Assembly (NCBI RefSeq): GCF_006716085.1
Contig: NZ_VFON01000001.1
Location: 1,488,001 to 1,552,000, forward strand
Direction of reading: 5' to 3'
DNA from: Leucobacter komagatae
Lineage (GTDB): Bacteria > Actinomycetota > Actinomycetes > Actinomycetales > Microbacteriaceae
Length of the DNA: 64,000 nt
Position numbers and translations under genes: made by a program. Of this stretch, positions 1-64,000 are shown piece by piece. The notes beneath the pieces were generated by a model, which was not told the DNA's origin, did no database searches, and saw nothing but the letters and a program-made list of their open reading frames with translations. Position 1 is the stretch's first letter, and each line of letters begins with the position of its first letter.

Positions 1-258
1 GCCGTCGGGCAGCCCCTCAGCGAGCGCCGTTGGCGACCCAACAAGCGTCACAACGGCGTACAGCGCGTCGTCGTCAAGTTCGAAGACGGAGGGAAGTTCA
101 ACATCCGCTGCTTCGATCTCGGACTCGGCCCAATCCCGCAGCACCTGCAGTGCCGCGCTGTTCACTCCGCTCGCGAACGGGCGAGCCCCGCGAGCGAGAC
201 GCGCGACGTCGGCTCTGCGCAGTCGTGAAGTGTGTGGGGCTCCCTGATTCTCGGTCAC
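1..258 (-). CDS. DUF917 family protein, N-terminal part (runs off the window)
   Basis: Reading the minus strand from a GTG at 258 gives an open frame to the window edge. The GTG overlaps the TGA of the upstream gene in a GTGA 4-bp overlap. The 86 visible residues include 'ADVARLARGARPFASG' and later 'VTLVGSPTALAEGLPDG'. These resemble the start of DUF917 proteins, where a 'luminal' helix precedes a glycine-rich segment and a 'GaPt' motif follows. DUF917 proteins usually sit beside or are fused to hydantoinase/oxoprolinase subunits, which fits the upstream neighbour. The glycine-rich 'GTGGGGD' stretch typical of the family is not obvious here. Family assignment is from pattern memory plus context. 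Confidence 0.6.
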   Translation of the reverse strand, partial: MTENQGAPHTSRLRRADVARLARGARPFASGVNSAALQVLRDWAESEIEAADVELPSVFELDDDALYAVVTLVGSPTALAEGLPDG

Positions 259-1532
259 GCCGGTGCCCCCGTCACGCTGACTCGCACGGTGTCGATAGGG
301 TCGGCGACATACGCGAGCGGGCGCACGTCAGTGGTGCGGGTCAGGCCGAGCTCGGGCGCGGCCCCGGCGAGGATCGCCCGGGTGATCGCTTCTTCAACGA
401 GCGCTGCGGCTTTGTCGCCCCCGGCTCTGCTTCCCTGGGGGCGTCTCGCGATGCGCTCCAGTGAGACCGTGATCTTTCCGTGAGTCACCCCAAGCGCCGT
501 CGCAAACTCGAGCGCCGAAGATCCGTTCCCGCTACTGTCGACAACGATCACGGGGTAGCCCGGCCTGCGGGAGAGCATACGCTGCACCTCAGGGGCGCGA
601 TGAACGTCACTGGGGGTGCTGTCACACTCGACGAAATCGAGCGCAAGGTGGTTGTGCGCGATGCCCCAACGTCGCTCGACGTCAGCGCGGTCGACGTCAC
701 CCGCTGTCACTCCAATAAGTCGCATTGCTCCACGGTCTGCGAGCGCAAGGACGAAGTCGTCCTCGCCGGTCACGAGCCGCACTCCGCGAGCGGCAGCCCG
801 GACAACTCCATGCAGCGCTCCGAGCGGCTGTCGCATGAGCTCCGCTCCGGAACCAAACCCGCCGAGCCCGTGGGCAAACCCGATCTCCCAGTTCGGGAAC
901 GCTTCGGTCGCCGCCCGGGCGAGATCCGCACCCCAGTCGGCAAGACCGAGATTAAGCGCGGCGGCGTGCTCGCGTTCCCGTATTCCTGTGCCCCCTGAGG
1001 CATGGGCAACCGTGACCCTAGCACCGGGTGGCGCGGTACCCGCGACGGCAATCTCGCTGGCGGCCTCACGCTCGAGCCACGGTGCCGAAGGTGCCCCCGC
1101 CGCGCTCACGATCAGGCGGTCTGCCCCCGCAGCTGTGAGCCGCTCTGCCGCGACGCGAAGCTCGGCACCGTCGGCCTGTCTCGCTTCGTTCCCAACGAAG
1201 TCGCTCCCGCCGTCGACCAGAGCGCTACGAGCCCGAAGCGACTCTCCTGTGGCACCCGGCCACGAAGCAAACGGGCGCAGAGCTGGCATGGTCGGTGGAG
1301 CGACCCGGATGAGCCCGATGCCCGCGAGTCGGAGGTCACTTTCCTCCGGGGCTGCCGCGATCCTCACTCCGGTGATCTTCGTCGCGAGCGGCGCGGACAG
1401 GCTCTCCCGCGCCGCTACCAGCGTCGCGAGGCGCGTTGCTGCGTGTGGCAGTGTGGCCGTGTGTCGCACCTCGTTGCCGTCGGTCACCGCCAGGCGAACG
1501 GTTGACGCCGTGAGATCAATTCCGAGCTGCAT
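255..1532 (-). CDS. Hydantoinase/oxoprolinase-like protein (degenerate N-terminal motif)
   Basis: A 425-residue cytoplasmic protein starting at ATG 1532 after an AGAGG-like RBS. It opens with 'MQLGIDLTASTVRLAVTDG', an actin-fold phosphate-1-like strand similar to HyuA/oxoprolinase starts (RIGIDVGGTFTD), but the GGT is absent. It is shorter than usual HyuA proteins, which run over 500 residues. It lies 30 bp downstream of an MFS transporter gene and overlaps a DUF917 gene by 4 bp. That trio (transporter, hydantoinase-like, DUF917) suggests uptake and hydrolysis of a cyclic amide or related compound. Substrate is unknown. The missing glycines could mean altered or lost ATP binding. The family call is moderate because the rest of the protein has no motif I can name with certainty. 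Confidence 0.5.
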   Translation of the reverse strand: MQLGIDLTASTVRLAVTDGNEVRHTATLPHAATRLATLVAARESLSAPLATKITGVRIAAAPEESDLRLAGIGLIRVAPPTMPALRPFASWPGATGESLRARSALVDGGSDFVGNEARQADGAELRVAAERLTAAGADRLIVSAAGAPSAPWLEREAASEIAVAGTAPPGARVTVAHASGGTGIREREHAAALNLGLADWGADLARAATEAFPNWEIGFAHGLGGFGSGAELMRQPLGALHGVVRAAARGVRLVTGEDDFVLALADRGAMRLIGVTAGDVDRADVERRWGIAHNHLALDFVECDSTPSDVHRAPEVQRMLSRRPGYPVIVVDSSGNGSSALEFATALGVTHGKITVSLERIARRPQGSRAGGDKAAALVEEAITRAILAGAAPELGLTRTTDVRPLAYVADPIDTVRVSVTGAPA

Positions 1533-1562
1533 ACCTCTATTGTCTCGCCTGGCGGGTCGGCA

Positions 1563-2897
1563 TTAGTCGAGCGGCTTCCCCTCAGTCTCTGGCAGGGTGA
1601 CCGCGGCAAGCACAGCGATCACGAGGAACACGAGAATGAACAGCACTGTCATCGTAAATGAGACCGAGGCTGCGAGCAGCGCCCCTACCGCAACAGGCGC
1701 GATCGCGTTCGAGATGAGCTGCGCCGCGGTCGCCCACGAATAACCAGCTGCGCGAACACGCGTCGGGTAAAACTCGCCGTTCCAGGTGTTCCAGACGCCC
1801 CAACCGCCAAGGATGAAGAACGACATGACGAAGTTCGCGACGTACAGCGATGGCAGATCCCACGACACCGCGAACAGCACGCCGCCGAGGATTGCGCCGA
1901 CAAGGAACGCGACGAACGTGGGCTTTCGACCGAAGCGCTTCGTGCACCACGCCGCAGCGAGGTAGCCGGGAATCATGAAGACCGCGCTGATGGCAACGAA
2001 GCCGAGCGAGTCGGCGAGCGTGAGCCCGCGTTCTTGCAGCAGCGTCGGCAGCCACACCTGAAGGCCCCAATAGCCCCAGTTGAATGCGAAGTTCACGATC
2101 AGCATAAGCAGCGTGCGGCGGCGCATGTCCTTCCGCAGGAGCTGGAGCGGGTTTCCGGCCTTGTCAGCCTGCGCCTCGCGCACGAACTCGGTACCGGGCG
2201 CGACCGCAACGCCGAGCCCACGCAAGACCTTCGCGGCGCGCTCGTGCTTGCCGCGGCTGACAAGGAAATACGGCGACTCTGGCACCCAGAACGCAACGAC
2301 AATCACCCAGAGGCACGCAACCGCTGCCGCGAACGCGACAACCTGCCAACCGGCGTCGTGAAACAACGAGGTCACCCCGATAGCGACGAGGGTGCCGATT
2401 GGCCAGCCGATTGAGAGGAGCACGGCGGCCCGACCCCGCTGCTTCGATGGCATGAGCTCTAGGAAGTACGGGAAGACGACGGTGTATGCGCCGGCCAGCG
2501 CGAACCCGGAAAGCACGCGGAGGCCGACGAGCGCTTCAAAGTTCGGCGCGAGCGGCACAAGCGCTGCGATGACGCCGTAGGCAATGAAGCTCACGATCGT
2601 CACTGGGCGACGACCAACGCGGTCCGCGATGGGCCCCCAGACGAGTGCCCCAGGGATCATTCCGATTGCCACGGCCGAGAGTACAAGGCCGAGCTTGGTC
2701 TCGTCGAGCCCAAAATGGTTCGACACGTCGCCGGCGACGTAGACGAGCGCGAGCTGCTCCCACGACTCGATCACGAAGATGACAAACATCGCGATCACGA
2801 TCCGCACGTGGGCGGGCGTGAAGCGCATACGCTCGTAGACGTCCTGTAACGCGACCGGCCCAGTGGCTCTGGCCGTAGAAGCAGTAGTGGTTTCCAA
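1563..2897 (-). CDS. MFS transporter (sugar porter/NiaP-like)
   Basis: A 444-residue, 12-TM major facilitator protein. The cytoplasmic loop signature 'GPIADRVGRRP' lies between TM2 and TM3, about residue 85, and 'PESPYFLVSRGKHERA' at the central loop resembles the PESPR(W/F) motif of sugar-porter and NiaP/AAHS-type carriers. The start is TTG at 2897, supported by GGGAG six bases upstream, since no ATG or GTG fits that RBS. It is the first gene of an operon with the hydantoinase-like and DUF917 genes, so it probably imports their substrate (inference). Aromatic acids or heterocycles are plausible but not shown. Confidence 0.8.
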   Translation of the reverse strand: METTTASTARATGPVALQDVYERMRFTPAHVRIVIAMFVIFVIESWEQLALVYVAGDVSNHFGLDETKLGLVLSAVAIGMIPGALVWGPIADRVGRRPVTIVSFIAYGVIAALVPLAPNFEALVGLRVLSGFALAGAYTVVFPYFLELMPSKQRGRAAVLLSIGWPIGTLVAIGVTSLFHDAGWQVVAFAAAVACLWVIVVAFWVPESPYFLVSRGKHERAAKVLRGLGVAVAPGTEFVREAQADKAGNPLQLLRKDMRRRTLLMLIVNFAFNWGYWGLQVWLPTLLQERGLTLADSLGFVAISAVFMIPGYLAAAWCTKRFGRKPTFVAFLVGAILGGVLFAVSWDLPSLYVANFVMSFFILGGWGVWNTWNGEFYPTRVRAAGYSWATAAQLISNAIAPVAVGALLAASVSFTMTVLFILVFLVIAVLAAVTLPETEGKPLD

Positions 2898-2977
2898 CGA
2901 GACTCCCTTGTCGATCGATACGGTTCGGAGCCAACCTAGGTCACGGGCTCACACGATGACTGGGCGGCAGGCACACC

Positions 2978-2991
2978 CTGGAGCGCTCCAG
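2978..2991. promoter_or_regulatory. 14-bp perfect palindrome upstream of the MFS operon
   Basis: CTGGAGCGCTCCAG is a perfect palindrome about 85 bp upstream of the TTG start of the first MFS gene. It could be a regulator binding site for that operon or, less likely, part of the terminator of the gene at 3081. The rest of 2898-3080 shows no gene. Confidence 0.35.
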
Positions 2992-3080
2992 TAGGGCGAG
3001 CAGCACTGGCTGCGGTCAAGCCGGGGCGCGGTCGGCCCGCAGAGATCGAGCCCCTCGCCCGCCACAGCGCCTCCCAAGGT

Positions 3081-4499
3081 CTACCGCAACGTACGCCCGT
3101 GCCTGTCCATCCAGGCAGTCGTGCGGCGGCGCTCGATGAGGATCATCACGAGCCCCAGCACCCACAGCGGGATCTGCGCGGCGAACGCCACCTTGAACGC
3201 CGTCAGCGAGTACGTCTCTGGTGAGCCAGCCCCCTGCAGGTCGAGAATCACACCGATGAGCATGACGAGCACGAGCGCCGCCGTGAACCCGCCCGTGTTC
3301 ACAAGCCCCGTGCCGAACCCGGCGAACGAGCGCGGGGTGTGCGAGCGCGACACCTCGAAGGCGATCATTGAGGCCGGCCCGCCGAGCGGGAGGATGACGA
3401 GCAGCGCGATGATGAGCCACCTCGGCGGCATGCCGGGCCAGAGCAGCACCGCAAGCCAGGTCACCATGATGAGCAGCGTGATGCCGATCACGAGCAGCAC
3501 GCGCCGCTCAATGAACCGCGAGCTGATGGGGCCCAGCACGAGGCCAGCGACCATCGATGACACGACGGTGAGGCTCAGCAGGCCGCTCGCGGCGGGGGCG
3601 CTGAGCCCGAGCCCGCCCGTGAGGAACGGGGTGCCCCACAGCAGCAGGAAGGCCTGAGCGGAGAATGGCGTCACGAAGTGGATCCAGTACGCGAGCCGCA
3701 CGCCCGGAATCGACAGCAGCCTGCGAACGCGGGCAAGGATCCCTTCGCGCGCGTTTGGCCCCTTCGTCTCTCGCTTTCTGCGCGCGCGGTCCCCTCCGAC
3801 GACAGGGATCATGTTCGTGGCCGGCGGCGCCATCGTCACGGTCGTGATCGGGGCGGCCGCGAGCGATTCCGAGCTCTTGGTGATCTTGCCGGTGCGGCCG
3901 GTGAGGCGCTCGAGCGCGGTGCGGCGGCCGGGTGCGTCGCGCAGCACGACGACCGCGAGCAGGAGCGATAGGAACCCCACCGCCGCGATCCCGAGGAAGC
4001 CGGTCGCCCAGCCGAACCTGTCGACCACGAACGCGAGCGGGGCGACCGACACGAGCTGGCCCACCTGGCCGATGAGTCCGGTGATCTGCCCGAGCGTTGA
4101 CAGCTGGCGAGGCTTGAACCACTCGGGTAGCAGGCGCATCACCGCCGTGAACGTGCAGGCGTCGCCAGCGCCCACGAGCACGCGGGCGAGGATGGCGAAC
4201 TCGACGTTCACGACCGTCGCCATCACGACCTGGCCGATGACCATGAGCGTTCCGCCCGCGAGGATCAGAACGGTCGAGCCGTACTTGTCGAGTAGGATCC
4301 CGACCGGGATCTGGCAGGCCGCGTACACGAGCAGCTGGATCACCGGGAACGCCGCGAGCGTCGACGCGTCGATGCCGAAGTGATCTTGCGTCGCGGGGCC
4401 GAGCGCCGAGAGTGACGAGCGGTTGACGATCGCGATCGCGTAGAGCGTGACCGCCACTCCCCACACCACCCAGGGAAGGAGTGATTTTGAGGAGCGCAT
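3081..4499 (-). CDS. MFS transporter with long central loop
   Basis: A 472-residue major facilitator protein. The TM2-TM3 loop reads 'ILLDKYGSTVLI' and a second-half equivalent 'LGPISSRFIERR' lies near residue 340. The two six-helix halves are joined by a charged loop of about 75 residues (around 190-265, 'RRTALERLTGR...KRETKGPNAREG'), longer than usual. The ATG at 4499 starts directly with a first TM segment. The gene is 181 bp from the upstream TTG of the other MFS operon and is separately transcribed. Substrate not predictable from sequence. Confidence 0.75.
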   Translation of the reverse strand: MRSSKSLLPWVVWGVAVTLYAIAIVNRSSLSALGPATQDHFGIDASTLAAFPVIQLLVYAACQIPVGILLDKYGSTVLILAGGTLMVIGQVVMATVVNVEFAILARVLVGAGDACTFTAVMRLLPEWFKPRQLSTLGQITGLIGQVGQLVSVAPLAFVVDRFGWATGFLGIAAVGFLSLLLAVVVLRDAPGRRTALERLTGRTGKITKSSESLAAAPITTVTMAPPATNMIPVVGGDRARRKRETKGPNAREGILARVRRLLSIPGVRLAYWIHFVTPFSAQAFLLLWGTPFLTGGLGLSAPAASGLLSLTVVSSMVAGLVLGPISSRFIERRVLLVIGITLLIMVTWLAVLLWPGMPPRWLIIALLVILPLGGPASMIAFEVSRSHTPRSFAGFGTGLVNTGGFTAALVLVMLIGVILDLQGAGSPETYSLTAFKVAFAAQIPLWVLGLVMILIERRRTTAWMDRHGRTLR

Positions 4500-4607
4500 G
4501 CGCTCAATGCTATCCCCCTGGAGGCACCAAGCTCGGGCAGCGTGACGGCGCGTGACGATGTCGGGCGTAGAAAACTATAGCGAGCCCTGCACTTTGCGCT
4601 GCAGTGA

Positions 4608-5153
4608 CTAGCGGGGCGGGAGCGGCGGCCCGTCGGGGAAGTCGCTGCGCGTGAGGTCCATGAACAGCGCACCCTCGAGCGCACCACTCGGGCGCACCTG
4701 GTAGTCGCGGAGCACGCCGATGCGTTTGAACCCGAGCCGCTCGTAGCTGCGAATCGCGCCATCGTTGTTCTCGTTCGGGTCAAGCGTCACGCGCGAGATT
4801 CCGTTCGCGAACTCGTGCTTGATAGCGAGGGCGAGCGCCTCCTCCCCGATCCGCTGCCCGCGGAAGCGCGTGCCGATGAACAGGTGCATGACAGTCGTCG
4901 GGTACTCCGGGTCTTCGCCTCGCAGCACGTAGAGGGCGCCAGCGCACTCCCCCGCGACCTCGATGATGCGGGTCGTCTCGGGAGCCTCGATGAACTCGGC
5001 CTGCACCCGCTCGCGGGTGTAGCCCACCCACCAGAAGGCGACCTCGGGCTCGAGCAGGATCGCGAAGAGCGGGTCGAGGTCGGCCTGCTGCGGCGCGCGG
5101 AGTGACACGAGGGGCCCGACGATGGGGGCTGCGGGGAGAACAGGTTCTGACAT
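4608..5153 (-). CDS. GNAT family N-acetyltransferase
   Basis: About 181 residues from ATG 5153 ('MSEPVLPAAPIVG'). A longer upstream frame to 5282 exists but lacks conserved sequence. The GNAT acetyl-CoA loop is visible as 'GTRFRGQRIGEEALALAIKH' (the R/Q-x-x-G-x-G/A pattern), and 'NENNDGAIRSYERLGFKRIG' is the usual motif B/C end of RimJ/RimL-like members. It would acetylate an amine on a protein, antibiotic or small molecule; the substrate is unknown. There is no clear Shine-Dalgarno before the start, and TACGCT about 8 bp upstream could be a -10 for a leaderless transcript. Confidence 0.8.
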   Translation of the reverse strand: MSEPVLPAAPIVGPLVSLRAPQQADLDPLFAILLEPEVAFWWVGYTRERVQAEFIEAPETTRIIEVAGECAGALYVLRGEDPEYPTTVMHLFIGTRFRGQRIGEEALALAIKHEFANGISRVTLDPNENNDGAIRSYERLGFKRIGVLRDYQVRPSGALEGALFMDLTRSDFPDGPPLPPR

Positions 5154-5329
5154 GGAGTAAGCGTACTGGGGCGCGGGCCCTGACCGCCACGGTTCCGTCT
5201 CTTGAGGCCTCCAGGCTTCCAGTTCCCGCGCCATACATCTGCGATCAACGATTGCTATGCCCTGGTGCCGCGATCTGGGCATAGGGAGCGTCTTTTGCAG
5301 GCCGACTGCCGGGCCGGGCGCACGAGAAA

Positions 5330-5370
5330 GCCCCAGCGGCGACAGGCGCTGTGCCTATCGCCGCTGGGGC
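5330..5370 (-). terminator. Terminator after prfA
   Basis: A 13-bp perfect stem, GCCCCAGCGGCGA paired with TCGCCGCTGGGGC, around a 15-nt loop. It lies 10 bp past the prfA stop and is followed on the minus strand by CTTTCTCGT. Fits a rho-independent terminator for the rho-like/prfA unit. Confidence 0.8.
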
Positions 5371-5380
5371 GCTTCGCCAG

Positions 5381-6454
5381 TTACTGGCCGAGGGCTTTGA
5401 GCCGCTCCTCCTCATCCATGCGGATGCAGGATTCGATGATCGGCTCCATCGAACCGTTCATCACCTGGTCGAGGTTGTACGCCTTGTACCCCGTGCGGTG
5501 ATCCGCAATGCGGTTCTCGGGGAAGTTGTACGTGCGGATGCGCTCAGAGCGGTCCATGGTGCGAATCTGGCTCGAGCGGTGCGCGCTCGCCTCAGCGGCA
5601 GCCTCCTCCGCGAGCCGGGCGAGCAGCCTGGCACGGAGCACGCGCATGCCGGCCTCACGGTTCTGCAGCTGCGACTTCTCGTTCTGCATCGCGACAACGA
5701 TGCCGGTCGGGAGGTGCGTGATACGCACGGCGGAGTCGGTCGTGTTCACTGACTGGCCGCCGGGACCGCTCGAACGGTAGACGTCGATCTTAAGATCGTT
5801 CTGGCTGATTTCAACCTCTTCGGCCTCGTCGGGCTCGGGGTACACGAGCACGCCCGTCGTCGAGGTGTGGATGCGACCCTGCGACTCGGTGACGGGCACG
5901 CGCTGCACGCGGTGCACCCCGCCCTCGTACTTCAGGTGAGCCCACACGCCCTGCGACGGGTCACTCGCGTTGGCCTTGATAGCGACCTGCACGTTCTTGT
6001 AGCCTCCGAGATCGCTCTCGTCCTTCTCAAGAATCTCGGTCTTCCAACCCTTGGACTCCGCGTAGTGCATATACATGCGCAGCAAGTCGGCACCGAAGAG
6101 CGCCGACTCTGCGCCACCCTCGCCACCCTTGATCTCAAGGATGACGTCGCGGGCGTCGTCGGGGTCGCGCGGGATCAGGAGGCGGCGAACCTTCTCCTGG
6201 GCCTCGGCGAGCTGCGTCTCGAGGAGCGGGACCTCCTCGGCGAACGCGTCGTCCTCTTTCGCGAGCTCGCGCGCAGCCTCGAGGTCATCCCCCAGCTGCA
6301 CCCAGTGCTCGTGAGCCGACTTGATCTTGCTCAGCTCGGCGTAGCGTCGGTTGACGCGCTTCGCGCGCGCCGCGTCGGCGTGCAGCGCCGGGTCTGCAAG
6401 TTCGTTCTGCAACTCGGTGTGCTCGTTGATGAGCCCTGAAACCTGTTCAAACAC
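5381..6454 (-). CDS. prfA: Peptide chain release factor 1
   Basis: A 357-residue class I release factor that recognises UAA/UAG and triggers peptidyl-tRNA hydrolysis on the ribosome. The catalytic GGQ is at residues 232-234 within '[18 protein letters not shown]', and the RF1-type tripeptide PVT (187-189, '[13 protein letters not shown]') distinguishes it from RF2. Length and domain order are normal. It follows the rho-family gene by 11 bp on the same strand, the usual actinobacterial order except that rpmE, often found between them, is absent. It ends before a strong terminator. Confidence 0.97.
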
Positions 6455-6465
6455 AGTTCGCTCCC

Positions 6466-8376
6466 TTAGAACGAGAGGGTGTACGACTTCTCCGCGTTGA
6501 CCTCGGGCGCCCGACGGGTGCCTGAGATCTTCACGAAGCTGTTCACCGCGGGAACGAGTGCGCGGAGCAGATCCTTGTCGGCGTCGACGCCCGTGTGGGT
6601 GCGCGCCGTCGCGAGCAGCGTCAGCGAGCCAGCGTTCTCAAGGTTGCGTGCCGCACCGAGCAGGCGCCTTGCGTGCGCCGCAGACAGCGCCTGCGAGGCC
6701 TCGGGAGCGGTGCGCGAGCCCTGCTGGCTCTGCTGAGCCGCGTGAGCGAGGTCCGTGAGCGAGTCGAGCAGCACGATGACGTCGTGGCCAAGCTCAACGA
6801 GACGGCTCGCGCGGTCGATTGCGAGCTCAACGATCGTCGCCTGATCCTCTGCCGCGCGATCGAACGTCGCAGCGATCACTTCACCGCTGACGGTGCGCTG
6901 GAGGTGGGTGACCTCTTCGGGGCGCGCGTTCGTCAGCACGAGGAGCAGGTGCGCCTCGGGTGCGTTCGCGGTAACCGCGCCCGCGAGCTCGGCAAGCACG
7001 CGCGCGGCCGGGATCTCAGCCGGAAGCGCGAGAAGTGCACGCTGGCCCAGGCCCATCGGAGCGGCGGCGTCGATCTCGGCGCCGAGCCCCTTCGTGCCCG
7101 TGGCGAAGCGAAGCGGGGTCTCAGGGAAGATCGCGGTCATCTCGGCGATGTCTGCGCGCTTCTCGGTCTCTTCGACGGGCTTGCCGTTCACCGAATCGAT
7201 CTTGACGATCGCGTTGTACTTCTGACGGCCGCCGCTGTCGCCCTCGCGGGGCTGGCGGATCGCGCCAACGATTGCATCGCCGCGACGCAGGCTGTACTTC
7301 TTCACCTGGCCGAGCGCGACGTACACGTCGGAGACACCCGGGAGGTAGCCGCTCGTGCGCACGAACGCGTAGTTGTCGAGCACGTCGAGAATGCCTGCGA
7401 CGGGCAGCAGCACGTCGTCTTCTGCGATCTCAGGCTCGAGGTCGTCGCCGCCGCGGCGCTTCCGGTCCCGCTGACGGGTGCGGCTCGAACGCGAACCGTT
7501 CTCCTGCTTGTTGTCGGAGCGGTCGTTCTGGCCCTGCTTGTCGTTCTGGCCTTGCTTGTCAGCCTCAGCCTTCTGAGCGTCGCCCTTGGGTGCATCGCTC
7601 TTCGCGCTATCACCCTTCGAACCGTTCTGGTTGCCACCGCGTCCGCGCGACTTCGACTCGTCGGCCGCAGCGGGGGTCTCGCCCTCAGTCTGCTCGGCGT
7701 TCTGCGACGAACGGCGGCGCGAGCGGCGTGCGGGCTGGGCCTCGGTCTCCTCGGCAGCGGGCTGCTCAGCAGCGGCCTCAGCGGTCTCGCTCGCCTTCCC
7801 GTCTGCGGGAGCAGCGTCAGCCGCGTCCTTCGCGGGAGCCTCCTCGGCCGCGGGAGTCTCGGTCGAGGCCTCGGGTGCCTCGGTTGTCGCCGTCTTGCGC
7901 GAACGGGTTGCACGCTTCTTCGGCGCTTCCGCGGGCTGTTCAGCTGCGGCCTCAACAGCTGCGGCCTCAACAGCAGCTTCGGGAGCGGCAGCCTCGGTGG
8001 CCGCCTGCGCGGCCTTCGCACGGGAAGCACGGGTCTTCGGTGCTGCCTTCGCGGGTGCTTCCTCGGCGGGAGCCTCGGCAGTCGCCGCAGCGTCTGCGCC
8101 CTCGGTGTCAGCCGCTGCGGGCTCAGCCTTCTTGCGAGCGCGGCTTGCGCGCTTCGGCGCGGCCTTCTCTGCGGGAGCTGCGGGCGCCTCAGCCGCCGGA
8201 GCCTCAGCCGCGGGGGCCTCGGCGGGAGCGGCAGGGGCCTCTGTCACCGCGACATCGGCGACGACGTCCGCCGCAGCGCCGGCCGCAGCCGACACGCGAC
8301 GCGAGGCGCGACGGCGAACCGGCGCGGTCTCCGCCGGCTCAGCGGCAGCGTTCTGATCTTCAGTGTGTAGTTCCAC
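6466..8376 (-). CDS. Rho-family protein lacking ATPase motifs (pseudo-ATPase at the rho locus)
   Basis: A 636-residue protein with an Ala/Glu/Lys-rich, low-complexity N-terminal extension of about 310 residues, common in actinobacterial Rho. Then comes a well kept OB/CSD RNA-binding part ('[20 protein letters not shown]', '[17 protein letters not shown]'). The motor domain is recognisable ('[15 protein letters not shown]', '[11 protein letters not shown]', '[21 protein letters not shown]') but its catalytic residues are gone. Walker A, PPKAGKT in Rho, reads '[10 protein letters not shown]'. The DERPEEV glutamate reads 'NARPEEV'. The arginine after the Walker B aspartate is D. The Q-loop, R-loop and arginine-finger segment are replaced or deleted, and the C-terminus ends about 60 residues early. 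The frame is intact with no stop, so it is probably expressed. It sits at the canonical thrB-rho-prfA position. Whether a normal Rho exists elsewhere cannot be seen here. Confidence 0.88.
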
Positions 8377-8406
8377 GTGTATTCCTTCCGGAACCTATCA
8401 AGTTTG

Positions 8407-8467
8407 AGCACTCAGGCCACAAACATGCACATGAGTGCTGGAAAGCTCGGGGACAAACGCCCGAGCT
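8407..8467 (-). promoter_or_regulatory. Two hairpins between thrB and the rho-family gene
   Basis: Going down the minus strand from thrB, the first hairpin is AGCTCGGG/CCCGAGCT (8444-8467, 8-bp stem) followed by TTTCC. The second is AGCACTCA/TGAGTGCT (8407-8439, 8-bp stem, 17-nt loop) about 30 bp before the next start. The first may terminate hom-thrB transcripts. The second may lie in the leader of the rho-family mRNA. rho leaders are often autoregulated in other bacteria; a role here is inference. Confidence 0.5.
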
Positions 8468-8500
8468 GGGAATTCGATCCGGGACACAGATTACGAAGTG

Positions 8501-9457
8501 TCAGCCTCGCGAAGAAAACGCAGAGTCGACCGGGATCTCCTCTACTGTAGCACCCTTGATGTCGACAGCCAGAGTAAGAATTTGCCATTCCGGCGCAATC
8601 TCGGCGACGAGGTCAGCCGCGGCAAGCCGCTCCGCGGGCCCATTCGACATTACCAGGATCGACGGCCCCGCCCCCGAAACGACCGCGGCGTGCCCGCGCT
8701 CGCGGAGCGCTCCGATGAGGTCGCGGGTCTCGGGCATGGCCGCGCCGCGGTAGTTCTGGTGCAGGCGATCCTCCGTCGCCTCGAGCAGCAGCTCGGGGCT
8801 CTGCGTGAGCGCCGCGATGAGCAGCGCCGAGCGCGAAACGTTGAACACCGCATCCTCGTGCGGCACCTGCTTCGGCTGCAGGCTGCGCGCGTGCTCGGTC
8901 GACATCGTGAAGGTCGGCACGAGCACGAGCGGCGCGACGCCGCGGTGCACGAGCAGCCGCTTGAAGCGCGGGCCCTGCTCATTCGTCCAGGCGATGGTGA
9001 GCCCGCCGAAGAGTGCCGGCGCGACGTTGTCGGGATGGCCCTCAAGCTCGGTCGCGAACGCGAAGATCTGCGCCTCGCTGAGCTCAAGCGGGTTCTCCGG
9101 GTCGCTCGCCAGCAGCCCGGCGGCGATCATCACGCCCGAGACGATCGCGGAGCCCGAGGACCCCATGCCCCGGCCGTGCGGGATGCGGTTGCGGGCCTCG
9201 ATATTCAGGCCCGGCATCTCGCGCCCGAGTCGCTCGAACACGAACGCGGCCGAACGCACGACAAGGTTGCGCTCGTCGGTGTCCACCTCGCCCTCGCCGA
9301 CACCGATCACGGTGACCGTCGCGCCTGGCTCTGGGCGAGTCGCGACGACCAGCTCGTCACCGTACGCGAGCGCGATCCCGAGCGTGTCGAAGCCCGGCCC
9401 GAGGTTCGCGCTCGTTGCCGGCACGTGGACGCGGAACGCGCGCTCCGCCCGGGTCAT
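8501..9457 (-). CDS. thrB: Homoserine kinase
   Basis: A 318-residue GHMP kinase that phosphorylates homoserine to O-phosphohomoserine in threonine synthesis. The GHMP ATP loop is visible as 'PHGRGMGSSGSAIVSG' (about residues 93-108), and the N-terminal 'VPATSANLGPGFDTLG' is diagnostic of ThrB. The C-terminal 'VVSGAGPSILVM' is the third GHMP motif. ATG 9457 overlaps the hom stop by 4 bp (ATGA), so the two are translationally coupled. No thrC is adjacent, unlike many actinobacteria. Confidence 0.95.
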   Translation of the reverse strand: MTRAERAFRVHVPATSANLGPGFDTLGIALAYGDELVVATRPEPGATVTVIGVGEGEVDTDERNLVVRSAAFVFERLGREMPGLNIEARNRIPHGRGMGSSGSAIVSGVMIAAGLLASDPENPLELSEAQIFAFATELEGHPDNVAPALFGGLTIAWTNEQGPRFKRLLVHRGVAPLVLVPTFTMSTEHARSLQPKQVPHEDAVFNVSRSALLIAALTQSPELLLEATEDRLHQNYRGAAMPETRDLIGALRERGHAAVVSGAGPSILVMSNGPAERLAAADLVAEIAPEWQILTLAVDIKGATVEEIPVDSAFSSRG

Positions 9458-10779
9458 GCGCGGCCCTCGCGGCGCAGCACGCTCGACACCTCGGCAACCG
9501 CCTCGTCGGCGCGGAGCGATTCGACGGTCGCGGCGAGATCCGCCTCGCGCGCGCTGTGCGTTCCGATAATGAGCGTCGCGCGCCCCTCGCTGGAAGTGTT
9601 CTGCTCGACGCTCGCGGCCGAGACGCCGTGAGCCGCGAGGATGCCCGCGACGCGCGCGAGCACACCGGGCTCGTCACGAACCTCGAGCATGACCTGGTAG
9701 GCGGTGAGCACCTCACCGACGGGCAGCACAGGGAACTCGGCGTGCGTGGATCCTGGGATGCCCGGGCCGCCGACAACGTGGCGGCGCGCGGCCGAGACGA
9801 GGTCGCCCAGCACCGCGGACGCGGTCTCGTTGCCGCCCGCGCCGGCGCCGTAGAACATGAGTTCGCCCGCTGCCTCCGCCTCGACGAACACGGCGTTCTT
9901 GCCCTCGTGCACGGCGGCCAGCGGGTGCTCGCGCGGGATGAGCGCGGGGTACACGCGCACGGAGACACCGTCGGTGCCGTCAGACGCGGTGAGCCGCTCT
10001 GCGACGGCAAGCAGCTTGATGACGAAGCCGGCGTGCCGGGCGGCGGTGATCTGCTCGAGCGTCACGCCCGTGATGCCCTCGCGGTACACCGCGCTCTCGG
10101 GCACTTCCGTGTGGAACGCGATGCTTGCAAGGATCGTCGCCTTCTGCGCTGCGTCGAAGCCTTCGACGTCGAGCGTCGGGTCGGCCTCAAGGAAGCCCAG
10201 GTCGCTCGCGAGCTTCATCGCGTCCTCGGCGGACTCACCGAAGCGGTCCATCCGATCCAAGATGTAGTTCGTCGAGCCGTTCACGATGCCCATCACACGA
10301 GTGATGTGGTCGCCCGCGAGGCTTTCGCGCAGCGGGCGGAGGATCGGGATCGCGGCGGCCACCGACGCCTCGTAGAGCAGCTGCGCACCAACCTGGTCGG
10401 CAGCGTCGGAGAGCTCGCGGCCGTGCGCGGCGATGAGCGCCTTGTTCGCGGTGACGACATCCGCGCCGCCGCCAAGGGCGAGGAGGATCAGGGAGCGCGC
10501 CGGCTCGATGCCGCCCATGAGCTCGATGACGATGTCGGCGCCCTGCACGAGGCGCTCAGCGTCGGTCGTGAACAGCTCGCGCGGCAGCTCGACATCGCGC
10601 TCGGCGTCGAGCGAGCGGACAGCGATGCCATCGAGGGTGAGGTTCGCCCCGATACGTGCGGCGAGCTCATCACCGTTCTCGAGAATCAGTCGCGCCACCT
10701 GGGCACCAACCGACCCGCAGCCAAGCAGGGCAACCCGAAGGTCTCGATACGCGTTCAACCGTAGTTCTCCGTTTCTCAT
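9454..10779 (-). CDS. hom: Homoserine dehydrogenase
   Basis: A 441-residue enzyme that reduces aspartate semialdehyde to homoserine with NAD(P)H. The Rossmann loop 'ALLGCGSVGAQVARLI' is at about residues 17-32, 'IVNGSTNYILDRM' and 'LGFLEADPTLDVEGFDAAQK' are the substrate and dimer signatures, and a C-terminal ACT domain ('VMLEVRDEPGVLARVAGIL') is typical of the threonine-inhibited monofunctional form. The called start is ATG 10779; a TTG at 10758 has a better-spaced GGAG and may be the true start. It follows lysA by 23 bp and overlaps thrB, so lysA-hom-thrB form one aspartate-family operon. Confidence 0.95.
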   Translation of the reverse strand: MRNGELRLNAYRDLRVALLGCGSVGAQVARLILENGDELAARIGANLTLDGIAVRSLDAERDVELPRELFTTDAERLVQGADIVIELMGGIEPARSLILLALGGGADVVTANKALIAAHGRELSDAADQVGAQLLYEASVAAAIPILRPLRESLAGDHITRVMGIVNGSTNYILDRMDRFGESAEDAMKLASDLGFLEADPTLDVEGFDAAQKATILASIAFHTEVPESAVYREGITGVTLEQITAARHAGFVIKLLAVAERLTASDGTDGVSVRVYPALIPREHPLAAVHEGKNAVFVEAEAAGELMFYGAGAGGNETASAVLGDLVSAARRHVVGGPGIPGSTHAEFPVLPVGEVLTAYQVMLEVRDEPGVLARVAGILAAHGVSAASVEQNTSSEGRATLIIGTHSAREADLAATVESLRADEAVAEVSSVLRREGRA

Positions 10780-10802
10780 GGATGTACGTCTTCAGTGTCG
10801 CG

Positions 10803-12206
10803 CTAGGCGACGATGCTCTGGGCGAGCAGGTCGGCCTCGGTCTGGCCGCGCACAATGACGCGGCCCTCACCGCCGCGCACGGCGACAACGGCTGGCCTCG
10901 GAACAAAGTTGTAGTTGCTCGACAGCGACCAGCAGTACGCGCCGGTGACCGCGACCGCGAGCGTGTCGCCCGGCTGCACGTCAGCCGGGAGCTCGTCTCG
11001 GTAGACGACGATGTCGCCCGATTCGCAGTGCTTGCCGACGACGCGGACGAGCGCGGGCGCCGCCTCGCTCTGGCGGTTCGCGATGCGCACGTGGTAGTCG
11101 GAGCCGTAGAGCGCGGGGCGGGCGTTGTCGCTCATCCCCCCGTCAACGCTGATGTAGAGCCGCTCGGTGTACCCGCGGTCGACGGGGGCGGCCTCACCGG
11201 TTCCCGTGAGGTCGACGCGCTTCGTCGTGCCGACGGTGTAGAGCGTCACGCCCGACTGACCGACGACCGCGCGGCCGGGCTCGAACGCGAGGTGCGGGAT
11301 CGCGATCCCGGCTTCAGTCGACGCCTCGGCGACGATGTCGGCGAGCTGCCTGGCGATGTCGGCGACGTTCGGCGCCTCAGCTGCCTGCTCGGGGGTATAC
11401 GCGATGCCGAAGCCGCCGCCAAGGTTGAGTTCAGGGATCTGGCGGCCCGCGATCTCCGCAAGCTCGACGTACACGCCGAGCAGTCGGCGCGCAGACTCAC
11501 GGAAGCCCTCGGTCGCGAAGATCTGCGAGCCGATGTGGCAGTGCAGGCCGACGAAGTCGAGACCCTCGTGCGACACGATCTCGCGCACGAGCGCGGGCGC
11601 GTCGGTGAGCGGCATGCCGAACTTCTGGTCTTCGTGGGCGGTCGCCAGGTAGTCGTGTGTCGACGCGTGCACCCCGCTGTTCACGCGGAGGCGCACGCGC
11701 TGGCGCTTCCCGGCGGCGGCGGTCGCCGCGGCGATGCGCGCGACCTCAATCTCGCTGTCGATGATGATGGTGCCGACCCCGGCTTCGACCGCGCGCGCGA
11801 TCTCCGACTCCGACTTGTTGTTGCCGTGGAAGCCAATCTTCGCGGGGTCAACGCCCGCGGCGAGCGCGACCATCAGCTCCCCGCCGCTCGCGACGTCAAT
11901 CGCGAGGCCCTCCTCGGCCATCCACTGCGCGGTCTGCACGCTCAGGAAGGCCTTGCTCGCGTAGTACACGGTCGCGTCGGTGCCGACACGCTGTGCCTCG
12001 CCCCGGAGCGCGTCGCGAATTTCGCGGGCGGTCGCGCGGGTTGCATCCTCGTCAACGACGTAGAGCGGCGAGCCGAACTGCTCGACGAGCTCGGTCGCAC
12101 GAACGCCGCCAATCTTCAGGACGCCGCACTCACTCCCGCGGCGGGCACCGCGAGGAAAGACACGGTCGTCGATCGCATTGACATCGCGGGTTCGGTGATC
12201 GGTCAT
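10803..12206 (-). CDS. lysA: Diaminopimelate decarboxylase
   Basis: A 467-residue fold-type III PLP enzyme that makes lysine from meso-diaminopimelate. The PLP lysine lies in 'VYYASKAFLS', the glycine-rich PLP phosphate region in 'ELNLGGGFGIAYTPEQ', and 'LHCHIGSQIF' and 'KHCESGDIVVYRDELP' are further family motifs, the Cys-Glu-Ser-Gly-Asp contributing to the active site at the dimer interface. A longer frame begins at 12275, but ATG 12206 has GAGGAG six bases upstream and starts at the usual place. First gene of the lysA-hom-thrB unit. Confidence 0.95.
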   Translation of the reverse strand: MTDHRTRDVNAIDDRVFPRGARRGSECGVLKIGGVRATELVEQFGSPLYVVDEDATRATAREIRDALRGEAQRVGTDATVYYASKAFLSVQTAQWMAEEGLAIDVASGGELMVALAAGVDPAKIGFHGNNKSESEIARAVEAGVGTIIIDSEIEVARIAAATAAAGKRQRVRLRVNSGVHASTHDYLATAHEDQKFGMPLTDAPALVREIVSHEGLDFVGLHCHIGSQIFATEGFRESARRLLGVYVELAEIAGRQIPELNLGGGFGIAYTPEQAAEAPNVADIARQLADIVAEASTEAGIAIPHLAFEPGRAVVGQSGVTLYTVGTTKRVDLTGTGEAAPVDRGYTERLYISVDGGMSDNARPALYGSDYHVRIANRQSEAAPALVRVVGKHCESGDIVVYRDELPADVQPGDTLAVAVTGAYCWSLSSNYNFVPRPAVVAVRGGEGRVIVRGQTEADLLAQSIVA

Positions 12207-12380
12207 CGGACGCTCCTCGGCTCTGGGTGGGTGTCGCATGGACGCTCGGACGCTCGGAGAGTTACACTCTTGCAACCCGTGGCGAGCGGACCCGGCTTGG
12301 CCCCTGAAGCCGCGCGAACGGAAAACTACTCCGAACGAACCCCTCTATCTTAATAGACGGCGCGTTCCCGAACGCGGATG

Positions 12381-13901
12381 TTACGAAACCGGCTCCCCCG
12401 CGAACTCGACGGCGCCGAGCACCTGCAGCCCCGTCTCGCCCGCGAGGGGCTTCGTTCCGGTCTCGTCGGCGATCGCGACGGTGAGGCTCTGCACGAGCGG
12501 GGCGCTCAGCCCGATGAGTCGGATGTCGCAGACGAGCGCGCCGCGCTCGCAGTCGATCCGCCACCTGAGGTGCGCGGCGTCGGAGGCGCCGACGATGCGT
12601 TCGCCAAACGACGCGCCTTCGGTGGGGGTGCCAACGGTTTCGAGGAGCTCGGAAACGCGGCGCCTGCGTACCTCATCGGGGACGTCGGCGAAGAAGTTGC
12701 TCGAGACCACCTGCTCGGCGCCAGCGAGCGGGTCACCCGCGCGAAGCAGTTCATCGATGAGCGCGCCGGCTTCGAGGGCGAGCGGCCACGGCCTCACCGT
12801 GCGCGGTGGGATCGCATGTCCGCGCATCACACCCGCGTACGCTGCCATCGCGAGGGTGTCAGCGCGGAAGGCGTCGGAGTTTCCGAACACGACGACCCCG
12901 ATGCCGGAGTCGGTGTGCCAGCGCATGTTCGAGGAGAATCCCGGAAGCCCGCCAGAGTGGTCGACGGTCGAGCCAAGGTGCCTGTCGTACGCGGGGAACA
13001 GCCCCAGCCCATAGCCGAGGCTGGTGACGTCACGGAAACCGGTCGCGGCGGGAACCGGGATAGGGGTGTGAATCCGCTGCATCTCGAGCCTGCCGCGGGC
13101 GGAAAGCAGGTCGGGCCGCAGCGGCGCGTCGGTGTAGGCGGAAGCCAGGAACCACGACCACTTCGCGATGTCATCGACCGTGCTGAAGAGCCCGCCGATG
13201 CAGGCGAGCGCGCCCTCGCCGATGAACGGCTCCTCCACGAACGAGGCCCCAGCATCGAACGAGCGGAAGCCGTGTGCGATGTCCGTTCCCTCGTCGTAGT
13301 GGTCGGTCGCAAACCGTGTTCCCGAGAGGCCGAGCGGTTCGATGAACCGTGTTCGGATCTCGTCTTCGACGCTGTGCCCGACGGCTGCTTCGACGACGCG
13401 TCCGACGAGGGACATACCGAGGTTCGAGTACTGATAGCCGACGCCGGGGGCCGCGGTCAGCTCGATTCCCTCGGTGAAGAGGCCCGCGATGTAGTCGCGG
13501 CTCGAGCCGAGCTGGCGGTCAGCCCAGGCGTTGTCCTCTGGCATGCCTGAGCGGTTTGAGAGCAGCTCCCCGACGGTGACCGGGTACTCCGCACCGCGGT
13601 ACCGGAAGCGCATCCCGGGGAGGTAGTCTGCGACCGGCGCCGCCAGGTCAAGGATTCCCTGCTCGTCGAGCGCGAGCGTCGTGGCCGCAAGGAAGCTCTT
13701 CGTCATCGACGCGATCCTGAACACCGTGGCCCGGCTGACTGGCGCGCCGTCGAGCCGCGGCTCCCCCACCCCGTGCCACGCAACGACGCCATTCGGGTCG
13801 AAAGCCGCCACCGACACGGCGGGGGCGAGGGTGCCGACATAGTCGGCGACCGCCTGGGCGAGAATGTCGGCGGTTTCGGTGGCGTCGAGCGAGTGAGACA
13901 T
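12381..13901 (-). CDS. Beta-lactamase-family serine hydrolase (class C/AmpH-like)
   Basis: A 506-residue serine hydrolase. The nucleophile motif S-x-x-K is 'SMTK' at 65-68, the Y-x-N motif is 'YSN' at about 158-160, and 'DHSGGLPGFSS' is the third HxG-like box. A C-terminal region of roughly 130 residues beyond the catalytic domain looks beta-rich. There is no signal peptide, so it is probably cytoplasmic and acts as an esterase or peptidase rather than a secreted beta-lactamase. AGGAAA precedes ATG 13901. The 174 bp to lysA shows no gene. Confidence 0.85.
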   Translation of the reverse strand: MSHSLDATETADILAQAVADYVGTLAPAVSVAAFDPNGVVAWHGVGEPRLDGAPVSRATVFRIASMTKSFLAATTLALDEQGILDLAAPVADYLPGMRFRYRGAEYPVTVGELLSNRSGMPEDNAWADRQLGSSRDYIAGLFTEGIELTAAPGVGYQYSNLGMSLVGRVVEAAVGHSVEDEIRTRFIEPLGLSGTRFATDHYDEGTDIAHGFRSFDAGASFVEEPFIGEGALACIGGLFSTVDDIAKWSWFLASAYTDAPLRPDLLSARGRLEMQRIHTPIPVPAATGFRDVTSLGYGLGLFPAYDRHLGSTVDHSGGLPGFSSNMRWHTDSGIGVVVFGNSDAFRADTLAMAAYAGVMRGHAIPPRTVRPWPLALEAGALIDELLRAGDPLAGAEQVVSSNFFADVPDEVRRRRVSELLETVGTPTEGASFGERIVGASDAAHLRWRIDCERGALVCDIRLIGLSAPLVQSLTVAIADETGTKPLAGETGLQVLGAVEFAGEPVS

Positions 13902-14120
13902 CGGTTTCCTTTGTGCGGCAGTGAACGTGAGACCTCTGCCACCCTATGCCTGCGCCGCCGCGCGCATCGAATCGGCACGAGCTTCGGGGCATCAGACACA
14001 CCCGAGAAATACATGCAAACGAATACACAACGACTGTAATTGGTTACACCGGGTACACCCCCGCAACTTCAATGGGCGTTCACGGACGCTCCGTTGTTTG
14101 TGCACAGAAAGGATTTGATC

Positions 14121-14867
14121 ATGGGAAGCTTCATCGAAGATTTCTTCAAGGGCCGCGACACGGGTCTCGTCATCGACTGGACCCAGATGCCGACCTACAA
14201 CACCATCATGGCCGTCGCCGCGGGCGCCGGGCTCATCTTCATGTACATGCTCGGTCGCGCGCTCGTGCGCGACCGAGACTTCAAGGCTGAGGGCTGGGCG
14301 CTCACCGCTGGCGTGCTCGGCCTGATCCTCACCACGACCGGCCTGCACATGACGCTCGAGTGGCCGTTCGCCATGTACTTCCCGTTCGACAACATCGTCT
14401 TCGGCGAGCCGAGCCTCGCGTTCGGCGTGCTGCTCCTCGCCGCGTCGCTCTACCTCTGGAAGCGCGGTGACCAGACCGTCGCCGCAGACGACCGCGCGGC
14501 CGAAGCCGCCGCGGTGGCCCGCCCGATGGGCATCTTCGTGCTCGGCATGGGGCTCGCCCTCTTCGGAATAGCGCTCGCCGGGCTCGTCTTCCAGCTGTTT
14601 GCGGCCCCCGCGGAAGAGCCGATCTCGGGCATCGTCGCGGACTACCCGATGATCGAGGCGATCTTCATGTCGCTGCTGTTCGCCTTCGTCGGCCTCGGCG
14701 CAGCCCTCTTCCCCATCGCGCTTCGCGGCTTCTCGTCGAAGCAGCCCATGTCGGGCGTCGCGAAGCTCGTCGGCGTGACCTGGCTCGTCACCGGCATCAT
14801 CTTCCTGCTCTTCGGCGCGATGAACTTCTTCACCCACATCGGGCTCATCGTCAACACAATGCAGTAA
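14121..14867 (+). CDS. DUF981 family membrane protein
   Basis: About 248 residues from ATG 14121 ('MGSFIEDFFKGRDTG'), chosen because AAAGGA lies a normal distance upstream. An earlier in-frame ATG at 14040 lacks one. About seven hydrophobic segments are visible. 'GLHMTLEWPFAMYFPFDNIVFGEPSLAFG' region (residues about 75-105) matches the DUF981 family of integral membrane proteins, whose function is unknown. It is the only plus-strand gene in this housekeeping block and stands alone. The 219 bp upstream hold no gene. Confidence 0.75.
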   Translation: MGSFIEDFFKGRDTGLVIDWTQMPTYNTIMAVAAGAGLIFMYMLGRALVRDRDFKAEGWALTAGVLGLILTTTGLHMTLEWPFAMYFPFDNIVFGEPSLAFGVLLLAASLYLWKRGDQTVAADDRAAEAAAVARPMGIFVLGMGLALFGIALAGLVFQLFAAPAEEPISGIVADYPMIEAIFMSLLFAFVGLGAALFPIALRGFSSKQPMSGVAKLVGVTWLVTGIIFLLFGAMNFFTHIGLIVNTMQ

Positions 14868-14900
14868 CGCGCTGGGGCGGTGCCTGCGGCCGGCTTCGGG

Positions 14901-15647
14901 CTAGCCGCAGGTGCCGAGCTCCTGCTGCTGCGGGTTCGCGAGGAAGTCGGGCGCGAGCTCGAACTCGACGCGGGCGCCGCTCGTCGTGATCCGGATGTCG
15001 CTCAGCGTCGCCCCGGCCGGGAGCCACTCCCGCACGCAGAGCTGGCGCGCCGACAGCAGCGGGTCGAGCAGGCCGCCCGTCGCCGACGCGAGCTGATCAA
15101 CCGAGAGGTCGAAACCGACGGCTGACAGGCCGCGCGGCTCCACGAGCACCTCACCATCGACCGCTGTGAGACCGAGCGTCGCCTCGATCGGCACACTGAA
15201 ACCAAGAGCCTCGAGCTGCCGACCGACGACGAGCTCGCCGCTGCTTGTCTTGCCCGAGTCAACGACGCCGTTCGTGAGCAGGGAGATCATCGGACCGAGG
15301 TCAGCGGTCGGCACGTAGACGGCGGCCTTCGCACCCGTCATGTCGCCCTTCGACGGGTCAAACGGCGAGCGCTTCGCAGAAAAGATGAGCGTCGCACGAA
15401 CGCCGTCGGCGACCGGGGCGTCGGGAATCTCGACGGTGATGTCGCCAACGCCGCCGCCGATGGCGTGCAGCAGAGCCGACCCGCCGAGGTCAACCTCAAC
15501 CGGGTGGCTGCTCGGGATATCGAGCTGCTCTTGCGCGATGCCGCGAACCACGCCGGGAATCGCGAGCCTCAGCCCCCACTCCCCCAGCCCGGCGAGCACG
15601 CCCGCCGTCACCACGAGGGCGACGATCACCTTCAGCGTGCGCGCCAT
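14901..15647 (-). CDS. DUF2993 / LmeA-like phospholipid-binding protein
   Basis: A 248-residue protein with an N-terminal TM or signal segment ('LKVIVALVVTAGVLAGLGEWG') and a beta-rich exported domain. It matches DUF2993, whose mycobacterial member LmeA is a periplasmic phospholipid-binding protein needed for lipomannan maturation. 'DIPSSHPVEVDLGG' and 'LFSAKRSPFDPSKGDM' fit the fold. Its ATG lies 3 bp after the argS stop, so it is probably cotranscribed with argS. Function here is inferred only from the family. Confidence 0.75.
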   Translation of the reverse strand: MARTLKVIVALVVTAGVLAGLGEWGLRLAIPGVVRGIAQEQLDIPSSHPVEVDLGGSALLHAIGGGVGDITVEIPDAPVADGVRATLIFSAKRSPFDPSKGDMTGAKAAVYVPTADLGPMISLLTNGVVDSGKTSSGELVVGRQLEALGFSVPIEATLGLTAVDGEVLVEPRGLSAVGFDLSVDQLASATGGLLDPLLSARQLCVREWLPAGATLSDIRITTSGARVEFELAPDFLANPQQQELGTCG

Positions 15648-15650
15648 ACG

Positions 15651-17330
15651 CTACAGCCGCTCAGGCGCGGAGACGCCCAGCAGGTCGAGGCCGTTGCGCA
15701 GCACCTGGCCAGCCGCGTCGTTGAGCCACAGGCGCGTGCGGTGCACGTCTTCCACCGGCTCCTCGCCAAGCGGGATCACGCGGCAGTTGTCGTACCAGCG
15801 GTGGTACACGGCCGCGAGCTCTTCGAGGAACCGGGCGATGCGGTGCGGCTCGCGCAGCTCAGCGGCGCCTGCGACGATGCCCGGGTACTGCTGGAGCTTG
15901 CCAAGCAGATCGGTCTCGGTCTCGTGCGTGAGCAGCTCGGGCGCGAACACCTCGCGGGTGATGCCGGCGGCCGCCGCGTTCCGATCCACCGCGCAGGTGC
16001 GCGCGTGCGCGTACTGCACGTAGAAGACGGGGTTGTCGTTCGTGCGACTGCGCACCTTCTCACCGTCGAGGGCGAGCGGCGAATCCGCCGGGTAGCGCGC
16101 GAGCCAGTAGCGCAGCGCGTCGGCACCAAGCCACTCGAGGAGGTCGTCGAGCTCGATGATGTTGCCGGCGCGCTTCGACAGCCGAGCACCGTTGAGGTTC
16201 ACCAGCTGGCCGATGAGTACCGTGATGCTCTTCTCAACGTCGTCACCGGCTGCCCCAGCGATTGCGGTGAGGCGGCCGATGTAGCCGTGGTGGTCAGCGC
16301 CGAGCAGGTAGATCTTCTCAGTGAAGCCGCGATCCATCTTGTCGAGGTAGTAGGCCGCGTCGGCCGCGAAGTAGGTGTAGATGCCGTTGCCGCGCGTGAA
16401 CACGCGATCCTTATCATCGCCGAAAGCGGTCGTGCGCACCCAGATCGCGTCGTCCTCTTCAAAGACGTGCCCCTGGTCACGCAGGCGATCCACCGCGAGC
16501 TCGATCGGGCTCGGCTCGCCGTTCGCGCCCTTCGCATGCAGCGTGCGCTCCGAGAAGAACACGTCGAAGTGCACGTTGAAGCGTTCGAGCGAGTCCTTGA
16601 TCTCGGCGAGCTGCAGCTGGTACGCGAGCTCCTGTACCTGCTCGAGCGCCGCGTCGCGGTCGCTCGCGGCAAGCTCCGCGATGTTCGGCAGCTGCTCGCG
16701 CACCTTCGCGCCGAGCACCTGGATGTACTCGCCCGGGTACGCGTCTTCCGGGGCATCCTCGTTCAGCACCGCGGCGAGAACCGAGCGGCCGAACTTGTTC
16801 ATCTGCGCGCCCGCATCGTTGATGTAGTACTCGTTCGTCACCTCAGCGCCCGCGGCGCGAAGCACGCGCGCGGTCGAATCGCCGAGCGCCGCCCAGCGGG
16901 TGTGCCCCATGTGCAGCGGACCCGTCGGGTTCGCGCTCACGAACTCGAGGTTGATGCGCTGGCCGGCGAGCGAGTCGTTGCGGCCGTACGCTGCGCCCTG
17001 TTCGACGACGCGACGCGCGGTCTCCCCCGCGCTCGCGGCGTCAAGCGTGATGTTCATGAAGCCGGGGCCCGCGATGTCAACCTTCGCGACGCCGTCAATC
17101 TTCTCGATCTCAGCGGCGAGCTCTTGCGCGAGCTCGCGCGGGTTCGTGCCGATGCGCTTCGCGAACTTCATCGCGACGTTCGACGCCCAATCACCGTGCT
17201 CTCGGCTCTTCGGTCGCTCCAGCTGCGTGTCCTGTTCGGTCACAACAATCTCGGCGGCGTCTCCGCCGCGGGCGGCGAAGTTGGCAGCGAGAATCTGGGC
17301 AAGGGCCTGTGCAAGTTCTAGAGGCGTCAC
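15651..17330 (-). CDS. argS: Arginyl-tRNA synthetase
   Basis: A class I aminoacyl-tRNA synthetase of about 559 residues. The HIGH motif is 'GPLHMGHTRWAALGDS' and the KMSKS counterpart is the degenerate 'ARLSKRAGN', normal for many ArgRS. The N-terminal Add1 domain ('HGDWASNVAMKFAKRIG') and the C-terminal helical anticodon-binding domain ending in 'GLDLLGVSAPERL' are present. A TTG at 17339 could extend it by three codons. I prefer GTG 17330 because TAGACT about 10 bp upstream could be the -10 of a near-leaderless mRNA. A tRNA-Arg gene lies divergent 90 bp away. Confidence 0.95.
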   Translation of the reverse strand: MTPLELAQALAQILAANFAARGGDAAEIVVTEQDTQLERPKSREHGDWASNVAMKFAKRIGTNPRELAQELAAEIEKIDGVAKVDIAGPGFMNITLDAASAGETARRVVEQGAAYGRNDSLAGQRINLEFVSANPTGPLHMGHTRWAALGDSTARVLRAAGAEVTNEYYINDAGAQMNKFGRSVLAAVLNEDAPEDAYPGEYIQVLGAKVREQLPNIAELAASDRDAALEQVQELAYQLQLAEIKDSLERFNVHFDVFFSERTLHAKGANGEPSPIELAVDRLRDQGHVFEEDDAIWVRTTAFGDDKDRVFTRGNGIYTYFAADAAYYLDKMDRGFTEKIYLLGADHHGYIGRLTAIAGAAGDDVEKSITVLIGQLVNLNGARLSKRAGNIIELDDLLEWLGADALRYWLARYPADSPLALDGEKVRSRTNDNPVFYVQYAHARTCAVDRNAAAAGITREVFAPELLTHETETDLLGKLQQYPGIVAGAAELREPHRIARFLEELAAVYHRWYDNCRVIPLGEEPVEDVHRTRLWLNDAAGQVLRNGLDLLGVSAPERL

Positions 17331-17422
17331 GAGGGTCAAGTCTACCGGCAGCTCGGCGCGCCCCGAACCGGTTGCAAAAACGCCGCTGGAGGTGCGCTAG
17401 GCTTGGGGAGTTACATCTGCTC

Positions 17423-17495
17423 GCCTCCGTAGCTCAGGGGATAGAGCGCCGGTTTCCGGTACCGTAGGTCGGGGGTTCGAATCCCTCCGGGGGCA
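17423..17495 (+). tRNA. tRNA-Arg (anticodon CCG)
   Basis: A full cloverleaf. The acceptor GCCTCCG pairs with CGGGGGC with one T-G pair. The D arm is GCTC/GAGC, the anticodon loop TTCCGGT gives CCG (reads CGG), and the T arm is GGGGG-TTCGAAT-CCCTC. The first anticodon-stem pair is C-T, a mismatch. CCA is not encoded. The 3' half and downstream terminator are repeated near 26.13 kb. Confidence 0.93.
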
Positions 17496-17545
17496 CTTGT
17501 GACACGGCTTCAGCGCTCAGCGCTCAGCGCTGGGGCCGTTTCTGT
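17462..17545 (+). repeat. tRNA-Arg 3' end plus terminator, left copy of an att-like repeat
   Basis: This span runs from the variable loop of the tRNA through the T arm and the AGCGCT-rich hairpin/T-run terminator. It matches 26128-26207 over nearly the whole length, differing by a few substitutions and one extra AGCGCTC unit here (three AGCGCT units against two). tRNA 3' ends are typical integrase attachment sites. Confidence 0.7.
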
Positions 17546-17852
17546 TTTGCGGAGATGCTCGGGGCGGCGAGTAGCTGAGCGGGTCACGGCTATGGAAGCG
17601 ATATCAGACAGTGGCAGCTTCTCAGTCACAACTCGCACAATGACGTTCAGCATCCGGCCCAAGCGTCTCCGCGAACACCGTCTACGAGATCTGGGCAGAG
17701 AAGAAGAGCCGCGAGCACTTCGTCGGGTGGGGCTGTCCTCGCAGCCCCACCCTGTCCGTTTGGAGAACGTTTCTCCAACGCGACGTCATTTCGCCCTGAA
17801 ACTTCCCGATCCTGTTGAGCTGGTGTCAGTCGAGACAGCATGCGGTTTCTAA
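17546..17852. other. Intergenic stretch with terminator and no clear gene
   Basis: No convincing complete gene. A plus-strand reading near 17660-17740 gives 'VYEIWAEKKSREHFVGWG', which could be a remnant of a larger coding sequence; I cannot name it. At 17725-17752 an 11-bp stem GGGTGGGGCTG/CAGCCCCACCC lies about 100 bp past the RCC1 gene stop on the minus strand and may end its transcript. Confidence 0.5.
17725..17752 (-). terminator. Hairpin downstream of the RCC1-repeat gene
   Basis: A perfect 11-bp GC-rich stem with a 6-nt loop, 100 bp after the RCC1 stop on the minus strand. No T-run follows. Confidence 0.45.
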
Positions 17853-20645
17853 CTAGGAACCACTCAGTACGAGCATTTCGACCGTCCTGTCCCCCGAAGG
17901 AAGCTCGATCAGGTGGCTTTCCTCCTGACGAAAGTCTCCGAAACGTACCAATAGTTGCCCGTAGTTCTTCGAGCCAGGGATCATCTTCGCAGCCTTTTCC
18001 GCTTCGACTGCGTCGGGCAGCAAATAAGTCTGCAGCGTCTGCATGGAATCCTCACTGCTGGCAGCGGTCCCACTGTCCATTGACCCCGAGACCCCGGAAG
18101 CCTCGAATACATCAGGACGTGCACAGTACGAGTTCGACGCCCCGTCTGGAAGTACGAGAGCTATGACACAAATCGCCTCGCTCTGGTCGCGCGCAGTCCA
18201 CACCGTGTACCGCTCATTTTCAGCGGCCAGGACAATGGTGTCCGGCTTGACACCACCGTGGCCGATGCTAGCTGGATCGATCTGGGCGGGGAGCTGAGAA
18301 ACGGGACTGCCGTCCTCATCGGTATCAGGGTCGCCGATCTCCTCGTCCGGGAATTCTGCCCCGGTATCGGCAGTGCCTTCAGGTGCCTCCCAACCCGCAT
18401 CTCCTACTTCCGCTTCGACACCTGCTTCTGCTGCTGTGTCCGTTGGGGCGGTTTCTTCGGCGGCGTCGGCTTCGCGGCTGAGCGTCTGCGGAACTAGCAC
18501 TGGGACAGTTTGAAAAGCTGTGCTGTTGTTGCCAAGTCGTCCTCCCTGCCCAGAACCCCACCCGTATAGATTGCCGTCTGAACTTGAGGCGAACGCATGC
18601 TGGTCACCCGCCGCGATATCGACGTATCCACCCTTCGCTGTGAGGGACGGTATTTGATGCGGGACGGCGACCTTGCCCGAGGCTGCGTAGCCGAGCGTCC
18701 GACCACCCCATGAGTACACGGATCCGTCGTAGCTGAGCCCGAGAGATACGCCACCGCCAGCAGCAAGCCGGGTGAATCGCACCCCCTCTGGGAGCTGAAT
18801 AAGCGTAGGAGTAGACAGCGCAGCCGGAATTGAGCCGTCAGACGCGGTACCGCCCTGACCGCTTGAGTTCGCTCCCCACGCGATCACTTCACCAGGATCC
18901 GTGAGCGCAAGGGTGTGGGAATCGGTAGTTGAGCTGTTTGACACTAGCTGCACGATCCGCGCGTCGTCTGGCATTGGGATCTGGGTAAACTTTGACATCT
19001 TCGACACGTTCGGTCCGAGTCCGAGCCGTCCACCAGCATTCGATCCCATTCCCCACACAGTTCCGTCCGAGCCAAGTCCAAATGTCGTTGAGGCGCCGGC
19101 CTCCACCTGCACAAACTGGACTCCTGCCGGGTTCTGCAACTGCGTGGGCCAGGTGAATGACGAACTCCCGCCAAGCTCTCCGTTGCTTGCAGACCCCCAT
19201 CCCCAAGCACGTCCATTAGGACCGAGCGCCAACGAATGGTTGTAACCTGCGGACACCTGGGTAAAGGCACCGGAATTAGAACTACTGACCTGAACTGGCT
19301 TGTCGACTTGCGACCCGCCCGCCAACGACCACTGCCGAGCACCCCAACCGTAGACCTTCAGGTCGCTGCTAAGCGCAACCGTGTGGTTTCCTCCGGCCGA
19401 AACCTGAATGAAATCCTGCGACCCGGGGTAGCCAAGCCATGTCGGCGTCAACACGTTGGTAGTCGTCCCGTTTCCCACCTGACCACTTGCGTTGACGCCC
19501 CAGCCGTAGGCCAGCCATTTGTTGGTAAGAGCCATCGACTGGCCACCGCCGGCAGAAACCTTCCCGAGTCCAGGCTTCGCGATACGGCCAGGCACTTTCG
19601 TCTCCGTCCGTGCCTGTGAACTCGTAAACCGTGCAGGGAGCACTGTCTGCGCGCTCATGGTGAAGCCTGACGTCCAGGCTTGTTGGTTCACAGACACTGG
19701 GAACTGTGCGGTTCGAGTCGGGACATTCGCGATTGGAGCGGTAATTGTTTCTGTTAGAGTCACATCCCACCCAGCCCCGGTACGGACGCTGCTCCAGGTC
19801 GTGGTGAGGCCCGCTTGCGATGTCGCCTCCGGGAGGCGACCGGGCGTGACCGAAGATGGGACCGAAACGGTCGTGACAATCGCGTCACCTGCGCGAAGGT
19901 GTAGCGTCTCTCCGCCAAGGTCGGGGTGGCTTGAGACTTTCACTGCGGCGTTCGTAGCAGTACTACCGCTGAGCCCGAGCCCGTAGACGCCAGCGGTGAC
20001 GTTCCAAGCAACAGGAAGGACAACGGAGTCCTTCGGGTGAGTACTCATGAGCCGTTCGGGCAGTTTAATCTCTGCGTGAAGGGTGGCTGCTTCATCAGAA
20101 AGCACGCCGGGAAACTCGGTGACGATATCAAATGTTCCAGAGGGAAGCGTAAGGGCCCCAGCTGTTTCGGCAGTGACGACGCTGCGAACAACCCACTGCC
20201 CGTTTTCTTCTTGCGTAGACCAAGCGCGACGAAACCCATTGCCCGATTCGTCCGCAGGAAGTGTACCTGGCTGCACTCCTAGGGGAAGGAGAATCTCGAG
20301 AGCGAATTCCTCTCCGCGCTCTGCAGCGATGGGGCTTGCACCCTCGGGCTGCATCGAGAAACGGACCACGCCGGAATCAGGGCCCGGCCCAAACATTGAA
20401 CCGTTGGAAGGAACCGCGGCGAGCCCGTAGGGCCCTACGTCGACTCGAGCCGCAGCAACAAAGCTGTTCCCGGCGACTCTCGAGGAGTCCGTCGTGACGG
20501 CCCCGACCATTGTCGATGAGATACCGAGAGCAGAGAGCAATACCGCAGAAACCAAAGCAAGCGCGATTGCAGGCCGGGCGATGAGACGGCGTGCAAACCT
20601 GGGGCCGACTACCTCCGGGAGGGCGTTGCGTTCGTTCTGTGACAT
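17853..20645 (-). CDS. Secreted RCC1-repeat (seven-bladed propeller) protein with extra C-terminal domain, copy A
   Basis: About 930 residues from ATG 20645, chosen for the AAAGGGG upstream; the frame runs further up without conserved sequence. The N-terminal hydrophobic stretch followed by 'MVGAVTTDSSRVAGNSFVAA' resembles SipW-type (TasA/camelysin-like) signal sequences. Next are two related beta-rich units starting 'VGPYGLAAVP' and 'AGVYGLGLSG', then seven RCC1 repeats with the pattern G-x-x-H-T-x-A-L...V-Y-G-W-G (for example 'GGNHTVALSSDLKVYGWG'), enough to close a propeller. An acidic linker follows, then about 140 residues containing 'AICVIALVLPDGASNSYC', which copy B lacks. There is no LPXTG-type anchor, so it is likely released or held by a partner. 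It is divergent from an Ig-repeat gene and bracketed by tRNA repeats. Confidence 0.85.
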   Translation of the reverse strand: MSQNERNALPEVVGPRFARRLIARPAIALALVSAVLLSALGISSTMVGAVTTDSSRVAGNSFVAAARVDVGPYGLAAVPSNGSMFGPGPDSGVVRFSMQPEGASPIAAERGEEFALEILLPLGVQPGTLPADESGNGFRRAWSTQEENGQWVVRSVVTAETAGALTLPSGTFDIVTEFPGVLSDEAATLHAEIKLPERLMSTHPKDSVVLPVAWNVTAGVYGLGLSGSTATNAAVKVSSHPDLGGETLHLRAGDAIVTTVSVPSSVTPGRLPEATSQAGLTTTWSSVRTGAGWDVTLTETITAPIANVPTRTAQFPVSVNQQAWTSGFTMSAQTVLPARFTSSQARTETKVPGRIAKPGLGKVSAGGGQSMALTNKWLAYGWGVNASGQVGNGTTTNVLTPTWLGYPGSQDFIQVSAGGNHTVALSSDLKVYGWGARQWSLAGGSQVDKPVQVSSSNSGAFTQVSAGYNHSLALGPNGRAWGWGSASNGELGGSSSFTWPTQLQNPAGVQFVQVEAGASTTFGLGSDGTVWGMGSNAGGRLGLGPNVSKMSKFTQIPMPDDARIVQLVSNSSTTDSHTLALTDPGEVIAWGANSSGQGGTASDGSIPAALSTPTLIQLPEGVRFTRLAAGGGVSLGLSYDGSVYSWGGRTLGYAASGKVAVPHQIPSLTAKGGYVDIAAGDQHAFASSSDGNLYGWGSGQGGRLGNNSTAFQTVPVLVPQTLSREADAAEETAPTDTAAEAGVEAEVGDAGWEAPEGTADTGAEFPDEEIGDPDTDEDGSPVSQLPAQIDPASIGHGGVKPDTIVLAAENERYTVWTARDQSEAICVIALVLPDGASNSYCARPDVFEASGVSGSMDSGTAASSEDSMQTLQTYLLPDAVEAEKAAKMIPGSKNYGQLLVRFGDFRQEESHLIELPSGDRTVEMLVLSGS

Positions 20646-21360
20646 GAGAGAGCCCCTTTCAGCTACTCCTAGTGAAGTTGGTCGGCGAATGCTCCTCAGA
20701 GCTGGGCAGTAGATCTGCGCAGAAAGGTGCCCATAGCTACGCGCACTCCAGAGACACCTACGTGCGAGCACACGGCACGTCAGCAACTGAGAAGCCACGC
20801 AACGGTAGTGTTTGTCGCGCATCTCTGAGCAGCTAAGGCGGAGAGGTTATACCGCCCCGCGATCCTCGGGGGTTGCTAGCTCAAGCCGCATTCAGCTACT
20901 TCCATGCACCCCGGTGGCCGGCGTCCTGCGGCTTCTCGGCAGCTTCAGCAGCCTGGCAATCAGCTTGGCTTTGTTAAGGCTTGCCATAGGTGCGCCCGGG
21001 GCCGGCTTCTGCTTGGAACAGTTCGAGAACAACACTCCTGTTTGTCTCCGGGAATTCAATGTGCCGGAGACGTCTCCCGTATTTGTCGACCTGGAGTTGA
21101 GTGGGATCCGGCCGGAGCTCAACCTTGGTTACTTCAGAAAGCAGGGATGAGAGAAACGCTGTTGCATCGTTTCCACAGCAAACATCCGGGCCACTCCCGC
21201 GGCCGACTTCAGGGGTGTTACTTCCAAAAAGCCGGACAGGTCTGTGGCAGTGGTGCCGTTACGGTGCGCAAGGATGGTGTCGCTGTCGACGACGTGCTCA
21301 ACGAGCGCCGTCTCCCCGGCGACCGAGTGTTGGGATCTGCCACCAGCTGACTTGTCCACA
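20646..21360. other. Decayed intergenic DNA upstream of RCC1 copy A
   Basis: No intact gene. Short minus-strand frames, such as 'DSDTILAHRNGTTATDLSG' near 21270, have the flavour of secreted beta-rich proteins and may be the remains of the same decayed gene as at 21361-22531. The promoter of the RCC1 gene should lie just above 20645, but no clear -35/-10 pair stands out. Confidence 0.5.
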
Positions 21361-22531
21361 TCATCTAAGTTCGCGAGTGCATAGGTGCAGACGAGCACGA
21401 TGCCCGCGCCTGCGACTCAGGTTAGGAGCAGTCGCGCTCCACCCCAACGAGTGTGGATTGTTCCCGCGCGCGCAGCTATGCAGAACAGGGAAGAGTCTGG
21501 GACGCACACCACTGTTGTGTGTCAGCACGCTGGAGCAATGGCGTGACTCGTATTGGCTTGCGACAGACAATGCCGTTCCGAGAATGAAGCCGAGTAGGAC
21601 TGTCACACGACCGCGTTGCGTCCTCCCCCTGAAACCGCCCCCACCGGTACCCACAAACCGTGAGCTTTCAACCACCATCTGGGGCGAACCGTACCCTGTT
21701 GGGTCGTTGAGCTCTCCTACCGCAAGCGGTGCATTCACCAGGCCCTCGGTCGAAATACCTTCAAAGAGGTAGTTTCGCACAGTCAGTCTGCCATTACCCG
21801 AACCATCGTCGAGATCGTCGATTTGCACCGCGGAATGCTCCTGTCCACGGAATCCGGTGTCTTCCAGAAGGGCATTGTGGGGTCTGCCCTCAGCCGTTGA
21901 GGCTATGGCGATTGCTTGCGCTCCACCGATAAAGGCCGAACCGGTAACGGTAACCGTTGCCCCGCCGCTCCGCCACAGACTCAAGCCTGTCCCGTCTTCG
22001 CCGAAGTTTAAGGTGACGTCATCAAACGAGATCGGCGTTTCAGGTGTTTCGTGGAACACGGTGGCGGTGTTGCCTCATGCTTCGTCGTTGTCCCCGAGCA
22101 TCTGGTCGAAAGCGAAGCTACCTGTACTGGTCGCCGTTCTGTCTTCGGACGTGAGCATATCGAAGCCGTGGAACCCATCAGCGTGCGTCAGCGTGCTGCC
22201 GTTACGAACTATTCTCAGGTCGTCGGTCACCAACAGATCGTCCTCGGTGCGAATCGGCAGACCGGGGGCAACGGTGATCGTGTCTTCTCGAGCACTGCCA
22301 TTTGCGACGTCCAAAGGCAGCCCGCCGTGTCTCTGGGCCGGAATCAGCACCGCTGGTGACGTCGCAATTGCCTGCCGTCGCTGGGGCTGCAGTTCCCAGC
22401 GACAGTGCTGCGAGCACGGCCCCGCCCGCCACTACATCCCTACAGCCCAAGGAACCTTTCCCTCGTCCTTCAACAATGGACCGCCCGTTGCTCCACACTC
22501 GAGGCAAACTCGTAGCTTTATCACGGGTCAA
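21361..22531 (-). pseudogene. Decayed secreted beta-helix-type protein
   Basis: Pieces of one reading path survive in different frames. They are a signal-peptide-like stretch ('GGAVLAALSLGTAAPATAG', then 'NCDVTSGADSG') ending near 22350, a frameshift into 'LPLDVANGSAREDTITVAPG' (22350-22078), an in-frame TGA at 22075-22077, and continuation to about 21630 ('GGATVTVTGSAFIGGAQAI', 'MVVESSRFVGTGGGGF'). The strand-turn texture with 'VTGSAF' and 'VESSRFVGTGGG' is that of right-handed beta-helix surface proteins. At least one frameshift and one nonsense codon make it non-functional. Confidence 0.6.
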
Positions 22532-22895
22532 GGAGCATCACACTCACACGAGACAGGCCTCACTTCGGGCCGCCGCACAGGCACATACGATCGCCCCTTC
22601 AGTTGCAGCCCTGCGTCCGAGCGTGGCGCTTACCCGGCACAGGGGAAACTTGCGCCTCGCGTGAAACGAGGTCCGGGCGCGTTCGAGGTGGCTCAACGCG
22701 CATCTAGAGGCCTACAGGTTCCATCGACCACATCGATGAATTCTCACACATGCGTGTTGCGCGTTCAACGGCTAGGCGCCTGTGCGAGCATGCGCGTAGG
22801 TCTGGCCTTGCGAGCACTTGGTGCGCGGCTGAGCCTACGTCGATAGACCGATGCTGTGCACTGATTGCCCTCAGAATACGCGCAAAAGCCCAGCT

Positions 22896-22940
22896 AAGGA
22901 GGTAAAACCTGTGCGAAATACTAACATTTCGTGATGTTAG
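22896..22940 (+). promoter_or_regulatory. Perfect Shine-Dalgarno, eight-codon ORF and palindrome upstream of Ig-repeat gene A
   Basis: AAGGAGGT (22896-22903) lies 7 bp before GTG 22911, which opens an ORF of seven amino acids ending at TGA 22934. The ORF end overlaps a perfect inverted repeat, CTAACAT/ATGTTAG (22921-22940, 6-nt spacer), followed by an AT-rich TATATG stretch. It could be a leader peptide or operator for the Ig-repeat gene at 23048, or the start of a lost gene. Confidence 0.4.
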
Positions 22941-23047
22941 ATTTATATGGTTCCGGTGTGTTTGCCGTGAACATCCAACCTTCCTGCCAGGTGCATTTGT
23001 GAGGCGGGAAAATCTGACGCGCGCGTCGAATTGAGAAGGAAGTGTGT

Positions 23048-25729
23048 ATGTTGCAGCAACATCGTTTGCGGCGCTTAGTGGCGGCAGGGGCCGCCACGTT
23101 GATTGCGGCCACGGGCGTTGGTCTGGGTACGGCCCCCGCCTTTGCCGAGGAAGCGGTTCCCGCTGAGGTAGCGGCGCCCGCCGAGGTGTCCGCAGCGGCC
23201 GCGCCGGAAGCATTTGCCTCGCAGCCGCGCCTCAAGGGCAAGTGGGTGTTGGTGATCGGCGGTCGCTACTCGACGGTCGTTGACGGGCCCGACGGGCAAG
23301 TGTACGTGGGGTCCGGCACCTTGGCCGAAGTCAAGGCGAAGGCTGCGACACTCACCTACCCAGGAGTTGGCGACTATGGGCCCATCAAAACCGAGTCCGG
23401 CCGTTGTCTCGGTCTCGCCTCTGGCGACACACTTCTCCAGATCCAACCGTGTCACGGAGGGCCTCTTCAGGCCTGGCACATCGACGCTGATGGAATGATC
23501 ACTCCGCCAAACGCACGAGGCCTGCAACACTACGTCCTCTACGAGAAGAGCATCTACCACGCTAACGGCAGTATCGCCGGTAGTCATCTGCTGATGAGTG
23601 AGTTGCAGCCTGAGGTCGTGCAACGCGATTTCTCCGCCTGGGTAGAGTCGCGCAATGAGAATGCCCGTTCGGTGCTCCTGCTCGGCCACGGGACGCCCGA
23701 CGCCACTGTGACCCTCAACGGAGGGTCACAGTCCACCTATGTGAGGCCGCTGGGTGGCTGGAACATGGAAGTGACTGGCCTCAAGCTCGGCGTGAACAAC
23801 CTCAACATCGAGCACCGTGTGAACGGTGTCGTGACCGGCTCGACCACGCTCACCGTACAGTTCGGGCCCGACCAGCTCGAAGCCAACGTGTCGTTCCCCG
23901 CAAACGTGTCCGAGCGCGCCATCGTCTCCGGCACCGCAGAGCCGGGTGCCGAGGTGAGTGTGTGGCAGGGCAGCACGCTTGTCGCGACCGCGTCCGCTGA
24001 CCGGGCGACCGGGAAGTATTCGACCGAGCTGCCATCCCCGAACCGTGGCGGGGCGCAGGAGTACTCGCTGACACAGTCGGTCAATAACCAGGAAGTGCCG
24101 GGCGCTGTCTCGGTCCGTGCTGATTACGGCAGTGCCGTGTCGATCGAGTCGCCGGTGAACGAAATCATCCACAACGGTGGCGAGCTGCGCTTCCAGGGCC
24201 GCGGAGTCCCCGGCGGCAAGGTGTCGCTGCGTGAGAATGGCCGCCCGGGTGTGCTCGGCGCGGCGACGGTCGGGTCGAACGGGATCTGGACGGTCACGGT
24301 CGCGGATGTCGCGAAGAAGAACCTGAAGTTCACCGCTGAGCAGACGGGCCGCGGCGCGAACGTCACGACGGCGTCTGTCGAGATCAACCCCGGCGTCACT
24401 GACGAGGCCCTGCAAGTGATCACCCCGGGCGAGGGCCAGAAGCTGCAGCCGGGCATGGTCACGTTCACGGGCACCGCGAACGCGGGCGCGACGGTTGAAC
24501 TACGGTCAAACCTCACCGGGAGCCTGTTGGGCTCTGGCGTGGCGAACTCAAACGGCGCGTGGACCGCTTCCGTGAACCGACAGTTGGGTGCCGGTAACTA
24601 CACGATCCTCGTAAAGAACGGTGCACGTGAGGTGGCTCGCTCATTTACGATCGAGGCGCCCGCGCCGCAGCTGAAGCTTGACGTGGTGAACCCGGCCCAG
24701 GGCTCGAAGCTCCAGCCCGGCACCGTCACCTTCACGGGTACCGCGAACACGGGCGCGAAGATCGAGCTGCGCTCGAACGTTTCCGGCGGCCTCCTCGGCT
24801 CCGGTATCGCGACCGCGAACGGCACCTGGGCTGTCGACGTAAACCGTCAGCTCGGCGCCGGCGAATACACGATTGTCGTGAAGAACGGCACGCTCGAAGT
24901 GGCGCGCTCGTTCTCCGTCGTGCAGAAGCCCGTGACCGCGCCGCTGACCGTGACGAGCCCGGCAAACGGTGCGACGCTGAAGCCGGGAACGGTCACGTTC
25001 ACCGGAACGGCGACCCCTGGCGCGGCGATCGAGCTGCGCTCGAAGACGACCGGCGCGATGCTTGGCGCCGGTACGGCAACCGGGAACGGGAGCTGGTCGG
25101 TGCAGGTCAACCGGCAGCTCGGCGCTGACACCTACAACTTCCAGGTGAAGTCGGGCAGTCAGAGCGTTGACCGCCAGTTCACGGTCGCTGACACGCCGTC
25201 TGGCACCGAGTTCCTGCAGGTGACCCTGCCTGCGACGAACGGCACCGTTCAGACCGGCAAGGTCATGTTCGCTGGTACCGCGAACCCGGGCGCTGTCATT
25301 GAGCTGCGTTCGAACGTGTCGGGCATCGTGCTCGGCAAGGGCACCACGAACCAGGCCGGGAACTGGGTAGCGGTCACTGACCGTGACCTCGCGAAGGGCA
25401 CCTACACGGTGATCGTGCGCAACGGGTCACTTGAGGAGAGCCGGACGTTCTTCGTAGACGACGTCGCCGTGGTGGGGCACCTCACCGTCGTGACGCCCGC
25501 GCAGGGCGCGACGGTGAACCCCGGCCCGGTCACGTTCACGGGGCTTGCGGAGCCGCACGCGAAGGTCGTGCTGCGCTCAAACGTGTCGGGCCTTGAGCTC
25601 GGCTCGGGTACCGCAAACGCTGCGGGCAACTGGTCGGCGACAACGAGCGTGCAGCTCGGGGTTGGCGCGTACACGGTTCTCGTGGAGAGCGAGAACAACG
25701 AAATCGCCAGGAGCTTCCAGATCCGTTAA
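23048..25729 (+). CDS. Secreted lectin-like / Ig-repeat protein, copy A
   Basis: About 893 residues from ATG 23048, with AAGGAA six bases upstream; a GTG at 23042 is too close to that RBS. A Sec signal peptide ends at 'GTAPAFAEE'. Residues about 110-190 contain 'GRCLGLASG' and 'QPCHGGPLQAWHI', a ricin-type beta-trefoil texture with paired cysteines and Q-x-W. Two or three Ig-like units follow, then five tandem units of about 89 residues built on 'P-G-x-V-T-F-T-G-T-A-N-x-G-A-x-x-E-L-R-S' (24409-25726). It ends flush with the last unit ('ARSFQIR') with no anchor. It is collinear with the protein at 49578-52274. Likely an extracellular binding or matrix protein; the ligand is unknown. Confidence 0.85.
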   Translation: MLQQHRLRRLVAAGAATLIAATGVGLGTAPAFAEEAVPAEVAAPAEVSAAAAPEAFASQPRLKGKWVLVIGGRYSTVVDGPDGQVYVGSGTLAEVKAKAATLTYPGVGDYGPIKTESGRCLGLASGDTLLQIQPCHGGPLQAWHIDADGMITPPNARGLQHYVLYEKSIYHANGSIAGSHLLMSELQPEVVQRDFSAWVESRNENARSVLLLGHGTPDATVTLNGGSQSTYVRPLGGWNMEVTGLKLGVNNLNIEHRVNGVVTGSTTLTVQFGPDQLEANVSFPANVSERAIVSGTAEPGAEVSVWQGSTLVATASADRATGKYSTELPSPNRGGAQEYSLTQSVNNQEVPGAVSVRADYGSAVSIESPVNEIIHNGGELRFQGRGVPGGKVSLRENGRPGVLGAATVGSNGIWTVTVADVAKKNLKFTAEQTGRGANVTTASVEINPGVTDEALQVITPGEGQKLQPGMVTFTGTANAGATVELRSNLTGSLLGSGVANSNGAWTASVNRQLGAGNYTILVKNGAREVARSFTIEAPAPQLKLDVVNPAQGSKLQPGTVTFTGTANTGAKIELRSNVSGGLLGSGIATANGTWAVDVNRQLGAGEYTIVVKNGTLEVARSFSVVQKPVTAPLTVTSPANGATLKPGTVTFTGTATPGAAIELRSKTTGAMLGAGTATGNGSWSVQVNRQLGADTYNFQVKSGSQSVDRQFTVADTPSGTEFLQVTLPATNGTVQTGKVMFAGTANPGAVIELRSNVSGIVLGKGTTNQAGNWVAVTDRDLAKGTYTVIVRNGSLEESRTFFVDDVAVVGHLTVVTPAQGATVNPGPVTFTGLAEPHAKVVLRSNVSGLELGSGTANAAGNWSATTSVQLGVGAYTVLVESENNEIARSFQIR
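24409..25726 (+). repeat. Five tandem ~89-codon Ig-like repeats
   Basis: Each unit opens like 'LTVTSPANGATLKPGTVTF' and closes with 'ARSF' plus a short linker. The central 'GTANxGAxxELRSN' is nearly invariant. The same five units in the same order occur in the paralogue at 49578-52274. Confidence 0.85.
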
Positions 25730-25751
25730 CCGCGGCTCTTACTCCTCAACA

Positions 25752-25793
25752 CACAGTGGGGGTGAGGCGGATAACCGCCTCACCCCCACTGTG
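25752..25793 (+). terminator. Strong terminator after Ig-repeat gene A
   Basis: CACAGTGGGGGTGAGGCGG pairs perfectly over 19 bp with its complement around a 4-nt ATAA loop, 22 bp past the stop. Confidence 0.75.
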
Positions 25794-26701
25794 CGCTGGA
25801 ATCCGCAGTCACATCTTCTCCACGGCAGCACGGGCCGACCGGATCTGTGTGTATGCTCGGCCAGCTCGCCAAAGGTACACGGCAACTAAAGCCGTGGAAC
25901 TGGTTTAGCGTTTGAACGTTTGACAACCACATTCTTCCTAGCCCCCACGTGTTCACTTTTCGAGCATTCCTGCCCGGTCCACCTACTCGCTTTCGAGGTA
26001 CCCAGCGAGAATCAATCCCCGGAAAAGCCGAGATCACCCCATCCTGTCGAACATCTGAATCAACTCGCCAAAGGTGTTGGGACAGACGCTAGGGTTCCAG
26101 AACTCAATCTCCTCCAGGTCTTGAGATCCGTAGGTCGGGGGTTTGGATCTCTACGGGGGCGCTTGTGACACGGCTTCAGCGCTCAGCGCTGGGGCCGTTT
26201 TTGCTTTCGCACGAGCATCTCGCTGGCGACACGCAGCTCTACAGCGAGGAGATCATCCGCTCCGTCGATTTCCTGGGCCACTTGAAGCGATTCAGAGAAG
26301 TGACCCCGCCCACCCTCAGCATCATGAGGGTGAGTGAGCTCCCCCTGCACCACGAGTGCTCGAACACGAAGCGCCCTTGCCGGGGCGTACTCCAGGAGGC
26401 CACGGAGAACACTTTCGGCGCCAACCACGTCACCCTGTCGGACCGTATGAGCGTCTTCTGCAGCATCAATGCTCCAGTCATATCCGCAAGCCTACTCAGA
26501 CCCATTCGGGGCATGCGGGCCCGTCGGGACCCGCTGCTTCCTAGTAGCTGCAATCATCTCAGGCGAGCACGCTACCCGCCACGTCACAGGAACGTCGGCA
26601 GCTGTCCCCACTCTGCCTCGCCGGACACCCACGACCTCGTTCAACATCTGACGAGCGTCGACATATTCACGCCGAGAACTCACCAGATATAGGCTACAAG
26701 C
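25794..26701. other. Non-coding region with remnants
   Basis: No intact gene. It holds the degenerate tRNA-Arg end at 26128-26207 and, on the minus strand from about 26480 to 26183, a short open stretch without a plausible start. The stretch includes 'RALRVRALVVQGEL' and 'FSESLQVAQEIDGADDLLAV', which reads like one or two TPR helices of a transcriptional activator. It is probably debris from integration or deletion. Confidence 0.5.
26128..26207 (+). repeat. Degenerate tRNA-Arg 3' end plus terminator, right copy of an att-like repeat
   Basis: CCGTAGGTCGGGGGTT, a diverged T arm, CGGGGGC, then CTTGTGACACGGCTTCAGC, AGCGCT repeats and a GGGGCCGTTTTTG end match 17462-17545. The 5' half of the tRNA is missing and the T loop is altered (TTTGGAT for TTCGAAT), so this is not a functional tRNA. 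Confidence 0.7.
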
Positions 26702-28102
26702 ATGAAGAAATTTGGCTTCGTAGCTGTAGCATTCTGTGCGTTACTGGCAACAGTCATTGCGCTGGGCAGCTTCACCACGAGCTTCGCCTACAACAAATGG
26801 CAACGGCAAGTCTCGCAACTGGACCAGGTGGTCTCGGCCGAATGGAGCCATGTCAACAACTGGCCGACCGGTGGCAGTCGATACACAGGAGAGGTACGCA
26901 TTGCCCTCTCAACAAGCGAGGCACAAGCACGGGAACTCGTGGAGGCAAGTTGCGGCGAAGAGTCCATTTTCGACGAAGTCATCTACGAAGCTCGCTCACC
27001 GGTCCCCAACGTTTCTGTCGAGAAGCGAGGGCTCACGGGAGTTTGCGGAGACAAGGAGGAGCTCGCGGACTTCGCCCGGATTCTCAACGTGCTTGATCAG
27101 CAGAGTGCATCGTTTGAGGCAGATGTGCTTGTCTGGAGCTACGAGGCTCGAACTGACTATGCGACTGGCGAAGAGACAACCGAACCACCCTCAATTCGAG
27201 CGGAAACGACAACCGCCGCCGACCTGTTCGCGTTCGCGGCACAAGCTCACCGTGCAGTGGGCGTGAATAACCCGTTCGACTTCGCCGGATCCGTCGACGA
27301 CGACGTCTCCCCCATCACGAGTTACGGCAAGAAAATCAATATCAACGTACCTGCCGACTACGACCTCGCTCCAGTATTCCCGGTCCTCTCTCACGCTTTC
27401 CTGCTCGAGCACAAGGGCATCAGCTACGCGCCAGACACCGGGATCGTCGTCGCCATTGACGACGCTGAGGCACTAGCGGGAGAAGACGTCGCTCAGGCCC
27501 GTCAACTCGCGGAAGACGCTGCTGTGCCTTTCTCGGCACGGCTCGCTGACACACCGTTTGGCTCATCGGAGGTCTCCGAGACCCGCCAGCTCCTCCTCAG
27601 TGAGCTCGCACGTCTACCCGCGGTAGAAGCTACGACGTTCGGAGAGCACGAAACGATCGTGGCAACGACGACAAGCCTGGCAGGAATCACCGAGGTCCTC
27701 GACTACTTCGGTGAGAACAATGGTGAGCGTTTGAACGCGGTGAAAACCGTCTCCACCGCAGGGAAGGGCCGAGTCACCATCCTGCTCAAGACCGCTGAGA
27801 ACGACGCCCTGACGATCCGACTTGACGCGGGCGTGGCAAGCCTCGCAGATCTCCGCGCCGTAGTAGCTGCTGCCGCCGAGATCCTCACGGCGACTACCGA
27901 CATCCGGGAGGTCCATATTCAGAGCTTCCCAGACAAGCTCCGTGTTCACGTGACGTTCGAATCATACGCGGCCTCCACCACCGTCGAGGCCACCGAACAA
28001 GAGCTGCGGGGGCTCCTTCCACTCACCACCATCGACACCGTCGCAATGGGTTGGTCCGATGGCAGGAGCGAGTATCTGAACGCCAACAGTCAGGGGAGCT
28101 AG
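26702..28102 (+). CDS. Secreted or membrane-anchored protein of unknown function
   Basis: A 466-residue protein. An N-terminal hydrophobic segment ('FVAVAFCALLATVIALGSF') without a lipobox suggests a single TM anchor or signal peptide, with the rest outside. The exported part is acidic and built of repeated alpha/beta units with 'EARELVEASCGEE'-like helices, a pattern shared with the next protein, so the two look like distant paralogues. They are 3 bp apart and surely cotranscribed. No catalytic motif is visible. The base composition looks less GC-rich than the housekeeping block. Confidence 0.7.
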   Translation: MKKFGFVAVAFCALLATVIALGSFTTSFAYNKWQRQVSQLDQVVSAEWSHVNNWPTGGSRYTGEVRIALSTSEAQARELVEASCGEESIFDEVIYEARSPVPNVSVEKRGLTGVCGDKEELADFARILNVLDQQSASFEADVLVWSYEARTDYATGEETTEPPSIRAETTTAADLFAFAAQAHRAVGVNNPFDFAGSVDDDVSPITSYGKKININVPADYDLAPVFPVLSHAFLLEHKGISYAPDTGIVVAIDDAEALAGEDVAQARQLAEDAAVPFSARLADTPFGSSEVSETRQLLLSELARLPAVEATTFGEHETIVATTTSLAGITEVLDYFGENNGERLNAVKTVSTAGKGRVTILLKTAENDALTIRLDAGVASLADLRAVVAAAAEILTATTDIREVHIQSFPDKLRVHVTFESYAASTTVEATEQELRGLLPLTTIDTVAMGWSDGRSEYLNANSQGS

Positions 28103-28105
28103 ACC

Positions 28106-29425
28106 GTGCAGCCGATGATCTCTCCGACCGCGCACAACGTCCGCCAGCCTTGGCATACACGGTTCAGGCGAGTGGCGGCAATGGCTGTGGCGGCAGCCGT
28201 TGCTCTTGGCCTCGCTGCGTGCAGTATCGGCCCGTCCGTGAGGGACGCTGAGCGCTACGCTGCCAAACTTGCGGCCGTGCCTGGCATCACCGGAACAGAA
28301 GTGCTCAGTTACAAACCGCAGGGCATACCCGCGCCTTTGGTCGGGTCGGTACGGGTAACAGTTCCCCCGGAGAAGAAGATAATTGACGCGGTTGTTGAGC
28401 GAGCCTGCGACGTCCCAAACCGGAAACGCACTGAACTCGTCATCACTATCACCGACGGGAACGCAACCCTGCACCGAGTCGACAGCGGCTGCCCGTCGAA
28501 CACGATCGACCTTGCAGCGGTCTTCGAAGACATGCGCGAGGCAAACCCGACCGGGTATGTCTGGCTTGGTGAAAGCCATACTAGTGACGACATTCTCGTT
28601 TCGGATTACGAGACAGCCCCGTACGATGACGATCCAGATTACGAGACAGCCACCTCTTGGATGACCACAGTCGCTGCGGTCTACCGAAACGCTGGCGCAA
28701 CGTCGATCAGAATGGACGTGCGCGACGTCGTAATCAGCTCAGCTCCCGCCACGGAACATCTGGCAACCATCGAAGCGCTCACCTCGCTTTCGGCGGACTA
28801 CCAGTTGGAGCAGCTCTGGCTCACGCCTGACTCGCTTGTCGTGAAGTCCCCCTCTGAGAGCGCAGCTGCGGTCTTGACGACGGCGGTCGACGAAGAGAGG
28901 GCCTTCGAAGATCACGACACAGAAGTCACCGCGCTACCGTTATGGTCTTTCGGGGGCACTGTAACGGCACCGATGATTCGAGTTGCAGACGCCGCCGCCG
29001 AGCTCGGTGCCACCGAAATGTCCGTGGATCGCCGCTCGAATCTTCGTGTCCTAGCGCCATCAGTTGAGGCCGTATCCGCGTGGTCGGAGCGTCTCGCGGC
29101 GGCCAATTCTGAGGGTGTACGGGTCGAGCTCACAACGGTAGACGGCTATCGGTCCTTTGAAGTCCTCATCAATGACCCTGCGCTCGTCATCACCGCAGAG
29201 CAGAACCCGTACCCAATGTGGGTGGACTGGTACCAGCGAATCGCAGAGGTCAGCCCGAAGAGTCGAGAGATCAGAGGCACAATCCGCTTTAGCACTGACC
29301 AAATCGTTGTGTTTCGCCCGGATGAGACTGAGGTCGCGTCAATCACCGCCGTTGTCGAGCAGATCGCTGAGGAGGACGGACATATTACCTATCAGGTGGG
29401 TGGACCACTTGAGACCCGATACTAG
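28106..29425 (+). CDS. Lipoprotein of unknown function
   Basis: A 439-residue protein starting at GTG 28106 with AGGGGAG seven bases upstream, inside the end of the previous gene. A signal sequence of about 38 residues ends in the lipobox 'LGLAACS', so the mature protein is probably lipid-anchored at the membrane surface. The body resembles the upstream protein ('VVERACDVPNRKRTELVIT' against its 'LVEASCGEESIFDEVIYEA'), each unit holding a helix with a conserved cysteine. No enzymatic motif was recognised. Probably acts with its neighbour. Confidence 0.72.
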   Translation: MQPMISPTAHNVRQPWHTRFRRVAAMAVAAAVALGLAACSIGPSVRDAERYAAKLAAVPGITGTEVLSYKPQGIPAPLVGSVRVTVPPEKKIIDAVVERACDVPNRKRTELVITITDGNATLHRVDSGCPSNTIDLAAVFEDMREANPTGYVWLGESHTSDDILVSDYETAPYDDDPDYETATSWMTTVAAVYRNAGATSIRMDVRDVVISSAPATEHLATIEALTSLSADYQLEQLWLTPDSLVVKSPSESAAAVLTTAVDEERAFEDHDTEVTALPLWSFGGTVTAPMIRVADAAAELGATEMSVDRRSNLRVLAPSVEAVSAWSERLAAANSEGVRVELTTVDGYRSFEVLINDPALVITAEQNPYPMWVDWYQRIAEVSPKSREIRGTIRFSTDQIVVFRPDETEVASITAVVEQIAEEDGHITYQVGGPLETRY

Positions 29426-29725
29426 GTTCGCTTAGCCGCGCACACGTGGTACCGGCAGGCAAGACCACGAGCCAGGACCGGATGCCAGGACCTTTGCCTC
29501 CTCTCGAGGTTCCAACGCCGGCTTCGTCGTTCGTCAACCACCTGGGCGTGTTCAACACGCTGGGCGATGGAGTGACAACGAGTTGAGGTCGTTGCGCCGA
29601 GCTGGCGAAGATATGGCACGTTGCATCGACCCCTTCCCGTCCCGAGAGCGACGCTGGTCAGCCGCTCTTCTTGCCAAATCTCTGCTAGGTTGGCGACGGG
29701 GGAAACTGTAAAGGAGTACACCAGT
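29426..29725. other. Intergenic region without a recognised feature
   Basis: About 300 bp between the lipoprotein gene and the next, frameshifted lipoprotein gene. I see no convincing coding sequence, tRNA or strong hairpin. An AAGGAG RBS for the next gene is at 29711-29716. Confidence 0.5.
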
Positions 29726-30255
29726 TTGTTTGAAAAGTTTGTTCGACACTTACCCTCGTTCCACTGCTTGCCATTGCTCTAACAGGCTGCACGGTGCTGC
29801 TGCAGCCTGATACTGGTGGGCGGTCTGACTGCACACCAGCGGCCGACGTCAACGAAGCGTTTAACTGGCTGATTCTCCAAAGTGGTGTCGGTGTAGCGAA
29901 GTCAGACCTCATGGACGTCAACGACGGCCCGCTGCAACAGGTATCGCCGAAGACACTCGAACCGGATGACCTGCGGACCTTATTCGCGAGCGCCTGCGTC
30001 TACGAATCTCAAGACGATGCTCCTGACTTTAGCGAAGGCACGTCTTGGTTTGTCGTCAGTGACACCAAGCTTGACCACGCGACTGTGCAAGAGGCAGTGG
30101 GGAGTTGCGCCAACAATACAGAAGCTGCAATCGACTACACCGACATGGCACAGGGCAACCCCGAGCTTGTCGGAGGGTTTGTCGAGGAGTTCTCTCTGGA
30201 CCTCGCGGACCTATTCCCTAAGGCGGAGTACGCAGCAATTATTCAAGGCTGCTGA
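29726..30255 (+). pseudogene. Small lipoprotein gene frameshifted in the signal peptide
   Basis: AAGGAG at 29711 precedes a TTG at 29726 reading 'MFEKFVR', which then runs into a stop. One base off, the frame from 29746 reads 'TLTLVPLLAIALTGC', a signal peptide with lipobox, and continues without a stop to 30255. Joining the frames by adding one base near 29745 restores a lipoprotein of about 176 residues. The mature part has several cysteines ('SDCTPA', 'FASACVYES', 'VGSCANN', 'IQGC') and 'EEFSLDLADLFPKAEY'. It is like the two upstream secreted proteins in style. Either a recent inactivation or a sequencing error. Confidence 0.6.
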
Positions 30256-30308
30256 CAGCACACCCGCACGCGACTCCCTAGAAGATGGAAGGATACCGAC
30301 TCCGGCAG

Positions 30309-30326
30309 CCCCCCCCCAAAAAAAAA
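30309..30326. repeat. C9A9 homopolymer tract
   Basis: Nine C followed by nine A, between the frameshifted lipoprotein gene and cmtR. Such double homopolymer runs are prone to slippage and unusual in GC-rich DNA. Its sits about 75 bp before the cmtR start. Confidence 0.7.
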
Positions 30327-30388
30327 CAGCACCGCGAGGCGTTGTGCGAACAGCGCAGGCAGCATCGATGAAAGTACAGCAAACACTG

Positions 30389-30402
30389 TATAGTTCACTA
30401 GA
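30389..30402 (+). promoter_or_regulatory. -10 element of a leaderless cmtR transcript
   Basis: TATAGT at 30389-30394 ends 7 bp before ATG 30402, with no Shine-Dalgarno between. The mRNA probably starts at or next to the ATG. Confidence 0.5.
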
Positions 30403-30776
30403 TGCTGACCATTGCTTCACGTCTCGATGTCATGAACAGGCTCGGTCGCGCCATGGCCGACCCGTCCCGCTCCCGGATACTCATGATGCTGCTCGACGGG
30501 CCAAGCTATCCGGCCGTTCTCTCGAGCGAACTCGGGCTCACGCGCTCGAATGTATCGAACCACCTCGCTTGCCTGCGCGACTGCGGCATCATCGTCGCAG
30601 AGCATCAGGGCAGACAGACCCGCTACGAGATTGCCGACCCACACCTTGCCGCGGCACTCACGAGCCTTATCGACGTCACGCTCGCCGTCGACGAGAGCGC
30701 CGCGTGTGTCGCCGCGAACTGCGCCGTGCAGGGCTGCTGCAACGCCAGCACCGGCGCGAACGGGGCCACCCCGTGA
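30402..30776 (+). CDS. cmtR: CmtR-like ArsR/SmtB metal-sensing repressor
   Basis: A 124-residue winged-helix repressor. 'MADPSRSRILMMLLDGPSYPAVLSSELGLTRSNVSNHLACLRDCG' region (residues about 18-62) is the ArsR DNA-binding domain and closely follows mycobacterial CmtR, including the metal cysteines in 'HLACLRDCG'. A third cysteine sits in 'DESAACVAANC', near the position of CmtR Cys102. CmtR senses Cd(II)/Pb(II) and releases its operator. The tail has further cysteines ('VQGCCN'). The stop overlaps the GTG of the adjoining P-type ATPase, so it autoregulates that efflux operon by inference. Confidence 0.88.
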   Translation: MLTIASRLDVMNRLGRAMADPSRSRILMMLLDGPSYPAVLSSELGLTRSNVSNHLACLRDCGIIVAEHQGRQTRYEIADPHLAAALTSLIDVTLAVDESAACVAANCAVQGCCNASTGANGATP

Positions 30777-32710
30777 CCGCGGCGTGTGGATGCGATCACC
30801 GTGAAGAGCAGGCGGGCGATCCCGAGTCCGGTGAGCGCGCCTGGTGGCGCGACCGCGCTTTGTTGGTACCACTCGCCTCAGGCGCGTTCTTCCTCACCGG
30901 CCTCGTCACAGAGACGACAGCCGGAGAGAGCACTGCCGCAGGCAATACAAGTCATGCCATGTTCTGGATCGGCTTGCTGCTGGGGGCGTATACGTTCGTC
31001 CCCGGCGCACTGCGCAGTCTTTTCACACGCGGCAAGCTCGGCATCTCGCTCCTCATGACGATCAGCGCGGCGGGAGCCATCGCGCTCGGGTTCATCGAAG
31101 AGGCTGCCGCCCTGGCGTTCCTGTACTCCATCGCGGAGGCTCTCGAAGACCGGGCGATGGATAAGGCTCGATCTGGTCTCCGTTCCCTCCTCAAGCTCGT
31201 CCCCGAGACCGCGATGCTTGTTCAAGACGGCGAAACACTCGAAGTTGCTGCCGCCTCAATCACAGTTGGCGACACGTTCCTGGTGCTTCCGGGAAAGCGT
31301 GTCGCCACCGATGGGACTATCAGCTCCGGGAGCAGCAGCGTCGACGCGTCCGCGATCACCGGAGAGTCGATGCCCGTCGACGTGAGCGTCGGCGACCAGG
31401 TCGCAGCGGGGTCGATAAACGCTTCGGGCCCGCTCGAGTTGGTCGCAACGGCAAACGGCACCGACAACTCGATAACGACGCTCGTCAACCTCGTCGAGCA
31501 GGCACAGCGCGAGCGCGGCCGCCGCGCACGCCTTGCGGATCGGATCGCGAGGCCGCTGGTGCCCGGGGTCATGATCCTGGCCGCGCTAGTCGGCACGCTC
31601 GGTTCGCTCATCACCGGCGATCCGCTCATCTGGGTCACCCGCGCGCTCGTCGTGCTCGTGGCGGCATCTCCCTGCGCGTTGGCGATCGCCGTTCCGGTTA
31701 CCGTGGTGTCTGCGATCGGAGCCGCGAGTCGCTTTGGCGTAATCGTCAAGAGCGGCGCGGCGTTCGAGCAGCTCGGCTCGTTGCGCCGGATCGCCTTCGA
31801 TAAGACCGGCACGCTCACACGAAATCAGCCGTCGGTCGTCACCGTGCTGGCGGGTGAGGGCGTCGATCACGAACGGGTGATCGAGTGGGCCGCCGCCCTC
31901 GAGCAATTCAGCACGCACCCCCTCGCAGCAGCAATCACGGCCGCGGCGCCCAGCACTCCCCCTGCATCAGATGTCACCGAACAACCAGGAGAAGGGATCG
32001 CGGGGGTCGTCGCCGGCCAGAGCATCGCCGCCGGGAGTCCGCGTTGGATCGCGCCGGGTGAACTCGCCGCACAGGTCACAGCGATGGAAGCCGAAGGGCA
32101 GACCTGCGTCTTGGTCGCCCGCGACGGCGAGACCGTCGGTGTGATCGGGATCCGCGATGAGCTACGTCCCGAAGCCCCGACTGCGGTCGCGTCACTACAA
32201 GATCAGGGCCTTGAAGTGATCATGCTGACCGGCGACAACGCCCGCACCGCGAACGTGCTCGCAGGCGCCGCGGGCATCACCGACGTTCGCGCGGAGCTTC
32301 GCCCCGAAGACAAGGCGGCGGAAATCTCAGCGTCGGTGGCGCAACGCCCGACAGGGATGATCGGCGATGGGATCAACGACGCCCCTGCCCTCGCCACGGC
32401 GACAGTCGGGATCGCAATGGGTGTGACGGGTGCTGACGCGGCAATCGAGTCGGCTGATGTAGCCCTCACAGGCAACGATCTCCGCATCATTCCGCGAGCT
32501 CTCAATCATGCTCGCCGCGGTCGAGCCATCATGAACCAGAACATCGTTCTATCGCTCGCTATCGTCACCTGCCTGGTGCCACTCGCAGTCACCGGCGTGC
32601 TTGGCCTAGCCGCAGTCGTGCTTGTCCACGAGGTGGCTGAAGTCGTTGTCATCGCCAACGGCCTGCGCGCGGCTCACGTCAGGCGGAGTCAAGCAGGCAG
32701 CGATCTGTAA
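30773..32710 (+). CDS. Heavy-metal P1B-type ATPase (SPC motif, P1B-4-like)
   Basis: A 645-residue metal exporter from GTG 30773, which overlaps the cmtR stop by 4 bp (GTGA). The frame is open further upstream but that part is antisense to cmtR context. The TM4 metal motif is 'ASPCALAIAVP', SPC rather than CPC, the P1B-4 (CtpD/CoaT) signature. The phosphorylation loop is 'FDKTGTLTRNQ' and the hinge is 'GDGINDAPALA'. The actuator loop 'SAITGESMPVD' is present. There is no N-terminal metal-binding domain apart from 'CGCDH'. P1B-4 pumps export Co, Fe or Cd/Zn ions; with CmtR beside it, Cd/Pb/Co efflux is likely. Confidence 0.9.
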   Translation: MTAACGCDHREEQAGDPESGERAWWRDRALLVPLASGAFFLTGLVTETTAGESTAAGNTSHAMFWIGLLLGAYTFVPGALRSLFTRGKLGISLLMTISAAGAIALGFIEEAAALAFLYSIAEALEDRAMDKARSGLRSLLKLVPETAMLVQDGETLEVAAASITVGDTFLVLPGKRVATDGTISSGSSSVDASAITGESMPVDVSVGDQVAAGSINASGPLELVATANGTDNSITTLVNLVEQAQRERGRRARLADRIARPLVPGVMILAALVGTLGSLITGDPLIWVTRALVVLVAASPCALAIAVPVTVVSAIGAASRFGVIVKSGAAFEQLGSLRRIAFDKTGTLTRNQPSVVTVLAGEGVDHERVIEWAAALEQFSTHPLAAAITAAAPSTPPASDVTEQPGEGIAGVVAGQSIAAGSPRWIAPGELAAQVTAMEAEGQTCVLVARDGETVGVIGIRDELRPEAPTAVASLQDQGLEVIMLTGDNARTANVLAGAAGITDVRAELRPEDKAAEISASVAQRPTGMIGDGINDAPALATATVGIAMGVTGADAAIESADVALTGNDLRIIPRALNHARRGRAIMNQNIVLSLAIVTCLVPLAVTGVLGLAAVVLVHEVAEVVVIANGLRAAHVRRSQAGSDL

Positions 32711-32784
32711 CGCCGCGGCTGCCGGCGCTGTTGCAGAGTTTGCGGAGCTGTCGTCTTTGGTGGGCGAGCAGGCCGAAGCGATGC

Positions 32785-32827
32785 GTGTACCGGCGGCGAG
32801 GCATGGGGTCCTCAGCCGCCGGTACAC
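32785..32827. terminator. Bidirectional terminator between convergent genes
   Basis: GTGTACCGGCGGC pairs with GCCGCCGGTACAC, a perfect 13-bp stem, between the P-type ATPase end (32710, plus) and the surface protein end (32833, minus). Confidence 0.75.
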
Positions 32828-32832
32828 GGGTC

Positions 32833-35499
32833 TTACTTCGCTGCCGAGCGGCGGGCTGCGAAGATCAGGCCACCGCCGAGCGCCGCGAGGAGTGCGGCGA
32901 CGCCTGCGAAGAGGCCGCCCAGTGCGGGGCCACCGGTCGCTGCGATCGCGTGCACGGTCGTGCCAACTGATGCCGTACCGCTCGCGAGCTCAACGGGGTC
33001 ACCCAGCAGTGTCTGACCGCTCGCCGTCCAGGTAACGGAGAGCTTGCCGGCTGCAACGTCGGCCCGCGAAACGGTGACGGTCTGGCTGCACTCGGTCGAC
33101 TCACCGGGAGCGAGCGTCGTTGCGGCGCACTCCACCGCGCCACGCTTCGAGCCGGTGGGCTCGGTCACGACGATGTTCTCGACGGTGACGTTGCTCGAGT
33201 TCGTGAGCTGCGCCGTGAAGGTCACCCGCTCCCCCTCCGCGAACGGACCGGCTGCAGCAGCGGTGATGTCGAGCGCTCCCGCGATCTCCGCGGCGATACC
33301 CACCGACACCTGGGCCGGGGCGAGCGAGCGCGTGGCGCCGCCCGGCAGCGTCACCTCGGCGAGCACCGTCTCCGTGATGTTTCCCGCATCGATGTCGCTC
33401 TGCAGCACCGCGTGAGTGAAGGAGCAGATTGCGGTTTCGCCCGGTGCAAGACGCGCGGTGTCACAGGTGAGCGCATCGCCAGTGCTCTCGCGGGTGACCT
33501 CAGTGAGCTGCAGCGTCACGTTGCCCGAGTTCTCGATGGTTGCGGTGAACTCGATGTCTTCGCCAACGACGAACTCTGCATCAGGCGCGATCACGAGCGC
33601 GGTCTCACCACCCGGGTAAGCGTTGATCGGCAGAGCGATCGCTCCGGCCGAGATCGGGGTGACCACGCCCGCCGGGGTCTGTGCCGTCCCGGTGACGTCA
33701 GTCTCGATGACGCCGGCGTCAATGTCGCTCTGTGAGACATTCACCGTGATCGTGCAGTCGGTGCTCGCACCGGGGGCGAGTGTCGTGACACCGCAGGCGG
33801 AAGCCTTTCCGCGCGACGCCTGAATCTCTACCCCGTTCAGGGTCACGTTGCCGGTGTTCACGATCGCGGCGTTCACCTCGACGGTGGCGCCGACCTTGAG
33901 ATCTGCGGTCGCGTGCGTGGAAAGCCCGAGCGTTGTGCTCGGCACGTGGGCAATCGTGTCTACGATGTTGCCGGCGTCGAGCTGGGCGACGGCCGCCTGA
34001 ACGCCACGACCGGAGACGGTCAGGCCCTGATCGATCTGCCCTGCGTCAATGTCCGCCTGCGTCACGGTGTAGGCCACCTTGCAGGTTGTCGTGGCTCCCG
34101 GTGCGAGGGTGGTGGCTGCGCATGCAGCCGCGGTACCGAGGGTGCCCTGCACTGCAAGATCTCGCAGGGTCACGTTGCCCGTGTTCTTCAGCGTGGCCGT
34201 GTAGGTGATCTGCTGCCCCACCGCTGGCTGACCGGTTGCGTCGCTCTTGTAGCTGGCCTGCAGTTTCTCCGACTGCGCGATCGTGTCGGTCACGCTCGCC
34301 TCGGCCAGCGGGCTTGTCGTGCCCCCGGCCGTTGATCCGGTTGCCGACACGGTGAGCGCCAGCGAGCCCGCATCAATGTCGCTCTGTGCGAGCGTGCGCG
34401 TGATCGTGCAGTGAAGGGTCTCGCCCGGTGCCAGCGGCAGCGTGGCGCACGATTCTACCTTTCCTGCGGAAGGAGTCGCCTCGACCGTGCCGAGGGTGAC
34501 TGACCCAGTGTTCTTCACCGCAAAGGCGTAGGTGACTGTGTCGCCGGCCTTTGGCGCCTTCCCCAGGTCCGAGCTCAGCGTGGCCTCGCCAGTGATGTTC
34601 CCGGCAATCTGCACGGTTGCCGAGACCTCGGCGAGATTCACCCGGCTCCCAGCGGGCGTCGTGCCGGTGCCAGAAAACTTCGCGGCAATCGCGCCCGAAT
34701 CAATGTCGGCCTGCGTCAGCGTCGTGCGGGCGACGCAGGTGATGCTTTTCCCAGCGTCGACGAAGTCGGGCGTGCAGGTCGCTCCTCCGGCGAGGGTGAG
34801 GTTGCGTAGTCGAACGTTGCCGGAGTTCTTCACCTCGACTGCCCACTCAACCGCGTCCCCGGCGCGGATAACCCCGTCGCCGTCGACGTCTTGCAGCGAC
34901 CCCGAGGCCGCGAGCGCCCCAGCCGGGTCTTCAGGTATTGCGAACAGCACGAGTGGGGTTGACGAGATGAGGTCGAGCACGCCGCCCGAGTTTCCGTCAC
35001 CAAAATACCGGCCGTGTGAGGGGGCACCGGGCGAGTTCGCACGGAACGTAAAGAACCCCTCGCTCGTGATCTCGGCTGTGAACGGCATACACTGCGAGCC
35101 GTCTCCGGTCTGGACGATCGGCGCAGAGCCAGCGGTGGGGCTGGTGTTCTTCGAGATACACGTGCCCCCGATCTGCACGATGCCGGTGTTCCCTGCCGTC
35201 GGGTAGGTGACGTCCTGTGGGGAGTTGACGGTGTCGACCCACCACCCACCGTTGTTGCCAACGTAGGTTGTCTTCGCCGAGTTCTGCAGTGGGCCGGTGG
35301 TCATGTTCCCCGATGTGATGCGCGCTTCACCTGCGCTCGCCTCGGCGATGGCGCGCGACTCAGGTGCGCTCAGCGGGGTCTCGTCGAAGTCGCTCAGTTC
35401 GGCGGCGCCCGCAGAGGTAACGCCGGTCGCTGCCCCTAAGAGCACGAGTAGCGCTGCTCCCGCTGCCGCGGGTTTGGTTGTTGTCTTTTTCTTCAACAA
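32833..35499 (-). CDS. Sortase-anchored surface protein with DUF11/DUF7507-type repeats
   Basis: An 888-residue cell-wall protein. The start is at tandem TTG codons (35499/35496) after GGAGAG. A signal peptide ('GAALLVLLGAATGVTSAGAAE') is followed by about 190 non-repeated residues. Then come about seven units of about 90 residues with 'NTGNVTL', 'ATTLAPGATTTC' and 'VTQADIDAGQI', typical of DUF11/DUF7507 domains. The end is 'VHAIAATGGPALG', a TM helix and 'ARRSAAK', a class-E-like (LAxTG-type) sorting signal. It is probably a stalk or adhesin on the envelope. The gene stands alone with about 210 bp of promoter DNA before the divergent gene at 35712. Confidence 0.85.
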   Translation of the reverse strand: MLKKKTTTKPAAAGAALLVLLGAATGVTSAGAAELSDFDETPLSAPESRAIAEASAGEARITSGNMTTGPLQNSAKTTYVGNNGGWWVDTVNSPQDVTYPTAGNTGIVQIGGTCISKNTSPTAGSAPIVQTGDGSQCMPFTAEITSEGFFTFRANSPGAPSHGRYFGDGNSGGVLDLISSTPLVLFAIPEDPAGALAASGSLQDVDGDGVIRAGDAVEWAVEVKNSGNVRLRNLTLAGGATCTPDFVDAGKSITCVARTTLTQADIDSGAIAAKFSGTGTTPAGSRVNLAEVSATVQIAGNITGEATLSSDLGKAPKAGDTVTYAFAVKNTGSVTLGTVEATPSAGKVESCATLPLAPGETLHCTITRTLAQSDIDAGSLALTVSATGSTAGGTTSPLAEASVTDTIAQSEKLQASYKSDATGQPAVGQQITYTATLKNTGNVTLRDLAVQGTLGTAAACAATTLAPGATTTCKVAYTVTQADIDAGQIDQGLTVSGRGVQAAVAQLDAGNIVDTIAHVPSTTLGLSTHATADLKVGATVEVNAAIVNTGNVTLNGVEIQASRGKASACGVTTLAPGASTDCTITVNVSQSDIDAGVIETDVTGTAQTPAGVVTPISAGAIALPINAYPGGETALVIAPDAEFVVGEDIEFTATIENSGNVTLQLTEVTRESTGDALTCDTARLAPGETAICSFTHAVLQSDIDAGNITETVLAEVTLPGGATRSLAPAQVSVGIAAEIAGALDITAAAAGPFAEGERVTFTAQLTNSSNVTVENIVVTEPTGSKRGAVECAATTLAPGESTECSQTVTVSRADVAAGKLSVTWTASGQTLLGDPVELASGTASVGTTVHAIAATGGPALGGLFAGVAALLAALGGGLIFAARRSAAK

Positions 35500-35711
35500 T
35501 TCTCTCCATTTGATTGGGCCCTCCCGTCGGCGCCCGCACAGGACGTCTCCGTCAACGAAGTCACGAACACGGGAGATGAAATATCAGAATTCCACAGGTG
35601 GCATAAGCACAGTATCTCGATGCTTCCCGCATCGCAAGCTGGAGGCCTGGCCATCAGTTTCCCCAAGTCAGAGGCCGAATCAGCCCCACTGGTGCAGCTA
35701 AACTCAGTACC

Positions 35712-36188
35712 GTGCACCGACCTCTACGCCTCTCCTCACTGAGGTTCGCCCTCGTCACACGTACCCTCGCTGTTGTATTGCTCATTGGGGCAGTTTTCCT
35801 CGCCTCTCGGGACCTCATGCAAGAGACAGCACACGTAGACCGTGCGCTCTACGTGATCGGCGGTGGCATCGTCGCAGCGGCCGCACTCTGGTTCCTCGCT
35901 GCCGGGTATTCAACACTCGTGCTCGACGATGGCGACGCACTACTCGTTGGCAGAACACGCACGCGCGTTCCGCTGAGGCGGACCACGAGCGTCACCCACA
36001 ACGTGCCAACCATGCGCGGCGGAAGGGCCTACACCGAGATCGCCTCCCCCGCGTACCCTGGCGGGTCATTCAGCTTTATTCCCCGCGACCTCGTCACCGG
36101 GCTCACCGCGGTCCCAGAGCCGCCATCGACGACTGAGCTCCGCCTCCGGGCTGAGCGCGCCCGCGGCGAGCGCCCCTCACCCCCGTAA
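35712..36188 (+). CDS. Small two-TM membrane protein, unknown function
   Basis: 158 residues from GTG 35712. Two hydrophobic segments ('RTLAVVLLIGAVFLA' and 'YVIGGGIVAAAALWFLAAGY') are followed by a cytoplasmic or extracytoplasmic beta-rich part of about 75 residues ('STLVLDDGDALLVGRTRTRVPLRRT'). The layout resembles small PH-like membrane proteins, but no family is certain. It is divergent from the sortase-anchored protein and followed 85 bp later by a thioesterase-like gene. Confidence 0.6.
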   Translation: MHRPLRLSSLRFALVTRTLAVVLLIGAVFLASRDLMQETAHVDRALYVIGGGIVAAAALWFLAAGYSTLVLDDGDALLVGRTRTRVPLRRTTSVTHNVPTMRGGRAYTEIASPAYPGGSFSFIPRDLVTGLTAVPEPPSTTELRLRAERARGERPSPP

Positions 36189-36273
36189 GCGGGCAGCGCG
36201 GGCCGCGCAGCAACGATAGAGTCTGACCATACGTCCGCGCCAAGCACGGCTCCCCCGAAAGGTCGTAGCAACG

Positions 36274-37053
36274 ATGACTGCTTCCCAGCCCGCATACTTC
36301 CGGCAGCTCTCCGCCACGACCTTCGTCGCGACCGAGTCGACAGGCGGGGCCTGGAACCCGGACGAGCAGCACATCGCCCCGGCAATCGGGCTGCTCGCCC
36401 ATCTCCTTGAGCAGGATCACGTGGGGCGCGGCGGCGAACTGCGCATGGCTTCGCTAGCCTGCGACATCCTCGGCGTACTGCCGATCGGCGAGTTTACGGT
36501 CGAGGTATCCGTCATCCGCCCCGGCCGCACGATAGAACTTGTCGAGGCCGTACTCACCGCGGGCGGGCGCGTGGGGGTGAGGGCTCGCGCGTGGATGCTG
36601 CAGACAGCCGACACTACAGGTCTCTCGGGAACCGCGTTCCCCGACATGCCCCCGCTCGATTCAACCCCCGAGTACCCGTTCGGCACGACGTGGAATGGCG
36701 AGTGCGTCAACACTGTCATGGCACGCCGCGATTGCCTTGGAACGGGTCGCGCTCGCAGCTGGATCCGCACCGACACCCAGCTCATTGAAGGCGTCGCGGT
36801 CAGCAACCAGGCGCGTCTCATCGGCATGCTCGACTTCGCAAACGGCCTCGTTCCGCGGGTGAACCCGCTCGAAATTGGCTTCCCGAACATCGATCTCAAC
36901 GTCTCCTTCTTCCGCGCGCCCGCAGGCGACTGGCTGGGGCTCGACACCACTGTGTCGTTCGGGCCAGACTCGGTCGGCTTAACCGAGTCTGTGGTGCACG
37001 ACGAGAACGGGCCGGTCGGCACACTCTCACAGACGCTCACGATTCGCGCGTAG
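36274..37053 (+). CDS. Thioesterase family protein (TesB/4HBT_3-like)
   Basis: A 259-residue protein in a double hot-dog arrangement. 'GGAWNPDEQHIAPAIGLLAHLLEQDH' at residues about 23-48 and 'LACDILGVLPIGEFTVEVSVIRPGRTIELVEAVL' (63-96) are the family signatures, with the second half ending in 'GLDTTVSFGPDSVGLTES'. It would hydrolyse an acyl-CoA; chain length is not predictable. Start ATG 36274. No operon partner is evident; the next gene is 140 bp away. Confidence 0.8.
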   Translation: MTASQPAYFRQLSATTFVATESTGGAWNPDEQHIAPAIGLLAHLLEQDHVGRGGELRMASLACDILGVLPIGEFTVEVSVIRPGRTIELVEAVLTAGGRVGVRARAWMLQTADTTGLSGTAFPDMPPLDSTPEYPFGTTWNGECVNTVMARRDCLGTGRARSWIRTDTQLIEGVAVSNQARLIGMLDFANGLVPRVNPLEIGFPNIDLNVSFFRAPAGDWLGLDTTVSFGPDSVGLTESVVHDENGPVGTLSQTLTIRA

Positions 37054-37193
37054 CGGGTGCCCGACCTGGAACACCGGCCAGGCTAGCCCCGGGGCACGGG
37101 AGAGCCACGCAACCCCCAGACTTACACGCGGGCGCGGCAGGCGCCCGCGCGGTAACGTGGCGAGAGAACCCCCGCGCACAACGAAAGCACCCG

Positions 37194-37748
37194 ATGCCAT
37201 CCCTCACCCCACCGGCAGGCGATACCGACAGCGCCGAGAGCAAACCCGCGCGCGGCCGACAGGGCCCACGGCGTTTCGCTGGCCTCTCCGCCGCCGAGCT
37301 TTCCCGGGTCATTACGGCGGGCGTCGCCTTGCCCGCCCTGTTCGTGCTGTGCTCCTGGGTGATCGAGTCATCCTGGACCGATTTGCCGGGCCGGTATCCC
37401 GCCCACTGGGGCAAGGGCGGGGTTGACAGGTTCTCATCCCCGCAGGAGTACATCAACACTCAGGCGGTTGCGGCGGCGGTCGCCGCGGTAGTGACGGCCG
37501 GAATTGCGGCGGGAAACCTGCTCGGCGGAGCCTGGTCACCGCTCTCCCGCGGTTTTACCTCGGTCGGCGCGGGCATCACCGGAGCAATTGCCGGCGGCTT
37601 CTTCGTTCAACTACTGCGCTCGCGCGGGCTCACCACGCAGGCAGCGATCGAGCTCGGCGGCGGTGCCGGCTTCCTTGGCGTTGCGGCTGGCTTCGTGGCG
37701 CTCTTCGCGCTGACCTTCACCCTTCTCCCCCGGGGCAAATACTCCTAG
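37194..37748 (+). CDS. DUF1648-like membrane protein
   Basis: 184 residues from ATG 37194, with about four TM helices. 'WTDLPGRYPAHWGKGGVDRFSSP' region (residues about 62-85) matches the DUF1648 loop (LPxxVPxHWxxxGxxDR), seen in SdpI-like and related integral membrane proteins. The charged N-terminus of about 35 residues is probably cytoplasmic. Function unknown. A terminator-like GC-rich stretch follows, then the catabolic region. Confidence 0.65.
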   Translation: MPSLTPPAGDTDSAESKPARGRQGPRRFAGLSAAELSRVITAGVALPALFVLCSWVIESSWTDLPGRYPAHWGKGGVDRFSSPQEYINTQAVAAAVAAVVTAGIAAGNLLGGAWSPLSRGFTSVGAGITGAIAGGFFVQLLRSRGLTTQAAIELGGGAGFLGVAAGFVALFALTFTLLPRGKYS

Positions 37749-37950
37749 GCGCCACCCTCTCGCAGCGCCCCGAGCGGTTTCGCGGGGCCGTTTCCTGCCC
37801 TGCTGAACGGCGACGGGGGCCAATCTTGCAGCGCCGCTATTAATACACGATCGCCTATACTATAGTGATAGCCAGCCTGCAGCCCGCCCGGGTTTTCAGC
37901 AGTTTCAGACGGACTTCCTCCGGCACCGGAGGGTCGAGCGAAGGAGCTCT
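37749..37950 (+). promoter_or_regulatory. Promoter/operator region of the MHS transporter operon
   Basis: An AT-rich patch at 37838-37871 in otherwise GC-rich DNA includes CTATACTATAG (37855-37865). On the minus strand this reads ATAGTATAG-GCGA, nearly the same as ATAGTATAGCGA in the promoter of the minus-strand catabolic operon (48666-48684). It is a likely shared operator for the GntR regulator at 48725. AAGGAG precedes the ATG at 37951. Confidence 0.55.
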
Positions 37951-39267
37951 ATGAGCACGCAATCAGAAGCAGTGGCAGCCCCGCCGCAGCTCACCAAGAA
38001 ACCCAGCAAGGTCGAGCGCCGCAACCTCCGCGCCCTGAGCTGGGGGCACGCCCTCGAGTGGTACGACTGGGCGATCTTCGGCCTGCTGTCGGTCTACCTG
38101 GGCGCGACGTTCTTCCCCTCAGACAACCCCGTCGCCTCGACGCTGAACGCGCTCGCCGTCTTCGCCGTCGGCTTCGTCGCCCGCCCGCTCGGCGGCGCCG
38201 TATTTGGCTTCGTGGCTGACCGGTTTGGGCGCCGCAAGATCATGATCTTCGCGATCGGCGCCGTCGCTCTCGGCAGCTTTATTATTGGCGTGCTGCCCGG
38301 CTACGAGACGATCGGCATCGCGGCCCCCATCATCGTCGTTGCCGCGCGCCTACTCCAGGGCCTCTCGGCTGGCGTTGAGGCACCCCTCGGAACTGCCTAC
38401 GCGCTCGAGCTCGTTCCCGGCCGCCCGGGCTACGTCGCCGGCTTCTTCGCGTTCTTCAACAACCTCGGCAACCTGCTCGCACCGCTCTCGATCTTCTGCA
38501 TCAGCGCGCTGCTCGGCCCAGAAGCACTCGCCGCGTACGGCTGGCGCATCCCCTTCATCATCGGCGGCGCCCTCGGCCTCATCGTGCTCTGGCTGCGCCG
38601 CACGCTGCCCGAGACCCTGAACACCGAGGCGATCCACACCATCGGCGCCGTCCCGACAAAGAAGAACTCGGTCTGGCGCGACGTGCGCAAGTACTGGCTG
38701 AGCGTGCTCGCTACGATCTTCATCGTCGGTGCGATCCAGGCGTACAACTACACCTGGATCGCGGGCCTGCCGAACCTTGCGAACGGCCTGTACGGCGAAG
38801 ACCCGACGGCTGTCTTCGCAATCACCACAGGCATGGGCATTTTCCTGACGCTCGGTGCGTGGGTGCTCAGCCGCGTGCTCGACCGCTTCCCGATGTCTCG
38901 GTGGTTCGTGATCGCCCGCGTCGCTGCCATCCCGACGATCTTCCTCGCGCTCCTCTACTCGCAGCCCGGCATCGGCACCCTCGCCGGCGTGATGTTCGGC
39001 GGCGCCGTGGTGCTGCTGCTCAACATGACGATCTTCGTCGTCGTCGCGAACTCCCTCCTCCCCCAGCACATTCGTGGAACGGGCCTGGGCCTCGGCTACG
39101 GCATCGGCGTCGCGCTGTTCGGCGGCACCGCCTCCTACCTGCTGCTGTGGCTGCAGAACCAGGGCCTCATGTGGGTCTTCCCCACCTACATTGCCGTACT
39201 CTGCGCGATCAGCGTGGTGCTGTACATCCTCGCGAAGCGCCGCAACGGCCTCTTCGTAGGCGAGTAA
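37951..39267 (+). CDS. MHS-family (metabolite:H+ symporter) MFS transporter
   Basis: 438 residues, 12 TM. 'SWGHALEWYDWAIFGLLSVYLG' near residue 30 and 'GAVFGFVADRFGRRKIM' near 80 are the hallmarks of the metabolite:H+ symporter group (KgtP, ProP, ShiA). 'LQGLSAGVEAPLGTAYALEL' is the TM5 region. It carries the shared operator motif and heads an operon with a nucleoside hydrolase and a cytidine-deaminase-like gene, so it probably imports the compound they act on. AAGGAG directs the ATG. Confidence 0.88.
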   Translation: MSTQSEAVAAPPQLTKKPSKVERRNLRALSWGHALEWYDWAIFGLLSVYLGATFFPSDNPVASTLNALAVFAVGFVARPLGGAVFGFVADRFGRRKIMIFAIGAVALGSFIIGVLPGYETIGIAAPIIVVAARLLQGLSAGVEAPLGTAYALELVPGRPGYVAGFFAFFNNLGNLLAPLSIFCISALLGPEALAAYGWRIPFIIGGALGLIVLWLRRTLPETLNTEAIHTIGAVPTKKNSVWRDVRKYWLSVLATIFIVGAIQAYNYTWIAGLPNLANGLYGEDPTAVFAITTGMGIFLTLGAWVLSRVLDRFPMSRWFVIARVAAIPTIFLALLYSQPGIGTLAGVMFGGAVVLLLNMTIFVVVANSLLPQHIRGTGLGLGYGIGVALFGGTASYLLLWLQNQGLMWVFPTYIAVLCAISVVLYILAKRRNGLFVGE

Positions 39268-39347
39268 CTCACAGCGACGCAGGCAGACCGCGCTCCCTCG
39301 GGGCAAACGACGACGCCCCTCGGGGCCGCACAGAAAGCGAACGACAC

Positions 39348-40307
39348 ATGGAACGATTCATCATCGACACCGACCCCGGCATCGACGACGCCGGAGCCCT
39401 GTTCTGGGCGCTCTCAACCGACGCCTTCAGGGTTGAGGCCCTCACGACGGTCTTCGGCAACGTGCGCGTGGAAACCGCGACGGCGAACGCCCGCAAGATC
39501 GCGCACATCGCGGGCCGCCCCGAGCTGCCGATCTGGTCGGGCGCGGCACGCCCGCTCGTTGGCGAGCCGCACTACGCCGAGTACATTCACCGCAAGGGCG
39601 GCGTCGGCTACTGGGAGTACCCCGACCCAGCACCCGACGCCGACGCCCCTTCTGACGCAGTGCTCCGCATGATTGACGCGGTGATGGCCGAGCCGGGCCA
39701 GATCAGCATCATGGCCCTCGCGCCGCTCACGAACGTGGCGCTCGCGATCAAGCTCGAGCCCCGGTTCGCGAGCTCGGTGAAGCGCATCATCTACATGGGT
39801 GGCGCCGCCCTTACATGGGGCAACGTGACCCCGGTCGCGAGCGCGAACATCTACAACGACCCCGAGGCCGCCGAGATCGTCATCCAGTCGGGTGCCCCGC
39901 TCACTCAGGTTGGTCTCGACGTGTCGCGCAAGTTCTCGGTGTCGCCCGAGCGCATCGCCGAGCTCTGGGAGTCGGGCTCACCGATGGGGCGGGCGCTGTG
40001 CGAGATGATCGGCTACCCCGACAAGCACGACGACACCGTCGAGATGCCCGAGTGGAAGACCGAGGGGATGCACTTGAACGACGTGCCGTGCGTCGCCTAC
40101 GCACTGAACCCCGACTGGTTCGAGGTGCAGCGGCTGCGGGTCGATGTCGAACTCGACGGCAAGCACACGCGCGGCCAGACAGTTGTGCAGATGATCGACC
40201 GGTGGAAGGGCGTGCCGAACGTCGACGTGCTGCTCGACATCGACCGCGACGCGGTCGCGGCCGCGCTCACTGCATCAATCATCGCCGCGGGAGGCGGAAC
40301 GGCCTAA
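39348..40307 (+). CDS. Inosine/uridine-type nucleoside hydrolase (first copy)
   Basis: 319 residues from ATG 39348; a longer frame upstream overlaps the transporter gene and is not used. The calcium-binding motif is 'DTDPGIDDAGAL' at residues 7-18. 'IIYMGGAALTWGNVTPVASANIYNDPEAA' (about 145-173) contains the conserved MGG and N-x-x-x-D-P-E-A of nucleoside hydrolases. The enzyme cleaves the N-glycosidic bond of ribonucleosides to base and ribose. 'HDD' and 'CVAYALNPDWF' complete the active site. It is cotranscribed with an MHS transporter and a deaminase. Confidence 0.92.
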   Translation: MERFIIDTDPGIDDAGALFWALSTDAFRVEALTTVFGNVRVETATANARKIAHIAGRPELPIWSGAARPLVGEPHYAEYIHRKGGVGYWEYPDPAPDADAPSDAVLRMIDAVMAEPGQISIMALAPLTNVALAIKLEPRFASSVKRIIYMGGAALTWGNVTPVASANIYNDPEAAEIVIQSGAPLTQVGLDVSRKFSVSPERIAELWESGSPMGRALCEMIGYPDKHDDTVEMPEWKTEGMHLNDVPCVAYALNPDWFEVQRLRVDVELDGKHTRGQTVVQMIDRWKGVPNVDVLLDIDRDAVAAALTASIIAAGGGTA

Positions 40308-40390
40308 GCGCCCAGGGCGGCCCCTGTGCGGTCGAGCGCACGCTCGCGCCGCACAGGGGCCGCCGCGTATCTGCCGCAGAAAGGCACACC

Positions 40391-40879
40391 ATGACACAGA
40401 AACACAGCGCTTCCGAAGCGCACAGTACTTCCGAGGCGCACAGCGCCGATCCGGATCCCACCCCCGCAGCGCTCACCGCTGCCGACGCCGAGCTCATCGA
40501 GGCCGCAAGCGCGCTCCTCACCCGCGTCCACGACCCGGGCGCCGTGCGCGTCGCGGCGGCGGCCCGCGGCGAGTCGGGCGCACTCTATCTCGGGGTGAGC
40601 CTCGCGACCCCGCGCGTGAAGGTGTGCGCGGAGAGCGCCGCGGTGGCGAACGCGAAGATCGGCGGCGATGTCGCGATCACGCGAATCGTATCGGTCGGCC
40701 TCGCGCCCGACGACGTGCCCCACGTCATCAACCCGTGCGGGGTGTGCCGCGAACTCATCCCGAAGTTCGGCAGCGACCTGCGTGTGCTGACGGACGTCGG
40801 TGAGGGCAGGGTCGAAGCGCTCGCTCCCGGCGCACTCCTGCCGATGCCCTGGATCCGCGCGCGCTCGTACGACGACTAG
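40391..40879 (+). CDS. Cytidine-deaminase-like protein
   Basis: 162 residues from ATG 40391. The zinc motif is 'CAESAAVANA' (C-A-E) and 'PCGVCRELIPKFG' (P-C-x-x-C), the tetrameric cytidine deaminase pattern. An N-terminal tail has a repeated 'SEAHS' unit and is probably disordered. The active-site glutamate is present. It may deaminate a nucleoside or its analogue before or after the hydrolase acts. Members with this layout also include proteins of the blasticidin-S-deaminase type, which I cannot exclude. Confidence 0.85.
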   Translation: MTQKHSASEAHSTSEAHSADPDPTPAALTAADAELIEAASALLTRVHDPGAVRVAAAARGESGALYLGVSLATPRVKVCAESAAVANAKIGGDVAITRIVSVGLAPDDVPHVINPCGVCRELIPKFGSDLRVLTDVGEGRVEALAPGALLPMPWIRARSYDD

Positions 40880-40896
40880 GCACAGCCACACACGCC

Positions 40897-40938
40897 CAGC
40901 GCCCGCGGGCGAGCCAATCGGCTCGCCCGCGGGCGCTG
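40897..40938. terminator. Bidirectional terminator between the two catabolic operons
   Basis: A perfect 19-bp stem starting CAGCGCCCGCGGGCGAGCC with an AATC loop, between the deaminase stop (40879) and the second nucleoside hydrolase stop (40955), which converge. Confidence 0.8.
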
Positions 40939-40954
40939 GTGTTTCCGTTGCGCG

Positions 40955-41941
40955 TTACCGCCACGGAAGGGGGCGACGCAGGGTCTCCCCGATCATGTCG
41001 AGTACGCCGTCAAAGTCCATGTCGACCACAACGCGGTGGAGCGGCCGGGTCTCGTCGCGCGCGGGGTGTACGCCGGCAAGGTAGCGGTCGCCAGTCTGCG
41101 GGTCTGCAAACGTCTGCAGGGGCCGCATGACCGACGCCGTGACAAGGTCGGGGCGCAGCAGCGCCGCGACCGCCATGCTGTCGTTGATGCCCATGACGCG
41201 CTCGTCGCCGGGCTGCGGGTACGACCGCGAGTAGAACCCGGCGTAGTCTGCGCTGATCTTCGTGATGAGCTCGGCCGGCGCGTACCCGGTCGAGCTCGCG
41301 ATCTCGAGGAAGAAGTCCTCGGGAACGAGCGCCTGACGCGTCACGTACGGCCCGCACCAGGTGACGTCGCCCACCGCACCCGCGACGGCCTCGGCGGCGT
41401 CAATGTCGAACGTGACGTTCGGGTCACGAGACACCCTGAAGCGGCGGTCGGCCCACGGCTCGGTATCGCGGTAGAGGGCCGGGCCCAGCGTGCCAACGAT
41501 CGTCGTGCTGCGCAGCTTCTCGAGCAGCTTCGGCTCGACCTCGAGCGCGCGTGCGAGGTTCGTCTGCGGGCCGATCGCGAGGTAGTCGATCTCTCCCTTG
41601 TGCTGCGCGACGAGCTCGAGCAGCACGTCGACGCCGTTCGGCTCCGTCGCCACCGACACCGCTGGCCGCAGCCCCGTATTGCCGAATCCGTCCTCACCGT
41701 GAATACCGGGGTTCAGCCGCAGCTCCTGTTTCACGGGCACGTCGCTGCCGCGGTAGACGGGCACATCAGTGCGCCCGCAGGTATCGAGCACGTAGCGGGC
41801 GTTGTCAGCGGCGCGCTCGCCGGTGCAGTTTCCGAACACACTGATCACCGCAAGGATCTCGACCTCGGGGTCGGCCGCAAGCAGCATCAGCGCCAGCGCG
41901 TCGTCAACGCCGGTATCGGTGTCCACCACCACTTTTCTCAT
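40955..41941 (-). CDS. Inosine/uridine-type nucleoside hydrolase (second copy)
   Basis: 328 residues from ATG 41941, which has GGGAG seven bases upstream; GTG 41947 is too close to that RBS. The calcium motif is 'DTDTGVDDALALML' at the N-terminus, and 'GPALYRDTEPWADRRFRVSRDPNVTFDIDAAEA' (about residues 155-187) is the MGG-like region, with the glycines partly replaced (TIVGTLGPAL for YMGG). It is only loosely similar to the first copy, so the two likely differ in substrate. It is the last gene of the minus-strand catabolic operon, after a 93-bp gap. Confidence 0.9.
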   Translation of the reverse strand: MRKVVVDTDTGVDDALALMLLAADPEVEILAVISVFGNCTGERAADNARYVLDTCGRTDVPVYRGSDVPVKQELRLNPGIHGEDGFGNTGLRPAVSVATEPNGVDVLLELVAQHKGEIDYLAIGPQTNLARALEVEPKLLEKLRSTTIVGTLGPALYRDTEPWADRRFRVSRDPNVTFDIDAAEAVAGAVGDVTWCGPYVTRQALVPEDFFLEIASSTGYAPAELITKISADYAGFYSRSYPQPGDERVMGINDSMAVAALLRPDLVTASVMRPLQTFADPQTGDRYLAGVHPARDETRPLHRVVVDMDFDGVLDMIGETLRRPLPWR

Positions 41942-42034
41942 CGTCACACTCCCGTGTTCACGGCCTCGGGCCCACGCCCAAGACTCTGTCGTTTGCCGCC
42001 CCGCACCGCGCGGAGTGGAAGCTCTCGCTGTCGG

Positions 42035-42715
42035 TCACTCTGGGGCGCTGAGGCCCATGCCCGCGAACGCGGCCTGCGCGGGCTCCTCACTGAGGGTCTT
42101 CGCGAAGGCCACCGCGGCGGCGGGTGCGCCGACGCGTGCGCCGATCGCGAACCGCCCGTATGCCTGCAGCTCGTGCGGAATCGGGGCCACGATGTGTTCA
42201 CCCGTGACCGACCGCAGCTCGCTCACCTGCTGGATCGCGACGTCGGCGCGGCCGTCGATGACGGCCTCTGCTGTGAGCCCCGCGGGAAGCCGCACAGCTC
42301 GCTCGTCGAGCCGCTCGAGCAGCCCGCGGTCGCTGAGCACCCGCATGAAGTGCAGGCCACTCGCACCCGAAAGCGTGTAGGCGACAGCGCGCGATGCGAG
42401 CAGGTAGCGAAGAAATTCATCGGCTCCGCCGCCTGCTGGCGCAGGGGACTCGGGCAGCCGCGCGAAGCCGACCGCGGAGACGGCGATATCGGCAATCGAC
42501 GCCGGGTCGAGCACTCCCTCGTTCGCAAGCTCCCCGAGTGAGGAGGAGACCCCGAGGAGCAGGTCTGGGCGATCGCCCCCGGCGATCTTCTCGAGCAGCA
42601 CGGTCGTCGGTTCAAACGTCGCTTCGATGCGCTCCCCCGTCGCTTCTTCGAACGCGGGAATGAGCGTGTCGACGAGCGGTTTGCGGACGACGAGCCCGGA
42701 GTACAGGGTGATCAT
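42035..42715 (-). CDS. Type 2 periplasmic-binding-protein-like domain without signal peptide
   Basis: 226 residues with the fold markers of an extracellular solute-binding protein (ModA/AfuA type): 'LYSGLVVRKPLVDTLIPAFEEATGE' at the start, 'DLLLGVSSSLGELANEGVLD' in the middle, and 'GRADVAIQQVSELRSVTG' later. The protein begins directly at the first strand with no signal peptide or lipobox, so it should stay in the cytoplasm. It overlaps the aldolase-family gene by 4 bp. No ABC permease genes are near. It may sense or sequester a pathway intermediate, or be a sensor for regulation; inference only. Confidence 0.72.
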   Translation of the reverse strand: MITLYSGLVVRKPLVDTLIPAFEEATGERIEATFEPTTVLLEKIAGGDRPDLLLGVSSSLGELANEGVLDPASIADIAVSAVGFARLPESPAPAGGGADEFLRYLLASRAVAYTLSGASGLHFMRVLSDRGLLERLDERAVRLPAGLTAEAVIDGRADVAIQQVSELRSVTGEHIVAPIPHELQAYGRFAIGARVGAPAAAVAFAKTLSEEPAQAAFAGMGLSAPE

Positions 42716-43353
42716 GGGCGGGGCCTTTCGGTCGTCGCTGGCGCCGAGAGCGCCGCGAGCTGCGCTGGCGAGAGCGGGGCGGTGCGCATGCCTGCGGTCA
42801 GAAGATAGATCTGGGTGGTGTGCTCGAGCTCTTCCAAGGCGTCAAGGGCCTCGCCGAGGCTCGCGCCGGCAACCACTGGTCCGTGGTTGCGCAGCAGAAG
42901 CGCGTGCCCGCTCTCCGCCGCGCGTTCGACGGCCTGCGTCGCGGCCGGGTCGCCCGGCGCGAAGTACGGCAACACCTGCAACTGCCCGACGCGCATCCCG
43001 TAGTACGCGGTGAGCGGCGGCAGCGGTTCCGTCGGGTTCAGGTCGGCGAGGCACGAGAGGGCCGCCGCGTGCACGGAGTGCGTGTGCACGATCGCGTGTG
43101 TCTGCGGGCGCGCGCGCATCACGGCGACGTGCAAGAACGCTTCTTTCGTGGGCTTCGGGCCGTCGAGGTGACGGCCCGAGCGGTCGAGCACGGAGAGCTC
43201 GCTCGCCTCGACCTCGTCGAGGCCGACGCCTGTCGGGGTGACGAGGATCCGTTCCCCCTCGCGCACCGCGAGATTGCCCGTGCGGCCGTGGGTGAGTCCG
43301 CGCCTGTGGATCGAGTGCGCGATCCGCTCCAGCTCCGAGCGCGCGCCGCTCAC
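42712..43353 (-). CDS. Class II aldolase/adducin-family decarboxylase (OtnC-like)
   Basis: 213 residues of the class II aldolase/adducin fold. Zinc ligands are seen in 'HAIVHTHSVHAAAL' (H-x-H) and a late histidine in 'NHGPVVAG'. The proton-transfer glutamate is in 'KPTKEAFLHVAVMRA'. In four-carbon acid sugar pathways OtnC decarboxylates 3-oxo-tetronate 4-phosphate to dihydroxyacetone phosphate. It directly follows an OtnK homologue with a 4-bp overlap, which supports that assignment over AraD-type aldolases. Confidence 0.85.
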   Translation of the reverse strand: MSGARSELERIAHSIHRRGLTHGRTGNLAVREGERILVTPTGVGLDEVEASELSVLDRSGRHLDGPKPTKEAFLHVAVMRARPQTHAIVHTHSVHAAALSCLADLNPTEPLPPLTAYYGMRVGQLQVLPYFAPGDPAATQAVERAAESGHALLLRNHGPVVAGASLGEALDALEELEHTTQIYLLTAGMRTAPLSPAQLAALSAPATTERPRP

Positions 43354-44597
43354 CGGGTACCCCCGGCAAGCGCGACGTCGACGAAGAAGTCTGGGCCACC
43401 GAAGTTGCCCGACTTCAGCACGAGGTGAGCGTCGCGTTCGGTGTCGTGAATCCAGGGCGCGCCAACCGCTGCCTCCGCGCCGACGACAGCGGCGGCCGTG
43501 CCGAGCTCGCGGATCACGGCGCCGGAGGTCTCGCCGCCAGCGATGAGCATGCGCGTGACGCCGCGCTCCGAAAGCCCGCGCGCGACAATGCCCGCGACGT
43601 CTTCATAGAGCTCGCCGACGTTTGGGATACGCGCGTCGCGTTCCGCCGCGGGGCTCGACGAGTAAATCAGCGCCGACGCGTTGCCGGGCTGGGCGTCCCA
43701 CCACGCAAGCGCGGCGGCGGCCAGGCCCTCCGCGCTGTCGCCCGGCTGCGCGACCACGTGGTGCGAGGCCCCGCCCGCGGCGCGGAACGCGGCGATCTGT
43801 TCGAGCGTGCGCCGGGAGCAGCTCCCCGCGATGATCGCGGTGCGGCCCGGCGCGGGCGCGCCAAGCTTACGACCGGAGGCGGGCTCACGCTCGGCGATGG
43901 CGCCGACGAGCCCGGCCGACCCCGCGACAAGCGCATGACCATCAACGGCCTCGGCGATGGCTCTGAGGTCTGATTCCTCGAGAGCGTCGGCGATGACGTG
44001 GGCGACGCGTCCGGCGCCAGCCGACGTCGCCGCGACGGCGATCGCCGCGGTCACTGCCTCCGCGCCCGCGCGCACTGTTTCGAGCTGCAGCGTGCCGATG
44101 CCGCCAGCAATCTGCGGGGCGAGGAGCCGTTCGAGCGAGGAGTCGAGCATGGGCGTGATCGGGTGCTGCGCCATGTGCGTCTCCTGCAGCGGCACCCCGT
44201 CAACGAGCAGGTGGCCGTCCACGACCGTGCGTCCGTGAATCGGGGCGGCCGGCGTAGTGACGACGGTGCCGACCCCGAGTTCGGTAGCGAGCGCCTCCGT
44301 GACGGGGCCGATGTTGCCCTCCGGCGTCGAGTCGAACGTCGAGCAGTACTTGAAGTAGAACCGGGTCGCCCCGGCACTTCTGAGCGCTCGCAGCGCTTCG
44401 AGGCTCGCCTGAACAGCCTCGGCGACCGAAATCGAGCGTGTCTTCAGGCCGACGACGATCGCGTCGACAGTCGTGAGATCCTGCTCGGAGAGGGGCGCTT
44501 CCGTGTTGAGCGCCAGTACCGTGCGCAGCCCCGCCCGTCCGAGGGCGGCGGCGACGTCGGTCGCGCCGGTCACGTCGTCGGCGATCACGCCGATCAT
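43350..44597 (-). CDS. DUF1537 four-carbon acid sugar kinase (OtnK-like)
   Basis: 415 residues of the four-carbon acid sugar kinase family. 'MIGVIADDVTGATDVAAALG' is the N-terminal substrate-domain motif and 'LIAGGETSGAVIRELG' is the C-terminal nucleotide-binding motif. 'RFYFKYCSTFDSTPEGNIG' (residues about 95-113) is diagnostic. OtnK phosphorylates 3-oxo-tetronates; other DUF1537 members act on D-threonate, D-erythronate or apionate-derived acids. It lies between the racemase-like and OtnC-like genes with 4-bp overlaps on both sides. Confidence 0.9.
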   Translation of the reverse strand: MIGVIADDVTGATDVAAALGRAGLRTVLALNTEAPLSEQDLTTVDAIVVGLKTRSISVAEAVQASLEALRALRSAGATRFYFKYCSTFDSTPEGNIGPVTEALATELGVGTVVTTPAAPIHGRTVVDGHLLVDGVPLQETHMAQHPITPMLDSSLERLLAPQIAGGIGTLQLETVRAGAEAVTAAIAVAATSAGAGRVAHVIADALEESDLRAIAEAVDGHALVAGSAGLVGAIAEREPASGRKLGAPAPGRTAIIAGSCSRRTLEQIAAFRAAGGASHHVVAQPGDSAEGLAAAALAWWDAQPGNASALIYSSSPAAERDARIPNVGELYEDVAGIVARGLSERGVTRMLIAGGETSGAVIRELGTAAAVVGAEAAVGAPWIHDTERDAHLVLKSGNFGGPDFFVDVALAGGTR

Positions 44598-45274
44598 CGG
44601 GCACCGCCCGCAATGATGTCGCGCAGCCTGGCCGCGGCAGCGCTCGGCCCGTCGAGCACCGGAGACGGCGACTGGGAACGCAGCCCCTCAGCGGCCGGCG
44701 CGAGTGAGTACTGTGCGAGCACGATCGCGTCGAACAGCCTGCCTGCTTCCGCAGTGGCTCGGGCGATTGCTTCGGAGAGCACCCCGGTCAGCTCGGCCAC
44801 CGACAGCGGCCGAGCGGCGTCGGCGACAACAATCGGCAGAATCGCTGTGGCGATGCCAGCCGCGTCGAAGGCCTGCTGCAACCGCGCGGAGCTGTCGGCT
44901 GCGGCGGCGTCGAGCGAGGCTACGAGCAGCACGGTCGACGGCGCGAGCGCGACCGTCGCATCGAACAGTGGGCCATCCGCGGAGAACACGGCGGCGCCGT
45001 CAGCCGCCAGGTCGCGCTCGTCTGCCCTGCTGCCGTACTGCGAGCAGGTGAGCAGCACGCCGTCAGCGCCTCCCTTGAGCGCGGTCTCGATGAGGCCGTC
45101 CATGCGCGCCGCGAGCGGCTCACTGATGGTGCCCGGCTGCTCCATATCCTGCAGCAGGCGATCGTCGAGCAGGTTCCACAGGTCGCTCTCCGGCATCGCC
45201 GCGCGAATGGCGGTGGCGGCCGGCTCGATCGCGAGCGCCGTCGCGCTCACGAGCGCGATCTTGGGGTTCGTCAT
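44594..45274 (-). CDS. Asp/Glu racemase-like protein with one catalytic cysteine
   Basis: 226 residues of the Asp/Glu/hydantoin racemase fold. The first cysteine is in 'GVLLTCSQYGSRADE'. The second cysteine of true racemases is absent: the region reads 'AIVLAQYSLAPAAEG'. Single-cysteine members include arylmalonate decarboxylase-like and maleate-isomerase-like enzymes. It overlaps its neighbours by 4 bp, so it should act on a pathway acid (isomerisation or decarboxylation, inference). Confidence 0.78.
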   Translation of the reverse strand: MTNPKIALVSATALAIEPAATAIRAAMPESDLWNLLDDRLLQDMEQPGTISEPLAARMDGLIETALKGGADGVLLTCSQYGSRADERDLAADGAAVFSADGPLFDATVALAPSTVLLVASLDAAAADSSARLQQAFDAAGIATAILPIVVADAARPLSVAELTGVLSEAIARATAEAGRLFDAIVLAQYSLAPAAEGLRSQSPSPVLDGPSAAAARLRDIIAGGAR

Positions 45275-46077
45275 CGGGTGATCCTCTCGATCCAGGTGAG
45301 GCCCGCGTCGGTGTCGCCGAGCGGGCCGTATTCGCAGCCGATCCAGCCGTCGTAGCCGGTGCGGGCGATCGCCGCGAGCACGCGGTCGTACGCGATCTCC
45401 CCCGTGCCGGGCTCCCCGCGGCCGGGGTTGTCGGCGACCTGCACGTGCTTCACGAGCGGGGCGAGCCGCTCGAATCGCTCGATGAGGTTTCCGCGGTCAG
45501 TCTGCGCGTGGTAGACGTCGAACAGCACCCCGACGGTATCGGGTCCGACGGCCTCAGCGACGGCGGCCGCGGCCTCCATCGACGCGAGGCCGTAGGCGGG
45601 CTGCTCGCGCTTGTTAATGGCTTCGAGCACAATCTGCACGCCCGCGTCGCGCGCGCGCTCGGCTGCCCACCCGATGTTCGTGACGTAGGTCGCGAACGCG
45701 AGGTCATGGTCTGCATCGGCAGGCTTCAGGCCCGCCATGACATGCACGATGGGGGTGCCAAGCACCCCGGCGTACTCGAGGGCCCGCTCGACGCCGGCGC
45801 GAAATTCTGACCGCGCACCGGGTACATAGGCCGCTCCCATCACCGTTGGTGACCCGGCTGGGCCGGCGGGGGTGTTGATGAGTGCTTGAGTGAGCCCGGC
45901 GTCGTCGAGCAGCTCACGCACGCGAACGGCTGGCAGCTCGTAGGGTGAGGCGAACTCGACACCGGTGAACCCCGAAGCCGCCGCAGCGTCGAACCGCGCC
46001 TCGAACGCGAGCTCCGTGTACATCCATTTGAGGTTGGCGGCGAGCTTCAGCGGGCCGCCCGTAGACTCGATCCTCAT
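45271..46077 (-). CDS. Hydroxypyruvate isomerase-like protein (OtnI-like)
   Basis: 268 residues of the xylose-isomerase-like TIM barrel. 'KLAANLKWMYTELAFEARFDAAAASGFTGVEF' (residues about 11-42) is the Hyi/OtnI start, 'VLEAINKREQPAYG' holds the conserved glutamate, and 'LFDVYHAQTDRGNLI' and 'HVQVADNPGRGEPGTGEI' contain the metal ligands. OtnI converts 2-oxo-tetronate to 3-oxo-tetronate. It fits directly upstream of OtnK and OtnC functions. Confidence 0.88.
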   Translation of the reverse strand: MRIESTGGPLKLAANLKWMYTELAFEARFDAAAASGFTGVEFASPYELPAVRVRELLDDAGLTQALINTPAGPAGSPTVMGAAYVPGARSEFRAGVERALEYAGVLGTPIVHVMAGLKPADADHDLAFATYVTNIGWAAERARDAGVQIVLEAINKREQPAYGLASMEAAAAVAEAVGPDTVGVLFDVYHAQTDRGNLIERFERLAPLVKHVQVADNPGRGEPGTGEIAYDRVLAAIARTGYDGWIGCEYGPLGDTDAGLTWIERITR

Positions 46078-47066
46078 ACCGCGGCGCTGCCGTACTCCGG
46101 GTTCACCACGAACGCGGGCTGCCCGCCCGCGAGCACGGCGATGACGTTCTCGGCGGCCATGCGCCCCGACTCGCCGCGTGCCTCACGCGTCGCGCCTGCG
46201 ACGTGGGTGGTTGCGAGGATACCCGGCGTGTGCAGCAGCGGGTTGTCGGCAGACAGCGGCTCTTCCGCGAACACGTCGAGGGCCGCACCCCCAATGATCC
46301 CGCCCCGCACGGCTTCGACCAGGGCCGCCTCGTCGACGATGCCACCGCGAGCCGTATTGATGAGAATCGAGTCGCGCTTCATCGTGCTCAGCCGCGCAGC
46401 ATCGATGAGGTTGCGCGTCGACTCGTCGAGGAACAGGTGCAGCGTCACGAAGTCGGCCTGGGCGAGCACCCCGTCGAGGTCAGCGCGAGTGACGCCATGC
46501 TCAGCCGCGAACGCCTCATCGAAGAACGGATCGTACGCGATAACGCTCATGCCAAAGCCCTGCGCGATACGGGCAACAGCCTTGCCAATGGAGCCGAGGC
46601 CAAGGATGCCGAGGGTCGCGCCGCGCAACTCGCGGCCCGTGAGCTGCTGCCAGCTCCCCGCCGCGAGGTTTGAGATGTTCTCGGGCACGCGCCGCGCCGC
46701 GCCCAGCATGAGCGCGAAGACGTGCTCGGCGACCGCCTGACGATTCGCTCCCGCCGTCACACAGACGGGTACGCCGCACTCGGTTGCGGCGCTCACGTCG
46801 ACGCTGTCGTAGCCGACGCCGGTGCGCACAAGGATCTGCAGGTCTTCCGCGCACGCAAGATCTGCGGAGGTAAACGGCTGGGTCCCTGCGATCACCGCGC
46901 GCACGCCCGTAAGCACCGCTTGGCGCTCGGGCAGCGGCAGGTCAGCGAGGTGTGGCGCGTGTTTGGTCGTCAGGCCAGCGTCGCGCAGCATGGTGTCGAC
47001 TTCGTCACCCGCTGTGAGGAACGCGGTGGTGATGAGCACATCGACGGATTCGGCAGCGGTTGTCAC
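46074..47066 (-). CDS. D-isomer-specific 2-hydroxyacid dehydrogenase
   Basis: 330 residues from GTG 47066, which overlaps the upstream stop (GTGA); a longer frame is shadow sequence. The NAD loop 'GLGSIGKAVARIAQGFGM' is at about residues 160-177. The catalytic Arg is in 'INTARGGIVDEAAL', Glu in 'VFAEEPLSADNP' and His in 'THVAG'. It would oxidise a 2-hydroxy acid to a 2-oxo acid, feeding the OtnI-like isomerase. The N-terminal substrate domain is complete. Confidence 0.88.
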   Translation of the reverse strand: MTTAAESVDVLITTAFLTAGDEVDTMLRDAGLTTKHAPHLADLPLPERQAVLTGVRAVIAGTQPFTSADLACAEDLQILVRTGVGYDSVDVSAATECGVPVCVTAGANRQAVAEHVFALMLGAARRVPENISNLAAGSWQQLTGRELRGATLGILGLGSIGKAVARIAQGFGMSVIAYDPFFDEAFAAEHGVTRADLDGVLAQADFVTLHLFLDESTRNLIDAARLSTMKRDSILINTARGGIVDEAALVEAVRGGIIGGAALDVFAEEPLSADNPLLHTPGILATTHVAGATREARGESGRMAAENVIAVLAGGQPAFVVNPEYGSAAV

Positions 47067-47848
47067 CAGATCCCTCCTTCGTATTCGGGGGCGGTAAACG
47101 CCCCACCGTGGTATCTGGGGGCGGGGGCGCCAAAGTCGACCTCGGACGCGTAGTCTGCCGCGTTGTCCTGCGGCACGAACCCGATCGCGGCCCAACCGGC
47201 GTCTGCGTCCCACCACCGGTCGGTGTTTGCCGAGCAGCCGTAGACGACCTGGCAGCCGACCGGCCCGCTTTCGATCGCGCAGCGCGTGAGCTCGATGCCG
47301 TCTCGCCAGCTCAACCAGAGCGCGAGCTGCCTCACGTCTTCGGGCTTGGGCCTGAAGGTGCCGATGCGCAGCAGCACCGACTCAACGCCCCACTTGTCGT
47401 GGTAGAGGCTCGCGAGGGCCTCCCCGAACGCCTTCGAGACGCCGTAGAACGTGTCGGGCCGAACCGTTGCGGTCTCGTCGAGACGCTCGGATGAGGGGTG
47501 AAAACCGATGATGTGGTTCGAGCTTGCAAACACGACACGGCGCACGCCCGCGCGGCGGGCCGCTTCGTAGACGTGGTACGTCCCGTCAATGTTCGCGCTG
47601 CGGATGCGGTCGAATGAGGCCTCGTCGGCGACCGCCCCCAGGTGCACAATCACATCGACGCCCTGAGCCGCCGCGGTGAGGGCATCGAGGTTGTCGAGGT
47701 CACCGATAACGACTTCCTCGCCGGGAAACAGTGGCTCGGTCGGCTCCGAGCGCACGTACAGCACGACGCGCTCGTAGCGGCCAGCGAGCCCCTCGCGGAT
47801 GACGCTGCCCATTCGGCCCGCCCCGCCCGTGTAGAGCACAGTAGTCAT
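47063..47848 (-). CDS. NAD-dependent sugar dehydrogenase/epimerase (uronate-dehydrogenase-like)
   Basis: About 261 residues from ATG 47848 with GAAGGGA upstream. An earlier ATG at 47881 would add 11 residues. The NAD motif is 'YTGGAGRMGSVIREGL', and 'VVFASSNHIIGF' plus 'YGVSKAFGEALASLY' carry the Ser-Tyr-Lys triad of SDR epimerases. The sequence looks most like uronate dehydrogenases, which oxidise the anomeric carbon of a uronic acid or other aldose to a lactone. That lactone would suit the MBL protein encoded upstream. Confidence 0.82.
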   Translation of the reverse strand: MTTVLYTGGAGRMGSVIREGLAGRYERVVLYVRSEPTEPLFPGEEVVIGDLDNLDALTAAAQGVDVIVHLGAVADEASFDRIRSANIDGTYHVYEAARRAGVRRVVFASSNHIIGFHPSSERLDETATVRPDTFYGVSKAFGEALASLYHDKWGVESVLLRIGTFRPKPEDVRQLALWLSWRDGIELTRCAIESGPVGCQVVYGCSANTDRWWDADAGWAAIGFVPQDNAADYASEVDFGAPAPRYHGGAFTAPEYEGGIW

Positions 47849-47873
47849 CTTCGTCCCTTCGTGTTCCGTGGAT

Positions 47874-48647
47874 TCAGCCAATGGAACGGTCTGTCTCGTC
47901 GCTCAGTGCGTCAGCGAAGAAGCTGATCTGCGCGCGCTGCTCCCGCACCCGGCGCACCTCACCGCCGTCGAGCGCGAGCCCGACGTCGTGGCCAGGCAGC
48001 AACAGGCCCGCGGTGTCACGCATGAGCGAGCGGAGCCTGTCGATCGTCCGCACGCTCGCGTCATCGTCCATCGTCGAGTCGACGCGGGAGGTCGCGAGCT
48101 CGTGCACGTTCTTCACGGAATCCCCAGCGAAGACGAGCGGCTGCTCGGTGCGTTCGGTGAAGAAGGCAAGGTGGTGCGGGGTGTGGCCAGCGCTCTCAAC
48201 AGCGTGAATCCCGGGGATGATCTCCTGTCCCGGCCGCATCCGTTCGACGCCGTCAGTGCGCCGCATGAGCTCTTGGACGTGCAGGTCGGGGATGAACTTG
48301 GTGCCGGCCGGCTGCTCGGCAGCCCAGGCGAGTTCGTCTTCACCGACCCAGGTAACAGCGTTCTCGAACATCGTGAAATTCGAGACGTGGTCCCAGTGCA
48401 TGTGCGTGAGTAGCACGTCAGTCACGTCGCCGGGGGTGAGCCCCAGGCGTTCGAGACCCGCGTGGATGAGTGGGATGTAGGCGGGCTGGCCCGCGTCGAT
48501 GAGCACACGCCTTGTGCCGTCGTCGAGCAGCCAGAGGCTGCTCCACCCGAACGCGCCGTGTGATGCGGATTTGCCGGGAAACCCCTCGACAAGCGAATGC
48601 GCTGTGTACTGACCGGGCACTCCCCCGGTGCTTGCTGCAGTCTGCAC
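47874..48647 (-). CDS. MBL-fold metallo-hydrolase (possible lactonase)
   Basis: About 257 residues. Three in-frame GTG codons lie at the start; AGGAGG abuts the first, so the third (48647) has proper spacing. The metal motif is 'THMHWDHVSNFTMF' (HxHxDH), with further ligands in 'ESAGHTPHHLAFF' and 'FAGDSVKNVHE'. This matches AHL-lactonase-like and other MBL hydrolases. As first gene of an operon with a sugar dehydrogenase, opening a sugar lactone is a reasonable role. Confidence 0.82.
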   Translation of the reverse strand: MQTAASTGGVPGQYTAHSLVEGFPGKSASHGAFGWSSLWLLDDGTRRVLIDAGQPAYIPLIHAGLERLGLTPGDVTDVLLTHMHWDHVSNFTMFENAVTWVGEDELAWAAEQPAGTKFIPDLHVQELMRRTDGVERMRPGQEIIPGIHAVESAGHTPHHLAFFTERTEQPLVFAGDSVKNVHELATSRVDSTMDDDASVRTIDRLRSLMRDTAGLLLPGHDVGLALDGGEVRRVREQRAQISFFADALSDETDRSIG

Positions 48648-48665
48648 CACCACACCTCCTTCGCA

Positions 48666-48684
48666 ATAGTATTCGCTATACTAT
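48666..48684 (-). promoter_or_regulatory. Palindromic operator at the catabolic operon promoter
   Basis: ATAGTAT and ATACTAT are perfect 7-bp arms around a 5-nt spacer, directly upstream of AAGGAGG and the MBL start. The core resembles FCD/FadR-subfamily GntR sites (T-A-G-T-A-T-A-C pattern). Half of it recurs before the MHS transporter (37855-37865). Confidence 0.6.
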
Positions 48685-48724
48685 CTTCAGATATGCCGGG
48701 TTGTCCATCCGCCGATTCTGCCCG

Positions 48725-49390
48725 CTACACGCCGAAGAGTCGCTCGGTCGCTCCCGAGACGTGCAGGCGCATCGCTTCCGCTGCCGCGTCGCCGTCGCCA
48801 GCCGCGATCGCTTCAAAGATCGCGTTGTGCTCGGGGGCAGCGTGCCGCGCCCCCGTGCGGCCCAGCTTTGAGAAGAGTCGAAAACGCTGGATCTGGCCGC
48901 TCAGCGCACTGTAGGCGAGCTCGAGAAAGCGGTTGCCCGACTGCTCAGCGATGAGGTTGTGGAACCTGTCATCAGACCGCCAGTACATATTGAAGCCTTC
49001 GGCTTCCATGTCTGCGGCTTCTGCTGACCGCTCGAACTCCGTGAGGCTCTCGCGCAGCTTTGCAAGAAACTCGGGGGTGGCGCGCAGAGCGGCGTCGTGA
49101 GCGAGGCGGGGCTCCAAGACAAGCCGGGCTTCGAGCAACTGCTGCACGTCGGTGCGGGTCATCATCGGGGCGACGCGGTAGCCGCGCAGCGCAACCCGCT
49201 CGACCAGCCCCGTGTGCTCAAGCCGGGCGAGCGCTTCGCGCAGCGGAGTCTGGCTCACATCGAGCTCGCGGGAGAGCGCACCGATGTTCAGGCTCTCCCC
49301 CGCCCCGCGCTCGCCAGACATGAACTGGTGCAGCAGCACGGTGTACATCTGGTCCGCGATGGGCTGCTTCGCCGTGTTCCGCTCCGTCAC
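48725..49390 (-). CDS. GntR-family (FCD/FadR subfamily) regulator
   Basis: 221 residues. The winged helix is at residues 10-75 ('NIGALSRELDVSQTPLREALARLEHTGLV'), and the C-terminal FCD domain has an 'LEARLVLEPRLAHDAA' helix and 'HNLIAEQSGN', 'HAAPEHNAIFEAIAAGD' metal/ligand histidines. It lies just upstream of the catabolic operon on the same strand, with the palindrome between. It probably represses both catabolic units until an acid-sugar intermediate binds. Confidence 0.9.
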   Translation of the reverse strand: MTERNTAKQPIADQMYTVLLHQFMSGERGAGESLNIGALSRELDVSQTPLREALARLEHTGLVERVALRGYRVAPMMTRTDVQQLLEARLVLEPRLAHDAALRATPEFLAKLRESLTEFERSAEAADMEAEGFNMYWRSDDRFHNLIAEQSGNRFLELAYSALSGQIQRFRLFSKLGRTGARHAAPEHNAIFEAIAAGDGDAAAEAMRLHVSGATERLFGV

Positions 49391-49525
49391 ACCACACTCC
49401 TGTTTCCACGCTGACCTTGGGGCCTAAGTGTCATTCAGCTTACAGGGAGCAGGCAGACAGCACAGGCGCGACACCGCGGGAGGCCGACCGCAAGAGCACC
49501 CCCCACGACCGCAATTGAAAAGGGT

Positions 49526-49563
49526 GATGGGGTAGCCGCCACCCACGCCGCCACTACCCCATC
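49526..49563 (-). terminator. Terminator after Ig-repeat gene B
   Basis: GATGGGGTAG/CTACCCCATC, a 10-bp perfect stem with an 18-nt loop, 15 bp past the stop of the gene at 49578 on the minus strand. AATTG and a CTTTTC stretch follow. Confidence 0.65.
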
Positions 49564-49577
49564 GTGCCTATTTCCGA

Positions 49578-52274
49578 CTAGCGAATCTGGAAGCTTCTCG
49601 CGACCTCATTTCCTTCACTCTGGACGAGGATCGTGTAGGACCCAACGCCGAGCTGGATGTCAGTACGGACTGACCACTTGCCTGCACCATCTGCGGTGGT
49701 TTCACCGAGGCTCAACCCCGAGACATTCGAGCGAAGCACTACCTTCGCGGCTGGATCTGCCGTTCCCGTAAATGCCACGGGGCCCGGGTTCACCGTTGCG
49801 CCCTGCGCCGGTGCCACGACGTCAAGCTGACCCACGACTGGAATGTCCGCGACACGGAAGGTACGCTCCACGGTCTTCGAACCGTTCTTTACGACTACGG
49901 TGTACATCCCTGGGGTGAGGGCGCGCTGGGTCTCAGCACTCCAGTTCCCCGCCTGGTTCGCTGTGCCTTCACCGAGCAGCACACCGGAGACGTTCGAACG
50001 CAGCTCAACCTTGGCACCCGCATTGGCCGTGCCGGTAAATGTCACCTTGCCAGTTTTGACGGTGCCCCCCGCGGCGGGCGTGGCGACTGCGAGTTGCTCG
50101 TTAACACTCGGAGTGGTCGCGACCTTGAACTGTCGTTCGACGGACTGTGTACCTGACTGCACCCGGAAGGCGTAGGTGTCTGCACCGAGCGGGCGGTTGA
50201 TATCGATTACCCAAGCGCCGCTCCCATTCGCAGTTCCGTGCCCGAGGAGCGCGTGCGTAGTGATAGAACGAATTTCGATCGCCGCGCCCGGGGCAGCGGC
50301 CCCGCGGAACGTCACGATTCCAGGAGCCACAGTCGCCTGCTGAGCCGGGCTTGTCACGGTCAGAGGCGCCGCAACTGGCGTGTCACCGACAATAAATGAG
50401 CGCTGCACTTCGAGGGTGCCGTTTTTCACGACAATTCGATAGTCGCCCGCTCCGAGCGGTCGGTTTACGTCAGTCACCCAGTTGCCGAGCGAATTCGCAG
50501 TGGTCGACCCCAGCAGCGCGCCAGAGACGTTCGAGCGCAACTCGATGCGCGCGCCAGCATTCGCCGTACCGACGAAGGTCACAGTGCCCGGGCGCAGGCG
50601 CTCGCCTTGAACGGGAGCCGTTACCTCAAGCTTTTCCTGAACAACGGGTGCTGTCACGACGAAGGAGCGGGCGACCTGCAGCCCACCGTTCTGTACAAGA
50701 ATCGTGTAGTTTCCTGCGGTGAGCGGGCGGTTCACGTCCGCAGACCAGCGCCCGCTCGCATCAGTAGTGGCGCTGCCAAGAAGGTTTCCGGTGAGATTTG
50801 AGCGAAGCTCGACCGTCGAGCCCGCGTTGGCCGTGCCAGCGAACTTTACAACACCGGGGGCGACGTTCGATCCCTGTACCGGCGTGAGCACGTCAAGCTC
50901 CTCACCCGTCACTCCGACGTTGATCTCAACGCTCGCCGTGGTGGTGTTGGCGCCGCGGCCCCGCTGCTCAACGACAAAGAGCGCGTTCTTGTGAGCGACA
51001 CTGTTCAGTTCAATTGTCCAGACACCATTCGATGCGACCGTTGCGCTTCCCTGGACCCCCGTCACGCCGCGTTGGGTCAGCGAGACCAACCCGCCGGCAA
51101 CGCCGTGCCCCTGGAAACGGAGTGGGCCACCACCATGCACCTGACCACTGACCGGGGTCGCGATCGTTACGGCAGCCCCGAAGTCGATCTGCACGGAAGC
51201 GCTGCCGGCGTCCTTGCCATCGACAATCTGGCGTGCCGCGTAAGACTGCACCCCACCCGCGTGCGGGGGCGCCACGTCAAACCGGTAGGCGCCTGTCGCA
51301 GCATCGGAGATGCCTGATGCCACGAGCGCGTTGCCCCGCGTAATCTCCACGGTCGCTCCGGGGTGGGCTGTGCCCGAGATCGAGGCGAAGGACGAAAGAT
51401 CGTTCGAGAATTCAGCTCGCGCCGACAGCGGAGCAATCTCGAGCCTCACGGTAACACTGGCACTGCTGGTGCGTACCCCGTCCTCAAAGTAGTCAACTCG
51501 CACACTATTGTCACCGAAGGCCAGCTGGGCCACGCTCCCCGACCACGTACCGTCAGCCGCGATGCGCACCGACGAACCACCGTTGAGCGTCACCTCACCA
51601 CCAGGCTTTCCGGTGCCTGAGATGACGGCCGACCGATTGGGGGCGTCAACTGACTTCAGCTGAGCCGAGAACTCGGGGTAATCGGGTTTCGAAGGCTGGA
51701 GCAGCGAGAGCCTCAGGGTGGAGGCCCCCATCACCCTGTTCGTTGCGTGCAGCGGCGGCTCCCCGTCCCACTGAGTCCGCCTGACCCCGTGAAGCCCATA
51801 CCCAGTGTCAACGGCCACCAGTTGAGCGTTCTCGCGCAATCGGAATTGCTGCTTCACATCCCCATTGCACGACATCATGACCATGGGTTCAGTCTGTGTA
51901 AGACATCGCCCGTCGGCCGAGCGAACCTCCCCGGCACGACCCAAGCCCGGGAACGTATAGAAGCCGAATTGGGCAGAACTATTCACCAAAGCATCGTCGT
52001 AGTATCGCTGATCGTCGAGGGTCTGCACGAACGTCATCCCTTGCGGCGCCGGGTAGACGTAGTACGAACGGCCCTCGCCTGCGATCACAAATTTTCCCTC
52101 GAGCCGCTCGGCATTCAATACTGCGGCGGGAATCTCCTGGCCCGCCACACGCTCGATCTGCGACGGCGCTGCGGGTTCCTCCGCAAAGGCAGCGCCCGCC
52201 CCGACTCCAGTGAAAGCGACGAGCGCGGTGGCCATTCCGGCAGTGACACGTCGAAATCTCTTGTGTTGTGACAT
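49578..52274 (-). CDS. Secreted lectin-like / Ig-repeat protein, copy B
   Basis: 898 residues from ATG 52274. The signal peptide ends at 'GVGAGAAFAEE'. It is collinear with copy A (23048-25729): 'DGRCLTQTEPMVMMSCNGDVKQQF' at about residues 121-144 matches the ricin-like 'GRCL...C...Q' segment, and five 89-residue Ig-like repeats end in the same 'ARSFQIR'. Copy B has 'YPEFSAQLKSVDAPNRSAVISG' where copy A has 'RDFSAWVESRNENA', so the lectin-like parts have diverged more than the repeats. No cell-wall anchor. It is divergent from RCC1 copy B. Confidence 0.86.
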   Translation of the reverse strand: MSQHKRFRRVTAGMATALVAFTGVGAGAAFAEEPAAPSQIERVAGQEIPAAVLNAERLEGKFVIAGEGRSYYVYPAPQGMTFVQTLDDQRYYDDALVNSSAQFGFYTFPGLGRAGEVRSADGRCLTQTEPMVMMSCNGDVKQQFRLRENAQLVAVDTGYGLHGVRRTQWDGEPPLHATNRVMGASTLRLSLLQPSKPDYPEFSAQLKSVDAPNRSAVISGTGKPGGEVTLNGGSSVRIAADGTWSGSVAQLAFGDNSVRVDYFEDGVRTSSASVTVRLEIAPLSARAEFSNDLSSFASISGTAHPGATVEITRGNALVASGISDAATGAYRFDVAPPHAGGVQSYAARQIVDGKDAGSASVQIDFGAAVTIATPVSGQVHGGGPLRFQGHGVAGGLVSLTQRGVTGVQGSATVASNGVWTIELNSVAHKNALFVVEQRGRGANTTTASVEINVGVTGEELDVLTPVQGSNVAPGVVKFAGTANAGSTVELRSNLTGNLLGSATTDASGRWSADVNRPLTAGNYTILVQNGGLQVARSFVVTAPVVQEKLEVTAPVQGERLRPGTVTFVGTANAGARIELRSNVSGALLGSTTANSLGNWVTDVNRPLGAGDYRIVVKNGTLEVQRSFIVGDTPVAAPLTVTSPAQQATVAPGIVTFRGAAAPGAAIEIRSITTHALLGHGTANGSGAWVIDINRPLGADTYAFRVQSGTQSVERQFKVATTPSVNEQLAVATPAAGGTVKTGKVTFTGTANAGAKVELRSNVSGVLLGEGTANQAGNWSAETQRALTPGMYTVVVKNGSKTVERTFRVADIPVVGQLDVVAPAQGATVNPGPVAFTGTADPAAKVVLRSNVSGLSLGETTADGAGKWSVRTDIQLGVGSYTILVQSEGNEVARSFQIR

Positions 52275-52367
52275 TACTCACTTCTCTCATCTAGTGGGCG
52301 CGACAGCGTCAACGCCTCAAGCTCGCCGGCTCGGCGAGAGCGGACACTCCGGGCGATCCGCGCCCCT

Positions 52368-52396
52368 AGTATTCATACATTCTGAAATTTTGTCAA
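52368..52396 (-). promoter_or_regulatory. Sigma70-type promoter of Ig-repeat gene B
   Basis: On the minus strand TTGACA (52391-52396), 17 bp, then AATACT (52368-52373), about 95 bp upstream of the ATG at 52274. A good consensus -35 with a plausible -10. Confidence 0.6.
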
Positions 52397-52553
52397 CGTG
52401 ACTTGCTCGCCTTCTGCCAAGGCGTGAACAACACGTATACGTAGGCTTTTTTCAAGCACGCGTAGGTTTGCGCACCAGGTTGCGTAGAACGGGCCCAAAC
52501 TCATAGTTCCTCCCGCCACCTCGGATTGACTGGGTACAACGAAGGGGGCCACC

Positions 52554-54971
52554 ATGAGGCAGCACACAGATCGCGGCGCACACACGCAGCGCACCGTCGC
52601 GAAGCGCGTCGGCATGGGCCTTGCGGCTTGCGCAGCACTCGTCGTCGCCGCCCTGGGGGTCACCTCAACCATGGTCGGCGCAGTCTCAACTGACAGCTCC
52701 ACTGTCCACAACAGTCGGTTTGCGAAGTCGCTCCGAATTGACGCCGGGGTATACAACCTCGAGGCAACACCCGAGACTGGCGATGCGTTTGGCCCGGGCG
52801 CTGCGAGCGGCGTAGTTTCGTTCGCGACGCAGGCCGCGGCCGAGGAGCCCCTTTCGCTCGGTGTCGGCGACCAAATCGACACCGTCGTAGCGCTGCCAGC
52901 TGGTGTGCGACCGGTCGATCTACCGGCACCCGAAGCAGGCGACGGCTTCACCCGCGCTTGGACCAGCGCTGAGGCTGAGGGGCGACACACTGTGCGCGCT
53001 ACCACGACCATCACCCATGACAGGCCTGTCTCCCTTCCCGCCGCGTCATTCGCCATCGAGAGCGAGATCGCGGCCGTTGTACCGGAAGAGGCTCTCACCA
53101 TTCGGTCGACGACCGAAACCTCCGATGGGCTCACCAGCCTGCACCCGGACGACAGCGCCATCATGCCGATGGCCTGGAATGTGAAGACGGGTGTTTACGG
53201 GCTCGATGTGACAGGAACCTCGCCAGCAACAATGCAGGTTCAGGCCTCGACACACCCTGAAAGCAGCGGCGAAGACCTCTATCTTCGCCGCGGCGACGCC
53301 GTAGCCACCACCTTCACGCTGCCAAGCGGCGTCACCCCCGGTCAGCTTCCAGAAAGCACTACGGACAACGGCTTCGAAACCGTCTGGTCGAGCTCTTCCA
53401 CAGGGGGCGTCTCGACCGTCACCGTCGCCCAGACCGCAACGGCACCGCGAACCACGCTCGAACAACAACTCCACTCGATTCCTGTCGAGGTCTCGAGCGA
53501 CGCGTGGCTAGAGGGGTACACAGTGGCCGCCTCCATCGCTCTCCCCGAGCGTTTTCTGAGCAACCAGGTTCGCAGCGAGGCGCAGATCCCAGGGCGGCTC
53601 CTGGGCCAAGCTCCGCAGCGTATCGCCGCGGGCGGCGGCCACTCAACCGCTCTCGGCGCTGACGGCGAAACCGCATTCGGATGGGGCGCGAACCGCTTTG
53701 GGCAAGCTGGAACCGGATCGAGCGCTGCCGTGGAATCCGCTGTCACGCCACTTGACATGCGAGGTGCGACCCCGTTCAAGCAAGTCTCCGCTGGAGCAGA
53801 CCACACGCTGGCGCTGGGATTCGACGGCCACATCTACGGATGGGGAAGCGACGAGCAGGGCAAGACCGGCATAGACAAGTTCTCGCAGCACTACAAGTCC
53901 CCACTGCCAGCAGTGCCCTACCGCGGGGTGACTTACACCCAGGTTTCTGCAGGAGCACAGCACTCGCTCGCCCTCGACACCGACGGCCGAATCTGGGGCT
54001 GGGGCTCGGGAGCGGAGGGCGCCACCGGCTCGAGGGCAGAACCGAACGGGTATCTCGCGCCCTCCTTGCTTGAGCAGCCGAAAGGACTGAAGTTTGTCTC
54101 GGTAGAGGCCGGAAGCCAGTCAACGTACGCCATTGATACCGAGGGCCGGGTCTGGGTCATGGGCACCAACCGGCAGGGCCAATTGGGCCTCGGACAGTCT
54201 GTGCGTAAGACCAACACGCTCACGCAGCTGCCGATGCCAGGTGACGCCCGAATCGTCCAGATCGCGGCAAACAGTAGTTCGAACGCGCAACAGACCCTTG
54301 CGCTCACGGACACCGGTGAGATCATCGCGTGGGGCCTCAACGAGGCAGGCGAAGCAGGGCTCGCACTTGATGGTTCGACCTCGTCAATTTACTGGGAGCC
54401 GAAAAAGATTCAGCAGCCTGAGGGCGTGCGCTTCGTCAAGCTTGCTGCCGGCGAGGGCCGCTCCATGGGCCTCAGCACCCGCGGCCAGGTGTACTCCTGG
54501 GGCGCTCAGGCGCTCGGCTATGAGGCTCCTGCGCAGTCCTCGTTGCCTCTTCTCGTACCGCTCCCCGCGATTCCAGGTGGGTACACCGACATCGCGGCAG
54601 GACAAATCCACTCGTTCGCGCTCGGAGCGAACAATGAGCTCTACGGTTGGGGCTGGCAAACTGACGGTCGGCTCGGAAACGCCAAGCAGGGGCTTCAGGC
54701 CACGCCGATCCTTATCGAGCTTGATGCAGCGGCCAAGACAGCGAGCACTCTCGCCGAAGAACCAACGCCCGGCGAAGAACCCGTTCTCGACGACGGCGCA
54801 GATGCAGCCGGTGACATCAGCGACACAGAGGGAAACGAAGAGCCGTCTGCCGACGAGACGTCACCGGGCGTCGAAACCCCGGACGCCCCGGCTGCGGAGG
54901 CAACGGAAAGTTCGCACAAGCCCCTCGGGCGCACACCCGGAGTAGCCGGCCGCGAATCCCCAAGCGAGTAG
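52554..54971 (+). CDS. Secreted RCC1-repeat (seven-bladed propeller) protein, copy B
   Basis: 805 residues from ATG 52554 with AAGGGGG upstream. The signal region ('ALVVAALGVTSTMVGAVST') and following 'DSSTVHNSRFAKSLRIDAG' resemble a SipW-type leader, as in copy A. Two related N-terminal units ('AGVYNLEATP', 'TGVYGLDVTG') precede seven RCC1 repeats such as 'GADHTLALGFDGHIYGWG' and 'GAQHSLALDTDGRIWGWG'. After the propeller there is only an acidic/proline-rich tail ('PTPGEEPVLDDGADAAGD'), with no counterpart of the extra C-terminal domain of copy A. No anchor motif. It probably works with the divergent Ig-repeat protein. Confidence 0.86.
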   Translation: MRQHTDRGAHTQRTVAKRVGMGLAACAALVVAALGVTSTMVGAVSTDSSTVHNSRFAKSLRIDAGVYNLEATPETGDAFGPGAASGVVSFATQAAAEEPLSLGVGDQIDTVVALPAGVRPVDLPAPEAGDGFTRAWTSAEAEGRHTVRATTTITHDRPVSLPAASFAIESEIAAVVPEEALTIRSTTETSDGLTSLHPDDSAIMPMAWNVKTGVYGLDVTGTSPATMQVQASTHPESSGEDLYLRRGDAVATTFTLPSGVTPGQLPESTTDNGFETVWSSSSTGGVSTVTVAQTATAPRTTLEQQLHSIPVEVSSDAWLEGYTVAASIALPERFLSNQVRSEAQIPGRLLGQAPQRIAAGGGHSTALGADGETAFGWGANRFGQAGTGSSAAVESAVTPLDMRGATPFKQVSAGADHTLALGFDGHIYGWGSDEQGKTGIDKFSQHYKSPLPAVPYRGVTYTQVSAGAQHSLALDTDGRIWGWGSGAEGATGSRAEPNGYLAPSLLEQPKGLKFVSVEAGSQSTYAIDTEGRVWVMGTNRQGQLGLGQSVRKTNTLTQLPMPGDARIVQIAANSSSNAQQTLALTDTGEIIAWGLNEAGEAGLALDGSTSSIYWEPKKIQQPEGVRFVKLAAGEGRSMGLSTRGQVYSWGAQALGYEAPAQSSLPLLVPLPAIPGGYTDIAAGQIHSFALGANNELYGWGWQTDGRLGNAKQGLQATPILIELDAAAKTASTLAEEPTPGEEPVLDDGADAAGDISDTEGNEEPSADETSPGVETPDAPAAEATESSHKPLGRTPGVAGRESPSE

Positions 54972-54982
54972 CACCGGGCGCC

Positions 54983-55615
54983 TCAACTTGCCCCGGTAAC
55001 GACCTCGGGGTGTGAGCCCAGCAGGCTTTCCTGTTCGCGCCACGACAGCCCAGCGATGCTCAGTACGACTTTGATCACGGTCGTCGCGTCAGCGCCAGCA
55101 ACCACCCGATCATCGCGGAGAGCGGCCTTCGCAGCTTCCTCGATGAGCAACGCGAGCACATCTGCCGCCAAGTCCGCGCGGAGTGTGCCCGAGTCGATCC
55201 CTTCGAGAGTGACCGTCGAAAGTCGTTTTCGAAGGGCAGCAAACGCCTCAGCAGACTCTCGCCGGTACTGCTCGACCGAAGCGATGTTCACTGAGGCGCG
55301 AACGGTGAGCTGCGCCCGCCACAACCCAGTCGCAAGTTGCGCGAGGGCAAGGCGTGCGTCAGAACTCAGCGCGTCGCCCTCAGCGATCGCGTCGAACTCG
55401 CGGGCCCCGTCAGCGATCACCTCGCGAACAAGCGCGTCGCGGTCTGGGAAGTGCCCGTACACCGCCCGCCGGGTGAGCCCGGCGGCCTGCGCGATGGTGT
55501 CGAGCGAGGCCGCGGCGTTCTCCGCGATTGCCGCGCGGGCGGCGCGCAAAAGTAGCTCGCGGTTCTTCGTCGCATCTTTCCTGCGGCCGTCGAGCGGCGT
55601 TTCCTGTATCGACAT
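54983..55615 (-). CDS. TetR-family regulator
   Basis: 210 residues. The helix-turn-helix is at residues about 29-62 ('TIAQAAGLTRRAVYGHFPDRDALVREV'), followed by a mostly helical ligand domain. It follows the two YhgE/Pip genes by 10 bp on the same strand, so it is the last gene of that operon and probably acts on the palindrome at 60563-60584. Its 3' end is only 11 bp from the convergent RCC1 gene, leaving no room for a terminator. Confidence 0.88.
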   Translation of the reverse strand: MSIQETPLDGRRKDATKNRELLLRAARAAIAENAAASLDTIAQAAGLTRRAVYGHFPDRDALVREVIADGAREFDAIAEGDALSSDARLALAQLATGLWRAQLTVRASVNIASVEQYRRESAEAFAALRKRLSTVTLEGIDSGTLRADLAADVLALLIEEAAKAALRDDRVVAGADATTVIKVVLSIAGLSWREQESLLGSHPEVVTGAS

Positions 55616-55625
55616 GCTCAGGCCG

Positions 55626-57812
55626 TCACATCAGCTTCGTTGACTCGAGTGCATCCATGAGCTTCCGGTTGAACGGGATCATGGGCCGCCGCAGCACGAG
55701 CCCGAGTAGCAGGGCGGGGACGACGAAGAGCAGCAGCATCCCGAGCGCGATCCAGAAGTCGCCGCCGTAGACACCGGCGACCGCGGCGCGCAGCGCCTGG
55801 ATCGCGTAGGTCGCTGGGAGGAACGGGCTGATGTTCTGGAACCACTGAGGGAGCAGCTCCAGCGGGTACGCGCCGCCAGATCCAGAGATTTGGATCACGA
55901 GCAAGAGCACCGCGAGCGCCTTGCCCGCGTTACCGAACGCGACAACGAACGTGTAGATGATGATCGTGAAGACGAGCGAGATCACCCACCCCGCGAGAAT
56001 GAGTAGCAGCGGGTGCGCCGGTTCGATCTGCACGAAGAGCACGAGCCCGAGCGTGAGGACGGTGCTCTGGGCAAGCCCGACAAGCGCGAAGACGCCGTAG
56101 CGCCCCAGATACTTCTGGGTCGGAGTGAGTTCTGGCCGGTCTGGCAGCGACTCCTCGTTCACGTCGACGCGGATGGTGACGGTCATGAGCAGCGCCCCGA
56201 CCCACAGCGCGAGCACGCTGTAGAGCGGCGCCATGCCCGCGCCGAACCCGACGATTGGGAACACCGCGGTGCGTTCGACCCGCAGGGGCTCGGCGAGCGA
56301 GGTCGCAAGCACGGCTGGGCCGGCGCCGATGATCTCAGAGATCTCGCTGAGGTCGCCGGTGTCGGCGGCCTTCGCGATCGCGCGCTGCAGCTCGCCAAAC
56401 TTGTCGGCGGTCTCGTTCAGCGAGGTCGCGAGCTTCGTCGTGGCCTCGCCCGACTCGGTGAGCACCGTGCGGACGGAGCCGGCGGCGCCAGCGAGCCCCG
56501 ACGAAGACCCGGCAAGGCTGTCGCGGATGCCGGCGATGTCGCCGCTGATCGTGTCGAGCGTGCCGGCGAGGGCGTCGAGCTGCGGCTTCAGACCCGAGGC
56601 GTACGCGTCCTTCGCGTCGGTCACCGCTTTCTTAGCTTCGGCCACCGCCGCGGCGATGGCGTCGTGCGACTCCTGCGCGGATCCCGATCCGTTCGCAATA
56701 TCTGCCGCCGACTGGCGCATGCGGTCGCGCACGCCCTCCTGCCGAGCGATCGACTCGTCGAGGCTCGTCAGCACGCGGGCAAACCCGGCCTGGCCCGACT
56801 CGGGTACGAGCGGCTGCACCTCGTCGACGAGCTTCTGCTTGAGGGCGGTTGTCTGGTCGATTTGCACCTGCACCGAGTCGGCGAGGGAGTTCAGCGCGGC
56901 CGCCTGGCTGCCACCGACCTTCCCCGCCTGTGCATAGAGCTCGTCGATTCGCGCCGCGACGGCATCGTAGCTGCCCGCCGTCGCGCCGAGCGCGTCGACG
57001 AGCGACTGGGTCGCGCCCTGCAGCGCCCCCTTCAGGTCTCCGACCGCGGCCGAGCCGCTGCCAAGCGCCGTCGAGCTGTCGTCAAACGCGGCACCGGCGG
57101 CCGAGACAAGCGACTCGGCACTGTCGACGAGCGGCACGCTCGATTCGACGAGAGCGCTAAGCGTTTCGGCGGTACGGGCCCCGCCGCGCAGTTGCGTCGC
57201 GATGTTCCCGATCCGCGACTCGACGCGAGTGAGCGCCGCCTGCGTGTTGTCGTCGGTGAGATAGTCGGAGACCGACGAGACGAGGCTGAGCGCGACCTCG
57301 CTCAGCGTCACAGTGAACGCCTCGCTAATCTGCGACGACACCCCCTCGGCGCCCTGCTCGGTGATCTTCGGCGCGAGGGCGTTCTTCTTCTCGTTCGTGT
57401 AGAACTTGATGCTCGTCCGGTCCGCCCCGTCCGCGTAGAACGTGAGCATGTCAGAGCTGAACGAGGGGGGAAGCACGATCGCGGCGTAGTACGCGCCCGA
57501 CTTCGTGCCGTCGATCGCGTCTTCCTTCGTCGTGATGACCCAGTCGAGCCCGTCGTTCGCGCGCAGCTCCGAGAGCACCTGCTCGCCGACGTTGATCGGG
57601 ATGGGCATGAGGTCGCTCTGGAAACCGGCATCAGTGCTCGCGACGGCGACCTTCAGGTTGCTTGTGTTTGCGAACGGGTCCCAGCTCGCGATCACGTTGA
57701 ACCAGGTGAACAGCGACGGGATAATCACGAGGCCGAAGAGCACGATCGACGCCATCACGTTGCGGGTCGCGTGGCGCAGGTCGCGCCTCATGAGGCTCAG
57801 TACGTTGTTCAT
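55626..57812 (-). CDS. YhgE/Pip-family membrane protein (second of pair)
   Basis: 728 residues. An N-terminal TM ('VMASIVLFGLVIIPSLFTWFNVIASWDPFANTSN' area, residues about 18-50) precedes a long extracytoplasmic alpha-helical region (about 150-490) with coiled-coil-like heptads, then five or six TM helices near the C-terminus containing 'FALVGLAQSTVLTLGLVLFVQ'. This is the YhgE/Pip (phage infection protein, ABC-2-like) layout. Members are implicated in phage receptor or T7SS-linked roles in Gram-positives. ATG 57812 overlaps the preceding gene by 4 bp. Confidence 0.85.
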   Translation of the reverse strand: MNNVLSLMRRDLRHATRNVMASIVLFGLVIIPSLFTWFNVIASWDPFANTSNLKVAVASTDAGFQSDLMPIPINVGEQVLSELRANDGLDWVITTKEDAIDGTKSGAYYAAIVLPPSFSSDMLTFYADGADRTSIKFYTNEKKNALAPKITEQGAEGVSSQISEAFTVTLSEVALSLVSSVSDYLTDDNTQAALTRVESRIGNIATQLRGGARTAETLSALVESSVPLVDSAESLVSAAGAAFDDSSTALGSGSAAVGDLKGALQGATQSLVDALGATAGSYDAVAARIDELYAQAGKVGGSQAAALNSLADSVQVQIDQTTALKQKLVDEVQPLVPESGQAGFARVLTSLDESIARQEGVRDRMRQSAADIANGSGSAQESHDAIAAAVAEAKKAVTDAKDAYASGLKPQLDALAGTLDTISGDIAGIRDSLAGSSSGLAGAAGSVRTVLTESGEATTKLATSLNETADKFGELQRAIAKAADTGDLSEISEIIGAGPAVLATSLAEPLRVERTAVFPIVGFGAGMAPLYSVLALWVGALLMTVTIRVDVNEESLPDRPELTPTQKYLGRYGVFALVGLAQSTVLTLGLVLFVQIEPAHPLLLILAGWVISLVFTIIIYTFVVAFGNAGKALAVLLLVIQISGSGGAYPLELLPQWFQNISPFLPATYAIQALRAAVAGVYGGDFWIALGMLLLFVVPALLLGLVLRRPMIPFNRKLMDALESTKLM

Positions 57813-60544
57813 GCGCGCGGCCCTCCCTCGCTTGTGTCGGTCGTATCGTTTGTCTGCTCGGGTGCGTCGCCGAAGAGCTCGGCCATCACGTCATCGATGT
57901 CTTCGCCCTGCGACGGCGCGTCACCTCCCGGGCTCGCGGCCCCGCTCACCGCGAGCGGCACCGTCTCCGGCAGCGCGGTGGCGAGCGCCATTTCAGGATC
58001 GGTGTGCAGCCCCGTGCGGTCGGTGAGCACGGCGTCGCGCAGCTCGTCGTCGTCGAGCGTCGCAACCTCCCGGGCGTGCAGGAAGCTCTGCTTGATGTAC
58101 TCGATGACGACGAGGAAGCCCATGATGATGAGGCACCAGAGCACCCACACCCCGAGCAGCGGGGCCTTGCCGCCCGGCAGCGCCCACGCGATCACCCCGA
58201 TCACGACCATGCCGACCGCGCCCACGATGAGGGTGGCTCGCAGCATCGCCGGGTAGTGCTGGGTGAAGGGCTTCGCCCTCCGCTCGAGGTCTTCGCGGTA
58301 CTCGCCCCGGTTCTGCATCGCGTGAATCACGTCGCTCAGGCGGTAGCCCGACCCGACGACCTGCACCTTTTCGCCGATGAGCAGATCGGTCGACGCGATC
58401 TGGCGGTTGAAGAGCAGGTTGAAGTTCGCGAGGCGGCGGCGCAGCACGAGCCCGAGCACGATGGCGAGCAGACCCATGAGCGCGAGCACTCCGACGAAGC
58501 GCCAGTAGTGGCCACCGTAGAACCCGGCGATGGTCTCGCGCATCGCGTCGATGCCGTACGAGAACGGCAGGAACGGGTAGATGGCGCGGAAGAAGCCCGG
58601 CATGAGTTCGATCGGGTAGAGCCCCGAGGCGCCAGGGATCTGCATGATGACGAGCAGCACACAGAGCCCCCGCCCAACGTGCCCGAAGGCGACGGAGAGC
58701 GCGTAGATGATGCTCACATAGACCAAGGCTGTGAACACGCCCGTCGCGACGTAGGCCACGGCGCTCACGGTCTGGATCCCGATCACGAGGTTGCCGATAC
58801 ACACGATGAGCGCTTGGAGCGCGGCGAGCGTCGCGAGCAGGAAGAACCTGCCGAAGTAAGCCTGGCGCACGGTAACCTCGCGCAAGCCCTCGGTGTCGAC
58901 CTCGATCTTAAAAATGACCATGAGCACGAACGCGCCGATCCACAGCGACAGGTTCGTGAACAGCGCCGCCATCGCGGAACCGTACGCGTTGATTGGGAAG
59001 ACGACCTGCTCGTCGACGGTGACGGGCGACGCGACGAACTCGGCGATCTGCGCGGGTTCGAGCCCGGTGAGGGTGTTCAGCGTTCCCCACTCTGACGCGG
59101 CCCCGAGCGCGAGCACGTCGGCGCGCGCCGTCGTGACTCCGCCCCGAATACCGTTCAGGTCAGCCTTGAAGCTGTCGAGCGCCTCGCCCGTCGAGCCGAG
59201 CTGGGTATCGATGCCGCCGAGCAGCGAGTCAGCCTGCTCAAGCACAGCCTGCTGCGCGGTGAGGGCCGACGCGAAGGCGCCCGCGCTCGCTGACAGCTGC
59301 GACATCGCTGCGTTGAGCGTCGGCACCGTGCTGCTGAGCACCTGCCGCATCCCCGCGGCCGCGGTGCGCGTATCCTTCATAGCTTGGCTCAGCGCGGTCG
59401 ACGCATCGGAGACCGCTTGCAGGGCGCCGGACGCGTCGGTGTTCGCCTGCTGGAGCTTCCCCAGCACCTCGCCGTGCGCCGCGTTCTGCGCTTTGAGCGC
59501 GTCGAGGGCGCTCTGGAGCTGCCCAACCACGGGCGAGGTCGGGTCAGCCTGGTCGACGAGATCCTGCAGCTGCGCGATGGCCTTGTCATTCGCGTCGATG
59601 ACGGCCGTGATCTCGGTGATCGACGCGTCGATGCGCACGTTCGCCTGCTTCAGCTGCTGCGTGAGCTCGGCGACCGACGCGTTCGCCGAGCCGGCCGCGT
59701 CCGCAAGCGCCGTGGTCCCCGTGAGGTAGGCCGAGGTCGCGGCGTCACCGAACGCGACGACCTGCTGCTGCGTCTCAGCAACGATCGCCTGCGCCTGGCG
59801 TACGCCGACCTGCACGTCTCCGAGCGTCGCGCCAACGTCAACGAGTGTTGCCCGCGTCGAGGCGAGCGAGTCGCGCGATGTATCGAGGCCCTGGCGCATC
59901 TTGTCGATGTTCTTGTCAGCCTCGTCGAGTGTCTTCGTCGTGCGGTCGAAGGCATTGAGTGTGTCGTTGCGGGCGTTCAAGAGCTTGAGCTCGACCGAAT
60001 CGCCCGCGTCTTTCACGGCCTCGGTCGCGGCTTTCGCGACCTGCTCTTTGAAGGCGCTCGTGATCTGCTTATCGAGGGTTGACGCGCCGACGTCGGTGAT
60101 CTTCGGCGCGATGGCGCTTGCCTTCTCGTTCACGAAGTACTGGAGCGCGGGCTGCGTGAAGTCGCCAGAGGTCATGCTGAGGAGGTCGCTGCTGAAGTCT
60201 TCTGGGATGACGATGGTCGCGTAGACGTCGCCGCGCTTGACCGCTTCTTTGGCCTTCGCCTCGCTCATGAACTGCCAGCCCAACTGGTCGTTGGCCTTCA
60301 GCTGGTCGACGACCTGGTCGCCGATGTTCACCTCGCCCGTGAGCTCAGACTTCGCGCCAGAGTCGAGGTTCGCGACGGCGATGTTGACGTTCGCGGTGTT
60401 TGCGTACGGGTCCCAGAACGCGTTGATGTTGAACCACGCGTAGAGGGCAGGCGTGATGAGGATACCGATGACGATAACCCAGCTTTTCCGCTGTCGGGCG
60501 AGCCGCCCGACGTCTCTCCGAAAGATATTCCAACTTTGCCGCAC
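57809..60544 (-). CDS. YhgE/Pip-family membrane protein (first of pair)
   Basis: 911 residues from GTG 60544. The N-terminal TM 'WVIVIGILITPALYAWFNI' is followed by the 'AFWDPYANTANVNIAVANLD' motif of the family, a long helical extracytoplasmic region, and about six C-terminal TM helices. Two further TM segments near residues 790-845 and an acidic tail of about 70 residues ('TDRTGLHTDPEMA...') extend it beyond copy two. There is no good Shine-Dalgarno; TACACT six bases before the GTG suggests a leaderless mRNA. Confidence 0.85.
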   Translation of the reverse strand: MRQSWNIFRRDVGRLARQRKSWVIVIGILITPALYAWFNINAFWDPYANTANVNIAVANLDSGAKSELTGEVNIGDQVVDQLKANDQLGWQFMSEAKAKEAVKRGDVYATIVIPEDFSSDLLSMTSGDFTQPALQYFVNEKASAIAPKITDVGASTLDKQITSAFKEQVAKAATEAVKDAGDSVELKLLNARNDTLNAFDRTTKTLDEADKNIDKMRQGLDTSRDSLASTRATLVDVGATLGDVQVGVRQAQAIVAETQQQVVAFGDAATSAYLTGTTALADAAGSANASVAELTQQLKQANVRIDASITEITAVIDANDKAIAQLQDLVDQADPTSPVVGQLQSALDALKAQNAAHGEVLGKLQQANTDASGALQAVSDASTALSQAMKDTRTAAAGMRQVLSSTVPTLNAAMSQLSASAGAFASALTAQQAVLEQADSLLGGIDTQLGSTGEALDSFKADLNGIRGGVTTARADVLALGAASEWGTLNTLTGLEPAQIAEFVASPVTVDEQVVFPINAYGSAMAALFTNLSLWIGAFVLMVIFKIEVDTEGLREVTVRQAYFGRFFLLATLAALQALIVCIGNLVIGIQTVSAVAYVATGVFTALVYVSIIYALSVAFGHVGRGLCVLLVIMQIPGASGLYPIELMPGFFRAIYPFLPFSYGIDAMRETIAGFYGGHYWRFVGVLALMGLLAIVLGLVLRRRLANFNLLFNRQIASTDLLIGEKVQVVGSGYRLSDVIHAMQNRGEYREDLERRAKPFTQHYPAMLRATLIVGAVGMVVIGVIAWALPGGKAPLLGVWVLWCLIIMGFLVVIEYIKQSFLHAREVATLDDDELRDAVLTDRTGLHTDPEMALATALPETVPLAVSGAASPGGDAPSQGEDIDDVMAELFGDAPEQTNDTTDTSEGGPRA

Positions 60545-60562
60545 CGAAACAGTGTACCCGAT

Positions 60563-60584
60563 ACTTGCACATCGCTGTGCAAGT
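60563..60584 (-). promoter_or_regulatory. Perfect palindrome at the YhgE/TetR operon promoter
   Basis: Nine-bp arms ACTTGCACA/TGTGCAAGT around TCGC, 19 bp upstream of the first YhgE start and overlapping the expected -35/-10 area. The size and symmetry suit a TetR operator, presumably for the TetR encoded last in the operon. Confidence 0.65.
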
Positions 60585-60615
60585 TGTTTTTGCGGCGGGC
60601 GAACCTGTCGCCCGG

Positions 60616-61419
60616 TCAGGTCACCGTGCCGCTTGCTCGGGCGTCGCGGAGTGCATTCTCGAGGTGCTCACGGTTAATTCGCGCGTGCACCCTCCCGACC
60701 TCGTGCGCGCGCGGCGAATCGCCTGCCGAAATCGCCTCGAACAGGAGCTCGTGGTCGCGAAGCGCGCGCGCCTCCATATCGCGCCGGCCACGTTCGCTCC
60801 CCCACGGGTGCGCCGGCGCCGAGAGGTGGATTTGGGATTCGAGCGAGAACAACAGCCCGGCGAGCGCCGGGCTGTTGGCAGCTTCGGTAATCGCGAGGTG
60901 AAACGCCTCGTCGGCCTTCTGGGCAGCGCGGCCTGACTCGGCTTCACGGTACCCGTCGAGGCGCTCGCGAAGCACCTCGACGTCCGCCGCGGTGCGCCTA
61001 TCTGCCGCGGCCGCTGCGATCGCTCCGTGCATCCACGTTTGCGCTTCGTGCTGATCAATCAGCCGATCCCACGTCGCCGAAAGCACCCTCGCGATCGACG
61101 CGCGGGCATCGTCAGTCGTGGGTTCGACGACGAAGTTGCCACCGCCGCGGCCCTGCTGTTTGCGAATGAGCCCGAGCCCCACGAGCCGCTCAATTGCCGC
61201 GCGCACGGTCACCCGACCGACGCCGAGCATTGCCGCGAGTTCGCGCTCCGCCGGGAGACGAGCGCCAGGAAGATAGTCCCCCACAGCAAGCGCCGTAACG
61301 AGCCGGTCGGCAATCTCGTCAGCGAGCGTCTGCGCCGGCCCGGTCTCCACGCGAGCAGAGACGAGCTGCCGCCCACCACGCTGGTCCGCCTCGAATGCCA
61401 TAGCTCCATTAACCCACAC
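60616..61419 (-). CDS. GntR-family (FCD/FadR subfamily) regulator
   Basis: 267 residues from GTG 61419, or 261 from ATG 61401. The winged helix is 'LAAMLGVGRVTVRAAIERLVGLGLIRKQQGRGGGNFV' area (residues about 62-100), followed by an FCD domain with 'AFHLAITEAANSPALAGLLFSLESQIHLSAP'. It is divergent from an iminopeptidase-like gene, with a perfect inverted repeat between them, so it probably represses both. The operator begins 2 bp before the GTG, which favours either a leaderless start or the ATG at 61401. Confidence 0.88.
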   Translation of the reverse strand: MWVNGAMAFEADQRGGRQLVSARVETGPAQTLADEIADRLVTALAVGDYLPGARLPAERELAAMLGVGRVTVRAAIERLVGLGLIRKQQGRGGGNFVVEPTTDDARASIARVLSATWDRLIDQHEAQTWMHGAIAAAAADRRTAADVEVLRERLDGYREAESGRAAQKADEAFHLAITEAANSPALAGLLFSLESQIHLSAPAHPWGSERGRRDMEARALRDHELLFEAISAGDSPRAHEVGRVHARINREHLENALRDARASGTVT

Positions 61420-61420
61420 T

Positions 61421-61447
61421 CAAAAGGTCTCATGATGGAACCTTTTG
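61421..61447. promoter_or_regulatory. Operator-like inverted repeat between gntR and the hydrolase gene
   Basis: CAAAAGGT and ACCTTTTG are perfect 8-bp arms with an 11-nt spacer. The site lies in the divergent promoter, consistent with autoregulation by the GntR protein. Confidence 0.6.
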
Positions 61448-61483
61448 TGCAATGATGTGTCTATCACGATCAAAGGAGTTCCT

Positions 61484-62380
61484 GTGCCGCACGGCCCCAC
61501 CGCCTCCACCACTGTCGAGAACGGCCTCGCCCCAACCCCGCACGGCGGCCTCTGGTACCAGCTCACCAGCCCGGCGCAGCCCACCGCCGCCACCGGGCCC
61601 GCACCGCTGCCCATCGTCCTGCTCCACGGTGGGCCCGGGTCGCCGAGCGACTATCTCGCGCCGCTCGACGCACTCTCAGCAGACCGCCCGGTGCTCCGCT
61701 ACGACCAGATCGGTTGCGGGCGTTCCGACGCAGCGGGTGATAACACTGCCTGGACAGTCGACGCGCACGTTGACCACCTCGACAGGCTCACCCGTCACCT
61801 CGGGTTCGACCGCTTCCACCTCTACGGTCACTCGTGGGGCGGCATGCTTGCGCTCGCATTCCACGAGGCGCAGCCTCATCGCGCAGCTTCGCTGACGCTG
61901 GCGAGCCCCCTCGTCGACACCAAGCGGTGGGTCGCAGACGCCGCGATACTCATCGCCGAGCTTCCCGCGCCCCACCAGGCAGCCATCACAGCGGGGCCTG
62001 AGCACGCCGGCTACGCCGCCGCGGAGGCCGAGTTCTACAGGCGCCACTTTTGCAACATCGAGCCGTGGCCCACGCCGATCCAGGAGTCAGACGCCGGCCA
62101 GAACGCGCTGGCCTACAACGCCATGTGGGGGCCGAACGAGTTCACCCAGACCGGCAACCTTCGCGACGAAGACCGCTCCGGCGTCGTGCGCGACCTCACC
62201 ATCCCGAACCTGTGGCTGACGGGGGCCGACGACGAGGCCCGCCCCGAAACCATCCGTGCGTTCGCTGCGCTGAATAGCCACAGCTCAGTGCACGTGTTCC
62301 CCGGGGGGACTCACTCGGTGCACCTTGAGCAGCCAGGCCCCTATCTCGCAGAGCTCAGAGCCTTTCTGCGCAACAACTAA
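61484..62380 (+). CDS. Alpha/beta hydrolase, proline-iminopeptidase-like
   Basis: 298 residues from GTG 61484 with AAAGGAG five bases upstream; a longer frame to TTG 61445 has no RBS. The oxyanion 'LLHGGPGSPSDYLAPL', the nucleophile elbow 'LYGHSWGGMLAL' (G-H-S-W-G-G) and the late His in 'FPGGTHSVHLEQP' form the proline iminopeptidase signature. The acid is probably in 'TGADDEARPE'. It should release an N-terminal proline or hydrolyse a small amide or ester. It is followed 27 bp later by an APC permease. Confidence 0.87.
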   Translation: MPHGPTASTTVENGLAPTPHGGLWYQLTSPAQPTAATGPAPLPIVLLHGGPGSPSDYLAPLDALSADRPVLRYDQIGCGRSDAAGDNTAWTVDAHVDHLDRLTRHLGFDRFHLYGHSWGGMLALAFHEAQPHRAASLTLASPLVDTKRWVADAAILIAELPAPHQAAITAGPEHAGYAAAEAEFYRRHFCNIEPWPTPIQESDAGQNALAYNAMWGPNEFTQTGNLRDEDRSGVVRDLTIPNLWLTGADDEARPETIRAFAALNSHSSVHVFPGGTHSVHLEQPGPYLAELRAFLRNN

Positions 62381-62406
62381 CCACCCCTCACAGAAAGCAC
62401 ACTGCA

Positions 62407-63783
62407 ATGACGCACGCCTCCCCCGCTGACGCCCCCGAGGGCGCCACCTCGCTCGAGGACCTCGGCTACGCCCAAGAGCTCAGGCGGTCGATGTCGCTGC
62501 TCGACGTCGTCGTCTACGGTCTCATCTACATGGTGCCGATGGCGCCGCTCGCCGTCTTCGGCATCATCTACAACTTCTCGGGCGGCATGCCCGCCCTCGT
62601 CTACCTGGTCGCCGCCTTCGCGATGCTGTTCAGCGCGCTCAGCTACAAGGAGATGGCGAAGCGCTTCCCGGTCGCCGGGTCGGTGTACTCGTACGTTCGT
62701 CTCGGTATCAACCGGTTCTTCGGGTTCATCGCTGGCTGGGCGATCCTGCTCGACTATCTGCTTCTGCCTGCGCTACTCTCGGTGTTCGCGGCGGCCGCGA
62801 TGGTGACCGTCGTGCCGGGCGTACCCGAGTTCGTCTGGATTATCGTGTTCGTCGTGCTCGCTGCGGCAATCAACCTGCGCGGCATCACGCTCACGGCGGG
62901 CATAAACAAGATCTTCCTGGCGATCCAGGTTGTCGTCCTCGCGATCTTCGTCGTCGGGGCGCTCGTCGCCGTCGCCGAGGGGCGCGCGGAGTTCTCACTG
63001 GCGCCGATCTTCCAGGCGCAGGAGTTCTCATGGGCGATCGTGTTCGGGGCCATCCCGATCGCAGCCTTGAGCTTCATCGGTTTTGACGCGATCTCAACGC
63101 TGAACGAGGAGGCGAAGGGCGGGGGCGCAACGGTCTCTCGCGCAACGATCATCGTGCTCATCGCGGTGACGTTCCTGTTCGTCGTGCAGGTCTACCTGGC
63201 CGCCCTGTTCGTCCCAACCGGCACGACGTTTGCGTCGGGTGGCGCGACGAACAACGCGTTCTACAACATCGCCGGCGAGATCATCGGGCCGTGGTTCAAG
63301 ATCCTTATCACCCTCACCTCGGCCCTCATCGCGATCTTCGCCAACTCGATCGCCTCGCAGGCGACCTCGAGCCGCCTGGTCTTCAGCATGGCCCGCGACG
63401 GCCAGTTGCCTCGCGTCTTCGCGCGCGTGAGTGATCGCCAGGTTCCACGCAACGCGATGCTGCTCATCGCTGGGCTCTCGCTCGTTGTCGGCATTCTTGG
63501 CACGACCGAACAAGAGCTCCTCACGACGCTCGTCACGTTCGGCGCGCTCACCGCGTACATCCTGCTCAACATCGCCGTCATCGTCCACTTCGGCCTCAGA
63601 GCCGCGGGCCGCAACGTCTTTCTCCACTGGGTCTCCCCGATCATCGGCACCGCCGTACTCGGGTACGCGCTCTGGAACGCGAATGTGAACGCGCAGCTCA
63701 TCGGTCTCGGCTGGCTCGGGCTTGGGGCGCTGCTCGCGGGCTACTGGGCGTTGCGCGCAAGACGCGAGCGCGCGGCAGCCTAG
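62407..63783 (+). CDS. APC-family amino acid permease
   Basis: 458 residues with 12 TM segments. 'LDVVVYGLIYMVPMAPLAVFGII' at about residues 34-56 and 'ALSYKEMAKRFPVAGSVYSYVRLGINRFFGFIAGWAILLDY' (81-120) are the APC superfamily signature. 'GFDAISTLNEEAKGGGATVSRA' is the TM6-TM7 region typical of the group. It probably imports the peptide, amino acid or amine hydrolysed or released by the upstream hydrolase. Confidence 0.88.
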   Translation: MTHASPADAPEGATSLEDLGYAQELRRSMSLLDVVVYGLIYMVPMAPLAVFGIIYNFSGGMPALVYLVAAFAMLFSALSYKEMAKRFPVAGSVYSYVRLGINRFFGFIAGWAILLDYLLLPALLSVFAAAAMVTVVPGVPEFVWIIVFVVLAAAINLRGITLTAGINKIFLAIQVVVLAIFVVGALVAVAEGRAEFSLAPIFQAQEFSWAIVFGAIPIAALSFIGFDAISTLNEEAKGGGATVSRATIIVLIAVTFLFVVQVYLAALFVPTGTTFASGGATNNAFYNIAGEIIGPWFKILITLTSALIAIFANSIASQATSSRLVFSMARDGQLPRVFARVSDRQVPRNAMLLIAGLSLVVGILGTTEQELLTTLVTFGALTAYILLNIAVIVHFGLRAAGRNVFLHWVSPIIGTAVLGYALWNANVNAQLIGLGWLGLGALLAGYWALRARRERAAA

Positions 63784-63822
63784 CCGCCTCACGCGGGGCC
63801 TCTCCGGCACCGTGTTGCAGTG

Positions 63823-63866
63823 CGAGAGGGGCGGTGGGGATCGCTTGATCCCCACCGCCCCTCTCG
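63823..63866. terminator. Perfect bidirectional terminator
   Basis: A 20-bp perfect stem beginning CGAGAGGGGCGGTGGGGATC around a GCTT loop, between the convergent permease (plus) and the surface protein fragment (minus). Confidence 0.85.
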
Positions 63867-63876
63867 TGTGCGCGGC

Positions 63877-64000
63877 CTAGTGGCGGCGCAGGCGGGCTCG
63901 CAGCGCGAGCACGATGCCGGCCACGACCGTGAGCGCCGAGGCAAGGCCGGTCAGCGCCCAGACCGCCGCGGAAGTACCGCCGGTCGCGGCGATGTCCGCG
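63877..64000 (-). CDS. C-terminus of a sortase-anchored surface protein (partial)
   Basis: The minus strand from the window end reads 'ADIAATGGTSAAVWALTG', a hydrophobic helix and 'ALRARLRRH', then TAG at 63877. This is the same IAATG-G sorting signal, TM helix and positive tail as the protein at 32833-35499. The rest lies outside the window. Confidence 0.75.
   Translation of the reverse strand, partial: ADIAATGGTSAAVWALTGLASALTVVAGIVLALRARLRRH

Follow-up and report, generated by a model that had tools for sequence, protein, structure and literature searches.

A Rho orthologue with a putatively inactive motor at the rho locus of Leucobacter komagatae, and similar motor losses in other lineages

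The window analysed here (the whole 64,000-nucleotide stretch of Leucobacter komagatae DNA) carries on its reverse strand a rho gene in which the motifs of the ATPase motor have been replaced (Table 1). The reading frame begins at a GTG codon and stays open over 636 amino acids. Pfam places a GHMP kinase and a homoserine dehydrogenase upstream of the gene and prfA downstream, the kinase being, by its place, presumably homoserine kinase. Being prfA-adjacent and single copy in its own genome, the gene is a Rho orthologue by descent; its sequence and the adjacency of prfA agree in placing it at the canonical rho locus, and the 636-codon frame is intact, both as a sequence-only reading of this DNA had stated. 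Antisense to the gene lies a 591-aa open frame (6595-8370, forward strand), probably an effect of the high G+C content.

Table 1. Features of the rho-derived gene and of its predicted product (window coordinates; residue numbers refer to the 636-residue protein).
Feature	Position	Strand	Basis or remark
Whole gene of the putative Rho pseudo-ATPase	6466..8376	-	636 codons plus stop; ORF and profile searches
Ribosome-binding-like GGAAGG	8384..8389	-	7 nt before the GTG start; seen in the sequence
Ala/Glu-rich arm (residues 1-319) containing basic clusters; Rho_N not found	7420..8376	-	Pfam and arm measurement
Intact OB / Rho_RNA_bind domain, residues 326-402	7171..7401	-	PF07497, 3.1e-23; contact residues kept
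Pseudo-motor (degenerate RecA-like domain), residues 403-636	6469..7170	-	Pfam and alignment
Replaced Walker A, residues 451-460	6997..7026	-	Structure match and alignment
Replaced catalytic-Glu motif NARPEEV, residues 483-489	6910..6930	-	Structure match and alignment
Arg equivalent to E. coli R221	6895..6897	-	Kept in 97/97 sequences compared
Walker B region; Asp kept, next Arg replaced by Asp	6748..6780	-	Structure match and alignment
Replaced Q-loop region	6673..6723	-	Structure match and alignment
Replaced R-loop region	6520..6594	-	Structure match and alignment
C-terminus; Leu at the arginine-finger position, no later helices	6469..6519	-	Alignment

At the level of profiles, the two halves of the protein were recognized separately. 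The RNA-binding half matched Rho_RNA_bind, with the contact residues kept, which bears out the earlier description of this segment as closely Rho-like, and the following half gave a degenerate match to ATP-synt_ab (Pfam, 2.9e-8, residues 435-595). The full-length model TIGR00767 (rho) scored 272 bits, below its curated cut-off of 509. Among solved structures, the best match was the Rho chain 7oqh (2.1e-93), which we take to be M. tuberculosis Rho. The Rho_N helices (PF07498), present in the canonical relative L003, were not found by Pfam in the window protein, the N-terminal arm of which (319 residues) is close to the median length of 318 residues in the 118 relatives measured.

We aligned the motor with those of canonical relatives and assigned E. 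coli numbering by motif anchors, the roles of K184, E211, R212, D265, K326, and R366 being those given in PMC8828861 and PMC11718236. The replacements named by the sequence-only reading all hold in this alignment: canonical SPPKAGKT reads LPAEIPAA in the window (PAEIPAA at the position of PPKAGKT), DERPEEV is replaced by NARPEEV with Ala in place of the catalytic Glu (E211), LLDSITRL retains the Walker B Asp (D265) within DSLTD with Asp in place of the following Arg, and the Q- and R-loops that form the secondary RNA site are both replaced. The loss of about 60 C-terminal residues was likewise correctly described, with the chain stopping at the arginine finger (R366), where the window reads Leu (SYTLSF), and the arginine-valve position (R212) is still Arg. 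According to PMC4499133, M. tuberculosis Rho requires a competent catalytic site, and its catalytic-Glu mutant E386A unwinds inefficiently. On this ground we strongly infer that the window protein would be unable to hydrolyse ATP; a hexameric ring, RNA-dependent ATPase activity, and termination are putative at most. Judged by sequence, the protein is Rho by descent and is not a functional Rho on the motifs, profile score, and C-terminus compared.

The earlier reading had left room for another rho elsewhere, and this found no support. The organism's genome measures 3.75 Mb on 2 contigs and is 100% complete; in it, the rho model matched only the locus described here and atpD (at 3.9e-9), and a canonical Rho protein used as query with E values up to 10 added one weak match ~2 kb from atpD. 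Across 54 Leucobacter genomes, all matches besides the rho locus scored at most 40 bits, that of the own genome being atpD. The suggestion of a Rho antagonist is unsuited for this same reason, as the genome holds no active Rho on which it could act. The other two suggestions, that the lineage lacks active Rho and that the protein serves as an RNA-binding regulator, both fit and are compatible with each other.

A rho locus was found in 52 of the 54 Leucobacter genomes (L001, L033-L062, and L093-L113), the two genomes without one being 72% and 76% complete. Scores ran from 546 down to 266 bits, with two above the cut-off, so that loss is graded within the genus. Both K184 and E211 are lost in 38 of the 52 loci and both are kept in 14, including G423, which reads GPHESGKS and DERPEEV. 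By sequence, these 14 loci may still encode motors, and the arginine finger is lost in 5 of 13 keepers, including both over the cut-off (His). The canonical comparison set keeps the catalytic residues in 27/27, a favourable sample given that 25 of the 27 came from the 30 best-scoring in Microbacteriaceae. The nearest named protein belongs to Leucobacter aridicollis (88% identical over 66%), and no canonical Walker A reappears in the nearest species. An artefact of sequencing, assembly, or alignment can be dismissed for practical purposes, as 37 further Leucobacter genomes share both catalytic losses, many of the 38 are complete, and the frames are intact.

No broken frame was found in the 52 Leucobacter rho loci, some of which lie at contig edges where not every end is visible, and simple decay with disrupted frames in relatives, which the sequence-only reading had raised against itself, is thus not indicated. 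The TAG in G096 was considered as a frame break and rejected; it is an early natural end, and G208, a relative, has the same final residues. Having asked for dN/dS across Leucobacter and neighbouring genera, that reading is answered by pseudo-motor values of 0.024-0.085 in 19 pairs (18 by YN00, 1 by NG86), indicating purifying selection, and neither mark of a pseudogene, a broken frame or neutral dN/dS, was seen. In the same 19 pairs, the OB domain gave 0-0.051, and five other Leucobacter pairs gave 0.024-0.206. Canonical motors gave 0.004-0.018 in the five of twelve pairs (three genera) that converged by YN00, and the other seven gave 0.017-0.105 by NG86, overlapping the pseudo-motor range; any relaxation of the pseudo-motor relative to canonical Rho therefore rests on the five YN00 pairs, and the pairs compared share branches and so are not independent. 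The prfA gene was tried as a control and left out, being noisy with frames taken past the start codon. The motor-less protein is constrained, perhaps less so than canonical Rho, and is not freely decaying; part of its motor may be decaying, since constraint on it is weaker than on the canonical motors of the five pairs obtained by the same method.

Conservation across the 38 motor-less Leucobacter sequences is strong in the RNA-binding domain. All 38 keep the five primary-site RNA-contact positions unchanged, their OB consensus is 85% identical to canonical Rho, and OB conservation is 0.95 (0.93 in canonical Rho). The motor consensus is 51% identical to canonical, falling to 14% in the Q-loop and 27% in the R-loop region. 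Out of 236 canonical-invariant motor columns, 57 are kept at ≥95% in the 38 and 13 are re-fixed at ≥90%, such as E211 to Ala (97%) and E333 to Arg (100%). The R221 equivalent is found in 38/38. Of the 38, 27 carry a new acidic pattern, [VIA]D[ED]x[AT], and three more read LDEFA; none of the 27 canonical sequences has it (with V or I first), and it is absent from the window's own clade. The former Q-loop of motor-less Leucobacter Rho (e.g., L050, L052-L054, and L057-L062) carries a new conserved stretch resembling ARPAxDEIDEFALGQIKRLL, seen neither in canonical Rho nor in the window clade.

Similar losses occur outside Leucobacter. In Microbacteriaceae, 343 of 398 genomes pass the rho cut-off, the 55 below it including contig fragments (e.g., G044, G062, and G146); G020 and G073 lie above the cut-off, yet have lost the arginine finger. 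Of 19 loci taken from other genera with low scores, 11 no longer have K184 and 12 no longer have E211. On an rpoB tree of 30 genomes, in which G015 and G027 are long branches, at least six changes were needed per residue (4 and 5 without three long rows). The Leucobacter sequences lacking both residues could form a single clade (p 0.388), and a single clade that also takes in genus g6 is rejected (p 0.024). Two loci (L124 of G030, and L072) keep the P-loop GKS, with DENPETV or DEQPETI and altered Q- and R-loops, and are perhaps an intermediate stage. The shortest form, seen in genus g67 (L119-L121 and L086; genome size 1.2-1.6 Mb), ends near the R-loop and has Arg for the Walker A Lys and Gly for E211.

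In the class-level survey, 289 of 296 genomes pass the cut-off. The low scorers pointed to one family, with nearest named proteins from Nocardioides, which has lost the Walker A Lys in 7 of 8 loci and, in 3 of these, the catalytic Glu as well; as three of the seven still pass the cut-off, cut-off tallies undercount the loss. The Walker A Lys is changed (GRT, GRS, GAT) in all seven of these loci (L354 and L356-L361, of G693, G647, G538, G599, G463, G590, and G557, respectively), and this second motor-less set keeps the OB domain, with the catalytic Glu also changed in L354, L360, and L361. Of the 120 database proteins nearest G590, both residues are missing from 104 and present in 16; among the 120 nearest the window protein, 85 lack both, 32 keep both, and 3 are mixed, both sets being centred on degenerate queries and hence not natural frequencies. 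Databases list such proteins as "transcription termination factor Rho" or as "hypothetical protein". From the sequences, the window gene is best described as a vertically inherited Leucobacter rho orthologue turned pseudo-ATPase, and motor loss appears to have arisen separately in other Microbacteriaceae and, since it is a different family, in the Nocardioides-type lineage.

The explanation that we favour, with fair but far from full confidence, is that a Rho pseudo-ATPase has been maintained as an RNA-binding protein that needs no ATP, in lineages lacking a Rho motor. By way of its primary site and basic arm, the protein would bind C- or pyrimidine-rich single-stranded RNA, neither hydrolysing ATP nor translocating. 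The leftover RecA-like domain would serve as a scaffold, for folding, self-association, or docking on the transcription complex, for which the R221 region is still present. These lineages would then manage without Rho-driven termination, and the protein, rather than being a motor, would bind RNA passively, as a regulator or to protect mRNA. The presence of NusG with its conserved KOW domain fits this account. Counting against it are the weaker constraint on the motor in the YN00 comparison, the 14 Leucobacter loci that may still encode motors, and the lack of the acidic pattern in the window's own clade.

If Rho-driven termination has gone, compensation might be visible in the genome, and none was found in the sets compared. 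Hairpins with a T-tract were present at 19/150 convergent ends in ten genomes with the motor-less form and at 16/196 in ten canonical genomes (80 kb each; antisense controls 15/150 and 13/196), and hairpin z-scores did not differ (152 vs. 188 ends, p 0.90); this test has low power, given home-made gene calls and sites barely above controls in both groups. Nor was avoidance of rut sites relaxed: purine excess was -0.002 in genes of motor-less genomes and -0.018 in canonical ones (p 0.006) and YC dinucleotides 0.156 and 0.172 (p 0.005), that is, purine higher and YC fewer, the opposite of relaxation; with one clade and unequal G+C, we claim no signal from this. Either these tests are weak, or Rho termination was minor in the ancestor, or it has been replaced, or the protein still terminates.

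The last of these is the strongest rival, given that both NusG and the R221 region persist, and we rate it as rather unlikely: an ATP-independent terminator would, together with NusG and the nascent RNA, still dock on the elongation complex and trap RNA polymerase allosterically, without translocation. R221 presumably lies at the NusG contact, and its equivalent is Arg in all 97 sequences compared, motor-less or not. The M205 equivalent is kept in 28 of the 38, and NusG carries a conserved KOW domain in all 15 Leucobacter examined; the lack of any gain in intrinsic terminators also suits this rival. Among the commonest residues listed, however, Lys at K224 is found in none of the 38. A translocation-independent inactivation path appears in PMC11718236 as the title of a reference, and a nusG-G146D rho-R221C strain is listed in PMC1950744. 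According to the latter paper, E. coli Rho mutated in the primary site or in the Q-loop is unable to release RNA, and the Q-loop is replaced here; the catalytic-site requirement in M. tuberculosis (PMC4499133) argues against this rival as well. The KOW loop reads KSGSFEGL in all 15 Leucobacter NusG sequences (L304-L307, L309-L312, and L314-L320), motor-keepers included, and KEGSFAGL or KEGSFQGL in canonical relatives.

Slow decay, in which Rho is dispensable in these lineages and the motor erodes stepwise with only the OB domain and fold partly constrained, is an unlikely account. It would explain the graded scores within the genus, the shortened C-termini in several clades, and a motor dN/dS higher than in the five canonical YN00 pairs, but dN/dS remains far below 1, the 52 frames are open, lost positions have been re-fixed, and the OB domain is as conserved as in canonical Rho. 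We consider very improbable a cryptic motor that still binds and hydrolyses ATP through other residues; the Walker B Asp persists in 37 of the 38 and the arginine valve in 9 (the window included), but the Walker A Lys has gone together with the catalytic Glu and both RNA loops.

Motor-less Rho proteins of repeated origin that selection maintains would be natural separation-of-function variants; through them it could be tested which tasks of Rho require no more than the RNA-binding half, and if termination is possible without translocation. Their recurrence in separate lineages suggests that Rho can have a job without its engine. For annotation, a genome recorded as "Rho present" may still lack Rho-dependent termination or bicyclomycin sensitivity, and a protein above the curated rho cut-off can nevertheless have lost motor residues. 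A bolder extension, which we put forward tentatively and regard as doubtful, is that a second, ATP-independent role of Rho was kept genus-wide after the motor was lost and that Actinomycetota have repeatedly made motor-less Rho, with transcript ends then shaped either by translocation-independent Rho or by factor-dependent termination through a factor not yet known.

PMC8828861 describes Rho as essential in M. tuberculosis and reports high conservation of the motor residues even among divergent Rho factors. In the literature covered here, no report of a motor-less Rho was met, and within that scope the variant appears to be new. With canonical actinobacterial Rho, the window protein shares its place next to prfA, a basic N-terminal arm, the OB domain, a RecA-like fold, and orthology; unlike canonical Rho (e.g., L003), it has lost Walker A, the catalytic Glu, the arginine finger, and the Q- and R-loops, and it lacks the Rho_N domain and ~60 C-terminal residues. 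The short-form Rho model NF041509 (paralog_Rho2) matched the Rho core over 279 positions; identity with it was rejected at 247 bits against a cut-off of 628, and the window Rho is not a paralogue, as no full-length Rho stands beside it. Also close is the Nocardioides-type motor-less Rho, which likewise keeps the OB domain and has lost the Walker A Lys and in part the catalytic Glu, but differs in a longer C-terminus and in mostly retaining the Rho_N region. More broadly, pseudoenzymes are proteins that keep a fold and its binding and have lost catalysis.
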